From Bacteroidota bacterium (GTDB taxonomy: Bacteria; Bacteroidota; Bacteroidia; Cytophagales; Cyclobacteriaceae): a DNA stretch of 64,000 bases. The DNA is taken from contig JACPVX010000037.1 in NCBI GenBank assembly GCA_016191555.1, forward strand, positions 1 through 64,000. Reading direction: 5' to 3'. The notes below the pieces were generated by a model. That model saw only the letters and a list, made by a program, of their open reading frames with translations. It was not told the origin of the DNA and ran no database searches. Below are positions 1 to 64,000 of this stretch, one piece after another. Numbering within the stretch: position 1 is the stretch's first letter; every line of letters starts with the position of its first letter. The position numbers and the translations under genes were made by a program.

Positions 1-1704
1 AAAGGACAAATCGTAAGAGAGATTGATGCCCTGGGCGGATATTCAGGAATTGTGTCCGACAAATCAATGATTCAGTTTCGAATGCTGAATCTTTCCAAAG
101 GTCCTGCTATGTGGAGCCCACGCACTCAAAACGACCGCATGTTGTTTGCCGAAGAATGGAGACTGGCACTAGAATCAATGCCTAATGTAGATTTCTGGCA
201 AGAGATGGTGAGTGGACTATTGGTAAAAGACAAACGTGTAGTAGGTGTACGAACCGCCTTAGGTATTGAAGTGAAAGCTAAAGCGGTAGTATTAACCAAT
301 GGAACCTTCCTTAATGGAAAGATACACATCGGAGAAAAGAACTTTGGAGGAGGACGAACAGCAGAGAAGGCAGCCACAGGAATAACAGAACAACTAATTG
401 AATTGGGATTTGAGGCAGGTCGAATGAAAACAGGAACTCCACCTCGCATTGACGGCCGATCGCTCAACTATAATCTAATGGAGGAACAGAAAGGGGATGA
501 AGTTCCTGGCAAGTTCTCTTATACCGATACGAAGCCATTAGCACAGCAAAGAAGCTGTTGGATCACCTACACCAACGAGGCTGTCCATAAAGAACTAGAA
601 AAAGGGTTTGATCGCTCTCCCATGTTTCAGGGAAGGATTAAAGGTCTAGGCCCGAGATACTGCCCATCAATAGAAGATAAGATCAACCGATTTGCCGAAA
701 GAGACCGGCATCAGATATTCGTAGAACCTGAAGGATGGAAGACAATTGAAATCTATGTGAATGGATTTTCAACTTCCTTACCAGAAGACATTCAGTACAG
801 CGCGATTACTAAGATACCCGGATTTGAAAATGCCAAGATGTTCAGGCCAGGTTACGCCATTGAATACGATTACTTTCCACCTACCCAGCTAAAAATGAGC
901 TTGGAGACTCAACTTATTGACAATCTGTATTTTGCGGGTCAAATCAATGGCACTACTGGGTATGAGGAAGCGGCTTGTCAGGGATTGATGGCGGGAATCA
1001 ACGCGCACAACAAAGTGCATGAAAAAGAACCCTTGATTCTAAAAAGATCTGAAGCGTACATTGGTGTACTCATCGATGACCTGGTCAACAAAGGCACACA
1101 AGAGCCTTATCGCATGTTCACATCCCGTGCAGAGTACAGAATCTTGTTACGTCAAGACAATGCAGATCTCCGGTTAACCGAAATAGGTCATAAGCTTGGG
1201 CTGGCAACTGATGAACGTTTCCAAACTCTCCAAAAGAAAAAAGAAGCCATTGCTCAACTCACCAAAGAACTGAAAGCACTCAGGGTTGAGCCTGAAGTAG
1301 TGAACAATACACTGGCCGAATTAAGTACAGCCACCATCAGCGAAAAAATGCCGGCCGAGAATCTGCTGAAGCGACCACACATTGGCATGAATGAATTAAA
1401 AAAGATTGATCCAGAAATAGGGAAGGTGCTGGAAAAGTATGAGGAAGAAATTCTTCAGCAAGTAGAGATCATCACCAAGTATGAAAGCTACATTGACCGC
1501 GAACAAAAACTGGCAACAAAAATTGAAGGACTAGAAGATTACAAAATCCGCTCCGACTTTGACTATGATCGTGTAAAAGCGCTTTCATCAGAAGCCAGAG
1601 AAAAGCTGAAGAAAATAAAACCAGAAACAATCGGTCAACTATCACGCATCAGCGGTGTATCGCCAGCTGACGTATCCGTATTGACTGTCTATATGGGAAA
1701 GTAA
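1..1704 (+). CDS. mnmG: tRNA uridine-5-carboxymethylaminomethyl(34) synthesis enzyme MnmG (GidA), 5'-truncated by window edge
   Basis: Frame is open from nt 1 (KGQIVREIDALGGYSGIVSDKSMIQFRMLNLSKGPAMWSPR); MnmG motifs RMKTGTPPRID, GLGPRYCPSIEDK, GQINGTTGYEEAACQGLMAGINA, MFTSRAEYRILLRQDNAD. Confidence 0.97.
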   Translation, partial: KGQIVREIDALGGYSGIVSDKSMIQFRMLNLSKGPAMWSPRTQNDRMLFAEEWRLALESMPNVDFWQEMVSGLLVKDKRVVGVRTALGIEVKAKAVVLTNGTFLNGKIHIGEKNFGGGRTAEKAATGITEQLIELGFEAGRMKTGTPPRIDGRSLNYNLMEEQKGDEVPGKFSYTDTKPLAQQRSCWITYTNEAVHKELEKGFDRSPMFQGRIKGLGPRYCPSIEDKINRFAERDRHQIFVEPEGWKTIEIYVNGFSTSLPEDIQYSAITKIPGFENAKMFRPGYAIEYDYFPPTQLKMSLETQLIDNLYFAGQINGTTGYEEAACQGLMAGINAHNKVHEKEPLILKRSEAYIGVLIDDLVNKGTQEPYRMFTSRAEYRILLRQDNADLRLTEIGHKLGLATDERFQTLQKKKEAIAQLTKELKALRVEPEVVNNTLAELSTATISEKMPAENLLKRPHIGMNELKKIDPEIGKVLEKYEEEILQQVEIITKYESYIDREQKLATKIEGLEDYKIRSDFDYDRVKALSSEAREKLKKIKPETIGQLSRISGVSPADVSVLTVYMGK

Positions 1705-2591
1705 TGAACTTGGAAACTCTCGCACGCTGTCCGCTCTGCCAATCATCTGAATTTACGAATGTGCTTTTGGCCGCAGACTATACCACAACACAAGAAACGT
1801 TTCAGATTCAAAAATGTGTGAACTGCCAATTTGTGTTCACCAACCCGCGACCAGCAGCAAGTGCCATCGGAAAATATTATCAGTCGGATAGCTACATCTC
1901 GCACACAGATGGAGGGAAAGGAATTCTGGATCGGATTTATCTGATGGCAAGAAATTTTACACTGCGGTGGAAAGAACAATTAATTTTTAAACAACAATCA
2001 ACCGGTGAATTGTTAGATGTCGGCTGCGGTACCGGTGAATTCATTAGCCATATGAAAACGGCTGGCTGGCAAGTGACAGGAATGGAACCCACTGAAATTG
2101 CCCGAGAAAAAGCATCCCAAAAAGTAAAAGAGAAAATTTATTCTGACCTAAGTGAAATCCATCAGACATTTGATGTGATCACACTTTGGCATGTACTCGA
2201 ACATGTTCACCAGTTAAATGAAACTGTTGCAAAAATAAAATCGCTGCTCAAGGAGAATGGCACAATTTTTATTGCAGTACCTAATCATGAATCTCCCGAT
2301 GCTAAATTGTATGAACAATATTGGGCAGCTTATGATGTGCCTCGGCATTTGTGGCACTTTTCAAAAACCACCATGCAGCAATTAACGAATCAGCATGGAA
2401 TGAAAATAAAACAAGTCGTACCCATGAAACTAGACGCCTACTACGTCAGTCTCTTAAGCGAGAAGTACAGGCATCCGCAACAGAGTAGCATTACCTCCAT
2501 GATAAAAGCAACACTTCAGGGATTTCAATCGAACCGGAGAGCATCGAAAGAAATAAATCACTCGAGTCTTATTTATATAATTAAGAAATGA
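1704..2591 (+). CDS. class I SAM-dependent methyltransferase (zinc-ribbon-like N-terminus plus UbiG-type fold)
   Basis: N-terminal CPLCQ...CVNCQF; SAM motif LLDVGCGTGEFISHM; DVITLWHVLEHV. ATG overlaps the mnmG stop (TAATG). Confidence 0.85.
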   Translation: MNLETLARCPLCQSSEFTNVLLAADYTTTQETFQIQKCVNCQFVFTNPRPAASAIGKYYQSDSYISHTDGGKGILDRIYLMARNFTLRWKEQLIFKQQSTGELLDVGCGTGEFISHMKTAGWQVTGMEPTEIAREKASQKVKEKIYSDLSEIHQTFDVITLWHVLEHVHQLNETVAKIKSLLKENGTIFIAVPNHESPDAKLYEQYWAAYDVPRHLWHFSKTTMQQLTNQHGMKIKQVVPMKLDAYYVSLLSEKYRHPQQSSITSMIKATLQGFQSNRRASKEINHSSLIYIIKK

Positions 2592-4198
2592 AATACTTCT
2601 GGGCGGCTCTTATTCTGATTACTTTTTCACACTGTGCAAATCAGACATCACCTGGTGGTGGGCCTCAAGACAAGAAGCCGCCAGAATTAGTCTCCTCCAA
2701 TCCTACCAACAATCAAAAAAACTTTACGGGAAAAAACATAGAACTGGTATTTGACGAGTACGTAAAACTAAAAGCACCCGATGAAGAAGTACTGATCAGT
2801 CCATCGATCGGAAAAGAAATAAAGTACACAGCGAAGAAGAATAAAGTCATCATTAGCACCAAGGCAACTTGGAAAGAAAATACCACTTATAGTATTGCCT
2901 TTCGGGAATCTATTCAAGACATTACTGAGAGCAACCCAGCCAACAACTTACGGTTAGCTTTCAGTACCGGACCAACAATTGACTCACTACAAATTAATGG
3001 AAGAGTAACCGAACTCTTCAAAGAAGAAGCTCCCGATAAAATTACAATTGCCCTCTACTCGTCAGATACATTCAACATTTTTAAACACACGCCAACCTAT
3101 TTCACGAGGGCAGGTAAGACGGGAAAATTCTCAATCCAAAATCTCAAACCAGGAGGCTATTATATATATGCCTTTGATGACAAGAACAAAAATCTGATAG
3201 TAGAAAGTAAATCTGAACGATTCGGTTTTAAAAAAGACAAGATCGAAATTCCAAGCAAAGACAGTCTACGCATAGAACTAATGAAAGTAGATGCAAGGCC
3301 TATCAAAGTCACCAGCTTTCGATCGTCAGAAAAAGTAGCTACACTTCGATTGAATAAAGCTGTGACTAGGATAAAAGTAAATCCATATCTACGAAACGAC
3401 TTCATTTACTATTTCGGCACAAAACAGGACGAAGTCATTTTCAGAAACCTAAAAGAAGAAAAGTCGCGAGATTCAATACAACTTGATATTACACTCACCG
3501 ATAGCTTAGACATTCAAAAGGACACTTCTGTCTACTTGAAGTTCAACAATTCTAGAATGTCGAAAGAAAAATTTTCAACCAGTTACGGTTCGCTTCAATT
3601 TGATCAAGAGCAGAAATCTATTTCCCAAACCATTCGATTCAATAAACTCCTATCATCGATCAATTATGATAGCGTTTTCATTCAGGTAGACACGACAACC
3701 TTCCAACCAATTAATAATCAGCACATTACATTTGATACACTCAATCTAACGCTCCACTTATCAACAACTATAGAAAAAGCCCTAGCGGCCACACCACCTA
3801 TTTTAGTATATGGAGTAGGTAGCTTTATATCGATAGAACAAGACTCCTCTAAATCTAAAACAGAAACTGTCCGCATCCTCAAACCTGACCAGGTCGGTTC
3901 GTTAGCAATTAAAGTAGAAACGAAAGAACCGTACTTTTTTATAGAGCTCATCAACAGAGCTAGCAAGGTTGTCTACAAGCTTAACAACATCAAGGAATTC
4001 ACTTTTAAGAATCTTGAACCGGGAGATTATAAACTTAGAATAACGATTGACCCGAATAACAACCACAAATGGGACATCGGTAACTACATCATTCGTAGCG
4101 AGCCAGAACGAATTATATTATTTAAAACATTTGACGGGAAAACCGTAACCCCGGTAAGAGCGAATTGGGAAGTTGGACCGTTGACAATTAAGTTCTAA
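2588..4198 (+). CDS. Ig-like (Big_5-type) domain lipoprotein
   Basis: Lipobox-like FSHCANQTSPGGGPQDKKPPELVSSNPTNNQKNFTGKNIELVFDEYV, typical of Bacteroidota Big_5 lipoproteins. Confidence 0.8.
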   Translation: MKYFWAALILITFSHCANQTSPGGGPQDKKPPELVSSNPTNNQKNFTGKNIELVFDEYVKLKAPDEEVLISPSIGKEIKYTAKKNKVIISTKATWKENTTYSIAFRESIQDITESNPANNLRLAFSTGPTIDSLQINGRVTELFKEEAPDKITIALYSSDTFNIFKHTPTYFTRAGKTGKFSIQNLKPGGYYIYAFDDKNKNLIVESKSERFGFKKDKIEIPSKDSLRIELMKVDARPIKVTSFRSSEKVATLRLNKAVTRIKVNPYLRNDFIYYFGTKQDEVIFRNLKEEKSRDSIQLDITLTDSLDIQKDTSVYLKFNNSRMSKEKFSTSYGSLQFDQEQKSISQTIRFNKLLSSINYDSVFIQVDTTTFQPINNQHITFDTLNLTLHLSTTIEKALAATPPILVYGVGSFISIEQDSSKSKTETVRILKPDQVGSLAIKVETKEPYFFIELINRASKVVYKLNNIKEFTFKNLEPGDYKLRITIDPNNNHKWDIGNYIIRSEPERIILFKTFDGKTVTPVRANWEVGPLTIKF

Positions 4199-4451
4199 AA
4201 CGTGAATACAGTTTGTGGATAAACTATAATCTATTCACAAAATTAAATCCAACACAAAAGACAAATCCAAACATGTGGATAAACATCGATCAAACCACAA
4301 AGCAAACTCACAAGTTACCGTGTGTAATAAGTTATACACAATTCACAAAATAAGATTACCTTATACACTCCAGCTGTCAAAAAGTGATAATTAACCTTAA
4401 AGAATTCCATAAGTTATATACAAAGCCTCGATACAAAGGAGTTATCCACAA
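4199..4451. other. candidate chromosomal replication origin (oriC) with DnaA-box cluster
   Basis: TTATCCACA perfect boxes at 4214-4222(-), 4274-4282(-), 4442-4450(+), plus 4648-4656(+) inside the next CDS; TTATACACA 4332-4340; TTATACACT 4361-4369; TTATATACA 4414-4422. AT-rich, close to mnmG/gidA. Confidence 0.75.
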
Positions 4452-6410
4452 ATGAACACGACTAACTACTACCAATTATATTTTAAAAAAATTTTTTGTA
4501 ATACAATACTAGTATTCATTTGTGCACAGCTTTTTGCGCAAAATCAACAAGAGATACAAATCGCCAACGAATATTTAAATAAGGGCGAAAAGAATAAAGC
4601 GCTAACGGCCTATCAGGCACTTGCCAAAGATTTTCAGAACATTCCGGTTATCCACAACAATTATCTCAACCTGATGCTCGATATGAGTCAGTTTAAGCAG
4701 GCGGAAGACTATGTGGAAAAAATTATTAAAAAAGACGATCGCATTACCTATCGTCTTGACTTGGGCGTGGTGTATGTGCGTGCCGGTGATTTAGCCAAAG
4801 CCGACAAATACCTGAAAAGCATTATAAAAATTCAAATCGAGGATGTTTATAAATCGAAAATTATCGCGGATTACTTAGCCTCGAAAAATTTGGTAGACTA
4901 TGCTGTCTACAGTTTGCAACAAGCCCGAACTGTTACCAACAGCCCAGCTCTTTTTGCGCTTGAGCTCGCCAACTTATATAGAATTCAAGGCAAGCGCACA
5001 GAGATGGTGAATGAGTATCTCGATTATGTAACACAGACTCCCGCGAACAGCGCCTACATAAAAAATTTGATGCAGCTTCTGATTACCAAGCCGGAAGAGC
5101 TGCAGAGCCTCGAACAAATCTTGCTCGAACGAGTGCAGCAGTATCAGCAATCTGAAATTTATGCTGACCTGATTATTTGGGTAAACCTGCAGCAAAAAAA
5201 TTTCTACGGAGCGTTTATCCAGTCTAGGGCCTACGATAAGCGTTTTCGTAAAGAAAATTCGAAAACACTAGAAATCGCCCAAATTGCTCTCAATAATAAA
5301 GACTACAACAATGCCGATAAAGCGTTTTCGTATGTCATCAAGGAATTTGCCAATACCGAAAATTATTTGCCGGCTCAACTAGGCCTCATCCGCACGCGCG
5401 AAGCAAAGGTGAAAAAGTCGTATCCTGTCAATAAGGATTCTGTTCGTTACCTCATTTCGGAATATGACAAGTTTTGTTCGCGTTATCCGGAAAACGCAAA
5501 CGCCTTCGAAGCAAGGTTAAACCAATCTTTGCTCAAGGGTTATTACCTGAACGAACTCGACTCAGCGGTAAAGGATATTTCCAAACTCATTGCCAATCCG
5601 AAAGTATCGATGCTCCTAAAAAATCAGGCGAAAATGGAGTTAGGTGATGTGTACCTGTTGAAAGAAGAACCATGGGAAGCGACACTCCTCTATTCGCAAG
5701 TAGAAAAATCTCAGCGCGAAACGCCTCTCGGTTATGATGCCAAATTGCGCAATGCCAAACTCTCTTATTATAAAGGAGATTTCAAATTGGCGCAAGAGCA
5801 TTTAGATATTTTGAAGCAAGCTACTACCCGTGAGATTGCCAATGACGCCATGGACCTCAGTATGCGCATCAAAGAAAACACCACGTTCGATACCACAGGC
5901 CTTTCATTGAAACAATTTGCGCACATCGAATTGTTGATATATCAAAATAAAATGGATGTTGCTCAAAAGCAGCTTCAAAATTTTGAAAATGGAAAAGTGC
6001 TCGTGAAGCAAGCCGAAGCATTTTTATATGGCTTGATCGATGTGAATACGTTGGTAGAAACAGAAGGTGAATATATCTGGGTGACTCTGCCGCCAGGCAG
6101 AATCAACAAGGAAATTATGGACGACTATTTTTGGCTGCAAGCCAACTTAAACTTGAAACAAGGAAAATTTCAGGAGTCTATATCATTTTTAGAGAAAATC
6201 ATGACGCAGTTTCCGGATGATGTATATGCCGATGATGCCTTTTTTATGCAGGGCGATATCTATGAAACACAGTTGGGTAATAAAGAAAAGGCTAAAGAAA
6301 TTTTCCGTGAGTTTCTCAACAAATTTCCCGGAAGCGTATATGCAGCCGAAGCCCGTAAGCGCTTCCGCTCCTTGCGCGGTGATTTTGCCGAAGAAAAAAT
6401 TGTGAACTAA
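4452..6410 (+). CDS. TPR-repeat secreted/periplasmic protein
   Basis: Signal peptide-like N-terminus, repeated TPR-like helices (e.g. ANEYLNKGEKNKALTAYQALAKDF, DDAFFMQGDIYETQLGNKEKAKEIFREFLNKFPGSVYAAEARKR). Confidence 0.85.
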   Translation: MNTTNYYQLYFKKIFCNTILVFICAQLFAQNQQEIQIANEYLNKGEKNKALTAYQALAKDFQNIPVIHNNYLNLMLDMSQFKQAEDYVEKIIKKDDRITYRLDLGVVYVRAGDLAKADKYLKSIIKIQIEDVYKSKIIADYLASKNLVDYAVYSLQQARTVTNSPALFALELANLYRIQGKRTEMVNEYLDYVTQTPANSAYIKNLMQLLITKPEELQSLEQILLERVQQYQQSEIYADLIIWVNLQQKNFYGAFIQSRAYDKRFRKENSKTLEIAQIALNNKDYNNADKAFSYVIKEFANTENYLPAQLGLIRTREAKVKKSYPVNKDSVRYLISEYDKFCSRYPENANAFEARLNQSLLKGYYLNELDSAVKDISKLIANPKVSMLLKNQAKMELGDVYLLKEEPWEATLLYSQVEKSQRETPLGYDAKLRNAKLSYYKGDFKLAQEHLDILKQATTREIANDAMDLSMRIKENTTFDTTGLSLKQFAHIELLIYQNKMDVAQKQLQNFENGKVLVKQAEAFLYGLIDVNTLVETEGEYIWVTLPPGRINKEIMDDYFWLQANLNLKQGKFQESISFLEKIMTQFPDDVYADDAFFMQGDIYETQLGNKEKAKEIFREFLNKFPGSVYAAEARKRFRSLRGDFAEEKIVN

Positions 6411-6570
6411 GAATCCGATTATCAATTTCCGATCTCATTATCGGACAATTTTATCCGTAGACGATCAATATCTCCTTTTAGAGCTAGCTCATCAGCTTCA
6501 TTAAGCAGGGTTTTTACTTTGGTACTGTAATTGCAAAGCCTTTGGGTCGACCAATTCAAAAACACCACCT

Positions 6571-8949
6571 ATGATCAAAAGCTACTTGCTCGTGGCCCTG
6601 CGGACTTTGCGAAGAAACAAACTGCACGCTTCCATTAATATCATCGGCCTCGCTATCGGCATGGCTTGTTGCATCCTCATTACCTTGTTTGTGCAGTTTG
6701 AATTAAGCTACGATCGCCAAAACAAAAATGCGGATCGCATCTACCGCATGGCCATCAATCTCGAAGCCAACAACTGGGCGATATCGGCTTTTCCGATTGG
6801 CAGTTTATTGAAAGATAAATTTCCCGAGGTCGAAAATTTTACGCGCATCAAACCGGCAGAAATTTTTGTATTGAATGCTGCCAACGAAATCAAGAACAAA
6901 GAGCGCGTGTTTTTTGCGGACTCATCTGTATTTGATGTGCTCGATATTCAACTCGAAAAAGGAAATCCATTAACAGCACTGGCGGAAATCAATTCGATGG
7001 TCCTTACCAAGGAAAAAGCGAAAGCATACTTTGGCGAAGAAGACCCTATTGGCAAAACACTCACGCTTCTGAATGACAAAGTGGAATATCGGATTACCGG
7101 AGTTTTCAAACCACTTCCCTCTGCATCGCATGTGCACATGGATATGATGGTGTCGTCTGACAATTTTGGACCGATGGAACCCAACTCACCGCAAGGATGG
7201 AATTATCTCACGAATCATTACACCTATCTGGTATTACCAGCCGGCATTGACCATGTGGCTTTCGGAAAAAAGATTTCCGAGTTCATGGATAAATATCAAG
7301 AGCTGACACCGGAGCAGCCTCGCAATCAAATCTTGTTACAACCCATCACCTCTATTCATTTGCACTCTAACCGCGGTCTGGAAGTGGAGGCCAATGGAAA
7401 TGTGAATACCGTTTACATTATGTCGGCCGTGGCTTTTTTTATTTTGATTATAGCCTGCATCAACTTTATGAATCTTACCACCGCTCAATCGTTGAAGCGC
7501 GCACGCGAAGTGGGCATCCGCAAAGTGGTGGGTAGTCGCAAGGCGCAGTTGGTGTTTCAGTTTTTAAGCGAATCGGTGGTGATTAGTTTTATCGCATTGC
7601 TGCTCTCAGCGGCCGTGTTGATTTTGATATTACCTCAATTTAATACCCTTAGCGGAAAAAACTTGGTTATAAATCCGCTTGAAAATGGTTTAGTGATTTT
7701 AATTTTTGTAGCGATCACTTTTTTTGTCGGAGTAGTGGCTGGTACTTATCCAGCCTTTTTCCTTTCCGCTTTTAAACCTACGGATGTGCTCAAAGGAAAC
7801 TTTGTAAGTAATCTCAAAGGCCAACTGCTCCGTAAAGGATTAGTTGTCTTTCAATTTGCCATTGCCTTCGTGATTATGGTGGGAACCTACATTATTTACG
7901 CACAGCTCGATTTCATGTTAAATAAAAATATGGGCTTCGATCGTGAGCAAACTGTGGTGTTGACGATGCCTCGCGACAGCGTGGGCGATGAGTCTGTAAA
8001 AAATGAAATGAAACGCTTGGCCGGAGTGGAGGCCGTTACTCGCTTTGGCGAAATACCCGGAAAGATGGTGCGCACCAGCGGTTTCTGGTTTGAAGGAGCC
8101 AAAGACAACAAAGCGGAAAACATGTATCACTTCAGTGGCGATGTAGACTTGCTGCAAACCTTAAATATGAAAATGAAAACGGGCGAATACTTTCGTCCAG
8201 ATACGAAGCAGTTTTATAAAGAGTTTGTCTTGAATGAAACAGCGGTGAAACATTTGGGCTGGACTAATGAAAACGCCATCGGTAAACTTATTGACTTTGG
8301 CGAGCGTGGAAAGGATCCTGGTAAGGTGATTGGTGTGATGGAGGACTTTCACTTTAAACACTTGCATGATAAGATCGATCCGCTAGTGATGTTTTTGCAA
8401 CCAGAATACGAAGGTCAGTTTATGGCGGTGAAGGTGAAGTCGAATAACATCAAAGAAATGATAGCGCAGATCGAACAGACGTGGAAAAGAATTTTGCCGC
8501 AGTATGAATTTGAATATCAGTTTCTGGACGAAACGTTCGACAAACTTTTTGATCAGGAAAAACGACTCGGTCAATTGTTCGGCATTTTTTCCGGCCTCGC
8601 CATTTTTGTTTCGTGCCTCGGATTATTTGGCTTGGCCTCCTTCACCATGGAGCAAAATAAAAAGTCGGTAGCGGTGCGCAAGGTGATGGGAGCAACCGTG
8701 AGCAACATTGTGATGATGATGTCCAAAGATTTTTTGCGCTTGGTGATAATAGGTTTGCTAATCGCGGCACCGGTCGCCTATTATTTTATGATGAAGTGGC
8801 TGGACGGTTTTGCTTATAATGTCGGCTTTACCTGGATCGTTTATCTATATGCCGCATTTGCCGGCTTGTTTGTAGCATTCGCGACCGTGAGCTATCACTC
8901 TCTGAAAGCAGCAACGTCAAATCCGGTAAATGCATTGAAAGATCAGTAA
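6571..8949 (+). CDS. ABC transporter permease, FtsX/MacB family (792 aa)
   Basis: MIKSYLLVALRTLRRNKLHASINIIGLAIGMACCILI; FMNLTTAQSLKRAREVGIRKVVGSRKAQLVFQFLSES; LFGLASFTMEQNKKSVAVRKVMGATVSNI. Confidence 0.95.
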   Translation: MIKSYLLVALRTLRRNKLHASINIIGLAIGMACCILITLFVQFELSYDRQNKNADRIYRMAINLEANNWAISAFPIGSLLKDKFPEVENFTRIKPAEIFVLNAANEIKNKERVFFADSSVFDVLDIQLEKGNPLTALAEINSMVLTKEKAKAYFGEEDPIGKTLTLLNDKVEYRITGVFKPLPSASHVHMDMMVSSDNFGPMEPNSPQGWNYLTNHYTYLVLPAGIDHVAFGKKISEFMDKYQELTPEQPRNQILLQPITSIHLHSNRGLEVEANGNVNTVYIMSAVAFFILIIACINFMNLTTAQSLKRAREVGIRKVVGSRKAQLVFQFLSESVVISFIALLLSAAVLILILPQFNTLSGKNLVINPLENGLVILIFVAITFFVGVVAGTYPAFFLSAFKPTDVLKGNFVSNLKGQLLRKGLVVFQFAIAFVIMVGTYIIYAQLDFMLNKNMGFDREQTVVLTMPRDSVGDESVKNEMKRLAGVEAVTRFGEIPGKMVRTSGFWFEGAKDNKAENMYHFSGDVDLLQTLNMKMKTGEYFRPDTKQFYKEFVLNETAVKHLGWTNENAIGKLIDFGERGKDPGKVIGVMEDFHFKHLHDKIDPLVMFLQPEYEGQFMAVKVKSNNIKEMIAQIEQTWKRILPQYEFEYQFLDETFDKLFDQEKRLGQLFGIFSGLAIFVSCLGLFGLASFTMEQNKKSVAVRKVMGATVSNIVMMMSKDFLRLVIIGLLIAAPVAYYFMMKWLDGFAYNVGFTWIVYLYAAFAGLFVAFATVSYHSLKAATSNPVNALKDQ

Positions 8950-8962
8950 CGAAAGAGAGAAA

Positions 8963-9664
8963 TTAGGGTCGCTCTATTCGATCTAAAAAGCGCTTTTTAT
9001 ATGTAGCCCCAATCGGAAAGGACTCGCCACCAATGGAGACCTCTTCGTGACTGATGGATTGAATAGCATCTATACGCACAATAAATGAGTGGTGGATGCG
9101 CACAAAATCAGAGGGGAGATCTTTTTCTAAATCTTTCAGCGAAAGCAAACTCATCACTTTCATGTTTCCGGTCACAAACGTGACATACTCACGTGAGCCC
9201 TTTATATAGAGCACCGATTTCAAATCTACTTTCACCAGCTTATAGCCATCTTTCACGAATAGAAAATCACGCTCGGCATGTTTTTCTTTTTCAGGTTGGC
9301 TGACTGCTGAAGCAAGACGCTCCGTAACTTTATTGACAGCTTTTAAAAAGCGATTGAAGTCGAACGGCTTCAGTAAGTAATCCACCGCATCCAACTCGAA
9401 TCCGTCCAAAGCATATTCCGCGAAAGCGGTAGTAAAAATTACCATGGGAGGATGCGCAGTACTTTTCAGAAAATCAATGCCGGTTAAATCGGGCATTTGA
9501 ATATCCAAAAACAAAACATCTACCTTTTGTTTGCTTAAAATACTGCGAGCAGAAAGAGCATCCGCTGCGGATCCCACCAAACTAAGTTCAGGAAGTTTTT
9601 GAATGAACTCTTCCAACAGCTTGCGTGCGTAGGGCTCGTCATCAACAATCAGGCAGCGAATCAT
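8963..9664 (-). CDS. LytTR-family response regulator
   Basis: MIRCLIVDDEPYARKLL receiver; LFLDIQMPDLTGIDFL; C-terminal LytTR (YIKGSREYVTF, FVRIHHSFIVRIDAI). Confidence 0.95.
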   Translation of the reverse strand: MIRCLIVDDEPYARKLLEEFIQKLPELSLVGSAADALSARSILSKQKVDVLFLDIQMPDLTGIDFLKSTAHPPMVIFTTAFAEYALDGFELDAVDYLLKPFDFNRFLKAVNKVTERLASAVSQPEKEKHAERDFLFVKDGYKLVKVDLKSVLYIKGSREYVTFVTGNMKVMSLLSLKDLEKDLPSDFVRIHHSFIVRIDAIQSISHEEVSIGGESFPIGATYKKRFLDRIERP

Positions 9665-10689
9665 TTGCGGTATAACGTAAGTCGAACGGTATAAATATCG
9701 GCATCTTGCAAAATTTCTAAACGATGGCGATCGGGATAGCTTAGTTCCAACCGCTTTCGCAGATTGTCAAGCCCAAAGCCTGAGCGGAGTTTGGTAGGAT
9801 CGGTCGCCAGAATTTGATTCGACACTTCATAGTAAATGGTTTGATCATTCACGCGAAGTTTCATTTTGATCCAACTGTTTTTATCCTTGTCGCGCACACC
9901 ATGTTTAAAAGCATTTTCCAAAAGCGTGATCATCAACAGCGGAGCTATTTCTACGTGATGATAATCACCGTGCTTGTCGAACTGAAGATCAAAACCATTT
10001 GTCAATCGAATGGATTCAAGATGAATGTAGTCATGCAGATAATCCAGTTCTTTGGTAAGTGGCACGCTCAATTTGCTGGCATCGTAAATCATATAGCGCA
10101 TGATGTTGGAAAGTTTAATGATCACGTCAGTAGCATTATCCGATTTAGCATACACCAAGTAGTTAAGATTGTGCAGTGTGTTGAAAAGAAAGTGAGGATT
10201 GATTTGAGCTTTGAGAAAATTGAGTTCAGCGGCCAGTTTTTCATTTTGTAATTGCTTTTGCTTGCTTTCCAAATCAAATCGATCTACGGTGAAGCGAATC
10301 ATTCCGGTAAAAAGCATAAACCCGAGCGCATCCCAAATGGTGCTGATCACACGGCTCAGTTTTACGGTTTTGAAGTAATCTACGTTCTTTGAAAAGGAAG
10401 GATAAATTTCATTTTCAACAAGGATGCGGATAGTCGAGACAAAACCGATCAAAAGCAATGTCAGAAAAAGGTAACGCCACACTTGCTTTCGCGAAAGCCA
10501 AACCGGTAACAACAAAAAGTAATGGCCGTAACTGGCGACTAAATTAAAAATCAAGGGAATGCCTACATAAGCAATCCCTAACTGCCATCCGGTAAACTCT
10601 GAAATATCGTAAAACCGATAGGTGGTATATAGCACCCAGAAGGACAGATGCAGCAGAAGGGTTCGATGTTTCCCCAAGAAAAAATTCAT
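9661..10689 (-). CDS. LytS/YehU-type sensor histidine kinase
   Basis: His_kinase motif AELNFLKAQINPHFLFNTLHNLNYL; PLLMITLLENAFKHGV; GFGLDNLRKRLELSYPDRH. Overlaps the response regulator by 4 nt. Confidence 0.95.
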   Translation of the reverse strand: MNFFLGKHRTLLLHLSFWVLYTTYRFYDISEFTGWQLGIAYVGIPLIFNLVASYGHYFLLLPVWLSRKQVWRYLFLTLLLIGFVSTIRILVENEIYPSFSKNVDYFKTVKLSRVISTIWDALGFMLFTGMIRFTVDRFDLESKQKQLQNEKLAAELNFLKAQINPHFLFNTLHNLNYLVYAKSDNATDVIIKLSNIMRYMIYDASKLSVPLTKELDYLHDYIHLESIRLTNGFDLQFDKHGDYHHVEIAPLLMITLLENAFKHGVRDKDKNSWIKMKLRVNDQTIYYEVSNQILATDPTKLRSGFGLDNLRKRLELSYPDRHRLEILQDADIYTVRLTLYRK

Positions 10690-10890
10690 CTTGTAAAGTA
10701 GGATAAAGATAATTCATTGCCATTAAGATTCTTCCAATTGAATGATTGGCTCAGCCAACGGCTTCAATTGATCACCCGATTTGTTGGTAGACCAATTTCC
10801 TTCATCCGCTGATTTCATAGGTGCATTGGTTGAATACTTTTTTCGGCCAGACAAAAACATCGTTGTTTCACATACTAACTAAAATAAAAT

Positions 10891-11643
10891 ATGATGAACC
10901 TCATTCGAATCAATTTGATTTTATTGTTTACGGTTTCCTTGGAAGCGTATGCACAAGTGGACACACTCAGATCTATTCCTGAAAAATGGATTACGCAGTC
11001 ACTGCGACAAGAAACAGCCCAATACCTGGTGTTCTTTCAAAACAAGAAAAAACCAAAGCAAGCCGGTACGTTTATATGGAGTCGGCAATTAAAAGTAAAG
11101 AATAACACTATTGAAGTAGAGCAAAAGTGGTACAGCTCTGATTCAACCAGCTATCGCTACGTTTACTCGCTGGTAGATCGAAAAACGTTTTTGCCGATTT
11201 ATCATAAAACGATTATGCAGCGTAGCGGCATTGAGGCATTTGACTTTACAGAGCAAAAGATTAAAGGCTCTGACTCAGTGGCCAATAATACAAAAGCAAC
11301 TTTTGAGTTAGCCGCTTCTAAAACGCTTAATTGGGAGCTGGATTTAGAAACATTTTCCTTGCTGGATTTAAAGCCGGGAAAACGCTTCGCAATTAACTTT
11401 TATCATCCGGGCGGAAGAACGGGCCCAGCGTTTTACGAATACAAAGTAACGGGCGATGAGAAAGTGCACACGTACGAAGACAAAGTTGTGGATTGCTGGA
11501 AGTTGCGAATCGATTATAGCGATAAGTACTATGCTATATTTTACATCAGCAAAAAGAGTAAAGAAGTGATAAAAATGGAGGAGGACTTTGGCGCGGGCGT
11601 CCGGTATAAAGTGAAATTACCATTTGCTATCATGGTTAGATAA
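10891..11643 (+). CDS. hypothetical exported protein (DUF3108-like)
   Basis: Signal peptide; long ORF with good composition; late FYISKKSKEVIKMEEDFGAGVRYKVKL segment. Confidence 0.65.
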   Translation: MMNLIRINLILLFTVSLEAYAQVDTLRSIPEKWITQSLRQETAQYLVFFQNKKKPKQAGTFIWSRQLKVKNNTIEVEQKWYSSDSTSYRYVYSLVDRKTFLPIYHKTIMQRSGIEAFDFTEQKIKGSDSVANNTKATFELAASKTLNWELDLETFSLLDLKPGKRFAINFYHPGGRTGPAFYEYKVTGDEKVHTYEDKVVDCWKLRIDYSDKYYAIFYISKKSKEVIKMEEDFGAGVRYKVKLPFAIMVR

Positions 11644-11800
11644 TACCCAGTTTTGTCGCCAAGCGCATACAGTATAAAATCAGAAATTGTTAAAGGCAAC
11701 CCTTTCGGAAGATCTTTCGTCCAGAGACTATCGGCAACGGTGGTCTCTTTTTATTTGCTAGGAAAAAAACAATCTTTGCTTAACACCTAAACCCTTTCCT

Positions 11801-12349
11801 ATGCTGAAGCTTAAACACCAGTTTCTCGCACTATTACTCTTCTGTGCGTTGACAACCACCGCCCAAAAGTATACCGCCACTAAAGGAGAAATCTCCTTTA
11901 CATCCAACGCGATTTTGGAATTAATTAAAGCATCTTCTTCTAAAGTGCAAGGAGTGCTTGACACGTCTACCGGGCAATTTGCGTTCTTGGTTAAAGTCCA
12001 ATCTTTTGAAGGATTTAACAGCAATTTGCAACGCGAGCATTTCAATGAAAAATACTTGGAAACAGATAAATTTTATGATGCCACTTTTACAGGAAAACTG
12101 GTGGAAGATATCGACTTTTCAAAAGAGGGAACATACGATGTAACTGCCAAGGGTACCCTCGTGATCCATGGCAAAAAACAACCGCGAACCATCACTGGAA
12201 AAATTACGGTCGAAAAAGGAAAAATAAAAATCGACTCAGATTTTAAAGTGTTATTGGCCGATCATGATATTAAAATACCAACCATTATTTCAGAGAAAGT
12301 AGCTACCGAAATCTACATCAAACTGATGATTTGGATGGCCCCTAAATAG
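11801..12349 (+). CDS. YceI family protein
   Basis: Signal peptide; ISFTSNAILELIKASSSKVQGVLDTSTGQFAF...REHFNEKYLETDKFYDATFTGKL; GTLVIHGKKQPRTITGKI. Confidence 0.85.
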   Translation: MLKLKHQFLALLLFCALTTTAQKYTATKGEISFTSNAILELIKASSSKVQGVLDTSTGQFAFLVKVQSFEGFNSNLQREHFNEKYLETDKFYDATFTGKLVEDIDFSKEGTYDVTAKGTLVIHGKKQPRTITGKITVEKGKIKIDSDFKVLLADHDIKIPTIISEKVATEIYIKLMIWMAPK

Positions 12350-12441
12350 AGCCAACAGAAAGAAGATTAGCCTCGTCATTACTTTTTCTTTTCTTATTGC
12401 AAATCCCGTTATAACTTGTAGGGTTTATTTAAAAGAAAGAA

Positions 12442-13947
12442 ATGACAAAGGCGATCAAACCATTGGTTCAACAAACCGATGTCGTACTAATGGGTGCGGG
12501 AATCATGAGTGCCACCTTGGGCATCATATTGAAGGAACTTGACCCTTCTATTACCATACAGATTTTTGAAAGAGCTGATGAAGCGGGTACGGAAAGTTCG
12601 GATGCATGGAACAATGCCGGTACAGGCCATGCCGCTTATTGCGAATTGAACTATACTCCCCAAAAACCCGATGGCTCCATTGACATCGCAAAGGCTGTTA
12701 AAATAGCTGAGTCATACGAAGTGTCGAAAGAGTTTTGGGCCTATCTGGTACAAAAGAAATATCTGCCACAGCCATCCGAGTTTATCACTTCCATTCCACA
12801 TGTAAGCTTTGTGTGGGGCGATACCAATGTGGACTATTTGCGAAAGCGCTACGCCCTCATGAAAGATAACCCCATGTTTCGCGACATGACTTTCACGGAA
12901 GACCGCGACTTGATGAAGCAATGGGCTCCTATCGTCATGAACGGACGTGATCAAAAGCAGCCTCTCGCGGCAACAAAAATGGATTTGGGTACGGATGTCA
13001 ACTTTGGTACCCTCACCCGATCGATGATCAGTCAACTCAGCAAAATGCCGGGTGTAACAGTTCACTATAATGTGGAAGCCTTAGATTTGGACCCGGATGG
13101 TAAAGGTGGGTGGGATGTATTTATCCGGAATCTGCTGAGCGAAGAAAAAGATCAGGTAAATACCAAGTTTGTTTTTATTGGAGCAGGCGGGGCTACGCTG
13201 CATTTGCTGAAGCGCGCAGAGATAAACGAACGCAAAGGATATGGCGGTTTTCCCGTGAGTGGTTTGTGGTTGAAATGTTTGAATGAAGACATCATCAAAC
13301 AACATCATGCGAAAGTATATGGTAAAGCAACCGTAGGGTCGCCACCGATGTCTGTGCCACATGTAGACACGCGCATCATCAATGGAAAAAAGGAATTACT
13401 CTTTGGTCCGTTTGCCGGATTTACCACTAAGTTTTTAAAGAATGGTTCCTTAATGGATTTGCCAAAATCCATTCGCTTCGACAACGCCATCCCGATGATC
13501 TTTGCAGGTATGCGCAACATGCCGCTTACGAAATATCTCATCGAGCAAGTGCGTCAAACACCCGAGCAACGGTTGGAAGCACTGAAAGAATATGTGCCCA
13601 TGGCTGAATTGAAAGATTGGGAACTGAAAGAAGCGGGTCAGCGTGTGCAAGTGATTAAGAAAGATAAAAAAGAAGGAGGCGTTTTAGAATTTGGTACGGA
13701 AGTAGTGGTTGCCGAAGATGGAACCGTGGCTGCGTTATTGGGAGCATCACCGGGTGCGTCCACAGCAGCGGCCGTAATGATGGGCTTGCTTTCAAAATGC
13801 TTTAAGAAGCAATTTCCTACCGATGCCTGGCAGAGTAAGTTGAAGGAAATGGCGCCTTCATTGAACGTAGCACTTTCCAAAAACGAAGAACAATTGCAAG
13901 CATCACGCAAACGCACAGCAGACATCCTAAGCTTAGGTATCAAGTAA
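12442..13947 (+). CDS. mqo: malate:quinone oxidoreductase
   Basis: DVVLMGAGIMSATLGIILKELDPSITIQIFERAD; SSDAWNNAGTGHAAYCELNYTP; ALLGASPGASTAAAVMMGLL. Confidence 0.96.
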   Translation: MTKAIKPLVQQTDVVLMGAGIMSATLGIILKELDPSITIQIFERADEAGTESSDAWNNAGTGHAAYCELNYTPQKPDGSIDIAKAVKIAESYEVSKEFWAYLVQKKYLPQPSEFITSIPHVSFVWGDTNVDYLRKRYALMKDNPMFRDMTFTEDRDLMKQWAPIVMNGRDQKQPLAATKMDLGTDVNFGTLTRSMISQLSKMPGVTVHYNVEALDLDPDGKGGWDVFIRNLLSEEKDQVNTKFVFIGAGGATLHLLKRAEINERKGYGGFPVSGLWLKCLNEDIIKQHHAKVYGKATVGSPPMSVPHVDTRIINGKKELLFGPFAGFTTKFLKNGSLMDLPKSIRFDNAIPMIFAGMRNMPLTKYLIEQVRQTPEQRLEALKEYVPMAELKDWELKEAGQRVQVIKKDKKEGGVLEFGTEVVVAEDGTVAALLGASPGASTAAAVMMGLLSKCFKKQFPTDAWQSKLKEMAPSLNVALSKNEEQLQASRKRTADILSLGIK

Positions 13948-13951
13948 AAAA

Positions 13952-14743
13952 ATGAAGCCCCAGATCAGGCCTTATGAAGAAGGAGACCAAGAAAAGATTA
14001 TTCAATTAATCCTCCCTATTCAGCAGCAAGAGTTTGGTGTGTCGATTACCATTGCGGATCAACCCGATCTGCAAAGCGTTTCGACTTTCTATCAACACGC
14101 TCACGGAAATTTTTGGGTGGCCACACATGGCGATGACATAGTAGGTACCATTGCCCTATTAAATATTGGCAATGGGCAAGGCGTTATCCGTAAAATGTTT
14201 GTTCGATCGGATTACCGTGGCGCAGCATTAGGAATCGCGCAGCAACTACTGGATGCGTTAGTGAATTGGTGCCCCACAAAACAAATCGATGAGATTTTTT
14301 TAGGTACTATTGACACGATGAAAGCAGCACATCGCTTTTATGAGAAGAATGGATTTTACTCAATTGAAAAAGAAATGTTGCCGGCAACTTTCCCGCTCAT
14401 GAGAGTCGACAATCGGTTTTACCAGCGAGTGCTTCGACCATCCACTCGAATTTTTCATATCACACCATCCACGCATTGGAAAACATTTGCCGATCACTCG
14501 AGGTATTCGACATCATCACTAGCGCATGAAGGATTTATTCATTGCTCCACACACGAGCAGATAGCGGGGACACTTCACCGTTTTTTTACAGACCAGCGAG
14601 ATCTGGTGTTGCTCCACATTGAGCCATCTCTATTGCAACATGCACTCAAGTATGAAGAGTCAGATGGAAAGCTGTTTCCACATGTTTATGGTGTCATCAA
14701 TCGCGATGCGATTGTTCGTGTGGAGGTATTGCGATTTCAATAG
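13952..14743 (+). CDS. GNAT N-acetyltransferase fused to C-terminal DUF952 domain
   Basis: N-terminal GNAT (VIRKMFVRSDYRGAALGIAQQLLD, RFYEKNGF); C-terminal IFHITPSTHWKTFADHSRYSTSSLAHEGFIHCSTHEQ matches the DUF952 pattern. Confidence 0.85.
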   Translation: MKPQIRPYEEGDQEKIIQLILPIQQQEFGVSITIADQPDLQSVSTFYQHAHGNFWVATHGDDIVGTIALLNIGNGQGVIRKMFVRSDYRGAALGIAQQLLDALVNWCPTKQIDEIFLGTIDTMKAAHRFYEKNGFYSIEKEMLPATFPLMRVDNRFYQRVLRPSTRIFHITPSTHWKTFADHSRYSTSSLAHEGFIHCSTHEQIAGTLHRFFTDQRDLVLLHIEPSLLQHALKYEESDGKLFPHVYGVINRDAIVRVEVLRFQ

Positions 14744-15347
14744 CGTGACCTAGCGCCATCAGCAACTCAATTTTTTCAATTAATTCGGGGAATAGCTTTT
14801 TTCGAACAGACGCCACCAGCGAACCGCGATCTTCAAAAAGTTGCTCTTCAATGGCCAATCCAAAATCTTTAATGAGCCGCATCACTTCGGGCGTAGCCGC
14901 ATAATCATAGAAAACGTGAATTTTTTCAGTCACATCTTTCTCTACGATTACACACTGATTCAGTGCCAGCGAGGCACTTTCCCGATAGGCGTGGATCAAT
15001 CCACTTACGCCTAGTTTAGTGCCACCAAAATATCGCACCACGACTACCAAAGTGTTGGTCAGATTTCTGTTTCGCAGTTGTCCTAAAATTGGATCACCAG
15101 CAGAGTGATTTGGTTCACCATCATCGTTCGACCTAAATTTGGAACTATCCGCACCCAGTATATAGGCATAACAATGATGAGTAGCATCGAAGTATTTTTT
15201 CTTTAAAGCAATCACCTGCTGTCTTACTTCCTCCTCATCCTTTACAGGAAAAGCAAAAGAGATGAATTTACTGCCGCTGTCTTTAAAGAGGCCTTCGGAA
15301 GAATTAGTAATGGTATAAAAGGAGAAAGGATTAGCCACTATCTGCAA
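14697..15347 (-). CDS. YigZ/IMPACT family protein
   Basis: KDSGSKFISFAFPVKDEEEVRQQVIALKKKYFDATHHCYAYILG; NDDGEPNHSAGDPILGQLRNRNLTNTLVVVVRYFGGTKLGVSGLIHAYRESA. Confidence 0.95.
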   Translation of the reverse strand: MQIVANPFSFYTITNSSEGLFKDSGSKFISFAFPVKDEEEVRQQVIALKKKYFDATHHCYAYILGADSSKFRSNDDGEPNHSAGDPILGQLRNRNLTNTLVVVVRYFGGTKLGVSGLIHAYRESASLALNQCVIVEKDVTEKIHVFYDYAATPEVMRLIKDFGLAIEEQLFEDRGSLVASVRKKLFPELIEKIELLMALGHAIEIAIPPHEQSHRD

Positions 15348-15354
15348 AGGTCAT

Positions 15355-15392
15355 AAAAAAAGAAAGACTCCCGAAGGAGCCTTTCTAAATAA
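15355..15392 (-). terminator. Rho-independent terminator of the T9SS gene
   Basis: Minus strand reads AGAAAGGCTCC-TTCG-GGAGTCTTTCT followed by a T-rich tract; UUCG loop. Confidence 0.7.
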
Positions 15393-15407
15393 AAAATACG
15401 GATTGAA

Positions 15408-18400
15408 TTATTTCTGAACAATTAGCTTCAGCGTAGTTAACTTTTGATTGATCACAATTTTCACAATATAAACTCCCCCGGCTAGCCACTGTGTGTTGAT
15501 AACCACCCGAGAGGGTTCGATGGTGTAATTGCAATTCACTTCTTGTCCAACGCTGTTGATGATGGAGAGACCATTGCATTGCGAACCGTTTAAGTTTATG
15601 TAAGCAGAGCCGTTCGTATTTGGATTGGGGAAAATCTTTATCGCATTATTTTCGGAAGCACCTTCTACCGAGCAAGGCTTCGAGTAGGTGGCGGTTCCAT
15701 CAAAGTCCACCTGCTTCAATCGATAATATGCGTATCCGATCGGAGAGAACTTATCTTCAAAAGAGTAATTGGTTTCCAAAATGGTCGTTCCGGCCGACTT
15801 TACTCTTCCAATCGTTTTGAAAGTTTGCGAGTCATCCGATCGCTGCAGTTCAAAGTAATCACTATTTTTTTCAGAGGCTGTTGTCCAGGTCAAAGAAACA
15901 AAGCCGGAGCTAGTAAGGGCGCAATTGAAGCTTGTCAATTCTACCGGTAAAGCATTGCTGAAAGGTGAGGTACTACTCAAAGTAAATGGACCAAAAATGG
16001 ATGTCGGTGCCGAATTGATAATTGTGCCCGAGGCAAAACTTCCTGTTGTGCCTCCGTTTCCCTGGTCGGTCCACTGTGAACCATTCCACGCGGCTACCCG
16101 AAGTCGGCTAAGATTATCGACTACACCGCTGTTGCTTCCCCAACTAAGTGTAACATTTACGCTGGATGTTCCGGATGTTTGGTTGAGCATCCAATATTCG
16201 GCACCGCTTACGTGATCAATAGTACTCGCGCGTGAAGCATTCGGGTACGTTCCATTCGGGTTTACATTAAAATATTGTGCGGTGTAACTGTCCGTTGCTA
16301 CAGCCGGAGCAGAGATAGAAATAGGCCGGTAGAGGTTCGCTCTTCCTAAAGGAAATGTAAAAGCACTGTTTCCAACTTTTGTTACCGGTCCATCTACATA
16401 GCTAGTATTGCTCACACTTGCCACACTTGCACCATTCAGAATTCGCAGTGTAGCATTTTGCGTAACTACTCCGTTAGTGAAGGTCATGGTGCCGCTTATC
16501 TGGTTTATACCAGAGGAGAATGTTACTCCATTTGTTTTGTTGATGATCAAATTATTGAACGATTGTGTTCCGTTGGTTGAGATCGTGCTGTTACTTCCGC
16601 TTCCTACAAAACTGACCGAACCAGCATTGGCTGTAAACGTTCCATTGTTTGTCCAATTACCATTCACATCTAAATTGAACGAGTTAGAGGTAAGACTTGC
16701 GGCAGCGATAGCTGGAGAAGTAATCGTTCCGGTCACGGCAGGAATAGCAGGATTAATTGTAAGACTTCTGGTAACAGCAGCAGTGTTATTAATCACAGGC
16801 ATATTCTGAGGGCCTGCAACCGGAATCAGTGCATCGGTGGTAGACGTGGGAATTCCATTGCACCAATTGCTGGCTGTAAACCAATCGTTGCTGGTTCCTC
16901 CGAGCCACAGTGTTGTTCCTGCCGGTTGGGCGATCAATGTAAATCCAATTGCTAAATAAGAGCCACCCGCTCCTTGTTGCATTTGCAACTCTACGGTTGA
17001 GTTCGAATTGAGAACACCCGTCCATACAGCCGTGTGCGCATCGCAGCAACCTACGTGGCGTGCCACCTCTACTCCATTGATTAACAAATAGAAACTGTCA
17101 TCATGTGCAGGGATATCAATTTGATACATACCGCACGCAAAGCCAGTGCGTTTTGCCGACATGCTTATGTTGGTGGCACTCATAGTACAACCTAGCCACG
17201 CATTACCGTTCGTAGCATTAGCTGTAGATGGCGCAGTGCCGCTAGTCCATCGAGTTGTCGAATTAAAACTGTATCCAGTAGGACCACTTCCATTTTCGGT
17301 ATAGTATCCTTGGTAATTTGTACCAAGAGTCTGAGAGTTAAAGCCGTACACATTCCACGTTCCTGTCGGGAATGTAGTGTAAGCGGGAATTGGAATTACT
17401 GTAATCGTAGAGGTAGCACTGCCAATGGAACAATTATTACTACCAACTACTGTATAGGTAGTAGTGACGGTGGGTGTGGCCACAACAGAAAATCCAGAAG
17501 TTGCACTCAACCCTGTCGATGGACTCCAGGTATAGTTGGCCGCACCGCTTGCTGTTAATGTAATACCGGCAGAAGGACAAGAAGTTGTTACGGCAGCGGG
17601 TGTTACGCTAGTACTAGGCAGCGGGTCTACTGTTAGTGTGAGACTTTTTGTTACTGAGCATCCAGTAAGTGCAGCATCGGTTAACGTATTGGTAACGGTG
17701 TAAGTTGGGCCAACGGTGGCACCGGTTGTCTGTATAAAGGGATTAGAAATAGTTGAGCTTGGCGCAAATGTAACAGTAGGGTCACTCGGACTTACCGACC
17801 AGGAATAAGTTGCTCCGGTAATGGCCGAAGTAGCTGACAACGCTGCATTGGTGCCCGCACAAACGGTAATATTCGAATTGATTGTTTGAGGACGATTGGA
17901 AGATGGAGTTATCGAAACCTGCAAATTTCCGGGTCCGTTATTGTTTACCAATCTGAATTCTACAGTGGAAGTTGGACCCAGAAATCCTGTCCAAATATTA
18001 GATTGAAGAGTAGGTGTGTAGGCATTGTTTTGAAAAACTTGCACCCCATCGATTAGCAGAGTCAAAAAGTCATCTTGAAAAGGAATATCTATTTGATAAT
18101 ATCCACACGTAAAGTTCGTGCGCTTGAAACTGATTGAATAGTTGGTGCTTCCAAAAGAACAACCAACATAACCAGTAGTGGTTGTAGGCCCATTTGAAGA
18201 TCCCCATTTTGTAGTTGTATTAAAGCTAACACCGCTTTCTGTGTAGTAACCGTAATAGTTGCTCAAGGTCGTATTGTTATGGCAGTAAGCATTCCAAACA
18301 CCATTACCAAAATCAGTAGCCGGTACAGGCGTAACCGGAACATTTTGGACCGTCACCGTGGTGTTGATATTGGCTGTTTGACAACCGGTACTGCCTGTAA

Positions 18401-20282
18401 CCGTGTAGGAAGTTGTTGATGACGGATTGGCGATGGCAACTGACTTTTCTGGATTTTGAAAAGTAAGGCCTGTAGTTGGCGACCATGTATAAGTAGCCGC
18501 ACCAGTAACGCTGATAGTAGATGTAGTTATGCCTGAGCAAATTGGCGAAGATACGTTGGTCAATGAGAGTGTTGGGATGGTAGCGGGAGATACAACCGTA
18601 ACAGGAACTGTCTTGGTTAAAGTACAGCCAGTGGTCGCATCGGTACCTGTTGCGGTATATGTGGTTGTCACCGTGGGTGCGGCAACAACACTGGCGCCTA
18701 AACCATCAGATGGTGTAAGCCCTGTAGTAGGTGTCCATGAGTAATTCAGTGAAATAGGCGCAGAAACATTTAGGGTTATGTTCGAGGTTGAGCAGATCGT
18801 TGCCGGATTACTTACAACCAACGGATTGGTTGCAGCACTAAACGTTGCATTCAAACCGGAGCCACCAGCAAATTGAATTAATTGAAATTCTACTGTAGAG
18901 GCTGGCCCTAAAAACCCGGTCCATACATTGGTGTGAGCGTCACAACAACCATTGGTATGCCCGAAGACTAATGTGCCATCGATGAAAAGTCGCAGATAGT
19001 CATCATGTGTGGGCACATCAATTTGATAGTAGCCGCAAGTGAAGTTGGTTCGCTTAAAACTAATTGAAATGTTGCTTGCTCCCACTGGGCATCCGCTATA
19101 GGCAGTACCACTGGAAGTATTGGCAGTGCTGGGAGCGGTGCCACTCGCCCAGCGGTTGGCCGTATTGAAGCTTAAGTTTGTTTCTGTATAAGTTCCTAAA
19201 TAGGTGTTGCTAGAAATAGGGAAAGCGGTTCCAGAATATATATAGTTGTTCCACTCAGTTGTTCCAAAGACACTCGGGTTACCAGAAGAAGCGTTGATGG
19301 TAAGATTCGATCCATTGTTTGCACTGACAATAGACCCATTTGAACTAACCACTCGAATACGATAGCCTGTGCCTGCTGGGGCGTTGCCAATGTTAGCACT
19401 AATAGAACCAGAGTTGGATGCTGTTACTGTGCCAAGATCAGTGGGTGCGGCAAAACTTCCACTGGCATCAGAAAGTTGCGCTGTGAAAATGTTGCTGGCG
19501 GGAGTATTCGGAAAACCGCAACTGTTCTGAACGGTATAGTTCACAGTAAATGCTTGTCCTTGGCAAAAGGATGTTGCTCCCCCAGTGATAGTAGGAGTGT
19601 TGATTCCAAGGGCATTAATCGTCAGAGCCGAGGCATTAGTCGGGCTGTTAATGGCTGGATTGGACGCTGCGATACGGATGCGGTAACCGGATCCGGTTAC
19701 AGTGGAAGTGGGTAGAGTAACAGAGATGCTACCGGAAGTTGTTGAGCTGACAGAACCTATTGTAACGGGGCTTGCAAACGACCCGGCTGAATTGGACAAT
19801 AGTGCAGTGAATGTATTGCCGGAAAGAAAAACACAGCTGTTGGTTAGTGTATAGTTAACGGTAAAAGAAGCACCGGCACAAAAAGTTGTTCCGGTAAAAG
19901 TAGGGGCATTCAATCCAAGCGCATTTATAGTTAGGTTTGTTCCATTGTTAATTCCTGTTACGGCAGGAGTAGAGCTTACGACCCTGATACGATATTGAGT
20001 GCCTCCAGCTTGTGTAGCAGGAATAATGGCTGTAATTGTTCCCGCAGAGGTGGATGTCAGGGTACCGATAGTGGTACGCGTAGTGAAGCTACCAGTAGGA
20101 TCAGAGAGCTCAGCCGTGAAAACGTTTCCGGATGTAAAGCTTCCAGAAATGGTGTATGGAACATTCACCGTTGCCCCTGCACAAAAGGGCGAACCAGAAA
20201 TCGCGGAAGTATTGATACTTTGAGAAAACGAGTTTAAGGCAATAACTAAACTCAAAAGAGCGAGGAGTGGGGAACGAAACAT
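15408..20282 (-). CDS. large secreted T9SS protein (1624 aa) with repeated modules and C-terminal type A sorting domain
   Basis: Signal peptide; repeated Ig-like and ~140-aa modules; C-terminus IKIFPNPNTNGSAYINLNGSQCNGLSIINSVGQEV...GGVYIVKIVINQKLTTLKLIVQK. Confidence 0.95.
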   Translation of the reverse strand: MFRSPLLALLSLVIALNSFSQSINTSAISGSPFCAGATVNVPYTISGSFTSGNVFTAELSDPTGSFTTRTTIGTLTSTSAGTITAIIPATQAGGTQYRIRVVSSTPAVTGINNGTNLTINALGLNAPTFTGTTFCAGASFTVNYTLTNSCVFLSGNTFTALLSNSAGSFASPVTIGSVSSTTSGSISVTLPTSTVTGSGYRIRIAASNPAINSPTNASALTINALGINTPTITGGATSFCQGQAFTVNYTVQNSCGFPNTPASNIFTAQLSDASGSFAAPTDLGTVTASNSGSISANIGNAPAGTGYRIRVVSSNGSIVSANNGSNLTINASSGNPSVFGTTEWNNYIYSGTAFPISSNTYLGTYTETNLSFNTANRWASGTAPSTANTSSGTAYSGCPVGASNISISFKRTNFTCGYYQIDVPTHDDYLRLFIDGTLVFGHTNGCCDAHTNVWTGFLGPASTVEFQLIQFAGGSGLNATFSAATNPLVVSNPATICSTSNITLNVSAPISLNYSWTPTTGLTPSDGLGASVVAAPTVTTTYTATGTDATTGCTLTKTVPVTVVSPATIPTLSLTNVSSPICSGITTSTISVTGAATYTWSPTTGLTFQNPEKSVAIANPSSTTSYTVTGSTGCQTANINTTVTVQNVPVTPVPATDFGNGVWNAYCHNNTTLSNYYGYYTESGVSFNTTTKWGSSNGPTTTTGYVGCSFGSTNYSISFKRTNFTCGYYQIDIPFQDDFLTLLIDGVQVFQNNAYTPTLQSNIWTGFLGPTSTVEFRLVNNNGPGNLQVSITPSSNRPQTINSNITVCAGTNAALSATSAITGATYSWSVSPSDPTVTFAPSSTISNPFIQTTGATVGPTYTVTNTLTDAALTGCSVTKSLTLTVDPLPSTSVTPAAVTTSCPSAGITLTASGAANYTWSPSTGLSATSGFSVVATPTVTTTYTVVGSNNCSIGSATSTITVIPIPAYTTFPTGTWNVYGFNSQTLGTNYQGYYTENGSGPTGYSFNSTTRWTSGTAPSTANATNGNAWLGCTMSATNISMSAKRTGFACGMYQIDIPAHDDSFYLLINGVEVARHVGCCDAHTAVWTGVLNSNSTVELQMQQGAGGSYLAIGFTLIAQPAGTTLWLGGTSNDWFTASNWCNGIPTSTTDALIPVAGPQNMPVINNTAAVTRSLTINPAIPAVTGTITSPAIAAASLTSNSFNLDVNGNWTNNGTFTANAGSVSFVGSGSNSTISTNGTQSFNNLIINKTNGVTFSSGINQISGTMTFTNGVVTQNATLRILNGASVASVSNTSYVDGPVTKVGNSAFTFPLGRANLYRPISISAPAVATDSYTAQYFNVNPNGTYPNASRASTIDHVSGAEYWMLNQTSGTSSVNVTLSWGSNSGVVDNLSRLRVAAWNGSQWTDQGNGGTTGSFASGTIINSAPTSIFGPFTLSSTSPFSNALPVELTSFNCALTSSGFVSLTWTTASEKNSDYFELQRSDDSQTFKTIGRVKSAGTTILETNYSFEDKFSPIGYAYYRLKQVDFDGTATYSKPCSVEGASENNAIKIFPNPNTNGSAYINLNGSQCNGLSIINSVGQEVNCNYTIEPSRVVINTQWLAGGVYIVKIVINQKLTTLKLIVQK

Positions 20283-20469
20283 GTGAAGCGCTATAGATTA
20301 ATCTACAAAGATACGGTTCGTTCCAAATGCTTAACCAAGGTTCAAGAAAAAAATGTAGGTCCAATTATACAATAACATTTCAATCGTTTGCAGCTTATAA
20401 AATGTCCATTATAAATAAAGTCGGTAAGCCCTAAACATGAACAAATCTTAGTTACTTGAACATACAAAA

Positions 20470-21453
20470 ATGAGTGAAGCATTAGATATACTAATCATAG
20501 GCGCTGGCCCCATTGGTTTAGCCTGCGGCATAGGAGCAAAGAAAGTCGGCCTAACATACCGTATTGTCGACAAGGGTGTGTTGGTGAACTCGCTGTATCA
20601 CTATCCCAACAATATGACGTTTTTCTCAACTTCCGAAAAGTTAGAGATTGGTGAGGTGCCGTTTATTTCAAACAATGCCAAGCCCACCCGATCAGAAGCG
20701 CTTGAGTATTACAGACGTGTTTGCACAAGCTGGAAACTGAATGTGCAACTCTACGAAAAAGTAGAAACCATAAATAAAGAAGACAACGCATTTAAAATTG
20801 TTACTTCGAAAAATCAATACTACACGCGCAAAGTCATTCTGGCATTGGGATTTTATGATCTTCCCTTTTTGTTGAACGTGCCAGGCGAAGATCTTCCGAA
20901 GGTGAAGCATTATTACGATGAGCCGCATCCATACTTCGCACAAAAGATTGTCGTTATTGGATCAGCCAACTCGGCCGTAGATGTGGCATTGGAAACGTGG
21001 CGAAAAGGTGCTGATGTAACGATGGTCATCCGCGAGCCTTCCATTGGAGAAAATGTAAAGTATTGGGCCCGCCCTGATATTGAAAACCGAATCAAAGAAG
21101 GGTCTATTAAAGCACACTTCAGTTCGGAAGTAGTGCGAATCCTTCCCACGCAAGTGGAAATAAAAACACCTACCGCAAATGTGGTGATTGAAAATGATTT
21201 TGTGCTGGCGATGACGGGCTACCAACCGCCATTTGATTTTATGAAAACGGCCGGAGTACAATTTGCAAACGATGAACACCACACACCCATCTACAATGAA
21301 CAAACCATGGAGTGCAATGTGCCGGGTATGTATTTGGCAGGGGTAGTTTGTGGAGGACTCAAAACCAACAAATGGTTTATTGAAAACTCACGCGTTCATG
21401 CGGAAATGATTATCCGACATATTAAAGAACAAGACTCAAAGGGAAAAAGATAA
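20470..21453 (+). CDS. ypdA: YpdA-family putative bacillithiol disulfide reductase
   Basis: DILIIGAGPIGLACGIGAKKVGLTYRIVDKGVLVNSLYHYPNNMTFFSTSEKLEIGEVPF; IVVIGSANSAVDVALETWRKGADVT; GMYLAGVVCGGLKTNKWFIENSRVH. Confidence 0.92.
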   Translation: MSEALDILIIGAGPIGLACGIGAKKVGLTYRIVDKGVLVNSLYHYPNNMTFFSTSEKLEIGEVPFISNNAKPTRSEALEYYRRVCTSWKLNVQLYEKVETINKEDNAFKIVTSKNQYYTRKVILALGFYDLPFLLNVPGEDLPKVKHYYDEPHPYFAQKIVVIGSANSAVDVALETWRKGADVTMVIREPSIGENVKYWARPDIENRIKEGSIKAHFSSEVVRILPTQVEIKTPTANVVIENDFVLAMTGYQPPFDFMKTAGVQFANDEHHTPIYNEQTMECNVPGMYLAGVVCGGLKTNKWFIENSRVHAEMIIRHIKEQDSKGKR

Positions 21454-23454
21454 TCCCACGAAATAATTGCGCTTCGCGGCAGCATTGAAAAACCGATTTC
21501 CGGCAGCGTTCAAATCATTTCCCAAACTGTAGTTTTGGTCGAGCAAATTATCGGCACCTACCCAAATGTTGATGCGTTGTTTGCCCGCAATGCTTGTTGA
21601 GTAGTCAAGCTTTGTGCCAAGCAACAGATAGTCAGAAGCATAATTCGCATTCGAATCATTGAGTGGAATTCGATCGGTGTAATGAAGAGTGCCGTGAAAA
21701 GTAAATGATTTTCCTAAGCCCAAGTCAACGCCTCCGGTGAAAATAGTAGGAGGAACCCCAGTCAACTGTTTTCCTGAAAAATCGACACCATTTTTATTGT
21801 AACGCCTAAACCGATATTCATTCCATGTAAAACCGCTCCACCATTTCATTGAGCGAATCAACGACTGTCGATTTGAAAACGGAGTCCATGCGAGTGTAAC
21901 TTCAGCTCCCTTTTGATCGGTGCTGCCGGAGTTGATAAAATAGTCGGCATTGTTGAGCCGCTGCACAACAATGGTTTGATCAAGCGCAAAATAGTAGAGA
22001 GCAACTTCGTACGAAAAGCGTCCGGAACTTCCTTTAGCACCTACTTCATAGTTCAATCCGGTTTCTGCCTGAAGCGAATCGTTGAAGTTGTTTGTGGAGG
22101 GACGAACTTCTGCAGCAGTAGGAGGTGAGAACCCTTTGCTGACTGATCCATAAGCGGATAAATGTCTATTCCATTTTTTTAAGATTGCCAAGCGTGGTGA
22201 AAAAGCAGGATTAAATCCTCGTTGTTGTTGGATGTTTGGTTGAATTGAAAGCCGATTGAATTTGTAATCGATAAAGGAATAGCTCGAACCAACCGTAATC
22301 GAATAATTCTTGGGCAGCTCTATTTCCACTTGACTAAATCCAATCAACAATCGCGAGTCGATTTCATCTTCCGCTTGCAAGTTGCCGCTGTTGCCCTGCA
22401 CATTGTCATAGTTGCGAATGGGCGAGTGAAAAAATTGTGCCTCTCCGCCAAATGTCAATTTACCTTTGATGGAACCGGTGCTGAAACTGTAATGAGTTTC
22501 AACGCGACCTCCCGCGTTCTCTTCTTTCCGTATTTCGTAATTGAGAAAAGTAGGATTCACAAAATCCGTAAAAGATCTATATGCACCAATTTGTATTGAC
22601 CATTGATCATTCCATTGATGATCATAAGATAGACCACCAAAAAAAGTTTTGTTGTAGACAGCTGCTTTATTGCTTGCCGCATTGGCTCGCGCTTGCGCGG
22701 GATTGGCTTCGAATTGCACTTGCGTGAGACCGCCCGGAGTTTGATAAAACAAATCAGTGTAAAACAAACTAGATGAAAGCACTCCGTGATCTCCAATAGC
22801 ATGTTGTAATTGCAATGAAAACGCATTGCGGTTGATGCTACTGTTCTGTCGGTAGCCTTCGCTTTGTTGATGCGCATAGGTAAAAGCTACTTTGGTTTTG
22901 TCGATAGAGCCTTGTGCCACCGCCTGCAAGTTGAACAAGCCATAACTTCCGCTGGTAGAGCGGATAGAAACCTGATTTTCCTTTCCTGACCATCCGTTCA
23001 GCAAAATCACACCACCCGTGCCGGCTCCATACAAACTGCCGGAAGGCCCTTTGAGGATTTCAATTTTTTTGATGGATGCATTGTCCAACAAATTGAGATA
23101 TGTGTTGCCACCGCCATCGGTGAGGGGCAAACCGTTCCAGTAGAATTTAACATTGCGAATGCCGAAGGGTGCTCGTAGCGAGCTTCCGCGAATGGCTATG
23201 CGGTAACTGCCGGGAGAACGTTCTTCCATACGCACACCGGCAATGGTATTGAAAGCACTTACCAATGATTGGTTGTTGAATCGCTGAAGTTGTATACTAT
23301 CTACTACTGCAATAGACGCAGGCACGAGTGTGACAGACTTATTAGCCGCGTAGCTTTTAACAATCACTTCCGAAAGTAGCCGCGTTGAATCAAATGATTG
23401 AGAGAATGCAGACCATCCGCTGAGAGTGAAACAAAGTAAATAGAGCCACCGCAT
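21436..23454 (-). CDS. TonB-dependent outer-membrane receptor
   Basis: Plug domain (VSAFNTIAGVRMEERSPGSYRIAIRGSSLRAPFGIRNVKFYWNGLPLTDGGGNTYLNLLD...IEILKGPSGSLYGAGTGGVILL) and C-terminal barrel ending RNYFVGLSFSL. Confidence 0.95.
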   Translation of the reverse strand: MRWLYLLCFTLSGWSAFSQSFDSTRLLSEVIVKSYAANKSVTLVPASIAVVDSIQLQRFNNQSLVSAFNTIAGVRMEERSPGSYRIAIRGSSLRAPFGIRNVKFYWNGLPLTDGGGNTYLNLLDNASIKKIEILKGPSGSLYGAGTGGVILLNGWSGKENQVSIRSTSGSYGLFNLQAVAQGSIDKTKVAFTYAHQQSEGYRQNSSINRNAFSLQLQHAIGDHGVLSSSLFYTDLFYQTPGGLTQVQFEANPAQARANAASNKAAVYNKTFFGGLSYDHQWNDQWSIQIGAYRSFTDFVNPTFLNYEIRKEENAGGRVETHYSFSTGSIKGKLTFGGEAQFFHSPIRNYDNVQGNSGNLQAEDEIDSRLLIGFSQVEIELPKNYSITVGSSYSFIDYKFNRLSIQPNIQQQRGFNPAFSPRLAILKKWNRHLSAYGSVSKGFSPPTAAEVRPSTNNFNDSLQAETGLNYEVGAKGSSGRFSYEVALYYFALDQTIVVQRLNNADYFINSGSTDQKGAEVTLAWTPFSNRQSLIRSMKWWSGFTWNEYRFRRYNKNGVDFSGKQLTGVPPTIFTGGVDLGLGKSFTFHGTLHYTDRIPLNDSNANYASDYLLLGTKLDYSTSIAGKQRINIWVGADNLLDQNYSLGNDLNAAGNRFFNAAAKRNYFVGLSFSL

Positions 23455-24671
23455 TAGTATTCGGCCAATACTTCGTCCAGACTTTTTGCGCTATCAAAAT
23501 AACTAACCAGTTTCAGCATCACCTCATCAACCAATGTATCCGGACAAGAAGCGCCACTCGTAAGAATTATTTTTAACGGAGATTTTTCCGGAAGGAATTG
23601 ATAGGTGGTGAGAAGCTCTTTGCGAGCATAATTGAAATGCTGAATTTGTTCTCGAGATTTAATTTCCTCTGCCGAATGAATGAAATACGTTTTAAACTGG
23701 CGCTCGCACAGCTCTACAATATGCGATGTGTTTGAGCTGTTGTAGCCACCGACTACAATTGCCAGATCCGCATCAGTCTTCAACAACTCATACGTGGCAT
23801 CTTGGTTGTCATTGGTAGCGTAGCAAAGCGTGTCGCGCGTGTCGGCAAAATGATTTTTGATTTCACTTTCTCCATAGCGAGTGATCATAATTTGTTTGAA
23901 GAAATCGGCAATGGCTTGTGTCTCGGTGGCCAGCATTGTAGTTTGGTTTACTACACCAACACGCTGCAAGTGAATAGCCGGATCAAAACCATCAGAAAAC
24001 TTTCCTCGGAATTCTTCAAAAAACCCATCGCTGGTTTTGCTACCGGCAATGTAGTTACTTAACCGAATGGCATCATCCATGTCGCGCACAATCACCGAGT
24101 GCCCCTGCCCGGCACTGTGTGAAAATGTAGCGCGTGTTTCTTCGTGCTTGGGTTTGCCATGAATGATGACTGTATAATTTTCCTGACCTAATTTTTCCGC
24201 CCGATTCCAGACCTTCTCTACAAAAGGACAAGTGGTGTTGTACTTCTGCACATCGACACCTTTATCGATCAGCAGTTTTTCAATTTCAAGCGTAGTGCCA
24301 AATGCGGGGATTATAACCACATCACCGGCATGGACGTCTTCCCAAGGAATAAAGTGCGAGCCATCTGTATCCATAATGAAGCGAATGCCCCTGCTTTGTA
24401 AGTCTTTGTTTACTTCCTGATTGTGGATCATCTGACTAAGCAGATATACATTCTTGTCTGGATTCTCTTCCAGCGCCCGATAGCTGATCTCGATGGCGTT
24501 TTCGACCCCATAGCAAAAACCAAAATGACGCGCGATAAAAAATTGAACAGGGCCAAAATCCAACAAAGCGGGAGAGAAGTCTTGCTTACGCAGATCTTTT
24601 TTTCTGCGCGCTTCTTTTACCCTGCCGGTGATGGAAGAGCGGTAATAGGTAGGTATGTCGAACTTTTTGAT
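23454..24671 (-). CDS. ispH: 4-hydroxy-3-methylbut-2-enyl diphosphate reductase IspH; start uncertain
   Basis: VQFFIARHFGFCYGVENAIEISYRALEENP; TTCPFVEKVWNRAEKLGQ; LTSGASCPDTLVDEVMLKL. ORF caller starts at TTG 24566, but the frame stays open to 24671 and encodes KKFDIPTYYRSSITGRVKEARRKKDLRKQDFSPALLDFGP. Confidence 0.93.
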   Translation of the reverse strand: MKKFDIPTYYRSSITGRVKEARRKKDLRKQDFSPALLDFGPVQFFIARHFGFCYGVENAIEISYRALEENPDKNVYLLSQMIHNQEVNKDLQSRGIRFIMDTDGSHFIPWEDVHAGDVVIIPAFGTTLEIEKLLIDKGVDVQKYNTTCPFVEKVWNRAEKLGQENYTVIIHGKPKHEETRATFSHSAGQGHSVIVRDMDDAIRLSNYIAGSKTSDGFFEEFRGKFSDGFDPAIHLQRVGVVNQTTMLATETQAIADFFKQIMITRYGESEIKNHFADTRDTLCYATNDNQDATYELLKTDADLAIVVGGYNSSNTSHIVELCERQFKTYFIHSAEEIKSREQIQHFNYARKELLTTYQFLPEKSPLKIILTSGASCPDTLVDEVMLKLVSYFDSAKSLDEVLAEY

Positions 24672-24722
24672 AACCGTTTCTTTTTAAAACAACATTCAAA
24701 AGTAGTTTGTTTGGATGGGTAT

Positions 24723-24757
24723 AAAAAAGCCCCGCATTTCTGCGAGGCTCTTTTTTT
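24723..24757 (-). terminator. Rho-independent terminator downstream of the 57-aa ORF
   Basis: Minus strand AGCCTCGCA-GAAA-TGCGGGGCT-TTTTTT. Confidence 0.75.
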
Positions 24758-24929
24758 ATGCTGCCTTACTCAGCTTGTCTTCTTTGATCTTGGCCGTTCG
24801 CACCTCTTTCGACTCGAGGTCATAGGATTTCACCTGAATCCAATTGTTTTTAATGTACTTCAATACCTCCATCACTTTTCCGTCAATCTTGCTACGAACT
24901 CGTTCGCCTTTCTTAAATAACCTTCTCAT
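24756..24929 (-). CDS. small uncharacterised protein, 57 aa (below the ORF-track cutoff)
   Basis: Translation MRRLFKKGERVRSKIDGKVMEVLKYIKNNWIQVKSYDLESKEVRTAKIKEDKLSKAA*; the stop is followed directly by a terminator on the same strand. Confidence 0.75.
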   Translation of the reverse strand: MRRLFKKGERVRSKIDGKVMEVLKYIKNNWIQVKSYDLESKEVRTAKIKEDKLSKAA

Positions 24930-24946
24930 AATTAAGCTGGTTTAGT

Positions 24947-26458
24947 TTACATTCTCAGTGCATATATATACTCCCGCAGATAGTCAGGGTAAACACCTTC
25001 AAAAGTGATCAAATCACCCGACTTTTTCTTTTTCAAGATAGCATTCACTTCGCTCACCGATTTTACCACTACGTTATCAATTCGTGTAATAATAAACCCC
25101 TCGCGCATATCAGTGTATTTTCCGACTTTACCGTTTTCCAATGACTTTACTTTCACGCCATTTTCCAAATCAAGTCGGCTTAAAGCCTTACTGTTAATAT
25201 CTTCTAATTGCAACCCCAACATTGCTACACCTTCTCGCTCTTCCCGCTTGACGGTTCCCACTTTTCCTTCTTTATTTTTTAGCACCACCGGCACAATGAC
25301 AGATTTCCCTTTCCGGTCAATTGTCATCGAAATTTTATCGCCCGGTCTTTTACGACCAATGTATTCGATCAGCGCGCTGCTGGATTTAATAGGCGTTTCA
25401 TCAATTTTTACCACCACATCGCCTTCTTTCACACCGGCATCTTTAGCGGCACTCTTGCCTTCTTCGGCAAAGCCTGAGATATAAGCACCTTCATTCACCG
25501 AAAGGTCAAATTCTTTTTTAAGATCGCTGGTAACATTACCCACCTGTACGCCTAACCACCCGCGTTGCACGGTGCCAAACGCCAGCAAGTCTTCCACAAT
25601 TTTACTGACGATGTTGGAAGGCACAGCAAAACCATAACCTGCATACGAACCGGTGTTGCTGGCAATGGCGGTATTGATTCCCAGAAGACCACCGTCCAAA
25701 TTCACTAAGGCACCACCACTGTTTCCTGGATTGATAGCCGCATCGGTTTGAATGAAAGACTCAATGGCGCTGCTGGCTTGCTGCCCGTTCTGTACTGCAG
25801 GATTATTGGAATTGATAATGTTAATATTTCTTCCCTTCGCACTGATGATTCCCGCAGTGACCGTGCTGTTCAAGTTGAAAGGATTTCCGACCGCCAACAC
25901 CCACTCACCCACACGTGATTTATCCGAATCTACGAAGGAAAGAAAAGGTAGGTCTTTTTGATTTACTTTAATAACAGCCAAGTCTGTATCAGGATCTGTG
26001 CCGATTACTTCAGCTTTAAAAGAACGGTTGTCGCTAAGGGTAACTTCTACGATATCGGCATCTTTTACCACGTGATTGTTCGTTACGATATAGCCATCTG
26101 CATTGATGATTACACCGGAGCCTGTACTTTGTGACGGCCCTCTTTCCGCGGGGCCGTTCGGCCCGAAGAAAAAGCGGAAGGGATCATCGGCATTGCGCTC
26201 ACGCGCTATGGCATTGCCTGTTTGCGATGATTTAATGTGAACAACTGCCTGAGTTACTTTTTCGGCTGTGCCCGCGAAGTCCAAGGCAACGGCTTCGCCC
26301 TTTTCATTCATGCGATATGCCACTTGCGAAGTCGGCAATCCGCTCACGTGTTCTATTTTTACATTTTGCCCGGATTGATTACCGAGCCAGTAGTTGGCTG
26401 CCAAGGTAATGAAGCTTCCCAAAATAGCAGCCAGTAATAATGAACTGAATCGTTTCAT
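24947..26458 (-). CDS. Do/HtrA family serine protease with PDZ domains
   Basis: SGVIINADGYIVTNNHVVKDAD; DPDTDLAVIKV; INPGNSGGALVNLDG; PDZ AAKDAGVKEGDVVVKIDETPI. Confidence 0.96.
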   Translation of the reverse strand: MKRFSSLLLAAILGSFITLAANYWLGNQSGQNVKIEHVSGLPTSQVAYRMNEKGEAVALDFAGTAEKVTQAVVHIKSSQTGNAIARERNADDPFRFFFGPNGPAERGPSQSTGSGVIINADGYIVTNNHVVKDADIVEVTLSDNRSFKAEVIGTDPDTDLAVIKVNQKDLPFLSFVDSDKSRVGEWVLAVGNPFNLNSTVTAGIISAKGRNINIINSNNPAVQNGQQASSAIESFIQTDAAINPGNSGGALVNLDGGLLGINTAIASNTGSYAGYGFAVPSNIVSKIVEDLLAFGTVQRGWLGVQVGNVTSDLKKEFDLSVNEGAYISGFAEEGKSAAKDAGVKEGDVVVKIDETPIKSSSALIEYIGRKRPGDKISMTIDRKGKSVIVPVVLKNKEGKVGTVKREEREGVAMLGLQLEDINSKALSRLDLENGVKVKSLENGKVGKYTDMREGFIITRIDNVVVKSVSEVNAILKKKKSGDLITFEGVYPDYLREYIYALRM

Positions 26459-26617
26459 AAGTACTGTAGATTTTTAGATTGATAATTTTTCCGCGAAGAG
26501 AGATGATCCTCTCGATTAAAAAGTTGAATGAATTTCAAATTTTTTTCACATAGCCGAAAGCTCCTTTCTTTACAGATAGACTAACAACGTTCGCACGTTT
26601 AAAAAAGTTTAGTAAAA

Positions 26618-27232
26618 CTATTTCTTCACCAGCTCCCCGTTTTTGTATTCGTATTCAATGGAGAGTTTGCCGTCTTGATCATACCACTTGGAAACCCCAT
26701 CGCGCACACCATTTTTGTAATTACCTTCTTCCATTACTCGGAGATTATCGTAATAGATTTTTACTGTGCCTTCAATTTTTCCATAGCGGTAGATGCGCTC
26801 TTCTTTCAGATTAGAAAAATTGTATTCTTTATAATCGCCATGCCGCAAACCCTTGTGGTAGTAAAAGCGCTTGGTCATCTGGCCGCTGTTGTTCAACTCC
26901 ATGTACAAGCCTTCTTTTTCGCCGTTCACGTATGAGGTGACGGTTTTAACGAGCCCATTGGTGTAGTATTCTGTCCACACGCCTTCTCTTTTTCCGTTCA
27001 CATAGGTGCCATCGGCAGATTTAGAGCCACCATCTACTGATAGAAAAACACGCGTCATGCCACTATCATCAGCAAACTCTTCTTTTACAGCATTGGCTGG
27101 AATACCCCCAGCGTCATCTGTACTTGTTGTTGTTGCAGCATTTTGGTTGGGTTCTTTCGCTCCACTATTGCAAGCGAAAACGATAAGAGATAAAGCAATC
27201 CATCGAATCATAGTAAAAAATTTTGTGGCCAA
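26618..27232 (-). CDS. MORN-like repeat lipoprotein (YwqK-type)
   Basis: Lipobox IVFACNSG; repeats GTYVNGKREGVWTEYYTNG, SYVNGEKEGLYMELNNSG, YKNGVRDGVSKWYDQDGK. Confidence 0.85.
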   Translation of the reverse strand: MATKFFTMIRWIALSLIVFACNSGAKEPNQNAATTTSTDDAGGIPANAVKEEFADDSGMTRVFLSVDGGSKSADGTYVNGKREGVWTEYYTNGLVKTVTSYVNGEKEGLYMELNNSGQMTKRFYYHKGLRHGDYKEYNFSNLKEERIYRYGKIEGTVKIYYDNLRVMEEGNYKNGVRDGVSKWYDQDGKLSIEYEYKNGELVKK

Positions 27233-27280
27233 ATATATTAACTAACTTTACTTTTCGTCAAGAGGCAACCGGCAAGCAAA

Positions 27281-28456
27281 ATGGAAATTAGGGGAGTTAT
27301 TACACTAAAACAAGGAAGAGATCATTCGATCAGACGGTATCACCCCTGGATTTTTTCAGGTGCTATTCAATCTATGGAAGGATCGCTAGATGATGGCGAC
27401 TGGGTAGAAGTCCGCGATGCTACTAAAAAAACAGTTGCCTTTGGCCATTACCAAAAGGGTACGATCACCGTACGCGCCATTACATTTACGGCAAGCAACC
27501 CTACCGATCGTGTCTTTCATGAAAAGTTGAGCAAAGCCTTTCAACAGCGAATCTCCACGCAGGTGGTTTCCGATCAAACCAATTCCTACCGATTAGTACA
27601 TGGCGAAGGAGACGGCTTGCCCGGTTTGATCATAGATATTTACCAGTCGGTGGCGGTGATGCAGGCGCATTCGGCAGGTATGCATGCCGATCGCGTGGCA
27701 ATTGCAAATGCACTTGTGGAGGTAATGAATGGAGCGATCACTGCAGTTTATTATAAAAGTCAGGGTACGCTTCCTACAAAAACAGAGAATGAATATTTGT
27801 TTGGGATGGCGGCAACTCCGCACGTAGCCCTGGAGCTTGGTAATAAATTTTTGGTGGACTGGGAGGAGGGACAGAAAACCGGTTTCTTTTTGGACCAACG
27901 AGAAAACCGAAAATTAGTAGGTGAGTTGGCCAGAGGGAAGAAAGTGTTGAACACATTTTGCTATACCGGAGGATTTTCGATTTATGCATTGGCCGGAGGC
28001 GCAGAATTAGTTCACTCGGTTGATTCATCCGAGCGGGCGGTGCAGATGACGCGAAAGAATATTGAGCTCAATGGATTTGATGCACAGCAACATGCGAGCT
28101 TTGCCAGCGATACATTTGATTTCCTCAAAGACAAAAAAGATGTGTATGATTTTATTATACTCGATCCGCCTGCATTTGCCAAGCATAAGGACGCCAAACA
28201 TCAGGCGATGAAAGGCTATCAACGTTTGAATGCCGAAGCCATGAAGATGATACAACCGGGAGGAATTATTTTCACTTTCTCTTGTTCGCAGGTGGTAGAC
28301 CGACAATTATTTTATGACACGGTAGTTTCAGCAGCCATTCAGGCAGGCAGAACCATCAAAGTATTGCATCACCTTTCGCAGCCAGCTGATCATCCGGTTT
28401 CGATCTTTCATCCGGAAGGAGAATATCTAAAAGGGTTGGTGTTGTTTGTGGAATAA
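27281..28456 (+). CDS. class I SAM-dependent rRNA methyltransferase (RlmI-like, PUA domain)
   Basis: HPWIFSGAIQSMEG; KTGFFLDQRENRKLVGELARGKKVLNTFCYTGGFSIYALAGGA; YDFIILDPPAFAKHKDAKHQAMKGYQRLN. Confidence 0.95.
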   Translation: MEIRGVITLKQGRDHSIRRYHPWIFSGAIQSMEGSLDDGDWVEVRDATKKTVAFGHYQKGTITVRAITFTASNPTDRVFHEKLSKAFQQRISTQVVSDQTNSYRLVHGEGDGLPGLIIDIYQSVAVMQAHSAGMHADRVAIANALVEVMNGAITAVYYKSQGTLPTKTENEYLFGMAATPHVALELGNKFLVDWEEGQKTGFFLDQRENRKLVGELARGKKVLNTFCYTGGFSIYALAGGAELVHSVDSSERAVQMTRKNIELNGFDAQQHASFASDTFDFLKDKKDVYDFIILDPPAFAKHKDAKHQAMKGYQRLNAEAMKMIQPGGIIFTFSCSQVVDRQLFYDTVVSAAIQAGRTIKVLHHLSQPADHPVSIFHPEGEYLKGLVLFVE

Positions 28457-28532
28457 CAATTGCTTGGTGTAATAACACCAAAATATATTCATCTCTTTTC
28501 TTACTTTCGGGTTCAACCGAATCTAATAACCT

Positions 28533-29852
28533 ATGACAAAAAAATTCTGGAGAGGCCCAAGTGCAATTGTGCTTATCGCCCTATTGGCGTCCACATTTAG
28601 CCAGGCACAAACCAATCCCAAAGTAATCACGAAGCTCAATCAGCAAGCCAATGAAATGGAGAAAAAGGTGATTGAATGGAGAAGACATTTCCATCAGTTT
28701 CCTGAACTTTCGAATCGGGAGTTTAAAACAGGAGCCAAAATTGCTGAACATTTAAAGTCACTCGGACTCGAAGTAAAATATCCGGTGGCGAAAACCGGAG
28801 CGGTTGCCATCTTGCGAACGGGCAAGCCTGGACCTACCATCGCGCTGCGTGCAGATATTGATGGACTTCCTGTGGTGGAGCGAAACAGTTTACCGTTTGC
28901 ATCCAAAGAGAAAAGCGAATACCTCAGCCAATCAGTAGGAGTGATGCATGCCTGTGGTCACGATACGCACATTGCCATCTTAATGGGCGCAGCGGAAATC
29001 TTAACCAAAATGAAAGCCGACCTAAAAGGAACCATTGTATTTTTATTTCAACCGGCTGAAGAAGGTGCACCGGCTGGTGAAGAAGGAGGGGCTGCTTTAA
29101 TGATTAAAGAAGGTGCACTCGATAATCCGAAAGTAGATGCAGTATTTGGATTGCATATTAGTTCACTCACACCGGTGGGCACACTTACCTATCGCCCGGA
29201 AGGGATGATGGCAGCAGTTGATCAACTTAATATCAAAGTAACAGGCCGCCAGACACACGGTGCAGCACCTTGGAATGGTGTTGACCCCATTGTAGTTTCT
29301 GCGCAGATAATAAATTCACTGCAGACAATTGTTAGTCGTCAGTTAGAATTGACAAATGCAGCAGCCGTTGTCACGATTGGTAAAATTACCGGAGGCGTGC
29401 GCAACAACATCATTCCGGAAACGGTAGAGATGGCCGGCACAATTCGCACGCTTGACAACAAAATGCAAGAGCAAGTACATGAAAAAATTAGAAGCATTGC
29501 TGAGAATACCGCGAAAGGCATGGGCGCCAAAGCAGAAGTAGAAATTATCAGAGGATATCCGGTAACATATAATGATGTGCCGCTTACTTCTTGGGCAGTG
29601 CCAACGCTGGAGCGTGTGGCAGGCAAAGATCACGTGAAGCTTATTCCAGCGGTAACAGGTGCTGAAGATTTTTCATTCTTTGCGCAAAAGGTGCCCGGGT
29701 TTTTCTTTTTCGTGGGCGGAATGCCACTGGATGCGGACCCAGCTAAAACATCAGCTCATCACACACCGGATTTTTACATTGACGAAAGTGGTATGTTAAC
29801 AGGCTTGAAAGCCATGCTCAACTTGACGGTTGAATATTTGAATAAGAAGTAA
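28533..29852 (+). CDS. M20 family amidohydrolase (IAA-amino acid hydrolase-like), exported
   Basis: WRRHFHQFPELSNREFKT; ALRADIDGLPVVE; VMHACGHDTHIAILMGAAEIL; FLFQPAEEG; GAEDFSFFAQKVPGFFFFVG. Confidence 0.95.
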   Translation: MTKKFWRGPSAIVLIALLASTFSQAQTNPKVITKLNQQANEMEKKVIEWRRHFHQFPELSNREFKTGAKIAEHLKSLGLEVKYPVAKTGAVAILRTGKPGPTIALRADIDGLPVVERNSLPFASKEKSEYLSQSVGVMHACGHDTHIAILMGAAEILTKMKADLKGTIVFLFQPAEEGAPAGEEGGAALMIKEGALDNPKVDAVFGLHISSLTPVGTLTYRPEGMMAAVDQLNIKVTGRQTHGAAPWNGVDPIVVSAQIINSLQTIVSRQLELTNAAAVVTIGKITGGVRNNIIPETVEMAGTIRTLDNKMQEQVHEKIRSIAENTAKGMGAKAEVEIIRGYPVTYNDVPLTSWAVPTLERVAGKDHVKLIPAVTGAEDFSFFAQKVPGFFFFVGGMPLDADPAKTSAHHTPDFYIDESGMLTGLKAMLNLTVEYLNKK

Positions 29853-29865
29853 TTCAAAAGCTTTG

Positions 29866-29904
29866 AAAAAAAAAGAGGTCGCTCATCGGGCGACCTCTTT
29901 TTTA
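29866..29904. terminator. bidirectional Rho-independent terminator
   Basis: A-tract GAGGTCGC-TCATCGG-GCGACCTC T-tract between convergent genes. Confidence 0.85.
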
Positions 29905-29924
29905 TTTTGGAATGTGGCAAAGAG

Positions 29925-30521
29925 CTAAACACTTTTCCACTTAATGCCACAACCAATTGCTTTGGTCTTTGTGGTAGTCACTTTTTTTCCGGCCAGTAAC
30001 TCATCCACAGCTGTCTCTACATATTTTTTGGTTACGGCTTCTGCCTTCCGGGCACTATCATCAATCGCTCCAATGTATGCCACTTTTAAATCTTTTGTAA
30101 GCACAAAAACGTGAGGCGTGTTGGTAGCACCAAAGACTTTGGCTACAGATTGCGACTCATCAACCAAATACGGGAAGTCGTACGATTTTTCTTTGGCGAT
30201 TCGAACCATTTCTTCAAATGAATCTCCGGAAGACTTCGAATCATCATTGGCGTTGATCGTAATAACAGGATATCCGACAGCCGCATATTTTTTGTTTAGT
30301 GCAATGATGCGTTCATTATATGCCTTTGAATAAGGACAAGTGTTACAATCGAAAATAACAATGAATCCTTTGGCGTTTTTAAAATCAGCCAGTGACACCA
30401 TTTTACCATCCACATTTTTTAGCTTGAAGTCAGCCGCAGTGTCCCCTACTTCGTAACCTTCTTTAATCGGAGCGCCCGCCCAAAAAAGCGCCAGAATCAA
30501 CGATAAAACCAGAGTTTTCAT
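29925..30521 (-). CDS. thioredoxin-fold redoxin (AhpC/TSA-like) with CNTCPYS motif
   Basis: GDTAADFKLKNVDGKMVSLADFKNAKGFIVIFDCNTCPYSKAYNERI. Confidence 0.88.
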   Translation of the reverse strand: MKTLVLSLILALFWAGAPIKEGYEVGDTAADFKLKNVDGKMVSLADFKNAKGFIVIFDCNTCPYSKAYNERIIALNKKYAAVGYPVITINANDDSKSSGDSFEEMVRIAKEKSYDFPYLVDESQSVAKVFGATNTPHVFVLTKDLKVAYIGAIDDSARKAEAVTKKYVETAVDELLAGKKVTTTKTKAIGCGIKWKSV

Positions 30522-30534
30522 AATCTTAGAAAAT

Positions 30535-31011
30535 TTAGTTGTTTACTTTTTTAATTAATTCTTCCAGTTGACCTTCAGCGAGTTCGCCTTGAACCAGTTC
30601 GCGCTTTTTGGTTTTTGTATTGATCACTAATGTAGTAGGTAGTGCTCCCGACCAACGTTTATCAATCTTGTCAATCCAAGCATTGGGATCATTTTCGGTC
30701 AGAAATAAAACTTTGGCTTGCAGCTTCTTTCGATTCTGAAAGCGAACTACTTTTTCAACATCCGAGTCGAGATCATAATCCATACTAACCAACAACACTT
30801 GCACATGGGAGTTTTCCTGATGAAGTTTCTCCAAAAGCGGCAGTTCTTTGATACAAGGGGCACACCAGGTTGCCCAAAAGTTTATCACCAGCACTTTATC
30901 GCTAGGTGATTGCAATATTTTTTGCAAATCAGTTAGCTTGATCGATTCAATATCCTGCCCAACTAAAGCAGAAGAAACCAACCAGAATCCAAGCACAAGG
31001 TATTTTCGCAT
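30535..31011 (-). CDS. TlpA-like thioredoxin
   Basis: VLVINFWATWCAPCIKELPLLEKLHQEN. Confidence 0.9.
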   Translation of the reverse strand: MRKYLVLGFWLVSSALVGQDIESIKLTDLQKILQSPSDKVLVINFWATWCAPCIKELPLLEKLHQENSHVQVLLVSMDYDLDSDVEKVVRFQNRKKLQAKVLFLTENDPNAWIDKIDKRWSGALPTTLVINTKTKKRELVQGELAEGQLEELIKKVNN

Positions 31012-31126
31012 AAGCTTTTCTCAGGCTGTAAAAGTAAGGCCGAAATGAATAGGTTGGGTGTAAGTTTTATAAATGGAATTAATCTGATCAGTAACGCATT
31101 AAAAGCAAGGATTTGGAGCAAAAAAG

Positions 31127-31233
31127 TAGTCCACAAAAAAGACTAGTTATCCACATTACCTTACTATTAAGTGATAAACATCTGATTTACAATACTTTAA
31201 ATCGATATTGGTTAATCACTTCTTTGTGGACAA
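31127..31233. other. secondary DnaA-box-like cluster
   Basis: TTATCCACA at 31147-31155(+); TAGTCCACA 31127-31135(+); TTGTCCACA 31225-31233(-). Confidence 0.4.
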
Positions 31234-31377
31234 CTACTGGCGGGAATTTCTCAACCTATTCGTAAATAGATGATTTTCAGCAGCATAGAAATGCTCAACG
31301 ATGACAAATGAATGTAATTTTTTGAGATGGCTTTCAAACAATTGAAAGCATAAAGTGCTGATGGTTCCGGAAAATGA

Positions 31378-31629
31378 TTAGGCTGTTCTAAGTAAGACAG
31401 GCTCTTCCTCAATAGGGTTTTTTACTTCGATCACTTTGGCGCGACCATGTCCGAGCCAGTCGAGATAATCGCGGTAGAGAATACAATCGTTCATCAGCGC
31501 ATCCACCTTCAGGATTTTGATTATTTTTTCGCGATCGAATGAACTCCAAATAGCGGATTTTTGATCTTCGGGAAGAGATGAAATGCGAACAAACTCAATC
31601 CCTTTGTAAACTTCTGATGTAGCTCTCAT
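31378..31629 (-). CDS. hypothetical protein, 83 aa
   Basis: Protein-like ORF in an otherwise empty region; no recognised family. Confidence 0.6.
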   Translation of the reverse strand: MRATSEVYKGIEFVRISSLPEDQKSAIWSSFDREKIIKILKVDALMNDCILYRDYLDWLGHGRAKVIEVKNPIEEEPVLLRTA

Positions 31630-31738
31630 ATGATGTGTGATCGTGGATAGCCGTTAGACTAACTTGGTAACCCATCGTTTAGTGCAAAGTTAAATAAAGA
31701 GTAAGTTTGTTTGACCTTTTTCCAGTTAATAAATCGGT

Positions 31739-32653
31739 ATGCAAAAATTGATTTCCTTAACAATTATTTTCTTTTTGACGCTCACCTATTCATCTTGTCA
31801 AAAGAAACAACCACTCATGGCCGCAAACAGTTCGTTTACCGAAACGGATTCGTTTAAGAGCTATTGGTACAATGGTTTGGCGGAAATAAACTCCTATCAA
31901 CTTTCTCAGTCTCGCTATGGAGAAACGCGCGAAGGTAAGGCAGTACTTATTTTTGTGACGGAAGATTTTTCGGAGAAAAAGCAAGTAAAACTGGATGACC
32001 AACCGGCAGCGGGTGACCATAAAATATCGGTGCTGAAAATGAATTTCACTAAAAACTTTGTCACGGGTATCTATCCCTATTCGATGATGCTTTCGGCTTT
32101 TACTCCGATCAGCAGCAACCAGTATCCCGCAACACTTAAGTTAACCATGTCATCGCAAGAATGGTGTGGACAAGTTTTCACGCAAGTGAATTGGAAAGAC
32201 AAGAAATACGCCATACAATCCAATTCTTATTTTGAGAAAGAAGGGGATGAGCAAAAAACAGTACCGAATGTTTTGTTGGAAGATGAATTGTGGAATCGCA
32301 TTCGGCTTGGCCCGGAGGCATTGCCAACCGGGAAAGTGATTTTGCTACCCGGCCTATTTTACACGAGACTACTTCACACAGAATTGGCGCCCCAAGAAGT
32401 GAACCTAAAAAAAGAAGATTTTGCTGATAGCATACGTTACACAATCCAATTTGAAAAAGCCAAACGAACATTGGCGATCGTGTTTGAAAAAAAGTTTCCG
32501 TTCAAAATTCTTGGCTGGGAAGAGCAATTTACCGAGCGAAGCAAACCCGTCATTACTAGGGCAACCTTGATAAAAACCATTCGTTTGGATTATTGGACAA
32601 AAAATAAAAACGAGTTTAATTACTTACGCGATTCACTTGGGCTTCAACGATAA
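31739..32653 (+). CDS. lipoprotein of unknown function
   Basis: Lipobox TYSSCQKK; FKSYWYNGLAEINSYQLSQSRYGETREGKAVLIFVTEDF, reminiscent of a conserved Bacteroidota family. Confidence 0.75.
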   Translation: MQKLISLTIIFFLTLTYSSCQKKQPLMAANSSFTETDSFKSYWYNGLAEINSYQLSQSRYGETREGKAVLIFVTEDFSEKKQVKLDDQPAAGDHKISVLKMNFTKNFVTGIYPYSMMLSAFTPISSNQYPATLKLTMSSQEWCGQVFTQVNWKDKKYAIQSNSYFEKEGDEQKTVPNVLLEDELWNRIRLGPEALPTGKVILLPGLFYTRLLHTELAPQEVNLKKEDFADSIRYTIQFEKAKRTLAIVFEKKFPFKILGWEEQFTERSKPVITRATLIKTIRLDYWTKNKNEFNYLRDSLGLQR

Positions 32654-32658
32654 CTTTT

Positions 32659-33807
32659 ATGCTTTCTAATCAACGTTCTAAATTTTCATTGCCGGCTACC
32701 GGCATTTATCTGAATGGCGCCTACATGAGCCCCCTGCTGAAATCTGTAGAAAAAGCCGGTCTCAAAGGAATGCTTCGCAAGCGAAATCCGTTTTCAATAA
32801 CACCTTCCGACTTTTTTACAGAAACTGAAAAGTTGAGAAATGAATTTGCGCGACTGATCAACGTAAAGCAAAGCAATCGTATCGTCATCATTCCTTCCGT
32901 TTCCTATGGTATTGCCACTGTAGCTAAGAACCTCAAAATATCAGCAGGTGAGAATGTTGTTGTCGCTGCTGAGCAATTTCCAAGTAACTATTATTCCTGG
33001 AAAGAACTTGTTCATGAAAGAGGTGGTGAGTTAAAAGTGGTTTCGTCAGTTCAGAGTCAGGGAAGAGGAAAAATTTGGAACGAGAGGATACTGGAAAGCA
33101 TTAACTCCAAAACGAGGTTGGTGGCACTTGGTCATGTCCATTGGGCCGATGGTACATTGTTTCAATTAACAGAAATTAGAAAGAGAACAAAGGAGGTAGG
33201 CGCACTGCTGGTGATTGACGGAACCCAATCGGTAGGCGCATTGCCTTTTGATGTTCAAAAAATTCAGCCCGATGCATTGATTTGTGGAGGGTATAAATGG
33301 TTGATGGGACCTTATTCTATTGGGCTTGCTTACTATGGCGAATATTTTGACAAGGGAAAACCGCTGGAGGAAAATTGGATCAACCGAAAGGATAGCGAAG
33401 ATTTTTCGTCACTGGTAATTTATCAAGATGATTATCAATCGGGCGCTTTACGATATGAAGTAGGCGAGCATAGCAACTTTATTGCTGTGCCAATGATGCT
33501 CGCGGCAATTCAACAAATTAGCAAATGGAAACCAGCCAACATTCAAACGTATTGCGAAAAGATTTCGAAGAAGGCGTTAGCGCAACTAACAGACGCAGGA
33601 TTTTGGATTGAAGATTCTGCTTACCGTGCGCATCATTTGTTTGGAATTCGTTTGCCAAATAACGGAAACAGGGAGAAGGTTGTGGAGACCTTAAAGAAGA
33701 ATAAGATCGCGGTGTCGTTTCGGGGAGATGCCATACGTGTGGCGCCACACGTTTATAACTCAGAAGCGGAAATGAATAAGCTCGCTTTGGTGCTGACGAA
33801 GGTATAG
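32659..33807 (+). CDS. class V aminotransferase (cysteine desulfurase-like fold)
   Basis: GIYLNGAYMSPLL; LVALGHVHWADGTLFQL; LLVIDGTQSVGALPFDVQKIQPDALICGGYKWLMGPYSIGLAY. Confidence 0.92.
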   Translation: MLSNQRSKFSLPATGIYLNGAYMSPLLKSVEKAGLKGMLRKRNPFSITPSDFFTETEKLRNEFARLINVKQSNRIVIIPSVSYGIATVAKNLKISAGENVVVAAEQFPSNYYSWKELVHERGGELKVVSSVQSQGRGKIWNERILESINSKTRLVALGHVHWADGTLFQLTEIRKRTKEVGALLVIDGTQSVGALPFDVQKIQPDALICGGYKWLMGPYSIGLAYYGEYFDKGKPLEENWINRKDSEDFSSLVIYQDDYQSGALRYEVGEHSNFIAVPMMLAAIQQISKWKPANIQTYCEKISKKALAQLTDAGFWIEDSAYRAHHLFGIRLPNNGNREKVVETLKKNKIAVSFRGDAIRVAPHVYNSEAEMNKLALVLTKV

Positions 33808-34740
33808 CTACCAACTTCCGGAACTTCCGCCACCACCAAAACTTCCACCGCCTCCTGAAAAGCTGCTGCTGGAAGAACTGGAAGAAGAGCTTGACCAACT
33901 ACTACCTCCTGAAGACCAGCCGCTACCACTAGAGCTGCCTCCACTACCACCACTGGCGGATTCCCATTTCAATAATTTTTTGCCGCTTTTAGCGATCCAT
34001 AAGCGCAGCAGTGGGTATACAATTAAGTAGCCTCCAAAAATCCACCAGGAAAACATCAGCCCTAAAAACACTGCATAAAATGGAGTAAGAAAAGCATACA
34101 ATATCCAGGTCATTACACCATCCGAAAATAAACCAACACCGGCAAATATTCCCAGAAACAAGAATATAACGCCCGCAATAATCCATTTGGTGGTGGGATC
34201 CATATCATCAAGATTGTTGGACGCATCTTCGGCGGCATACTCACCACGGATGGCGGCTTTTATAGAAATGATAGCAGCTAAAACACCGGCATCATAGTCG
34301 CCTCGCCTGAACTCAGGTGCCATTTCATTTCGGATGATGCGATTGCTGTGCGCATCGGTGAGCGCACCTTCTAATCCCTGGCCCACTTCAATTCTCATTT
34401 TGTGATCGTCTACAGCGATCAAAAGAAGAACGCCATTATCATTCTTTTTCGAGCCGAGTTTCCATTTCTCTGCCACTTTTATCGAAAAGTCTTCCAGCAC
34501 TTCACCTTCCAATGACTGGATGATGAGAATAGCAATTTGATTGGAGGTGGAATCTTCATAGCTCGCTAAATCTTTTTCAAGTTGATCTACCGTTTCCGCT
34601 TTGAGTATGTGGGCTTCGTCATGAACGCGTTGGCCCCACAATTCGGGCACAGCCTTTTGTGCCAGTGATGAGAAGGAACAAGCAGTACAGGCAATGAGTA
34701 CGAATAAAGTTTTTCGCAAAGAAGCAACAGATGTTTGCAC
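33808..34740 (-). CDS. TPM-domain (YgcG-like) membrane protein with Ser/Gly-rich tail
   Basis: RVHDEAHILKAETVDQLEKDLASYEDSTSNQIAILIIQSLEGE; MRIEVGQGLEGALTDAHSNRIIRNEMAPEFRRGDYDAGV; tail SSSFSGGGGSFGGGGSSGSW. Confidence 0.93.
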   Translation of the reverse strand: MQTSVASLRKTLFVLIACTACSFSSLAQKAVPELWGQRVHDEAHILKAETVDQLEKDLASYEDSTSNQIAILIIQSLEGEVLEDFSIKVAEKWKLGSKKNDNGVLLLIAVDDHKMRIEVGQGLEGALTDAHSNRIIRNEMAPEFRRGDYDAGVLAAIISIKAAIRGEYAAEDASNNLDDMDPTTKWIIAGVIFLFLGIFAGVGLFSDGVMTWILYAFLTPFYAVFLGLMFSWWIFGGYLIVYPLLRLWIAKSGKKLLKWESASGGSGGSSSGSGWSSGGSSWSSSSSSSSSSSFSGGGGSFGGGGSSGSW

Positions 34741-34768
34741 CTATCTAGAATTAAAAGTTAAAACTTAT

Positions 34769-35539
34769 TTACCATGAATCGCTGGAGCCACCACCACCAA
34801 AGCTTCCGCCACCCCCATAATCAGAGCCGCCCCCCCACGAACTACTTGAGCCGCCACCAAAACCGCCACCTAACAAAGAGCCAGCTGCCCAATATCCTCC
34901 CGCACCGCCACCACCTTTTCTCCGCGACATGATAATGATGATAATGATAATGATGATGATGGTTGTTAAGGGAGATCTTCCTCCACGCTTGCGCCTTGCC
35001 GGTGGGCCATCGCCTTTGTAGGTTCCTTTGATCGCTTGAATGATCGCCACCGTTCCGGCTGTCACTCCGGCATCGTAATTTCCCTGACGAAATTGTGGTG
35101 CTACTTCGTTGCGATTAATGCGACTGGAAAGAGCATCTGTCAAAACACCTTCAAGTCCCTGACCGACTTCAATGCGCATTTTGCGCTCTTGAATAGCGAT
35201 GATGAAAATTACACCATTGTCATTTTCTTTGCTGCCGGCTTTCCATGCTTCGGCAACACGAATACCAAATCCATCAATGTCTTCCCCTTCCAATGTGGGT
35301 ACTATTAAAATAGCGATTTGATTGGAGGTAGAATCTCTTTCAGCTTTGAGAATCTGTTCGAGCTGAGCTACAGCGGAAGGAGAGAGCACATGTGCTTCAT
35401 CGTGCACCCACCTGCCCTCATGCGGAGGCACAGCAATTTGTGCGAAGGCAAATTCGCTCAAGATCAATAACAGAACGGTAAAGTATGTTTTTAATAGAAG
35501 ACGCATGTACTTTATTGAAATGGGTTGCACCAACATCAC
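34769..35539 (-). CDS. TPM-domain (YgcG-like) membrane protein, Gly/Ser-rich tail
   Basis: WVHDEAHVLSPSAVAQLEQILKAERDSTSNQIAILIVPTLEGE; MRIEVGQGLEGVLTDALSSRINRNEVAPQFRQGNYDAGV; tail GGGGSFGGGGSSDSW. Confidence 0.93.
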   Translation of the reverse strand: MMLVQPISIKYMRLLLKTYFTVLLLILSEFAFAQIAVPPHEGRWVHDEAHVLSPSAVAQLEQILKAERDSTSNQIAILIVPTLEGEDIDGFGIRVAEAWKAGSKENDNGVIFIIAIQERKMRIEVGQGLEGVLTDALSSRINRNEVAPQFRQGNYDAGVTAGTVAIIQAIKGTYKGDGPPARRKRGGRSPLTTIIIIIIIIIIMSRRKGGGGAGGYWAAGSLLGGGFGGGSSSSWGGGSDYGGGGSFGGGGSSDSW

Positions 35540-35540
35540 A

Positions 35541-36191
35541 CTATTCTATCCTCAAATCATCGCGTAACTCATTCACATCATCTACGGTTTTCAAAAATCC
35601 TTTTTCAAAAAGAATTTCGCCACAGCGTAAAATGGCGGCTTCAATGCCATCAGTAACTTTTCCCATCCGAATATTTTCGGTGATGCCCCGCACCAATTTA
35701 TCCCATTCTTTTTGATCCACCACTTTGCTAATACCGCGATCAGCCATCACAATTACCTCGCGCTCAAAAAACGAAACAAAAATCATGATGCCGGTACGAT
35801 GTCGTGTGTTAAAGACTTCTTCTTCTAAGAATGCATTTTCGGCACGCTTGCGCGTGGCCTGGTCGAGGAGGCGTTGACTCACTAAAAAACGTTTGAAAGG
35901 ATCAATAAAATGCGCAGCCAATGATCCAATTAATCCAAACATGGTTACGGTTAGGAATATGAAGAGCGGATCGTAAATGGCAAGGGAAGGCATATATCGA
36001 TCGAAAAAGATGATTACCAAAAAGCAAATTCCGGCAAGGGCTAAAAATCCGCGGTAAGCGGCCAAAGAATAATGCCCGCTTTTTTCGACAAAGACAGGAA
36101 CAATTTCACCTGAAATTTTGCTCTCCGCTTGATGCACTGCGGTTTTGATCCGATCGAGGTCGGCTTTGCTGAATCTTCGTTGAATCGACAT
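35541..36191 (-). CDS. TPM-domain membrane protein
   Basis: IKTAVHQAESKISGEIVPVFVEKSGHY; two TM helices; EVFNTRHRTGIMIFVSFFEREVIVMADRGISKVVDQKEWDKLV. Confidence 0.85.
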   Translation of the reverse strand: MSIQRRFSKADLDRIKTAVHQAESKISGEIVPVFVEKSGHYSLAAYRGFLALAGICFLVIIFFDRYMPSLAIYDPLFIFLTVTMFGLIGSLAAHFIDPFKRFLVSQRLLDQATRKRAENAFLEEEVFNTRHRTGIMIFVSFFEREVIVMADRGISKVVDQKEWDKLVRGITENIRMGKVTDGIEAAILRCGEILFEKGFLKTVDDVNELRDDLRIE

Positions 36192-36376
36192 AATAAAAAG
36201 AATTTACTGGCAGAATGCTGTCTGTCCGGATGGTAAAGTTAATCAAATACGATTAGCCAGCGATGTGACTTCATCATTTGTTTGGCAGCAGAAAGCAACG
36301 GAGGGCAGACAAACGCCTAGCCCAAATCAATGGATTTTTATTCTTTTTAACCAGAAGATCGTGATTGCTAAGGTAG

Positions 36377-37864
36377 TTACCCTTGAAGCGATAAGATTCC
36401 TTTCTCCTTAGCCTCTAATACAGTAGATCCCATCAAATAAGAATCAACCGCGCGCGCAGCTTCGCGACCTTCGCTGATCGCCCAAACAACTAATGATTGT
36501 CCTCTGCGACTATCGCCTGCGGCAAAAATGGATTCAACGGAAGTTTGATAGCGTTGGCATTTTACATTGCCACGCTCATCATAGTCTACACCGAGTTGAT
36601 CGAGCAGTCCGGTATGTTGTGGATGCAAGAAGCCCATGGCGAGCAATGCTAATTCGCAAGGAAGCACTTTTTCTGTTCCGGGTATCTCAACAAAAGAGGG
36701 CGGCTTTCCGGGTCCGGCACTTTTCACCTCGACTTCAGCGATTTTCAGACCGGTAAGATTTCCATCTTCATCACCTACAAATTCTTTAGAGACGATAGAC
36801 CATTTTCTTTCGCAACCTTCTTCATGCGAAGTAGAGGTGCGCAAAATCATAGGCCAACTCGGCCAGGGCATGGAAGCGGTTCGCTCTTTCGGTGGCTTTG
36901 ATAAAATTTCTATTTGCGTAACAGACTTTGCATGATGGCGATTGCTTGTGCCCACACAATCCGACCCGGTATCTCCACCACCAATCACAATCACATTTTT
37001 GTGTGTGGCCCATATTTCTTCTACTTCAATTTTTTTGCCACCCACCCTGCGATTTTGTTGTGTTAAAAAATCCATCGCAAAGTGTACGCCTTTTAATTCC
37101 CTTCCGGGGATGGTTAGATCGCGGGGAATGGTAGAACCGATACATAATACGATCGCATCATATTCATCTTTGAGTAGTTCGATTGAAACCGTTTCGCCCA
37201 CCGTGGCATTTAACTGAAATCGAATGCCCTCTTCTTTCATTAGGTCAATGCGCCTGTCGAGTACTTGTTTATCTAATTTAAAATCCGGAATGCCATAGCG
37301 GAGTAATCCGCCTGCTTCATCAGAACGCTCAAACACAGTGACAAAGTGCCCGGCATAATTTAACTGAGCGGCAGCCGCAAGCCCGGATGGACCTGAGCCA
37401 ATTACTGCTACTTTTTTATTTGTGCGTGCAGCCGGCACGCGTGGTTTCGCATAACCTTCTTCAAAAGCCTTTTCGATGATCATTTTCTCGATGTACTCGA
37501 TGGTTACAGGCGGCTTGTTGATGCCAAGCACACACGAAGCTTCGCAAGGCGCGGGACAAATTCTTCCGGTGAATTCGGGAAAGTTATTCGTAGAAACTAA
37601 AATCTCATATGCCAACTTCCAGTTGCTTTGATACACCGCATCGTTAAACTCTGGAATGATATTTCCCAAAGGACACCCGGAATGGCAAAACGGAGTTCCA
37701 CAATCCATACACCGCGATGCTTGCTTGACTCCAATGTTCGTGTCGATAGCTGCATCTACTTCATTATAGTCGTTGATGCGTTCTTTTGGATCGCGCTTCT
37801 TTGGCAGCTCTCTTTCAAATTCTAAAAATCCTGTTGGCTTTCCCATTGCATTAATATCAATCAA
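36377..37864 (-). CDS. gltD: glutamate synthase small subunit
   Basis: RCMDCGTPFCHSGCPLGNIIPEFNDAVY; GRICPAPCEASCVLGIN; VAVIGSGPSGLAAAAQL; VIVIGGGDTGSDCVGTSNRH. Confidence 0.97.
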   Translation of the reverse strand: MIDINAMGKPTGFLEFERELPKKRDPKERINDYNEVDAAIDTNIGVKQASRCMDCGTPFCHSGCPLGNIIPEFNDAVYQSNWKLAYEILVSTNNFPEFTGRICPAPCEASCVLGINKPPVTIEYIEKMIIEKAFEEGYAKPRVPAARTNKKVAVIGSGPSGLAAAAQLNYAGHFVTVFERSDEAGGLLRYGIPDFKLDKQVLDRRIDLMKEEGIRFQLNATVGETVSIELLKDEYDAIVLCIGSTIPRDLTIPGRELKGVHFAMDFLTQQNRRVGGKKIEVEEIWATHKNVIVIGGGDTGSDCVGTSNRHHAKSVTQIEILSKPPKERTASMPWPSWPMILRTSTSHEEGCERKWSIVSKEFVGDEDGNLTGLKIAEVEVKSAGPGKPPSFVEIPGTEKVLPCELALLAMGFLHPQHTGLLDQLGVDYDERGNVKCQRYQTSVESIFAAGDSRRGQSLVVWAISEGREAARAVDSYLMGSTVLEAKEKGILSLQG

Positions 37865-37866
37865 AC

Positions 37867-40800
37867 TTAGTTTACCAATTGCTTCTGCTTTCTTTTCTCC
37901 AGCACCGCTTTATAATCGACCGGCATTACTTTCACAAATTGTTTGAAAGCTGTTTGCCAATAGCTAAGAATATGTGCGGCTAGTTTACTCTGCGTAAACT
38001 CGTGATGCGACAAAATCATTTTCTTCAGTAATTGCTCATCGTCTGATTCTAACGTATCCAGCATCACCATTTCCATGTTGCAGTTTTTAACGAATGTTTT
38101 GTTGACATCCCATACGTACGCAACACCGCCACTCATACCTGCTGCAAAATTTCTTCCGGTCTCTCCTAAGATTACAACGGTTCCTCCCGTCATGTATTCG
38201 CAGCCATGATCACCAACACCTTCTACGACTACATGCACACCCGAATTGCGCACGGCAAAACGTTCACCCGCCATTCCGTTGATATAGCTTTCGCCTGAGG
38301 TAGCACCAAAGAATGCCACGTTACCTGCGATGATATTTTTGGCAGCATTGTAAGTTGATTTTTTGTTTGGATACAAAATCAATTTTCCACCGGATAAACC
38401 TTTGCCAAAGTAGTCGTTGGCATCGCCTTCCAATTCAAAGGTGACGCCCCCTGTGGTGAAGGCACCAAAACTTTGTCCGGCTGTGCCCGTGAATTTGTAG
38501 TGAATCGTATCTTTTGGTAAACCCGGGCCTCCGTACAGTTTTGAAATTTCATTCGAAAGCATCGCACCTACAGCCCTATCTCGGTTGTTAATTACGAAAC
38601 TATCTTTTACCGGCTCGGCTTGTTGTAATGAAACTTGCGCTTTCGCAATCAGCTGACGGTCGAGCACATGCTCTATTTCATGATCTTGCTCTTCTTGCTT
38701 GAACAAGGCCACATCTAAATTCATGGGCTCTTTGTAAAGCAATGGAGATAAATCCAAATGTTGATTTTTCCAATGCTCTTCATCTTCACTTAATTCTAAT
38801 CGATCGGCTTGGCCCACCATTTCATTCACGGTTCTAAATCCAAGTTCGGCCATAATCTCACGCAGTTCTTCAGCCAAAAACTCAAAGAGATTCACCACAT
38901 ATTCCGGCTTACCGGTAAACAAGGCACGCAGCTCTTGATTTTGGGTAGCCACACCAACGGGGCATGTATTCAAATGACACTTGCGCATCATAATGCAACC
39001 GGTCGTAACGAGAGCGGCTGTTGCCACACCCCACTCTTCTGCGCCAAGCAAAGCAGCAATGGCCAAATCTTTTCCTGTGCGAATTTGCCCATCGGTTTGT
39101 AACACCACACGGCCACGGAGTTTGTTACGCACCAATGTTTGATGTGCTTCGGCCAAACCCAACTCCCAAGGTAAGCCAGCATGGCGAATGGAACTTACTG
39201 GAGATGCACCCGTGCCACCATCATGGCCTGCAATTAGAATCACATCCGCATGTGCTTTGGCTACACCCGATGCGATGGTACCAACGCCTGCTTCAGAAAC
39301 TAACTTCACGCTGATACGCGCCTCTCGGTTTGCATTCTTTAAATCGAAAATGAGTTGCGCTAAATCTTCAATGGAATAAATATCGTGATGTGGAGGAGGT
39401 GAAATCAAACCTACTCCTGGTGTGGAGTGACGCACGCGACCAATCCACTCATCTACTTTATGACCCGGCAACTGTCCCCCCTCTCCGGGCTTCGCGCCTT
39501 GCGCCATTTTAATTTGTAATTCTTTTGCATTGGTGAGATAATGGCTGGTAACACCGAATCGTCCGGATGCTACTTGCTTGATCGCAGAGTTTTCCCAATC
39601 GCCATTGGCCTTTCGAACAAAACGAATTTCATCTTCACCGCCTTCACCACAATTACTTTTTCCACCAATGCGATTCATCGCAATGGCCAACGTACTGTGT
39701 GCTTCGTGCGAAATGGACCCAAAGGACATGGCACCGGTGGCAAAACGCTTGAAAATATTTTCTTTTGGCTCTACTTCGCTGAGCGGAATCGATTTTCCTT
39801 TTTTGAATTTCAACTGACTGCGTAGCGTAATAGCTTTTTCGCTTTGCTCGTTGATGAGTGCTGAATATTTTTTGAAGAGTTGATAATCATTGTTCTTGGT
39901 AGACTGTTGCAGTTGGTGAATAGTTTGTGGATTGAACAAATGCGCTTCGCCACGTTGTTTCCATTGATACACACCACCCACTTCCAGTTTTGGATTGGAG
40001 TTCGCTGTTTTAGGAAATGCGAGCGAATGTTTCGCCAAAGCTTCCTTCGCAATTTCATCCAACGTCAATCCGCCAATACGAGAAACAGTTCCTGTAAAGT
40101 AAGTATCAATGACATCTTGGTGAATGCCGAGCGCTTCAAAGATTTGCGCACCATGATATGATTGCAACGTGCTGATGCCCATTTTGCTCATGGTCTTCAG
40201 CAATTCTCCGGCAACCGCTTTCTTGTAATTGTAAATCGCTTTCTCTTCGGTAAGCGCATCGCTAAAAAGATTGCGCTTCTTCATGTCGTGAATGGTTTGG
40301 TAAATCAGATACGGGTTGATACCGGAAGCACCAAAGCCAACGAGCGTAGCGTAATGATGTGTTTCCCAAACATCGCCTGCTTCTACCAGCAAACCAACTT
40401 TTCCGCGTAAGCCTTTCCGAATCAAATCGTGATGTACAGCAGCGACAGCTAGCAATGAAGGAATCTGCGCGTGGCCGCTATCAAAACTTCGGTCAGAGAG
40501 AATGATGATCGTGAATCCATCTTCTACCGCATCAGTTACATATTGACAAACACGGTTAAGACCTTTCTCGAGCGAGCCCGGCTGACCATCTGCTTTGAAA
40601 TACGTGTAGATGGTTTTTGTTTGCAGATGGCGATGGTCGATGTATCGGATTTTTTCTAATTCGTTATTCGACAAAATCGGAGTAGGCAATTCAAGCGTGA
40701 TGCAGTGCTCCGGAGATTCTTCTAACAAATTAAGCGATCCGCCTACATGCGATGCCAATGACATTACCAAACGTTCACGGATTGGATCGATTGGTGGATT

Positions 40801-42384
40801 GGTAACTTGTGCGAACAGTTGCTTGAAATAACTTGAAAGATGTTGCGCTTGACGCGAAAGAATGGCGAGCGGTGTATCGTTGCCCATCGAGCCGAGTGCT
40901 TCTTTTCCCGTTTCGCACATTTGCGTTACGATCACGCGCAAATCTTCAGAGGTGTAACCGAAAGAGATTTGTCGCTTTAAGAATGTAACCGGATCGTACT
41001 TATGAAAACTTCCGCCCGGTTCCGGCAAGTCGATCAATCTTACTTTATTTTCTTTCAACCATTTTCCGTAAGGCTGACGAGTGCAAATATCTTTTTTCAA
41101 CTCATCATCGCTGATAATGCGACCTTGTTCCAAATCAACCACAAACATTTTTCCGGGTTGCAGTCGGCCTTTAGAAACAACTTTAGCAGGATCGATATCA
41201 ATCACACCCACTTCTGAAGCCATGATCACAAAATCATCGTCTGTTACTACGAAGCGCGAAGGACGTAATCCATTTCGGTCCAGCGTGGCGCCCACAATTT
41301 TTCCATCAGTGAAAGTGATAGAGGCGGGACCGTCCCATGGTTCCATCAAGTTGGCGTGGTATTCGTAAAAATCTTTTTTCTCCTGCGTCATCGCTTCGTT
41401 GCCATCCCACGCCTCGGGGATCAGCATCATCATCACGTGTGGTAACGAACGTCCGGCATGAACCAGCAATTCGATCGTGTTATCCAGATTGGAAGAGTCC
41501 GATTGTTTTGGATTACAGATCGGCAAAATCATGTTCAGCTCTTCGGTAGAAAAGTAAGGCGATGAAAAGAATGCTTCTTTTGATTTCAGCCAATTGATGT
41601 TTCCCTGCACCGTGTTGATTTCACCGTTGTGTGCAATGAAGCGGAAGGGTTGCGCCAATCGCCACGAAGGAAACGTGTTGGTAGAAAAGCGAGAGTGAAT
41701 AACGGCAATAGCTGAAACCACTTCTTCATTTTCGAGATCGGCAAAGTAAGGCTTCAGTTGCCCGCTCGTGAGCATGCCTTTGTAGGCAATGGTTTTGTAC
41801 GAAAGTGAGGAAAAATAAAATTGATTGTCAACACCATTAACAGATTCGGTGATGAGGTGTGTAACGTATTTGCGAAGAATGAAAAGCTTGCGTTCGAAGT
41901 CATCGGGATTGGTGCCTGCATCTCCGCGTTTGATGAAGACTTGCTCCATGACGGGTTCGGCTTTTAATGCAGTTTCTCCGAGATCTTTGTTGCTGGTGGG
42001 AAGCACGCGATAGCCAAGCAATCCCATTTTCATTTTTTTGATTTGGCGATTGAGTACCGTGCGGCATTCTTCACGCACTTTCGGATCGCGAGGGAAAAAT
42101 ACAAGACCTACACCATAGCTACCGAAGGCCGGAAGTTTAAAACCAAGACGGCTACACTCACCCAATAAAAATTCATGGGGTACTTGAATGAGAATACCGG
42201 CACCATCGCCCGTGTTGGGTTCGCATCCGCACGCACCACGGTGCGCCATGCGCTCGAGCATGGTGAGTGCATCGGTTATTACCTGATGCGATTTTCTTCC
42301 TTTTATGTTGGCGATGAATCCAACACCGCACGAGTCCTTCTCAAACTCCTGTCGATATAATCCTTGGCTGTTTTCGTCTTTCAC
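37867..42384 (-). CDS. gltB: glutamate synthase large subunit
   Basis: CGVGFIANIKGRKSHQV; FRFIAHNGEINTVQGN; GAMSFGSISHEAHSTLAIAMNRIGGKSNCGEGGED; LAEAHQTLVRNKLRGRVVLQTDGQIRTGKDLA. Confidence 0.98.
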   Translation of the reverse strand: MKDENSQGLYRQEFEKDSCGVGFIANIKGRKSHQVITDALTMLERMAHRGACGCEPNTGDGAGILIQVPHEFLLGECSRLGFKLPAFGSYGVGLVFFPRDPKVREECRTVLNRQIKKMKMGLLGYRVLPTSNKDLGETALKAEPVMEQVFIKRGDAGTNPDDFERKLFILRKYVTHLITESVNGVDNQFYFSSLSYKTIAYKGMLTSGQLKPYFADLENEEVVSAIAVIHSRFSTNTFPSWRLAQPFRFIAHNGEINTVQGNINWLKSKEAFFSSPYFSTEELNMILPICNPKQSDSSNLDNTIELLVHAGRSLPHVMMMLIPEAWDGNEAMTQEKKDFYEYHANLMEPWDGPASITFTDGKIVGATLDRNGLRPSRFVVTDDDFVIMASEVGVIDIDPAKVVSKGRLQPGKMFVVDLEQGRIISDDELKKDICTRQPYGKWLKENKVRLIDLPEPGGSFHKYDPVTFLKRQISFGYTSEDLRVIVTQMCETGKEALGSMGNDTPLAILSRQAQHLSSYFKQLFAQVTNPPIDPIRERLVMSLASHVGGSLNLLEESPEHCITLELPTPILSNNELEKIRYIDHRHLQTKTIYTYFKADGQPGSLEKGLNRVCQYVTDAVEDGFTIIILSDRSFDSGHAQIPSLLAVAAVHHDLIRKGLRGKVGLLVEAGDVWETHHYATLVGFGASGINPYLIYQTIHDMKKRNLFSDALTEEKAIYNYKKAVAGELLKTMSKMGISTLQSYHGAQIFEALGIHQDVIDTYFTGTVSRIGGLTLDEIAKEALAKHSLAFPKTANSNPKLEVGGVYQWKQRGEAHLFNPQTIHQLQQSTKNNDYQLFKKYSALINEQSEKAITLRSQLKFKKGKSIPLSEVEPKENIFKRFATGAMSFGSISHEAHSTLAIAMNRIGGKSNCGEGGEDEIRFVRKANGDWENSAIKQVASGRFGVTSHYLTNAKELQIKMAQGAKPGEGGQLPGHKVDEWIGRVRHSTPGVGLISPPPHHDIYSIEDLAQLIFDLKNANREARISVKLVSEAGVGTIASGVAKAHADVILIAGHDGGTGASPVSSIRHAGLPWELGLAEAHQTLVRNKLRGRVVLQTDGQIRTGKDLAIAALLGAEEWGVATAALVTTGCIMMRKCHLNTCPVGVATQNQELRALFTGKPEYVVNLFEFLAEELREIMAELGFRTVNEMVGQADRLELSEDEEHWKNQHLDLSPLLYKEPMNLDVALFKQEEQDHEIEHVLDRQLIAKAQVSLQQAEPVKDSFVINNRDRAVGAMLSNEISKLYGGPGLPKDTIHYKFTGTAGQSFGAFTTGGVTFELEGDANDYFGKGLSGGKLILYPNKKSTYNAAKNIIAGNVAFFGATSGESYINGMAGERFAVRNSGVHVVVEGVGDHGCEYMTGGTVVILGETGRNFAAGMSGGVAYVWDVNKTFVKNCNMEMVMLDTLESDDEQLLKKMILSHHEFTQSKLAAHILSYWQTAFKQFVKVMPVDYKAVLEKRKQKQLVN

Positions 42385-42557
42385 TTCCTGAAAATTTCTT
42401 GATTGTAGGGTTTCAAGAAATAAAAATAAAGGCTGCGAAGATGGAATGCGCGGAATCGAAGAAGTATTTTTAAAAAAAGAACAAAATCTAACGAACGACT
42501 AGTAGCGGAATCGGTTGAATTATTAACTGGAATGCGCTCAAGTCGTTGATGGAGATT

Positions 42558-43094
42558 TTAAAAAGTGAAGGCCCCTCGAATCCCAAAGAAATTTCCATCG
42601 CTGATGGCATTGTATCGGATAGTCAAATCAAATCCGGAAAAGTGATAACCAACATTGGGTGCAAACATAAATTTATTTTCACTTGCTGAAACCGAGCCGA
42701 ACCCTGAAACAGTTACTTTGGCAGTTATTGCTGCAAGCCCCATTTCACCACCAAAATAGAATCCATTGAAGCTACCATTTGGATAATATTTTACACCTAG
42801 CGTAACCGGGATAATGGAGGTGGATCCAGATACATTATAGCCAGGCAAATTTACGTTTGCAGGGAAGGAGATATATCCAACTGAGAAAAGCCAACTTGCT
42901 TTGTCACTATTTTTGAAGGCACTCTCATAACGGAAGGAACCACCAAATCCTGTGCTTGCATTTTCAGACCCTTTACCTGTTGGAAATCCTACCTCCAGTC
43001 CCAAAGAGCCCTTGCGCATTGCCTGTCCAAAGGAATGATTATAAATGAAAGATAGTCCGATTACGAACAAAACAGCACTAGAAAGTTTAAGCAT
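42558..43094 (-). CDS. outer-membrane beta-barrel protein
   Basis: Signal peptide; alternating hydrophobic strands; terminal aromatic FGIRGAFTF. Confidence 0.75.
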   Translation of the reverse strand: MLKLSSAVLFVIGLSFIYNHSFGQAMRKGSLGLEVGFPTGKGSENASTGFGGSFRYESAFKNSDKASWLFSVGYISFPANVNLPGYNVSGSTSIIPVTLGVKYYPNGSFNGFYFGGEMGLAAITAKVTVSGFGSVSASENKFMFAPNVGYHFSGFDLTIRYNAISDGNFFGIRGAFTF

Positions 43095-43129
43095 AATCGA
43101 AAGGATTTAAGCTTTCAAGTAGTGCTTTT

Positions 43130-43163
43130 TTTGTATCAAATTCAAGGAAAGAGTCTATATTTG
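43130..43163 (+). promoter_or_regulatory. Bacteroidota-type promoter
   Basis: TTTG (43130-43133) N22 TATATTTG (43156-43163), 29 nt upstream of the ATG at 43193. Confidence 0.6.
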
Positions 43164-43192
43164 CCTCGTATAAATTAAACCCCAAAATACAC

Positions 43193-43702
43193 ATGAAAAA
43201 ACAAGTATTATTAGTGGCAGTTGTGATGTTTTTGGCCGTAGGACAAATGTTCGCACAAGGTCAAAATAGAATTGGTGGCCATTTAGCTTACGGTACCAAA
43301 GATCTTAATTTGGGTTTTGGTGCAAATGCAGAATTTTCATTGTCAGATAATTTGAGCATCGCTCCGAAATTCACTTATTTCTTAGGAAAATCGGAAGGTT
43401 CAGGTCTTGCTGAAGTTTCTTTTTCAGCTTGGTCTTTGGATGGTGATGTACATTATTATTTCACCACAGAAGGCACTTCATTTTATGGATTAGCTGGATT
43501 GACTTACGCGTCAATTAGCTCAAAATCTTCTTTCTTCGGCCAATCTATTTCTGTTAGTGATTCGAAAATTGGTTTGAATTTAGGCGTGGGAGCTAACTTT
43601 AATACCGGAAGCAGCTTTGTGCCATTCGGAGAAGTAAAATATAGCACTCCATTTGAAGCACTTGTTATTAGCGCTGGTGTTCGTTTCCCTCTCGGAAAGT
43701 AA
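43193..43702 (+). CDS. outer-membrane beta-barrel protein (porin family)
   Basis: Signal peptide MKKQVLLVAVVMFLAVGQMFAQ; barrel strands; terminal VISAGVRFPLGK. Confidence 0.8.
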   Translation: MKKQVLLVAVVMFLAVGQMFAQGQNRIGGHLAYGTKDLNLGFGANAEFSLSDNLSIAPKFTYFLGKSEGSGLAEVSFSAWSLDGDVHYYFTTEGTSFYGLAGLTYASISSKSSFFGQSISVSDSKIGLNLGVGANFNTGSSFVPFGEVKYSTPFEALVISAGVRFPLGK

Positions 43703-43721
43703 TTTTTTAAGAGAAAGTTTT

Positions 43722-43756
43722 AAAACCCTTGCCTACTTAAGGCAAGGGTTTTTTTA
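43722..43756 (+). terminator. Rho-independent terminator
   Basis: AACCCTTGCC-TACTTAA-GGCAAGGGTT-TTTTT. Confidence 0.85.
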
Positions 43757-43832
43757 TGCCTTTGCAATAGCGCAAAGGCGTAATATCTCTCCGATCCTCG
43801 TAAGTTTGTACTTCAAGTTAAAATCAAGAATA

Positions 43833-45194
43833 ATGAGTTCAGTTAATCAATACATCCAAACCAATCAAAACAGATTTCTATCAGAATTATTCGATCTATT
43901 GCGCATACCATCGGTGAGTGCCGATAGCAAGCACAAGCAAGATGTGCGCAAAGCCGCAGAATACGTGGTGCAAAAACTAAAAGATGCAGGTGCCGACCGA
44001 GTTGAATTATGCGAAACAAAAGGGCACCCCATCGTTTTTGGAGAGAAGATCATCGATAAAACAAAACCAACCGTTTTGGTTTACGGACATTACGATGTGC
44101 AGCCAGCTGATCCATTGAACTTATGGGATTCGCCTGCATTTGAACCAGTGGTAAAAGACGGAAAAATTTATGCGCGCGGCTCGTGCGATGACAAGGGTCA
44201 ATTCTACATGCACATCAAAGCATTTGAGGCTATGATGAAGTTGAATCAGCTCCCGTGCAATGTCAAGTTCATGATTGAAGGCGAGGAAGAAGTGGGCTCC
44301 GATAACCTCGGCACTTTTGTAAAAGAAAATAAAGGCAAACTTCAAGCAGATGTGATTCTCATTTCAGACACATCCTTGATTTCATTGGATACGCCTTCAA
44401 TTACAGTTGGCTTACGCGGATTGAGTTACATGGAGGTAGAAGTTACAGGACCCAATCGCGATTTGCATTCAGGTGTGTATGGTGGAGCAGTAGCAAATCC
44501 GATTAATACCCTGAGTCAAATGATTGCCTCATTGCATGATGATAAGGGCCGTGTGACTATTCCTGGATTTTATGATAAAGTAGCTGAGCTAACAAAAGAT
44601 GAAAGAACACAATTAAACAAAGCGCCATTTGATTTAGCAGCCTATAAATCAGAATTGGATATACAGGATATAACGGGCGAAGAAGACTACACTACACTGG
44701 AACGCACCGGAATTCGACCTACGTTGGACGTGAATGGAATTTGGGGTGGATATACAGGCGAAGGGGCGAAAACAGTTTTGCCTTCCAAGGCTTCCGCCAA
44801 AATTTCCATGCGTTTGGTTCCTAATCAAAACAGCGCTGAGATCACCGAATTGTTCACCAAACATTTTCAATCCATCGCACCGAAGTCGGTAAAAGTAAAA
44901 GTGACAGCCCACCACGGAGGCGAGCCTGCAGTAACGCCAACAGATTCAAAAGCATTTAAAGCAGCCAGCAGTGCATTTGAAGAAGTTTGGGGCAAGTCTC
45001 CCATTCCAACCCGCGATGGAGGAAGCATTCCGATAGTATCGTTATTCAAAAAAGAATTGGGTCTGGATACCGTGTTGATGGGTTTTGGCTTAGACAGCGA
45101 TGCCATCCATTCTCCCAATGAGCATTATGGCATCAAGAACTTTTTAATTGGCATTGAAACGATTGTAGCTTTTTATAAGCACTACGCGAAGTAG
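43833..45194 (+). CDS. M20 family dipeptidase
   Basis: VLVYGHYDVQPADPLNLWDSPAFEPVVKDGKIYARGSCDDKGQFYMHIKA; MIEGEEEVGSDNL. ATG at 43833 chosen over the ORF-track start 43653, which runs through the upstream CDS and terminator. Confidence 0.95.
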   Translation: MSSVNQYIQTNQNRFLSELFDLLRIPSVSADSKHKQDVRKAAEYVVQKLKDAGADRVELCETKGHPIVFGEKIIDKTKPTVLVYGHYDVQPADPLNLWDSPAFEPVVKDGKIYARGSCDDKGQFYMHIKAFEAMMKLNQLPCNVKFMIEGEEEVGSDNLGTFVKENKGKLQADVILISDTSLISLDTPSITVGLRGLSYMEVEVTGPNRDLHSGVYGGAVANPINTLSQMIASLHDDKGRVTIPGFYDKVAELTKDERTQLNKAPFDLAAYKSELDIQDITGEEDYTTLERTGIRPTLDVNGIWGGYTGEGAKTVLPSKASAKISMRLVPNQNSAEITELFTKHFQSIAPKSVKVKVTAHHGGEPAVTPTDSKAFKAASSAFEEVWGKSPIPTRDGGSIPIVSLFKKELGLDTVLMGFGLDSDAIHSPNEHYGIKNFLIGIETIVAFYKHYAK

Positions 45195-45214
45195 ATCAGC
45201 GAGAAGCAGAAATT

Positions 45215-45250
45215 AAAAAAGGCCTGATGTTTCGTCAGGCCTTTTTTATT
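45215..45250. terminator. bidirectional Rho-independent terminator
   Basis: AAAAAAGGCCTGA-TGTTTCG-TCAGGCCTTTTTT between convergent genes. Confidence 0.85.
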
Positions 45251-45264
45251 TTTTCAACTACGGA

Positions 45265-45810
45265 TTAATTACCATCACCCTCTTCTTCCTCACCTTCTTT
45301 ATGTTCTTCGGTCATTTTATCGCGGGTAATTTCATTTCCGTTGGCATCCAACACGGTAGTAATTTTTGAACTACCGTTGCGTAATCGCACGCGATAAATT
45401 ACTTGTCCGCTTTTGGTGGTTAGCTCTTCACCTACCATCAACTTTGCTCCCGGATATTTAGCAGTAGCTGCTGTTTGAATGTTGACAGGAAGTTTTTGTC
45501 CGCCCATATATTTGGATGAACTCATCGCAGTGCCATCTTCCTTAAAGCGAGATCTTACGCGCACACCATCTTGTGTGTAAACGGCCACATAGCGCACATG
45601 CGTTTTTCCGGCTTTGCCTTTTGCTTCGTGTTTCTCCCACTTTACATCTGTTGCTGTCGCTTTGAAAGCGCTCTTAACAGCATCGGGTACTTGAGACGCA
45701 TCCACTTGTTGAAGATTGGCGGCTTTCAATGCATTTCTTCTTTTTCCACCTTGTGCGAAGGATGCAGTGGCAATACACGCTGCGAGCAAAACGATCAATA
45801 ATTTTTTCAT
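45265..45810 (-). CDS. exported PepSY-like protein
   Basis: Signal peptide; SQVPDAVKSAFKATATDVKWEKHEAKGKAGKTHVRYVAVYTQDGVRVRSRFKEDG. Confidence 0.65.
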   Translation of the reverse strand: MKKLLIVLLAACIATASFAQGGKRRNALKAANLQQVDASQVPDAVKSAFKATATDVKWEKHEAKGKAGKTHVRYVAVYTQDGVRVRSRFKEDGTAMSSSKYMGGQKLPVNIQTAATAKYPGAKLMVGEELTTKSGQVIYRVRLRNGSSKITTVLDANGNEITRDKMTEEHKEGEEEEGDGN

Positions 45811-45933
45811 AATTTTTGTAGGGATTATTGTGGTAAGACTGATTATGAACGCTTAAGTTTAATATGGATTGATAAAGTTATTTAAAAGAGACAACTTTTA
45901 CCTTATTCAAAAGATTTAAGAAAATCGATTACT

Positions 45934-46497
45934 ATGAACACAGTGGAGGAAAACTTCTTAACAAGTGCGATCAAATTTTTAAGGTATTACAAACAACTTG
46001 GCGAGAAGGCCATGGCACAATTGACAGATGAAGAAGTGCTCTATCAGCCCAACGAGGCAAGTAATAGCATTGCTTTGATTGTACATCACCTGAGTGGGAA
46101 TATGTTATCGCGCTTTACGGATTTTCTTACTACTGATGGCGAAAAAAGCTGGCGTAACCGTGAGGCCGAATTTGAGGAAAGCTACACTTCCAAAGCAGAA
46201 ATGATGAAAGCATGGGATGCAGGTTGGAAGTGTATTTTGGAGGCACTTCAGTCGCTTGCACCGACCGATCTGGAAAAGGTGATCTACATTCGCAACGAAG
46301 GGCAAACGGTATTGGAGGCCATACAAAGGCAATTGGCCCATTATCCGTATCATGTGGGCCAAATCGTGTACGAGGCCAAACTCCTAAAAAATGATCAGTT
46401 TCAGTCATTATCCATCCCCAAAGGGCAATCGGATAGCTATAATCAGAAAAAGTTTGAGGCTCCACGCGAAAGAAAACACCCAACAGACGCCCCCTGA
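45934..46497 (+). CDS. DUF1572/DinB-like protein
   Basis: LGEKAMAQLTDEEVLYQPNEASNSIALIVHHLSGNMLSRFTDFLTTDGEKSWRNREAEFEE; QLAHYPYHVGQIVYEAKLL. Confidence 0.85.
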   Translation: MNTVEENFLTSAIKFLRYYKQLGEKAMAQLTDEEVLYQPNEASNSIALIVHHLSGNMLSRFTDFLTTDGEKSWRNREAEFEESYTSKAEMMKAWDAGWKCILEALQSLAPTDLEKVIYIRNEGQTVLEAIQRQLAHYPYHVGQIVYEAKLLKNDQFQSLSIPKGQSDSYNQKKFEAPRERKHPTDAP

Positions 46498-46528
46498 TTT
46501 GGAAATTTAGTATTCAGGCTTAAATTTG
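46498..46528 (+). promoter_or_regulatory. Bacteroidota-type promoter upstream of tRNA-Gly
   Basis: TTTG (46498-46501) N19 TAAATTTG (46521-46528). Confidence 0.6.
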
Positions 46529-46588
46529 CAGTCCCAAAGCCAAAAGCTATGGGAAAATCAACCTTCGCTTTTGCTTTGGTTGATACAA

Positions 46589-46662
<74 letters not shown>

Positions 46663-46693
46663 AGTTAGCCGTTAATAGTTAACTGTTAATAGT

Positions 46694-46723
46694 AAAAAGT
46701 GTGAGACACCTCACACTTTTTTA
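46694..46723 (+). terminator. hairpin/terminator between the tRNA genes
   Basis: AAAAGTGTGAG-ACAC-CTCACACTTTT TT. Confidence 0.8.
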
Positions 46724-46778
46724 TTTGGGTGAACACCCACTATTAACTTTTTAATCGATTAGCTTTTAACTAAACCCT

Positions 46779-46864
46779 GCCCGGGTGGTGGAATTGGTAG
46801 ACACGCAGGACTTAAAATCCTGTGACCCTTAAAGGTTGTACGGGTTCAAGTCCCGTCCTGGGTA
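46779..46864 (+). tRNA. tRNA-Leu (anticodon TAA)
   Basis: GCCCGGGTGGTGGAATTGGTAGACACGCAGGACTTAAAATCCTGTGACCCTTAAAGGTTGTACGGGTTCAAGTCCCGTCCTGGGTA; long variable arm, acceptor stem pairs with G-T wobbles. Confidence 0.96.
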
Positions 46865-46877
46865 CATCTTTAAAAAA

Positions 46878-46908
46878 CAAAAAGCCCCGAATTTTCGGGG
46901 CTTTTTTC
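46878..46908. terminator. Rho-independent terminator after tRNA-Leu
   Basis: AAAAAGCCCCGAATTTTCGGGGCTTTTTT. Confidence 0.88.
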
Positions 46909-46910
46909 AT

Positions 46911-48023
46911 TTACTTCGGAAACCCACTCTTATCCATATTCGGTAGCAGGTTCAACGCATTTTTGTAATAAATCTTTTTCAAAATTTCATCCGGCAAGCC
47001 GATGCCGTACATGCGCCAGAAGGCATGGTATCTTTTGTGATAAGGAAAATACTCGTCCTCCGTTTCCAACACCCTAAAATAGGTTTCGTATTCCTCAGGC
47101 ACCCAACTGTCTTTACCAAACAGCACCCGATCCTGATACTTTGTTAAAAATGCTTTGGCCGCGCGTGGCTGCCGGCCCAATTCCGCAATCACTGCGCCAA
47201 TTTCAGTGTACATGTTGGGGTACAATTCCATCAACTGACTGAGCTTTTTCAAGTCGCTGCCAAACCAACCGAGATGTGCGTTGATGAATTTTGTTTTCGG
47301 ATGTTTTTTGAAAATGCTATGCTGTTCAGCAATGATGGTTTCCCATTTTATCGTGTCTGTGTCATGCCTCCTTCCGGGATGTAGCTTAAGTTCCAGCCAG
47401 CGCTCATTGTTTTTGTCGATCGGCTCCCAAAATTGTTTAGGATCTGCTGCATGAATCAATACCGGAATTCCCAGCTCACCACACTTGGCCCACACGGGGT
47501 CAATGCGCGGATCATCAATATGAATGCGGTTGCCTTTCGAGTCTTTGTTGAATAATCCCAAACTCTTATAAATTTTTAATCCCTTCGCACCGCGCCTCAC
47601 ATCATCTTCCAGTTGCTTTACCGTGCGTGCAGTCCAGTCGGCATCGTCAATGGCACCGAAGTCTACGTTCGTAAAAAGCACAAAGCGATTAGGGTATTGC
47701 TTTTTGATATTTTCAATGGATTTTTCGAGATGGTCGCCACTACTGCGAAAACCGCGACCACTCAGATTCACCATCACACCCATGTTGAGCTTATCCATTT
47801 CTTTGATCAGCCCACTCAAATCGGCAGAGTTCATATTTCCCTGATGATTGTGGATATCAATAAATGGAAACTTCGCTTTCGTGATTCGATGCTCTTCCAC
47901 CTTTAAGGATGATGGAGGATTGTATTCTTCGAAATCCATCTTCATGTCCAGTGGCTTTTCTTGTCCACACGCAGATGATGCCCATAAACAACAGACAGCC
48001 AATAAAATTTTTCGCATAATCAA
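46911..48023 (-). CDS. amidohydrolase family protein (Amidohydro_2-like), exported
   Basis: FIDIHNHQGNMNSADLSGLI; IPVLIHAADPKQFWEP; KTKFINAHLGWFGSDL; VLFGKDSW. Confidence 0.88.
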   Translation of the reverse strand: MIMRKILLAVCCLWASSACGQEKPLDMKMDFEEYNPPSSLKVEEHRITKAKFPFIDIHNHQGNMNSADLSGLIKEMDKLNMGVMVNLSGRGFRSSGDHLEKSIENIKKQYPNRFVLFTNVDFGAIDDADWTARTVKQLEDDVRRGAKGLKIYKSLGLFNKDSKGNRIHIDDPRIDPVWAKCGELGIPVLIHAADPKQFWEPIDKNNERWLELKLHPGRRHDTDTIKWETIIAEQHSIFKKHPKTKFINAHLGWFGSDLKKLSQLMELYPNMYTEIGAVIAELGRQPRAAKAFLTKYQDRVLFGKDSWVPEEYETYFRVLETEDEYFPYHKRYHAFWRMYGIGLPDEILKKIYYKNALNLLPNMDKSGFPK

Positions 48024-48166
48024 TTAAATGTTTCTCTAAAATACGCTTTTGTGTAGACAGAGATTCAAAATATATGTGAACGGTCATTAAACCTCAATTC
48101 CATTCGGCAATCCAAGCAACATAAAACAGATGCTCTGAGAAAGATTAACATTTAAACGTTTGAGGT

Positions 48167-48415
48167 ATGAAGAAGCTAGTATCGTTTTCCATTTTTGCTG
48201 TGATGGTTTTGGCCATGATGTTCGTTTCAAAATCAGCTCAGGCACAGCGTGTCATTATCAATCGTTCTACTGTTTTAATGGCTCCAGTTCCCAACGCAAC
48301 CATCGCATCCACGCAAGGATATTGGAAGTGGAGCAATCGCTACCAAAAGTATGTGTGGGTTACCAAATCCAAGGTGCGTTTTCGTGTGCACCGCGGCTAT
48401 CGCGTGCGCATCTAA
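48167..48415 (+). CDS. small secreted basic protein, 82 aa
   Basis: Signal peptide then QRVIINRSTVLMAPVPNATIASTQGYWKWSNRYQKYVWVTKSKVRFRVHRGYRVRI. Confidence 0.65.
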   Translation: MKKLVSFSIFAVMVLAMMFVSKSAQAQRVIINRSTVLMAPVPNATIASTQGYWKWSNRYQKYVWVTKSKVRFRVHRGYRVRI

Positions 48416-48463
48416 GTTCTTTTGAATCCGTCAAATCTTAGTAACTTGCTTACTTTGATTTGA

Positions 48464-49576
48464 ATGAGAATGAATAAATTTCTTTTACTGTTGCTTTTAC
48501 CGATCGGGTTACTCGCCCAACCGGCTGATCAAGTGTTGGATGCCGCCAAGCGAAAAATTTCTGCGCGCAATTATGTGGAGGCCAAAGCAGAACTCACCAA
48601 ATTTATCGGCACCAATCCTAAAGACAGAAATGCCTTTACACTACGCGGGCGTGCGCGTATTGGCTTGCAAGATTATTACGGAGCGATTGGCGATTTTAAC
48701 TTTGCGTTAGAGATCGACTCTACCTGGGCAGAAGCGCTCAACTTCAGAGGAGAAGCTAAAATTTATTTAGGCGATGATGAAGGAGCTATTGCCGATTTAG
48801 ACAAAGCCCTACGCTTTCGTCCTAATTACGAGGAGGCCTACACCAACCGCGGCCTTGCCAAATACAACATGGAAGATTTTCAAAGTGCTTATTTCGATTT
48901 TTCGAAAGCACTGGAGTTGGGTCAACCCAATGATGATAAGTACTATCATCGGGGAGTTGTGAAATCAGAACTCGGAGAATTTGTCAGCGCGATAGACGAT
49001 TATTCCAAAGCCATTGAATACGACAAGACCGATGCGAACCTCTACAACTACCGCGGGGTAGCGTACTATAACATCAGTGAATTTGACAAAGCCATTGCCG
49101 ACTACAACGAAGCGATTCGGCTCGACCCGAAAGATCCGTTGAAGTATGAAAACCGTGCATTATCCAAAAGCGCCAAGGAAGATTTGAAAGGCGCGCTCGA
49201 AGATTACAACAAATCGCTAGAATTGGATACGGAAGATTCGGAAACATTCAACCTGCGCGGTGTGCTGAAGCATACATTGCTGGACTATGATGGCGCGATT
49301 GCCGATTATACGAAGGCCATTGAATTAGATAATACGAATCCAACTTATTTTGACAACCGCGCACTGAGCAAAACGGCCAAGGAAGATTATGCCGGAGCGA
49401 TTGATGATTACACCGCTTCCATTGAACTCTATCCAACCGATGCGGAAACATTCTATCAGCGCGCGTTGGTGAAGTTGACGATGAACAATAATTACGATGG
49501 CTGCCTCGATCTAAAACGTGCGGATGAGCTAGGTTCACCGGAGGCAAAAGCCGCCATTAAGAAAAGCTGCAAGTAA
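48464..49576 (+). CDS. TPR-repeat protein, 370 aa
   Basis: Multiple canonical 34-aa TPRs, e.g. ANLYNYRGVAYYNISEFDKAIADYNEAIRLDPKDPLKYENRALSKSAKEDLKGALEDYNKSLELDTED. Confidence 0.95.
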   Translation: MRMNKFLLLLLLPIGLLAQPADQVLDAAKRKISARNYVEAKAELTKFIGTNPKDRNAFTLRGRARIGLQDYYGAIGDFNFALEIDSTWAEALNFRGEAKIYLGDDEGAIADLDKALRFRPNYEEAYTNRGLAKYNMEDFQSAYFDFSKALELGQPNDDKYYHRGVVKSELGEFVSAIDDYSKAIEYDKTDANLYNYRGVAYYNISEFDKAIADYNEAIRLDPKDPLKYENRALSKSAKEDLKGALEDYNKSLELDTEDSETFNLRGVLKHTLLDYDGAIADYTKAIELDNTNPTYFDNRALSKTAKEDYAGAIDDYTASIELYPTDAETFYQRALVKLTMNNNYDGCLDLKRADELGSPEAKAAIKKSCK

Positions 49577-49584
49577 TTTCTCGC

Positions 49585-50484
49585 GTGAAGATTTTTGTCA
49601 TTCTCAATGGAGTTTCCCGAAAGAAGGGAAAATTCTATCGTGCGATTTTACCTGGGTTGCAAGCAAAGCATGACTGCACTGTGGCCGAAACACGCTATGC
49701 AGGCCACGCAATCCAACTGGCACGAGAAGCCATTCACCAAAATTTTGAATGTATTATTTCAGCCGGTGGCGATGGCACACTTAATCAGGTTATTAATGGA
49801 ATGCTCTCTGTCAATCAAAACCAATTACCTGGTCTGGCTATTCTTCCGCTCGGATCAGGCAATGATTTTGCGGGGTCATGTGGATTGAAAGAAGATGTAC
49901 ATCAATTAAATTCTTTATTGAATGCGAAGGCACCCGTAGCAACGGATGTAGGTCAATTACTTTGTCGTGATACTTCAGGCAAAGAGTCACAAAAGTTTTT
50001 TTTTAATGTAGCCAGCGTGGGCATGGGTCCCGCCACCGTTTTGAAAATGGAAAAGCTTCCGCGATGGCTGGGAAGCGACATGCGTTATCTTTTAGCCATT
50101 CTTCATACTTTCTTTACGCATCGCCCAACGAACCTGAGCATTCAAGCCGATACATGGAACTGGAGTGGAAAAGCGCGAGTATGGGCGATGGCCAACGGAC
50201 AATCCTTCGGCAACCGCATTTACATTGCTCCTCAATCCAAATCCAACGATGGCATTCTCGATACATTTTTAGCCAGCGATGTACCGCTTCTTAAATTTTT
50301 GATTTATCTGCAGCAATTAAAGTCCAAGAAGATATTAGTAGATACGAAGGTTCAATATCAACATGGCCGCCATTTTGAGATGTCATCTTCAGAAAGGTTA
50401 GCTATCGAAGCCGATGGAGAAATCCAAGGCTACTTGCCGGCTAAAGTTGAGCTCCTATCGAACCGAATTTTGATTTTCCGCTAA
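49585..50484 (+). CDS. diacylglycerol kinase catalytic-domain (YegS/DagK) lipid kinase
   Basis: FECIISAGGDGTLNQVINGMLSVNQNQLPGLAILPLGSGNDFAGSCGL; LAIEADGEIQGYLPAKVEL. GTG start at 49585. Confidence 0.93.
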   Translation: MKIFVILNGVSRKKGKFYRAILPGLQAKHDCTVAETRYAGHAIQLAREAIHQNFECIISAGGDGTLNQVINGMLSVNQNQLPGLAILPLGSGNDFAGSCGLKEDVHQLNSLLNAKAPVATDVGQLLCRDTSGKESQKFFFNVASVGMGPATVLKMEKLPRWLGSDMRYLLAILHTFFTHRPTNLSIQADTWNWSGKARVWAMANGQSFGNRIYIAPQSKSNDGILDTFLASDVPLLKFLIYLQQLKSKKILVDTKVQYQHGRHFEMSSSERLAIEADGEIQGYLPAKVELLSNRILIFR

Positions 50485-50515
50485 TAAAAAATGCACCCAA
50501 AGAGGTGCATTTTAA
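50485..50515. terminator. Rho-independent terminator between convergent genes
   Basis: AAAAATGCACC-CAAAGA-GGTGCATTTT. Confidence 0.75.
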
Positions 50516-50535
50516 ATTTCTGGTTGCGTGCTATT

Positions 50536-51000
50536 TTATTTCTTTACCACCAAAGTACCGGCAATCATATCATGCAATGCTTGTTTCTTTTCAGTGAAGG
50601 CTGCAAGCAAATAACCAATCATTAGAATTACTGCAGAAACGATCTTACTCACATTCCGAATAAGTGCCTTCACAAAATCTAACTTTTCACCATTCATATC
50701 TGTAACAATTAAGCCAAGCGCAAGCTTGCCAATGGTTGCTTGAAACTTAGAAGATTCCATTAGACTAAAATACAAAACATTGACTACTTGCCCGATTAAG
50801 CCAACGGTTCCAAATAAGGCGGTAATTTTAGCAACTAAGGCCAACGCGTCCGCTTCGCTGCCATTTGCGATATCACTAGAAACACCAATACCAATGGCAG
50901 CAAGTATAGGCGCTAAGACCACAAACTGAAGAATACCGATAATAATACCATCAATAATCACGGCTACAAATCGCAGCCAAAATCCAGCATAGTTTTTCAT
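50536..51000 (-). CDS. RDD family membrane protein
   Basis: YAGFWLRFVAVIIDGIIIGILQFVV; ATIGKLALGLIVTDMNGEKLDFVKALIRNVSKIVSAVILMIGYLLAAFTEKKQALHDMIAGTLVVKK. Confidence 0.92.
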   Translation of the reverse strand: MKNYAGFWLRFVAVIIDGIIIGILQFVVLAPILAAIGIGVSSDIANGSEADALALVAKITALFGTVGLIGQVVNVLYFSLMESSKFQATIGKLALGLIVTDMNGEKLDFVKALIRNVSKIVSAVILMIGYLLAAFTEKKQALHDMIAGTLVVKK

Positions 51001-51090
51001 ATAAGTTTTAGGTTAGGTTGAATTAAAATTAGTGAATACATATCACCTGTCCAATCGCATTGTTACCTTTATTACCAAACCATTTGATCG

Positions 51091-51609
51091 ATGAATAAAA
51101 CATTGGCGAAGCATTTTGAATCATTGGAGGCACAGCGAGCCGAATTATTGACCTCTCTTCATAGGCTAACTGCGGACAGACTCAATTATCATTCGGAAGG
51201 TCGCTGGTCCATCAACCAAATCATCGCGCATTTAATTGCTGCCGAAAAATTATCGGTCGCTTATCTGCAGAAGAAGGTTTTGGCAATCAACGAAGTAGAT
51301 AATACGGGCGTCTACGAAGAAATAAAAATGATTGGACTCATTATCAGCCAGCGATTGCCATTCAAATTCCGAGCTCCTCGTGTGGTAGTTGAAAACACTA
51401 GCCGATCTACAAGCATTTCAGATTTAGAGAAGGAATGGTCTTCTTCGCGAGAAGAGCTACGTCAGCTATTGGAAAAAGTGACCGATGATCAGATCAATCG
51501 AAGAATTTACAAGCATGTGCGTGCCGGTAAGCTGAATATCCAACATGCCCTCATCTTCTTTCGCGAGCACATTATTCACCACTATCCTCAAATTAAGAGA
51601 TTGATGTAA
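51091..51609 (+). CDS. DinB family protein
   Basis: LTADRLNYHSEGRWSINQIIAHLIAAEKLSVAYLQKK; C-terminal HALIFFREHIIHHYPQIKRL. Confidence 0.85.
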   Translation: MNKTLAKHFESLEAQRAELLTSLHRLTADRLNYHSEGRWSINQIIAHLIAAEKLSVAYLQKKVLAINEVDNTGVYEEIKMIGLIISQRLPFKFRAPRVVVENTSRSTSISDLEKEWSSSREELRQLLEKVTDDQINRRIYKHVRAGKLNIQHALIFFREHIIHHYPQIKRLM

Positions 51610-51689
51610 TTTTTTTGCCCTCTATCCGAATCGTTTTTGCAACATCAGCCGGTTGAGCTAAGTTGTCATTTTAAATCCTACTTTCGATC

Positions 51690-54218
51690 ATGACTAAAAA
51701 ATTACTTTTCCTTTTTCTATTCAGCAGTTCGCTGGTAATCGCACAAACCAATTTGCAAAGCCCTGCTCAATTTTTAGGTTATGAGCTGGGCGACCGGTTC
51801 AGCCGTCATCATCAAATGGTAGATTACTTTAAGCACGTGGACAATGCTGCCGAAAATGTTGTTGTCAAACAATATGGCGAAACGTACGAGCATCGTCCGC
51901 TCATTTATGCCATCATCGCATCACCCGATAATTTCAAAAATCTGGAGCAAATTCGATTGGATAACTTGCGCAGAGCGGGAATGGCAGACGGAACTCCTTC
52001 CACGAAAGTGGCCATTCTCTGGCTGAGTTACAATGTGCATGGCAACGAAGCGAACTCCATGGAGGCCGCTATGAAAACTATTTATGAATTGGTCAATCCG
52101 GCCAGTGCTAAGACGAAAGAGTGGTTAAAGAATACGGTAGTCATCATGGATCCCTGCATCAATCCCGATGGAAGAGATCGCTACGCAAACTTTTATAATC
52201 AGTACGGAAACTTACCCGCCAATGCCGATCCGCAAGCCCGCGAGCATGCAGAGCCCTGGCCACGCGGAAGAGCCAATCATTATTTATTTGACTTGAACAG
52301 AGACTGGGCATGGGAAACTCAAATTGAATCACAGGCCCGCATTAAACTATATAACCAATGGATGCCGCACGTGCACGTGGATTACCATGAGCAAGGCTAC
52401 AATTCACCGTACTATTTTGCACCTGCAGCTGAGCCCTACCACGAAGTGATTTCCAATTGGCAGCGCGAATTTCAAACCTTGATCGGGAAGAGCAATGCCA
52501 AATATTTTGATGAACAAGGCTGGTTGTACTTTACAAAAGAACGATTCGATCTGTACTACCCAAGCTATGGCGATACTTATCCTACTTACAATGGAGCCAT
52601 CGGGATGACCTATGAAAAAGGCGGAATCGGAGCCGGCTTATCGGTAATTACCAACGAAGGCGACCCCTTGACTTTAAAAGACCGATTGACCCATCACTTC
52701 ACTACAGGTATGTCCACACTGGAAGTGACATCTACCAACGCGAATAAATTGGTAGATGAATTCGAAAAGTTTTTCAAAGAAAATTTGAATAGCCCGGTCG
52801 CTCCTTATAAAACGTATGTGATCAAAGCTGATAACAATCCGGATAAGTTAGCGCGTTTTACCAACTGGCTTATGACTCACAGCATTCAATTCGGACATGC
52901 AGATGCGAGCAAAGCTACGCGTGGTTTTGATTACCAAACGCAAACAACAGGAAATGTGACCGTGAATGCGGAAGACATCATCATCAATATCGCTCAGCCG
53001 AAGGGTCGGTTTGTCACAACATTGTTCGAACCCACCTCGAAACTAACCGATTCACTCACCTACGACATCACCGCGTGGAACTTAATTTACGCCTACGATT
53101 TGAAAGCAGCAGCTCTATCTGAAAAAATCTCTATAGGTAAACCATATCAACCCAAAGCTTTTGTGCAAGAGCCTATTGCCAACAAACCGTACGCCTACAT
53201 CTTTACCTACCAAACCATTGCCGATGTTGAATTTTTAGGCGCACTGATCAAGAAAGGGGTGAAGGTTCGGAAAGCGATGTTGCCCTTCACATCCAATGGG
53301 AAAAAGTTTGAGCCTGGCACACTCATCGTTACACGAAGAAACAATGAAAGCATTGAAGACTTTGATTTAGTGGTGCAAACTGCCGCCAAAAATTTAGGAC
53401 GCAAAATTTATACAACTACTTCCGGCCTTGTAGAAAAAGGTGCGGATTTTGGTTCATCTGATGTCAGCTACATCCGCGCTCCGCGCGTGGCCTTGTTAGG
53501 AGGCGATCAAACATCTTCATTAGATCACGGACAAGTATGGCACTTTTTCGAGCAACAAATTCACTATCCTGTTACCATCCTTGGCACCGACTACTTCCGC
53601 AATGTGGATTTGTGGAAATACGATGTGCTGGTGGTTCCTGATGGCAACTATCGCCTGTTTGATGAGGGGACTGTTTCCATGATTGATCGCTGGGTAGGCG
53701 ATGGTGGTCGTTTGATTTTAATAGCTGGCGCCACTTCTTCCTTTGCAGAAAAGAAAGGCTTCGGGTTGAAAGAATTTGCCAGCGATGACCTGAAAAGCAA
53801 AGCAGAAAAAGAAGAAAAAGAGTTACGCGAAAAAGAAGGCCCGATCAAATTTGGCGATGCAGAACGAAAGCAATTAAGCAACTCCATTTTCGGAGCTATC
53901 TATAAAGTAACGATGGATAAATCGCACCCGCTCGCTTTTGGATTGAACGACACCTACTATTCTTTGCGCACATCAGAATTGCACTACAGCTATTTATCGA
54001 AAGGCTGGAACGTGGGCATTTTGAAAGGAAATCAAAAGCCATTGATTGGATTTGCCGGCACTAAAATCAACAAGAAGCTCGAGAACACACTTGTGTTTGG
54101 CGTGGAGGACAAAGGAAAAGGCCAGGTAGTTTATTTGGTTGACAATCCGCTGTTCCGCAATTTCTGGGAGAACGGCAAAATGATTTTCTCCAATGCCGTG
54201 TTTATGGTGGGTAGATAA
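51690..54218 (+). CDS. M14 family zinc carboxypeptidase (842 aa), exported
   Basis: WLSYNVHGNEANSMEAAMKTIYEL; DPCINPDGRDRYANFYNQ; HYLFDLNRDWAWETQIESQARI; HVHVDYHEQGYNSPYYFAPAAEPYH. Confidence 0.95.
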   Translation: MTKKLLFLFLFSSSLVIAQTNLQSPAQFLGYELGDRFSRHHQMVDYFKHVDNAAENVVVKQYGETYEHRPLIYAIIASPDNFKNLEQIRLDNLRRAGMADGTPSTKVAILWLSYNVHGNEANSMEAAMKTIYELVNPASAKTKEWLKNTVVIMDPCINPDGRDRYANFYNQYGNLPANADPQAREHAEPWPRGRANHYLFDLNRDWAWETQIESQARIKLYNQWMPHVHVDYHEQGYNSPYYFAPAAEPYHEVISNWQREFQTLIGKSNAKYFDEQGWLYFTKERFDLYYPSYGDTYPTYNGAIGMTYEKGGIGAGLSVITNEGDPLTLKDRLTHHFTTGMSTLEVTSTNANKLVDEFEKFFKENLNSPVAPYKTYVIKADNNPDKLARFTNWLMTHSIQFGHADASKATRGFDYQTQTTGNVTVNAEDIIINIAQPKGRFVTTLFEPTSKLTDSLTYDITAWNLIYAYDLKAAALSEKISIGKPYQPKAFVQEPIANKPYAYIFTYQTIADVEFLGALIKKGVKVRKAMLPFTSNGKKFEPGTLIVTRRNNESIEDFDLVVQTAAKNLGRKIYTTTSGLVEKGADFGSSDVSYIRAPRVALLGGDQTSSLDHGQVWHFFEQQIHYPVTILGTDYFRNVDLWKYDVLVVPDGNYRLFDEGTVSMIDRWVGDGGRLILIAGATSSFAEKKGFGLKEFASDDLKSKAEKEEKELREKEGPIKFGDAERKQLSNSIFGAIYKVTMDKSHPLAFGLNDTYYSLRTSELHYSYLSKGWNVGILKGNQKPLIGFAGTKINKKLENTLVFGVEDKGKGQVVYLVDNPLFRNFWENGKMIFSNAVFMVGR

Positions 54219-54300
54219 TCGAAATGACGAAAAAATTAGGGGTGAAGAATTCATTCAGGCTTCGTAACGGAAGCCTGTATTGCAACTCGGCGGTTGCTTT

Positions 54301-54498
54301 TTAGGCGGCTAACTGAAGCCCCTTTTTACCCTTACGCAATGCCTGGCGGATTTCCTTCATCGCCTCTTTTTTGAAGGCGCTGTAATCCTGCTCTGGCTGG
54401 TGGATGATCGTTTTGATATAATTCAAAACTTCTTCCATTTGCATCTTGTCCATCGCGTCCAAACTTTGGAGGATGGCCAACTTCGGAGATTGTTTCAT
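54301..54498 (-). CDS. small hypothetical protein, 65 aa (antitoxin-like size and composition)
   Basis: MKQSPKLAILQSLDAMDKMQMEEVLNYIKTIIHQPEQDYSAFKKEAMKEIRQALRKGKKGLQLAA; amphipathic helices. Confidence 0.6.
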   Translation of the reverse strand: MKQSPKLAILQSLDAMDKMQMEEVLNYIKTIIHQPEQDYSAFKKEAMKEIRQALRKGKKGLQLAA

Positions 54499-54650
54499 AG
54501 GACAATTAGTGGTTGTCTACTACAAAGAACGGAAATAAGAGTGGTTGGTTCTTATCAGAAAGATGCTATTCACGAAAACATAATGTAGAAGTAATTTTTA
54601 TTAGTAAATCGAAGAAAAATAGCGGCATTTTTGCGCCATTTCTTCCTATT

Positions 54651-55814
54651 GTGAGAGTATTACTACTGCACCAGCATTTTAAAACACCAGTTACTGGGGG
54701 CGCTATCCGATCGTATTATTTGGCCAAGGCCCTTATTGAGCGCAATGCGGAGGTGATTGTCATAACCGCCACCAATCAGAAAAAGGCTTATTCGGAGGTC
54801 TATGAGCGGATTACCATCTACTATTTGCCTATTCCATATGATAACAAGTATGGATTTTTTCAACGAATAAGCTCATTCGTTCGGTTTATGATATCATCCA
54901 TTTCACAAGCGGGTAAACTGGGCAAAATAGACTATTGCTATGCTATTTCTGTCCCTCTCACGGTAGGTATCACTGCCATGTGGCAAAAAAGGCGAAGACA
55001 TGTACCTTTTATTTTTGAAGTGGGCGATCTGTGGCCCGAGGCACCCATACAAATGGGTTTCATCAAGAATTACTTCTTAAAGCAGTTTCTCTATTGGGTA
55101 GAAAAACGGATCTATCAATCGGCACATGTCATAGTGGGTTTATCACCCGCCATTCAATCTTCCATTCAAAAAATTGTGCCGCAAAAGAAGGTTTATAATA
55201 TTCCGAACTTTGCCGATTGTGATTTTTATAAGCCGATTTTTTCCGAAGGCAAACAGAAACTGGTCGTGTCGTACATCGGAGCAATCGGATTAGCTAACGG
55301 GCTCGATTATCTGATTGAGTGCGCCAACAATTGCCGCAAAGCAAATTTGCCGATTCAGTTTGTGATTTGTGGCGAAGGCGCTTTGCGCGAACGATTAGAA
55401 AACAATGCCAAGCATTTGCAACTGCAGAATCTAACCTTCATTGATTTTCAAGATCGAGACGGTGTTTTGAAAGTGATGGATGCTACAGATGTGTGTTTCG
55501 TATCGTACAAAAGATTGCCGGTGTTAGAGACGGGCTCACCAAACAAGTTCTTTGATGGACTGGCAGCCGGTAAATTGATCGTTACCAATTTTGGTGGATG
55601 GATTACTCGCGAAATCGAAGAGGCTCGCTGTGGTTTTTCAGTTGACCCGAATAATCCCTTGGATTTCGTTGTAAAGATTAAGCCATTTCTGGCCGATGAA
55701 AAATTGCTGCAGCAATACCAACAAGCAGCGCGTGCACTGGCCGAGCGAAAATTCTCTCGCAAAATATTATCCGAGCAATTTGTTAACTTGTTTGCATGGA
55801 AGAAGGAGAATTGA
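54651..55814 (+). CDS. glycosyltransferase family 4 protein
   Basis: VRVLLLHQHFKTPVTGGAIRSYYLAKALIERNAEVIVITATN; FEVGDLWPEAPIQMG; VVSYIGAIGLANGLDYLIECA. GTG at 54651 is the likely start rather than 54513. Confidence 0.92.
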   Translation: MRVLLLHQHFKTPVTGGAIRSYYLAKALIERNAEVIVITATNQKKAYSEVYERITIYYLPIPYDNKYGFFQRISSFVRFMISSISQAGKLGKIDYCYAISVPLTVGITAMWQKRRRHVPFIFEVGDLWPEAPIQMGFIKNYFLKQFLYWVEKRIYQSAHVIVGLSPAIQSSIQKIVPQKKVYNIPNFADCDFYKPIFSEGKQKLVVSYIGAIGLANGLDYLIECANNCRKANLPIQFVICGEGALRERLENNAKHLQLQNLTFIDFQDRDGVLKVMDATDVCFVSYKRLPVLETGSPNKFFDGLAAGKLIVTNFGGWITREIEEARCGFSVDPNNPLDFVVKIKPFLADEKLLQQYQQAARALAERKFSRKILSEQFVNLFAWKKEN

Positions 55815-55957
55815 AAGCGAAGACAACCAAAAAGAAGGAACTGAAAGCTGAGCCGAAGAAAAAAATTCCACCAGCACCTCCAGAGGAAAACGAAAAGCCA
55901 TTTGACTTTGGTGGATTGCCGCAGCGCGATCTAAAAAAGAATTTAGGCTGCGGCTAA
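55796..55957 (+). CDS. small Lys/Glu/Pro-rich protein, 53 aa (below the ORF-track cutoff)
   Basis: MEEGELKAKTTKKKELKAEPKKKIPPAPPEENEKPFDFGGLPQRDLKKNLGCG*; overlaps the GT 3' end by 19 nt. Confidence 0.65.
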   Translation: MEEGELKAKTTKKKELKAEPKKKIPPAPPEENEKPFDFGGLPQRDLKKNLGCG

Positions 55958-58389
55958 ATACTTTCTGCAAAAAACACTCGCTTTACACGCTCGCTCGTGT
56001 TAGTTAGTATTTCGTAAGGAATGGTTTGAATGCGCTGTGCCACTTCTTGTAGCGGCAGATCAGAACCAAATAAAATTACTTCATCGCCTTCTTGCGCATC
56101 GGTGCCGGTGACATCAATCATCGTCATGTCCATGCACACATTGCCAACTACCGGCACTTTTTTTCCACGCACCAAAACCAGCCCCTTTCCCTGACTAAAA
56201 CTGCGACTGAATCCATCGGCATAACCAATGGCAATGGTAGCCATCTTCATTTCTGAGGAGGCTTTTCCTTTTCGGCCATAGCCAATGGTTTCGCCCGCTT
56301 TGATGGTTTTGATTTGTGAGATGATGGTTTTCAACGTGGCCACCGGCACCAGTTGATTGAATTCTTCTTCGGTAGGATTAACACCATATAGCCCAATGCC
56401 CAATCGCACCATGTCCAATTGAAAATCCGGAAAACGTAAAATGCCGGGCGAGTTGAGAATATGCCGCAACGGACTAATGTTCAACGCTTGTGAAAGTCCC
56501 TCGTAAAAGCGTGTAAACTTTTCAAACTGCTCTTTCGAGAAGTTATCGTGAGTAGATTCATCAGCCCCGGCCAAATGTGAAAATACGCTGGCAATTTTTA
56601 GCTGGGGATTAGCGCGCAACAACGAAATGATGGCAGGTAAATCCGACTCATCAAAACCTAACCGATGCATGCCGGTATCTACTTCAATGTGAAGGGCTGC
56701 TTGTTTACCTTCAGTGAAATGACAGAATGCGGTGAGCATCTTTAAATTGTAGATGGCGGGTTCCAGCGAGAAAGCCAGCAACGAATGAAAATTTTCTTCA
56801 GCTGGGTTCATCACCATAATTGGCAACGCGATATTATTTTTTCGTAAGTCTACCCCTTCATCCGTATAGGCTACGCCCAAATAATCGACCTGATGAAACT
56901 GCAAGAGATTAGCCACCTCTTCGCTGCCGCTGCCATAGGCAAATGCCTTCACCATGGCCATCAGCTTTACTCCGGGGCGCAACTGCGATTTGAAATAATT
57001 CAGGTTGTTTACCATTTTATTCAAATCTATTTCCATCACGGTGCCGTGAATTTTCCGCTGCAAGCGACTGACAATCTTTTCAAATTGAAAGGCTCGAGCC
57101 CCTTTTACCAAAATCAATTCATCTTCGAATTGAGTGGTATCCAAACTTTGCAGGAACGCTTCGGTAGAAGGATAAAAATGTCTCTTACCGCCCAGTGAAA
57201 GATGCTTTTGATGTGCGAATAAAACGGGCCCAATCCCGATGAATTGGTAAAGAGGATAGCTCTTCAGTAATATCGAAACCTGATCGATCAATTCATTTTC
57301 GGTCAAGCCGGATTGTAAGATATCCGAAAGGATGACGGTTTTCTTTTTCTTTTGTTGACCGTTCAAAAAATCCAAACTGATTTTTAAACCAGCCAAATCA
57401 TTGTTGTACGTATCATCAATCAATTGGCATCGGTTTACGCCTTGCTTTAATTCTAAGCGCATGGGGATGGCGCGCAATAAATTTACTTTTTGTTGAATGG
57501 CCGGAGCGGCATAGCCGAAATACAATAAAAGACTGATGCAATGAAAACAGTTTTCGACTGAGGCTTTGTCATCAAACGGAACGTTGATTATAAAGGAGAT
57601 TCCTTTATAATGAACAGTATAACCGGAAGAACTCTTTTCAATTTGAATATCGGCCTTTGCGTGAAAACCCCAGCTGATCGATGGAATTCTTTGTTGCTGA
57701 ATATGTTTGGAAACGTCTGTATGATCGGCACAATAAATCAGGGATGAGACATTCTTGAAGAGTTTTAATTTCTCTTGAATCTTCTCGGTTTGATTTACAA
57801 ATCCTTCGTTGTGCGCGGTGCCGATGTTTGTAAAAATGCCAATGTTGGGCTGAATGATTTTTTCCAGTCGCTCCATCTCGCCACGTGTGGAAATGCCCGC
57901 TTCAAAAATTCCTAATTGATGGTGAGGAGCCATGCCCCACACCGACAAAGGCACACCGATTTGAGAATTGTAACTGCCCGGGTTTTTTACAATGCTTCGG
58001 TCGCCCTCTAGCAATTGATACAACCATTCTTTAATAATTGTTTTTCCGTTGCTGCCAGTAATGCCCACCACCGGAATGGAGAATGCTGATCGATGATGTG
58101 CTACAATGCTTTGCAAAGCCGAAAGTGTGGAAGACACTTGGTAGATATTGGCTAATGGAAACTGCGAAACACCTATCGCCTTCTCCACAATAAACTGGCG
58201 AATACCTAAATTGTATAAACTCTGAATGTATTGATGACCATCGTGCCGTTTTCCCGAAAGGGCAAAGAACACGGCCTCATCGGCAACCATCGGCTTTCGA
58301 CTATCGGTAATTAGATACGTGATTTTGCGATCCAACGAAAGCTGAATGACTTTACCGGAAGTGATCGATTCGAGCTGAGAGAATTGCAT
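55954..58389 (-). CDS. bifunctional UDP-N-acetylmuramoyl-tripeptide:D-Ala-D-Ala ligase / alanine racemase (MurF-Alr fusion)
   Basis: MurF: VVGITGSNGKTIIKEWLYQLL; Alr: GTVMEIDLNKMVNNLNYFKSQLRPGVKLMAMVKAFAYGSGSEEVA; GYGRKGKA...VCMDMTMIDVT. Confidence 0.96.
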   Translation of the reverse strand: MQFSQLESITSGKVIQLSLDRKITYLITDSRKPMVADEAVFFALSGKRHDGHQYIQSLYNLGIRQFIVEKAIGVSQFPLANIYQVSSTLSALQSIVAHHRSAFSIPVVGITGSNGKTIIKEWLYQLLEGDRSIVKNPGSYNSQIGVPLSVWGMAPHHQLGIFEAGISTRGEMERLEKIIQPNIGIFTNIGTAHNEGFVNQTEKIQEKLKLFKNVSSLIYCADHTDVSKHIQQQRIPSISWGFHAKADIQIEKSSSGYTVHYKGISFIINVPFDDKASVENCFHCISLLLYFGYAAPAIQQKVNLLRAIPMRLELKQGVNRCQLIDDTYNNDLAGLKISLDFLNGQQKKKKTVILSDILQSGLTENELIDQVSILLKSYPLYQFIGIGPVLFAHQKHLSLGGKRHFYPSTEAFLQSLDTTQFEDELILVKGARAFQFEKIVSRLQRKIHGTVMEIDLNKMVNNLNYFKSQLRPGVKLMAMVKAFAYGSGSEEVANLLQFHQVDYLGVAYTDEGVDLRKNNIALPIMVMNPAEENFHSLLAFSLEPAIYNLKMLTAFCHFTEGKQAALHIEVDTGMHRLGFDESDLPAIISLLRANPQLKIASVFSHLAGADESTHDNFSKEQFEKFTRFYEGLSQALNISPLRHILNSPGILRFPDFQLDMVRLGIGLYGVNPTEEEFNQLVPVATLKTIISQIKTIKAGETIGYGRKGKASSEMKMATIAIGYADGFSRSFSQGKGLVLVRGKKVPVVGNVCMDMTMIDVTGTDAQEGDEVILFGSDLPLQEVAQRIQTIPYEILTNTSERVKRVFFAESI

Positions 58390-58417
58390 GGGCTTTGGTT
58401 ATGTAGCCAATTGAAAA

Positions 58418-58753
58418 TTAAAACAACCTGGCTCCATTCGGCACTTGTTTATCTACGATTGTAAGCACGACATGCCCATTTTCGTTGGGGAAACCTGTTA
58501 CTAAAACCTCGGAAATAAAGGTGGCAATTTGCTTAGGAGGAAAGTTTACCACACAAACCACTTGCTTCCCAATCAACTCAGCCGGTTGGTAAAGATGGGT
58601 GATTTGAGCACTCGACTTTTTGGTGCCCAGCTCAGGACCCAGGTCGATCCACAGCTTAATGGCTGGTTTTTTGACTCCTTCGAAAGGCTCGGCTTTCACA
58701 ATAGTGCCGGCCCGAAGGTCTACTTTTGAAAAATCATCCCACGAAATGCTCAT
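58418..58753 (-). CDS. CsaA-like tRNA-binding protein
   Basis: [81 protein letters not shown]. Confidence 0.95.
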
Positions 58754-58894
58754 CAGTCTAAGTGGTGTTTATTGGCTTCAATCGGTATACAGATAGAGTT
58801 TCTCTAGCTCCAGATAGCGGAATCTTCGATTTTTTTTCTATTTTGCGTATCCGAAACCAAAAGTACTCAAGGTTCGTAAGGAAAAGAGAGGTTT

Positions 58895-59245
58895 ATGAAT
58901 CAAAAATTCACACATCTGTTTTTTACGGTCTTCGCATTCTGTGCGATGTTGGTTTATTCTGCTCAGGCGCAAGAAAACCCACCAGCAGGTGAACCAAGCG
59001 AAGTTGACATAAAAGAACTCAACAGCCACCCTGAGCTTAACCTGAACGAAGATAAAACCTTATTGCTTGAATCAACAGAGCATCAAAAGCCACATGGTGC
59101 CGTTGTGACACGCGAACAAGCGGTATCCAAACCGTCAAAAGCCAAAGTAGAGAAACCAGCTGAGAAGGAAGAAGAAGATGCTCTGTCTTTCAACTTCTTG
59201 TATTACATCATATCCAAGTTTAAATACTCGGATATTGTTGACTAA
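58895..59245 (+). CDS. hypothetical exported protein, 116 aa
   Basis: Signal peptide [26 protein letters not shown] then a polar region. Confidence 0.6.
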
Positions 59246-60450
59246 AGCGGCCACGGGTCGTTCCAGTTTTTCTTTTGCTTAGATGCTTCCCATTCACTCA
59301 TGTTCACCAGGCATGAAGAAAGTTCTTGTTCGATTACTTCCCGCTTTAGGTCCGTTCCAATAATCACCAACTCATTAATGCGGTCGCCAAAATCGCGATC
59401 CCATTTTTTCATAATCTCTTCCTGGTTTTCGAGGTAATCGGCACTGGCAGCTCGCTGCGCCATGCTGGTGGAGGCCCACCATTTGCCATAGGGTTCTGCT
59501 TTGGATGAACCGCCCGCCTGGCTCCACAGGATAGCCTCATTCGGGCGTGAGGCCAGCCAAAATATGCCTTTGCTGCGAAGAACATTTCCCGGCCAACGGG
59601 TTTGAATGTAATTCCAGAATCGTTCGGGGTGGAAGGGTCTGCGTTGACGAAACACAAACGACCCGATGCCATATTCTTCCGTTTCTGGTGTGTGTTTGTT
59701 ATTCAGTTCTTGTATCCATCCAGCCGATTGTTGCGCCCTCTCGTAGTCGAACTTTTTGGTATGAATGATTTCTTTGAGTGCTACTTTGCCGTAGCTGGAA
59801 GGAATGAGTGTGGCCTCCGGATTGAGTTTGCGCAGCACACCTTCCAGAAACACGCGTTGCTCGTTGGTTATCAAATCAATTTTGTTGAGGAGGATTACAT
59901 TGGCAAATTCTATTTGATCGGTGAGTAAGTTTACGATCGTACGATCATCCTCTGGCATATCAGTCAGTTTACGATCCAGCAAACGGTCGGCAGATCCAAA
60001 GTCGCGGAAAAAGTTAAACGCATCCACTACCGTCACCATCGTATCTAATTCGGCATAGCGCGTCAGGTCCAGCAGTTCATCGCCTGTGGCAAAACTAAAT
60101 GTTTGGGCAACCGGCAATGGTTCGGAAATGCCGGTGCTTTCAATCAGCAGGTAGTCGAACTTTTTTTGCTTCGCGAGTTTCTCTACTTCAATCATCAAAT
60201 CTTCGCGCAGGGTGCAGCAGATACAGCCATTGCTCATTTCTACCAGCTTCTCTTCGGTGCGCGACAAACGCACTTCGTTTTTTACTAATTGCGCATCAAT
60301 GTTTACCTCGCTCATGTCATTGACAATCACGGCCACTTTTAGCCCTTCGCGATTGTTGAGCACGTGATTAAGCAAAGTGGTTTTTCCGGCACCCAGAAAT
60401 CCGCTCAGTACAGTTACCGGTAACTTTTTAGTTTTAAGAAAGGGCATCAT
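59242..60450 (-). CDS. COG0523 (CobW/ZigA-type) GTP-binding metallochaperone
   Basis: [57 protein letters not shown] (CxCC); VILLNKIDL. Confidence 0.96.
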
Positions 60451-60830
60451 CGTGTATTTTTTAAATTTTTAATTCGGGTGCGGATCGATTCCAGTTGTGA
60501 CTGAAGGGCTTTTTGCAGCTCGAGCATTTGTTGTGCAGTAAGTTCTACTGCCGTGTGGGATGAATGATCGTGTGTATGCTCCGGCAATTCGTAGCCAGGA
60601 ACTTCCACCTGGCTGGATCGCCACGTTTCAAAGTCGGCAGCAATGGCTTGGACTGAATCTTGAATCAAGTTCATTCTTTTCAGTTCGGCCAGATCGATTT
60701 CAATTTCTTTTGAAATGAGATACGACATGTGATGTAGCACGGCTGCTTCCTTCCACATTTCATTTTCTTTGGAGGTGCTACACGCCATCGCTATGAGCGA
60801 TATTCTCAGTATTGTTGCTTTACAATTCAT
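60447..60830 (-). CDS. His-rich lipoprotein, putative metal-binding
   Basis: Lipobox-like [20 protein letters not shown] cluster; 4-nt overlap with the COG0523 gene. Confidence 0.75.
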
Positions 60831-61297
60831 GGTTGTATCAGTTCAGCATCTTTTAAAATGAAATTGAGGTGATTGATGTCGGTGCCGTTGAGTTGCAGCT
60901 TGCCACGAACGGAGATTACCTGATCGGGCTTTAGTTTTCGCTTTTTATTTTTGAACTGAACTTCCGCCACAGACTCCGGCCCTGCGCCACCACAGAAAAA
61001 GCAAGCCGCATACGGAAACTTTGACAATACAATAGAATTGCCATCCATATCCATGGGAATGAAATGACCCCGCAGGTCCATTTCCTTTCCTTCCTGCGCC
61101 CGCAGTTCTTTCGTGAAGGTGGGTACTAAGAAATACTCATTGATTTCTTTAAAGTAGGTTGACTTAAAAGGAACGCGCGCGAACATCTGCCATCCGTCTG
61201 ATCCGGGCGCAAGGGCGGAGATGGGAAGCGCTCCCAATATCAATAGCAAAGGAAGAGCCATGCTCCAGGTATTGCGCTTGTAATTGATTTTCTCCAT
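60827..61297 (-). CDS. exported hypothetical protein with FPYAACFFCGGAGPES motif (DUF3299-like)
   Basis: N-terminal TM/signal; KEMDLRGHFIPMDMDGNSIVLSKFPYAACFFCGGAGPESVAEVQFK; ISVRGKLQLN. 4-nt overlap with the downstream gene. Confidence 0.75.
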   Translation of the reverse strand: MEKINYKRNTWSMALPLLLILGALPISALAPGSDGWQMFARVPFKSTYFKEINEYFLVPTFTKELRAQEGKEMDLRGHFIPMDMDGNSIVLSKFPYAACFFCGGAGPESVAEVQFKNKKRKLKPDQVISVRGKLQLNGTDINHLNFILKDAELIQP

Positions 61298-61301
61298 TTA
61301 A

Positions 61302-61354
61302 TGCAACGATGTTGCAAATATAGGGTTCATGTATTAATATGCAACGTTGTTGCA
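61302..61354. promoter_or_regulatory. tandem palindromic operators TGCAAC-N3-GTTGCA in the divergent promoter region
   Basis: TGCAACgatGTTGCA (61302-61316) and TGCAACgttGTTGCA (61340-61354), 38 bp apart start to start. Confidence 0.75.
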
Positions 61355-61359
61355 AAAAC

Positions 61360-62079
61360 ATGAGCTTTTTATCAACCTTTTCAATTCGCAAGCCCAACGC
61401 CCTTTTGGTACCTGCAATGCTGGATTTGGAGAAAATTTCCGATCCGGATGTCAATTTTGTGCATTGGCAGCGATTGCCGGATGAGGATATTCATCAGTTT
61501 GGCAATGCCCTGTTAACAAGTGACTTCACCGGATTTAGCCTAACGGCAACCGCCCAATCGGTTCGGGAGCAATTGCAGCAAGAGTTTGATAAGTCGGCCA
61601 TTCACACCGTGGGGAAGCTGCTGCTGGTAGACGATATCGTAGCGCTTACCTGTCGATTTCTTTCAATTACGGGCCAACCCCAAACGCGATTGTATCTCAA
61701 AGCCGTGAGTGATGATGCATGTAGAAAGTTTCACACCGATCGCTATGACTTACGGCTCTTGTGCACCTATGTAGGCGCGGGCACCGAGTGGATTGACGAT
61801 CGCTATGTAAACCGGCACCGACTGGTGGGTGGCGATAATGAATCTATCATTAAAGATTTTTCGAAGGTAAAGTGCATGCAGCCATTTGAAGTTGGAATAC
61901 TTCGGGGAGAAGCATCGCCCGACAAGGCGGGCAAAGGAATCGTGCATCGCTCGCCCCCGATCCAACATAAAAATGAAAAACGACTTGTATTTCGAGGATC
62001 GTATGGCCACCATTACCAAAGAAAAGGAAAAAATGGAGAAGCTGGATCGGAAGATGGCGGCCGATATAGACTCACTTAA
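61360..62079 (+). CDS. DUF1826 family protein, 3' end apparently replaced
   Basis: Start ATG 61360 is likely because 61339 lies inside the palindrome. FHTDRYDLRLLCTYVGAGTEWIDDRYVNRHRL and GIVHRSPPIQHKNEKRLVF are DUF1826-like; the tail RGSYGHHYQRKGKNGEAGSEDGGRYRLT is frameshifted permease sequence. Confidence 0.75.
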   Translation: MSFLSTFSIRKPNALLVPAMLDLEKISDPDVNFVHWQRLPDEDIHQFGNALLTSDFTGFSLTATAQSVREQLQQEFDKSAIHTVGKLLLVDDIVALTCRFLSITGQPQTRLYLKAVSDDACRKFHTDRYDLRLLCTYVGAGTEWIDDRYVNRHRLVGGDNESIIKDFSKVKCMQPFEVGILRGEASPDKAGKGIVHRSPPIQHKNEKRLVFRGSYGHHYQRKGKNGEAGSEDGGRYRLT

Positions 62080-63310
62080 CAAAAAACTAAAACCTGCACC
62101 CGAGCCATGGCAAGACCCACGCGCACTGGATAACATTGGGTGGAATGCTCCACGTGTTGTCGCCATGGATGCACAGCCACTGGCAGTTGTTTCTACCGGC
62201 CAAAGCGACTTGTTTACACATTATGCAAAACCAAAAATTTATGGCGAGGCCTACACACTCGGCTTCTCGGAACTCTCAAACCCCGTTCAACTTTTGTTTG
62301 GCAGTTTTGATCTTGCTTTCGTTTGCATCTACCTGCTTCCCTTGCTGGTGTTGGGCTTTAGTTATAACGTGCTTTCGTCCGAGAAAGAATCAGGTGTGTT
62401 GCGCTTGACGTTGGCACAGCCCATATCCTTGTACCAATGGTTATTTGGAAAGCTATTACTTCGCTTTTTTATTCTCACCAGTATTGTTGTCGCCTCTATT
62501 CTTATTTCGTTGACCATTTTTGATATTGACTGGTTGGGTAATATGGGAGCAGCCACGAAATTAATTCTGCTTGTCACCGTGTATATCTTTTTTTGGTTCT
62601 TGATTTCGTTTTTAATAAACCTGTTGGGGAACTCATCCGGCAGCAATGCGGTGACATTAATAGCTGTGTGGGTTGTGTTTGTGCTTTTGATACCGTCTAT
62701 TATTTCACAAACGGCAAACTCTTTTTATCCGGTGCCATCGCGCACCATTCTGATTCATGAGTATAGGGATGCAAAATCATTGGCGGAGAAAAAGGCGGAT
62801 GACATACTGAGAACGTATTATCGGGAGCATCCGGAATATGCTCCAAAAGATACGACTCAGCAAAACCAGTATAGTTGGTGGCTGGGAAACTTTGCTGCTA
62901 GCGATGTCATCAACCAATCAGTACAACCTGTGTTGGATGATTATAATGAAGCGTTGAATAAACAACAAAGCTGGGTCAATCGACTTCGTTTTTTGTCGCC
63001 TGCTATTTTGTTGCAAGACGGGTTGAATGATCTGGCCGGAACTTCACCAGCGGATTACACCGACTTTCGGAATCAAGTGATTGCATTTGCCAATACGTGG
63101 CGCCACTATTTTATTCCACGGATGTTTAATAATGAAAAGATGCAGGCAGAAGACTTTGGTTCTTTGCCAACGCACAGCTATTCTTCGGCTCAAGTGCCTT
63201 CACATTACAATACAGATTTGATGGGCCTTCTTTTCTTCTTAACACTAGCGACTGCCGGAAGTCTGTGGGTGTATCGGAGGAATCGTTTTGAAAATGTTTT
63301 TTCTGTTTAG
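61973..63310 (+). CDS. ABC-2 type permease (DUF3526-like), apparently missing its start and first TM helix
   Basis: APRVVAMDAQPLAVVSTGQSDLFTHYAKPKIYGEAYTLGFSELSNPVQLLFGSFDLAFVCIYLLPLLVLGFSYNVLSSEKESGVLRLTLAQPISLYQWLFGKLLLRFF; the expected N-terminal cytoplasmic/TM1 segment is absent. Confidence 0.8.
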   Translation: MKNDLYFEDRMATITKEKEKMEKLDRKMAADIDSLNKKLKPAPEPWQDPRALDNIGWNAPRVVAMDAQPLAVVSTGQSDLFTHYAKPKIYGEAYTLGFSELSNPVQLLFGSFDLAFVCIYLLPLLVLGFSYNVLSSEKESGVLRLTLAQPISLYQWLFGKLLLRFFILTSIVVASILISLTIFDIDWLGNMGAATKLILLVTVYIFFWFLISFLINLLGNSSGSNAVTLIAVWVVFVLLIPSIISQTANSFYPVPSRTILIHEYRDAKSLAEKKADDILRTYYREHPEYAPKDTTQQNQYSWWLGNFAASDVINQSVQPVLDDYNEALNKQQSWVNRLRFLSPAILLQDGLNDLAGTSPADYTDFRNQVIAFANTWRHYFIPRMFNNEKMQAEDFGSLPTHSYSSAQVPSHYNTDLMGLLFFLTLATAGSLWVYRRNRFENVFSV

Positions 63311-63412
63311 AGCAAGAATAGAAAGTGTGGTTTGAACTGGACGGCTATATTTCTAGTGCATCCAACAACATGATCCTTTTCGTAACTTGGGGCAGTTTGA
63401 ATTACTCCCTGT

Positions 63413-64000
63413 ATGACCGATGCCCACTACGAGCTACTCTTAAAAGTTAGAAAGGTAGTTGATATTCAAGCGGCTGAAGAGAGTCATCTGGTAGAGGCCT
63501 TTCGTCCGCTGAAGAAAAAGAAAAATGAATTTTTAATTAAAAAGGGTGACCGCGTAGAAAATCTGTTTTTCATTGGCTCTGGCTTTGTCCGTTTGTTTGA
63601 TATCGATGAATCGGGCAATGAAAATACCAAGCAGTTGGCTTCGCGTTTGGATTTGATCAGCTCCTTTGAAAGTTTTTTAAATGGTGAGCCCGCCACCGAA
63701 AATTTGCAATGCATTTCTGCCTGCACACTGCTCACCATTTCGAAAGAGGACTATAAAAATCTTTATCAACATGTGCGCGAGTGGCCGGCATTTTGCAGAA
63801 GCGTGTATGAAGATTCTATTTTGAAAATGAGCCGTAGGATTCAGGCTTTACAAAGCAAATCGGCCGAGAAACGCTATGAACAATTAATCAAAACGCAGGC
63901 CGACATGGCACTGCATGTTCCGGTAAAATACCTTGCATCCTATTTGGGCATTCGCCCACAATCCCTTTCGCGCATCCGCAACGGACAAAAAAGCGAATCG
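63413..64000 (+). CDS. Crp/Fnr family transcriptional regulator, 3'-truncated by window edge
   Basis: Manual translation MTDAHYELLLKVRKVVDIQAAEESHLVEAFRPLKKKKNEFLIKKGDRVENLFFIGSGFVRLFDIDESGNENTKQLAS...VKYLASYLGIRPQSLSRIRNG; no stop before the window end, so absent from the ORF track. Confidence 0.9.
   Translation, partial: MTDAHYELLLKVRKVVDIQAAEESHLVEAFRPLKKKKNEFLIKKGDRVENLFFIGSGFVRLFDIDESGNENTKQLASRLDLISSFESFLNGEPATENLQCISACTLLTISKEDYKNLYQHVREWPAFCRSVYEDSILKMSRRIQALQSKSAEKRYEQLIKTQADMALHVPVKYLASYLGIRPQSLSRIRNGQKSES

Follow-up and report, generated by a model that had tools for sequence, protein, structure and literature searches.

Gene neighbourhood and DnaA boxes

The locus is situated near the left end of the window, i.e. 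the whole 64-kb stretch of DNA analysed here, which forms the first part of a 180.6-kb contig (C26) of a 4.12-Mb draft genome (77% complete, 91 contigs). The closest relatives with a name are MAGs that carry the labels Flammeovirgaceae, Cyclobacteriaceae and Cytophagales. An intergenic gap of 253 nt (4199 to 4451) separates a gene for a lipoprotein-like protein with Big_5 and DUF2141 domains (2588 to 4198, plus strand) from a gene for a TPR-repeat protein of 652 amino acids (4452 to 6410, plus strand). The TPR gene is present in 74 of 78 relatives, and the lipoprotein-like gene is located upstream of it in 47 of 48 loci of the genus. Further to the left, a methyltransferase gene (1704 to 2591) and mnmG/gidA (52 to 1704, plus strand, 5' end cut by the contig start) are found. 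The sequence-only reading of this DNA had put forward mnmG as a classical neighbour of oriC; the gene is near, at 2.5 kb from the box cluster, but not adjacent, with two genes in between.

The gap harbors two minus-strand DnaA boxes with the sequence TTATCCACA (4214 to 4222 and 4274 to 4282), exactly 60 bp apart, a plus-strand box TTATACACA (4332 to 4340) and a plus-strand box TTATCCACA (4442 to 4450), which points at the putative unwinding site and ends one base before the TPR start codon. Another perfect plus-strand match to TTATCCACA is located within the TPR gene (4648 to 4656), so that four perfect boxes and the TTATACACA box are present inside 443 bp. The coordinates of all these sites as given by the sequence-only reading were confirmed, together with the 60-bp distance and the length of the gap. 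The motif TTATNCACA was counted six times in the window, compared to 2.7 expected, and five of the six copies are within the 443 bp. Throughout the draft genome (4.12 Mb), 37 perfect TTATCCACA boxes were found versus 44 sites for the reversed control pattern; the motif is thus not over-represented overall. Four of the 37 are located here, while no other 500-bp stretch contains even two. The C-terminal motif of the DnaA protein is GGRDHSTV, the usual box-recognition signature of DnaA, and TTATCCACA is therefore the expected target.

Three sites that the sequence-only reading had added to the cluster are present as sequences but were rejected, two of them as boxes and the third as a part of the origin. 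Neither TTATACACT (4361 to 4369) nor TTATATACA (4414 to 4422) is kept by the near relatives, and the match at 4648 encodes V-I-H-N of a conserved protein motif (V/L-I-H-N-N-Y), to which it is probably incidental. No RNA family was found at the site, and the single-strand folding of the region is unremarkable (z -1.75).

The only other perfect box of the window (31147 to 31155) is a single one without a cluster, in an intergenic stretch (31011 to 31739) that also holds one of the least stable DNA sites of the window. Two further genes of the window, both on the minus strand, are mentioned here for their products. A 1624-amino-acid protein (15408 to 20282), in which a C-terminal Por secretion sorting tail is the only recognised domain, is likely a type IX secretion substrate, and an 811-amino-acid open reading frame (55954 to 58389) encodes a fusion of a complete alanine racemase and a Mur ligase-like domain.

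Conservation of the box cluster in relatives

In the three nearest relatives, whose TPR proteins are 92-94% identical to that of this genome, four or five boxes are located in exact register, and the box at 4332 reads TTATCCACA in all three. Two boxes recur throughout the genus, one on the minus strand near -250 relative to the TPR start (4214 to 4222 in this genome) and one on the plus strand at -10. The latter position, 4442 to 4450, is the strongest conserved block of the intergenic region among 45 sequences, and the box at 4332 to 4340 forms a conserved column block in the genus alignment. The box at 4274 to 4282 is retained in L063, L065 and, with one base off, L062; the genus consensus is weak there. 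A decayed plus-strand position (about 4403 to 4411) was recognized in the genus alignment, where TATCCACAA is conserved and this genome has four mismatches. In addition, a possible weak second plus-strand box may be located at 4450 to 4458 (AAATGAACA here, AAATGCACA in most of the genus); its final three bases, ACA, are invariant.

Within 300 bp upstream of the TPR gene of 44 congeners (the window itself excluded), 29 perfect boxes and 137 boxes with up to one mismatch were counted. Dinucleotide shuffles gave 0.4 ± 0.7 and 6.0, respectively, and the reversed pattern 0 and 3. The corresponding counts within 600 bp upstream were 42 and 148 for 26 genomes belonging to other families of this order, versus 0.3 and 6.6 in shuffled sequences, which amounts to a more than 20-fold enrichment over shuffles in both sets. 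At least three TTATNCACA boxes were present upstream of the TPR gene in 12 of the 26 other-family genomes, the rest having few or none; in the latter, the origin may be located elsewhere. Several congeners have just one perfect or near-perfect box at the locus. On the 9-Mb chromosome of G051, three perfect boxes occur inside a 500-bp stretch at one place only, upstream of the TPR gene. The sequence-only reading had looked to conservation of the box layout in relatives; the register is kept in the near relatives, and the excess of boxes holds across the genus and reaches other families.

In 14 of the 26 other-family genomes, mnmG and the TPR gene are no more than about 14 kb apart. In G052, G061, G073 and G077, mnmG is found on another contig and the boxes are clustered at the TPR gene. 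The TPR gene therefore looks like the better landmark, and mnmG is the less constant neighbour of the box cluster. Because of these clusters and of the 2.5-kb distance in the window, the mnmG argument for oriC is weak when taken alone.

The AT-rich start of the TPR gene

By nearest-neighbour stability, the minimum of the whole window falls at 4475 to 4515 for 40-bp stretches and at 4461 to 4521 for 60-bp stretches, in the TPR gene just past the box at 4442. The stretch 4475 to 4515, in the 5' end of the gene, is a probable DNA unwinding element, which the sequence-only reading had overlooked just downstream of the gap. The least stable 40-mer of the locus begins at -1 to +23 relative to the start codon in 42 of the 45 sequences from the genus. 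Genomes of other families mostly have their least stable stretch ahead of the TPR gene or at some other place, rather than in its first codons.

Along the DNA, the box at 4442 to 4450 is followed by an 11-nt spacer, by CTA-type triplets (4462 to 4474) and then by 4475 to 4515. The plus strand of the triplet run reads CTA-A-CTA-CTA-CCA, and the minus strand 3'-GAT(T)GATGATGGT-5', resembling a DnaA-trio. The basal unwinding criterion calls for a box, a spacer of at most 16 nt and at least three in-phase triplets with the middle A on the strand bound as single-stranded DNA; here, three GAT triplets with a one-base slip were found, the longest in-phase run in the window being two. Run lengths in the genus were modestly above those of shuffles for NAN and not above them for strict trios. 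Since the trio-length test is weak in both respects, the DnaA-trio label for 4462 to 4474 is provisional.

The stretch between box and AT-rich DNA is conserved in the genus, roughly as TTATCCACAAATGCACAnnnCTAAYnAYWAYTA. Coding could explain this conservation, since frame 0 spells codons rich in N and Y. In eight genomes, however, the start of the TPR gene is shifted downstream by 10 or 13 bases into a different frame, and the pattern persists there, A and a pyrimidine being found at 81% and 100%, respectively, of the periodic positions. Several of the eight appear to be close relatives of one another, and they do not count as eight independent cases. Conservation of the period-3 pattern also where the reading frame differs supports a trio-like run.

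We lean towards the view that the origin of this genus has its melting site in a coding gene, with the start codon between the last box and the triplets and the unwinding element in the first approximately 20 TPR codons, and that the DNA pattern is selected even when the protein is in another frame. Given this overlap, the N-terminus of the TPR protein is probably shaped partly by origin function. If so, expression of the TPR gene would run through a site that must melt, and an envelope-type TPR protein would be linked to initiation. Different start positions and frames of the TPR gene over the same conserved DNA were noted at L058, L218, L224-L228 and L230, and the sequence of the signal-peptide region thus varies freely between species.

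Replichore structure and the proposed origin

GC skew was derived from 60 sampled 20-kb stretches each of two genomes of the same genus assembled as one contig, G023 (4.26 Mb, sampling step 71 kb) and G042 (4.72 Mb), and analysed by two-arc fits. For G023, the GC-skew switch fell 9 kb from the locus, and strand-corrected fourfold sites gave a switch at a distance of 62 kb; both distances lie within the bootstrap spread and are close to the sampling step. The fits for G042 placed the minimum at 2.58-2.66 Mb, 0.7-0.8 Mb off the locus at 3.365 Mb, which is a real discrepancy. Between about 2.3 and 3.6 Mb of G042, both the strand-corrected and the cumulative GC skew remain flat; the flat skew and the displaced minimum may be due to recent inversions or to an assembly error. 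The skew minimum that the sequence-only reading had expected at the locus was recovered in G023 but not in G042, where the symmetry of gene order still centres near the locus.

Chromosomal inversions tend to occur symmetrically around the axis that joins origin and terminus (PMC5850607, PMC9584773). For 45 orthologous blocks sampled in both G042 and G023, the distance from the locus was conserved (rho 0.62). Just 1.2% of all axis pairs match the symmetry obtained with the locus, the best axes lying near 3.45 Mb in G042 and at 2.4-2.8 Mb in G023. Symmetry alone does not separate origin from terminus; the sign of the skew does so in G023. Gene-strand bias was too noisy to place the origin. The dnaA gene, encoded on contig C27 in the genome studied here, is located +1356 kb from the locus in one of the two closed chromosomes (G042, G023) and -1356 kb in the other. 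No box cluster was found around dnaA of the own genome, where the surrounding 4.4 kb contain a single one-mismatch box, and no perfect box is present less than 10 kb away from dnaA in that genome, in G023 or in G043, nor among the matches listed for G042.

The unique box cluster, its conservation and the skew switch of G023 support the oriC reading proposed from the sequence. Together with the instability peak and the symmetry axis shared by two relatives, they point to the locus at 4199 to 4520, i.e. the 253-bp intergenic box cluster plus the first approximately 70 bp of the TPR gene, as the chromosomal replication origin, with a probability of roughly nine in ten. The displaced skew minimum of G042, the single box of several congeners, the lack of a cluster in about half of the other-family genomes and the imperfect triplet run of this genome speak against it. 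A cluster of this kind might instead titrate or reload DnaA, as datA- and DARS-like sites do, which also contain several boxes, or it might control the TPR promoter through DnaA, the true oriC being located elsewhere. Such a role is favoured by the contact between the box at 4442 and the start codon of the TPR gene, and by the displaced skew minimum of G042. However, the cluster is the only one in the genome and coincides with the skew switch in G023, and a titration site requires no unwinding element, whereas a strong instability peak accompanies the last box in 42 of 45 congeners; we regard this explanation as unlikely.

Origins close to dnaA are common in bacteria as a matter of general knowledge, and the cluster could accordingly be secondary to an origin at dnaA. 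This is very improbable given the scarcity of boxes around dnaA, and the 1.36 Mb between dnaA and the skew switch largely refute it for G023. A chance cluster, for which AT-rich intergenic DNA slightly raises the number of expected matches, is refuted for practical purposes by the box counts in congeners set against reversed and shuffled controls, and box positions are moreover conserved between species.

If the locus is oriC, DnaA would bind the boxes at 4214, 4274, 4332 and 4442, and from the last of these a DnaA-ATP filament would extend rightward onto the minus-strand GAT-like triplets at 4462 to 4474. The AT-rich DNA at 4475 to 4515 would then melt and the helicase would be loaded there, with initiation and departure of replication in both directions, the plus strand to the right of the locus being the G-rich (leading) side. 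The two left minus-strand boxes may help to deliver DnaA, like the distal boxes of B. subtilis, which work in either orientation (PMC6669920).

The literature searches found no paper that places the origin of a member of Cytophagales, or of other Bacteroidetes, at this locus; predictions for relatives may already exist in DoriC. The locus would provide a specific, testable origin for a large, apparently mostly uncultured genus of Cytophagales, where dnaA, being 1.36 Mb away in two closed genomes, misleads as a landmark, and the TPR gene is a neighbour by which origins can be located in related drafts. The position of the origin is needed for estimating growth rates from metagenome coverage and for correct rotation of assemblies, while an unwinding element overlapping a coding sequence raises the question of how replication start and transcription share the same DNA.

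The arrangement resembles incC of B. subtilis and its basal unwinding system in the co-oriented box, the 11-nt spacer (published peak 10-13 nt), the opposite-strand GAT-type triplets and the AT-rich DNA (PMC6669920, PMC8287927, PMC10721633), and in having extra boxes further upstream. It differs from incC in that the locus is not beside dnaA, the triplet run is short and interrupted by one base, and a start codon is located between box and triplets, which makes the unwinding site coding DNA. The genus stretch from box to AT-rich DNA was also set beside the difficile unwinding region (PMC7561715). As in E. coli oriC (mnmG-oriC-mioC), mnmG is nearby, dnaA is far away, and several R-type boxes are present with an AT-rich unwinding element on one side; unlike there, mioC is absent, two genes are located between mnmG and the boxes, and the flanks are the lipoprotein-like and TPR genes. 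Putative origins in other Cytophagales families (for example G051, G055, G057, G063, G070, G071, G075 and G077) likewise have box clusters ahead of this TPR gene, and mnmG is often no more than 14 kb away, but their least stable stretch usually precedes the gene start or is located at another place. An unwinding site inside a protein gene, as proposed here, is unusual, yet it fits the ordinary DnaA mechanism.
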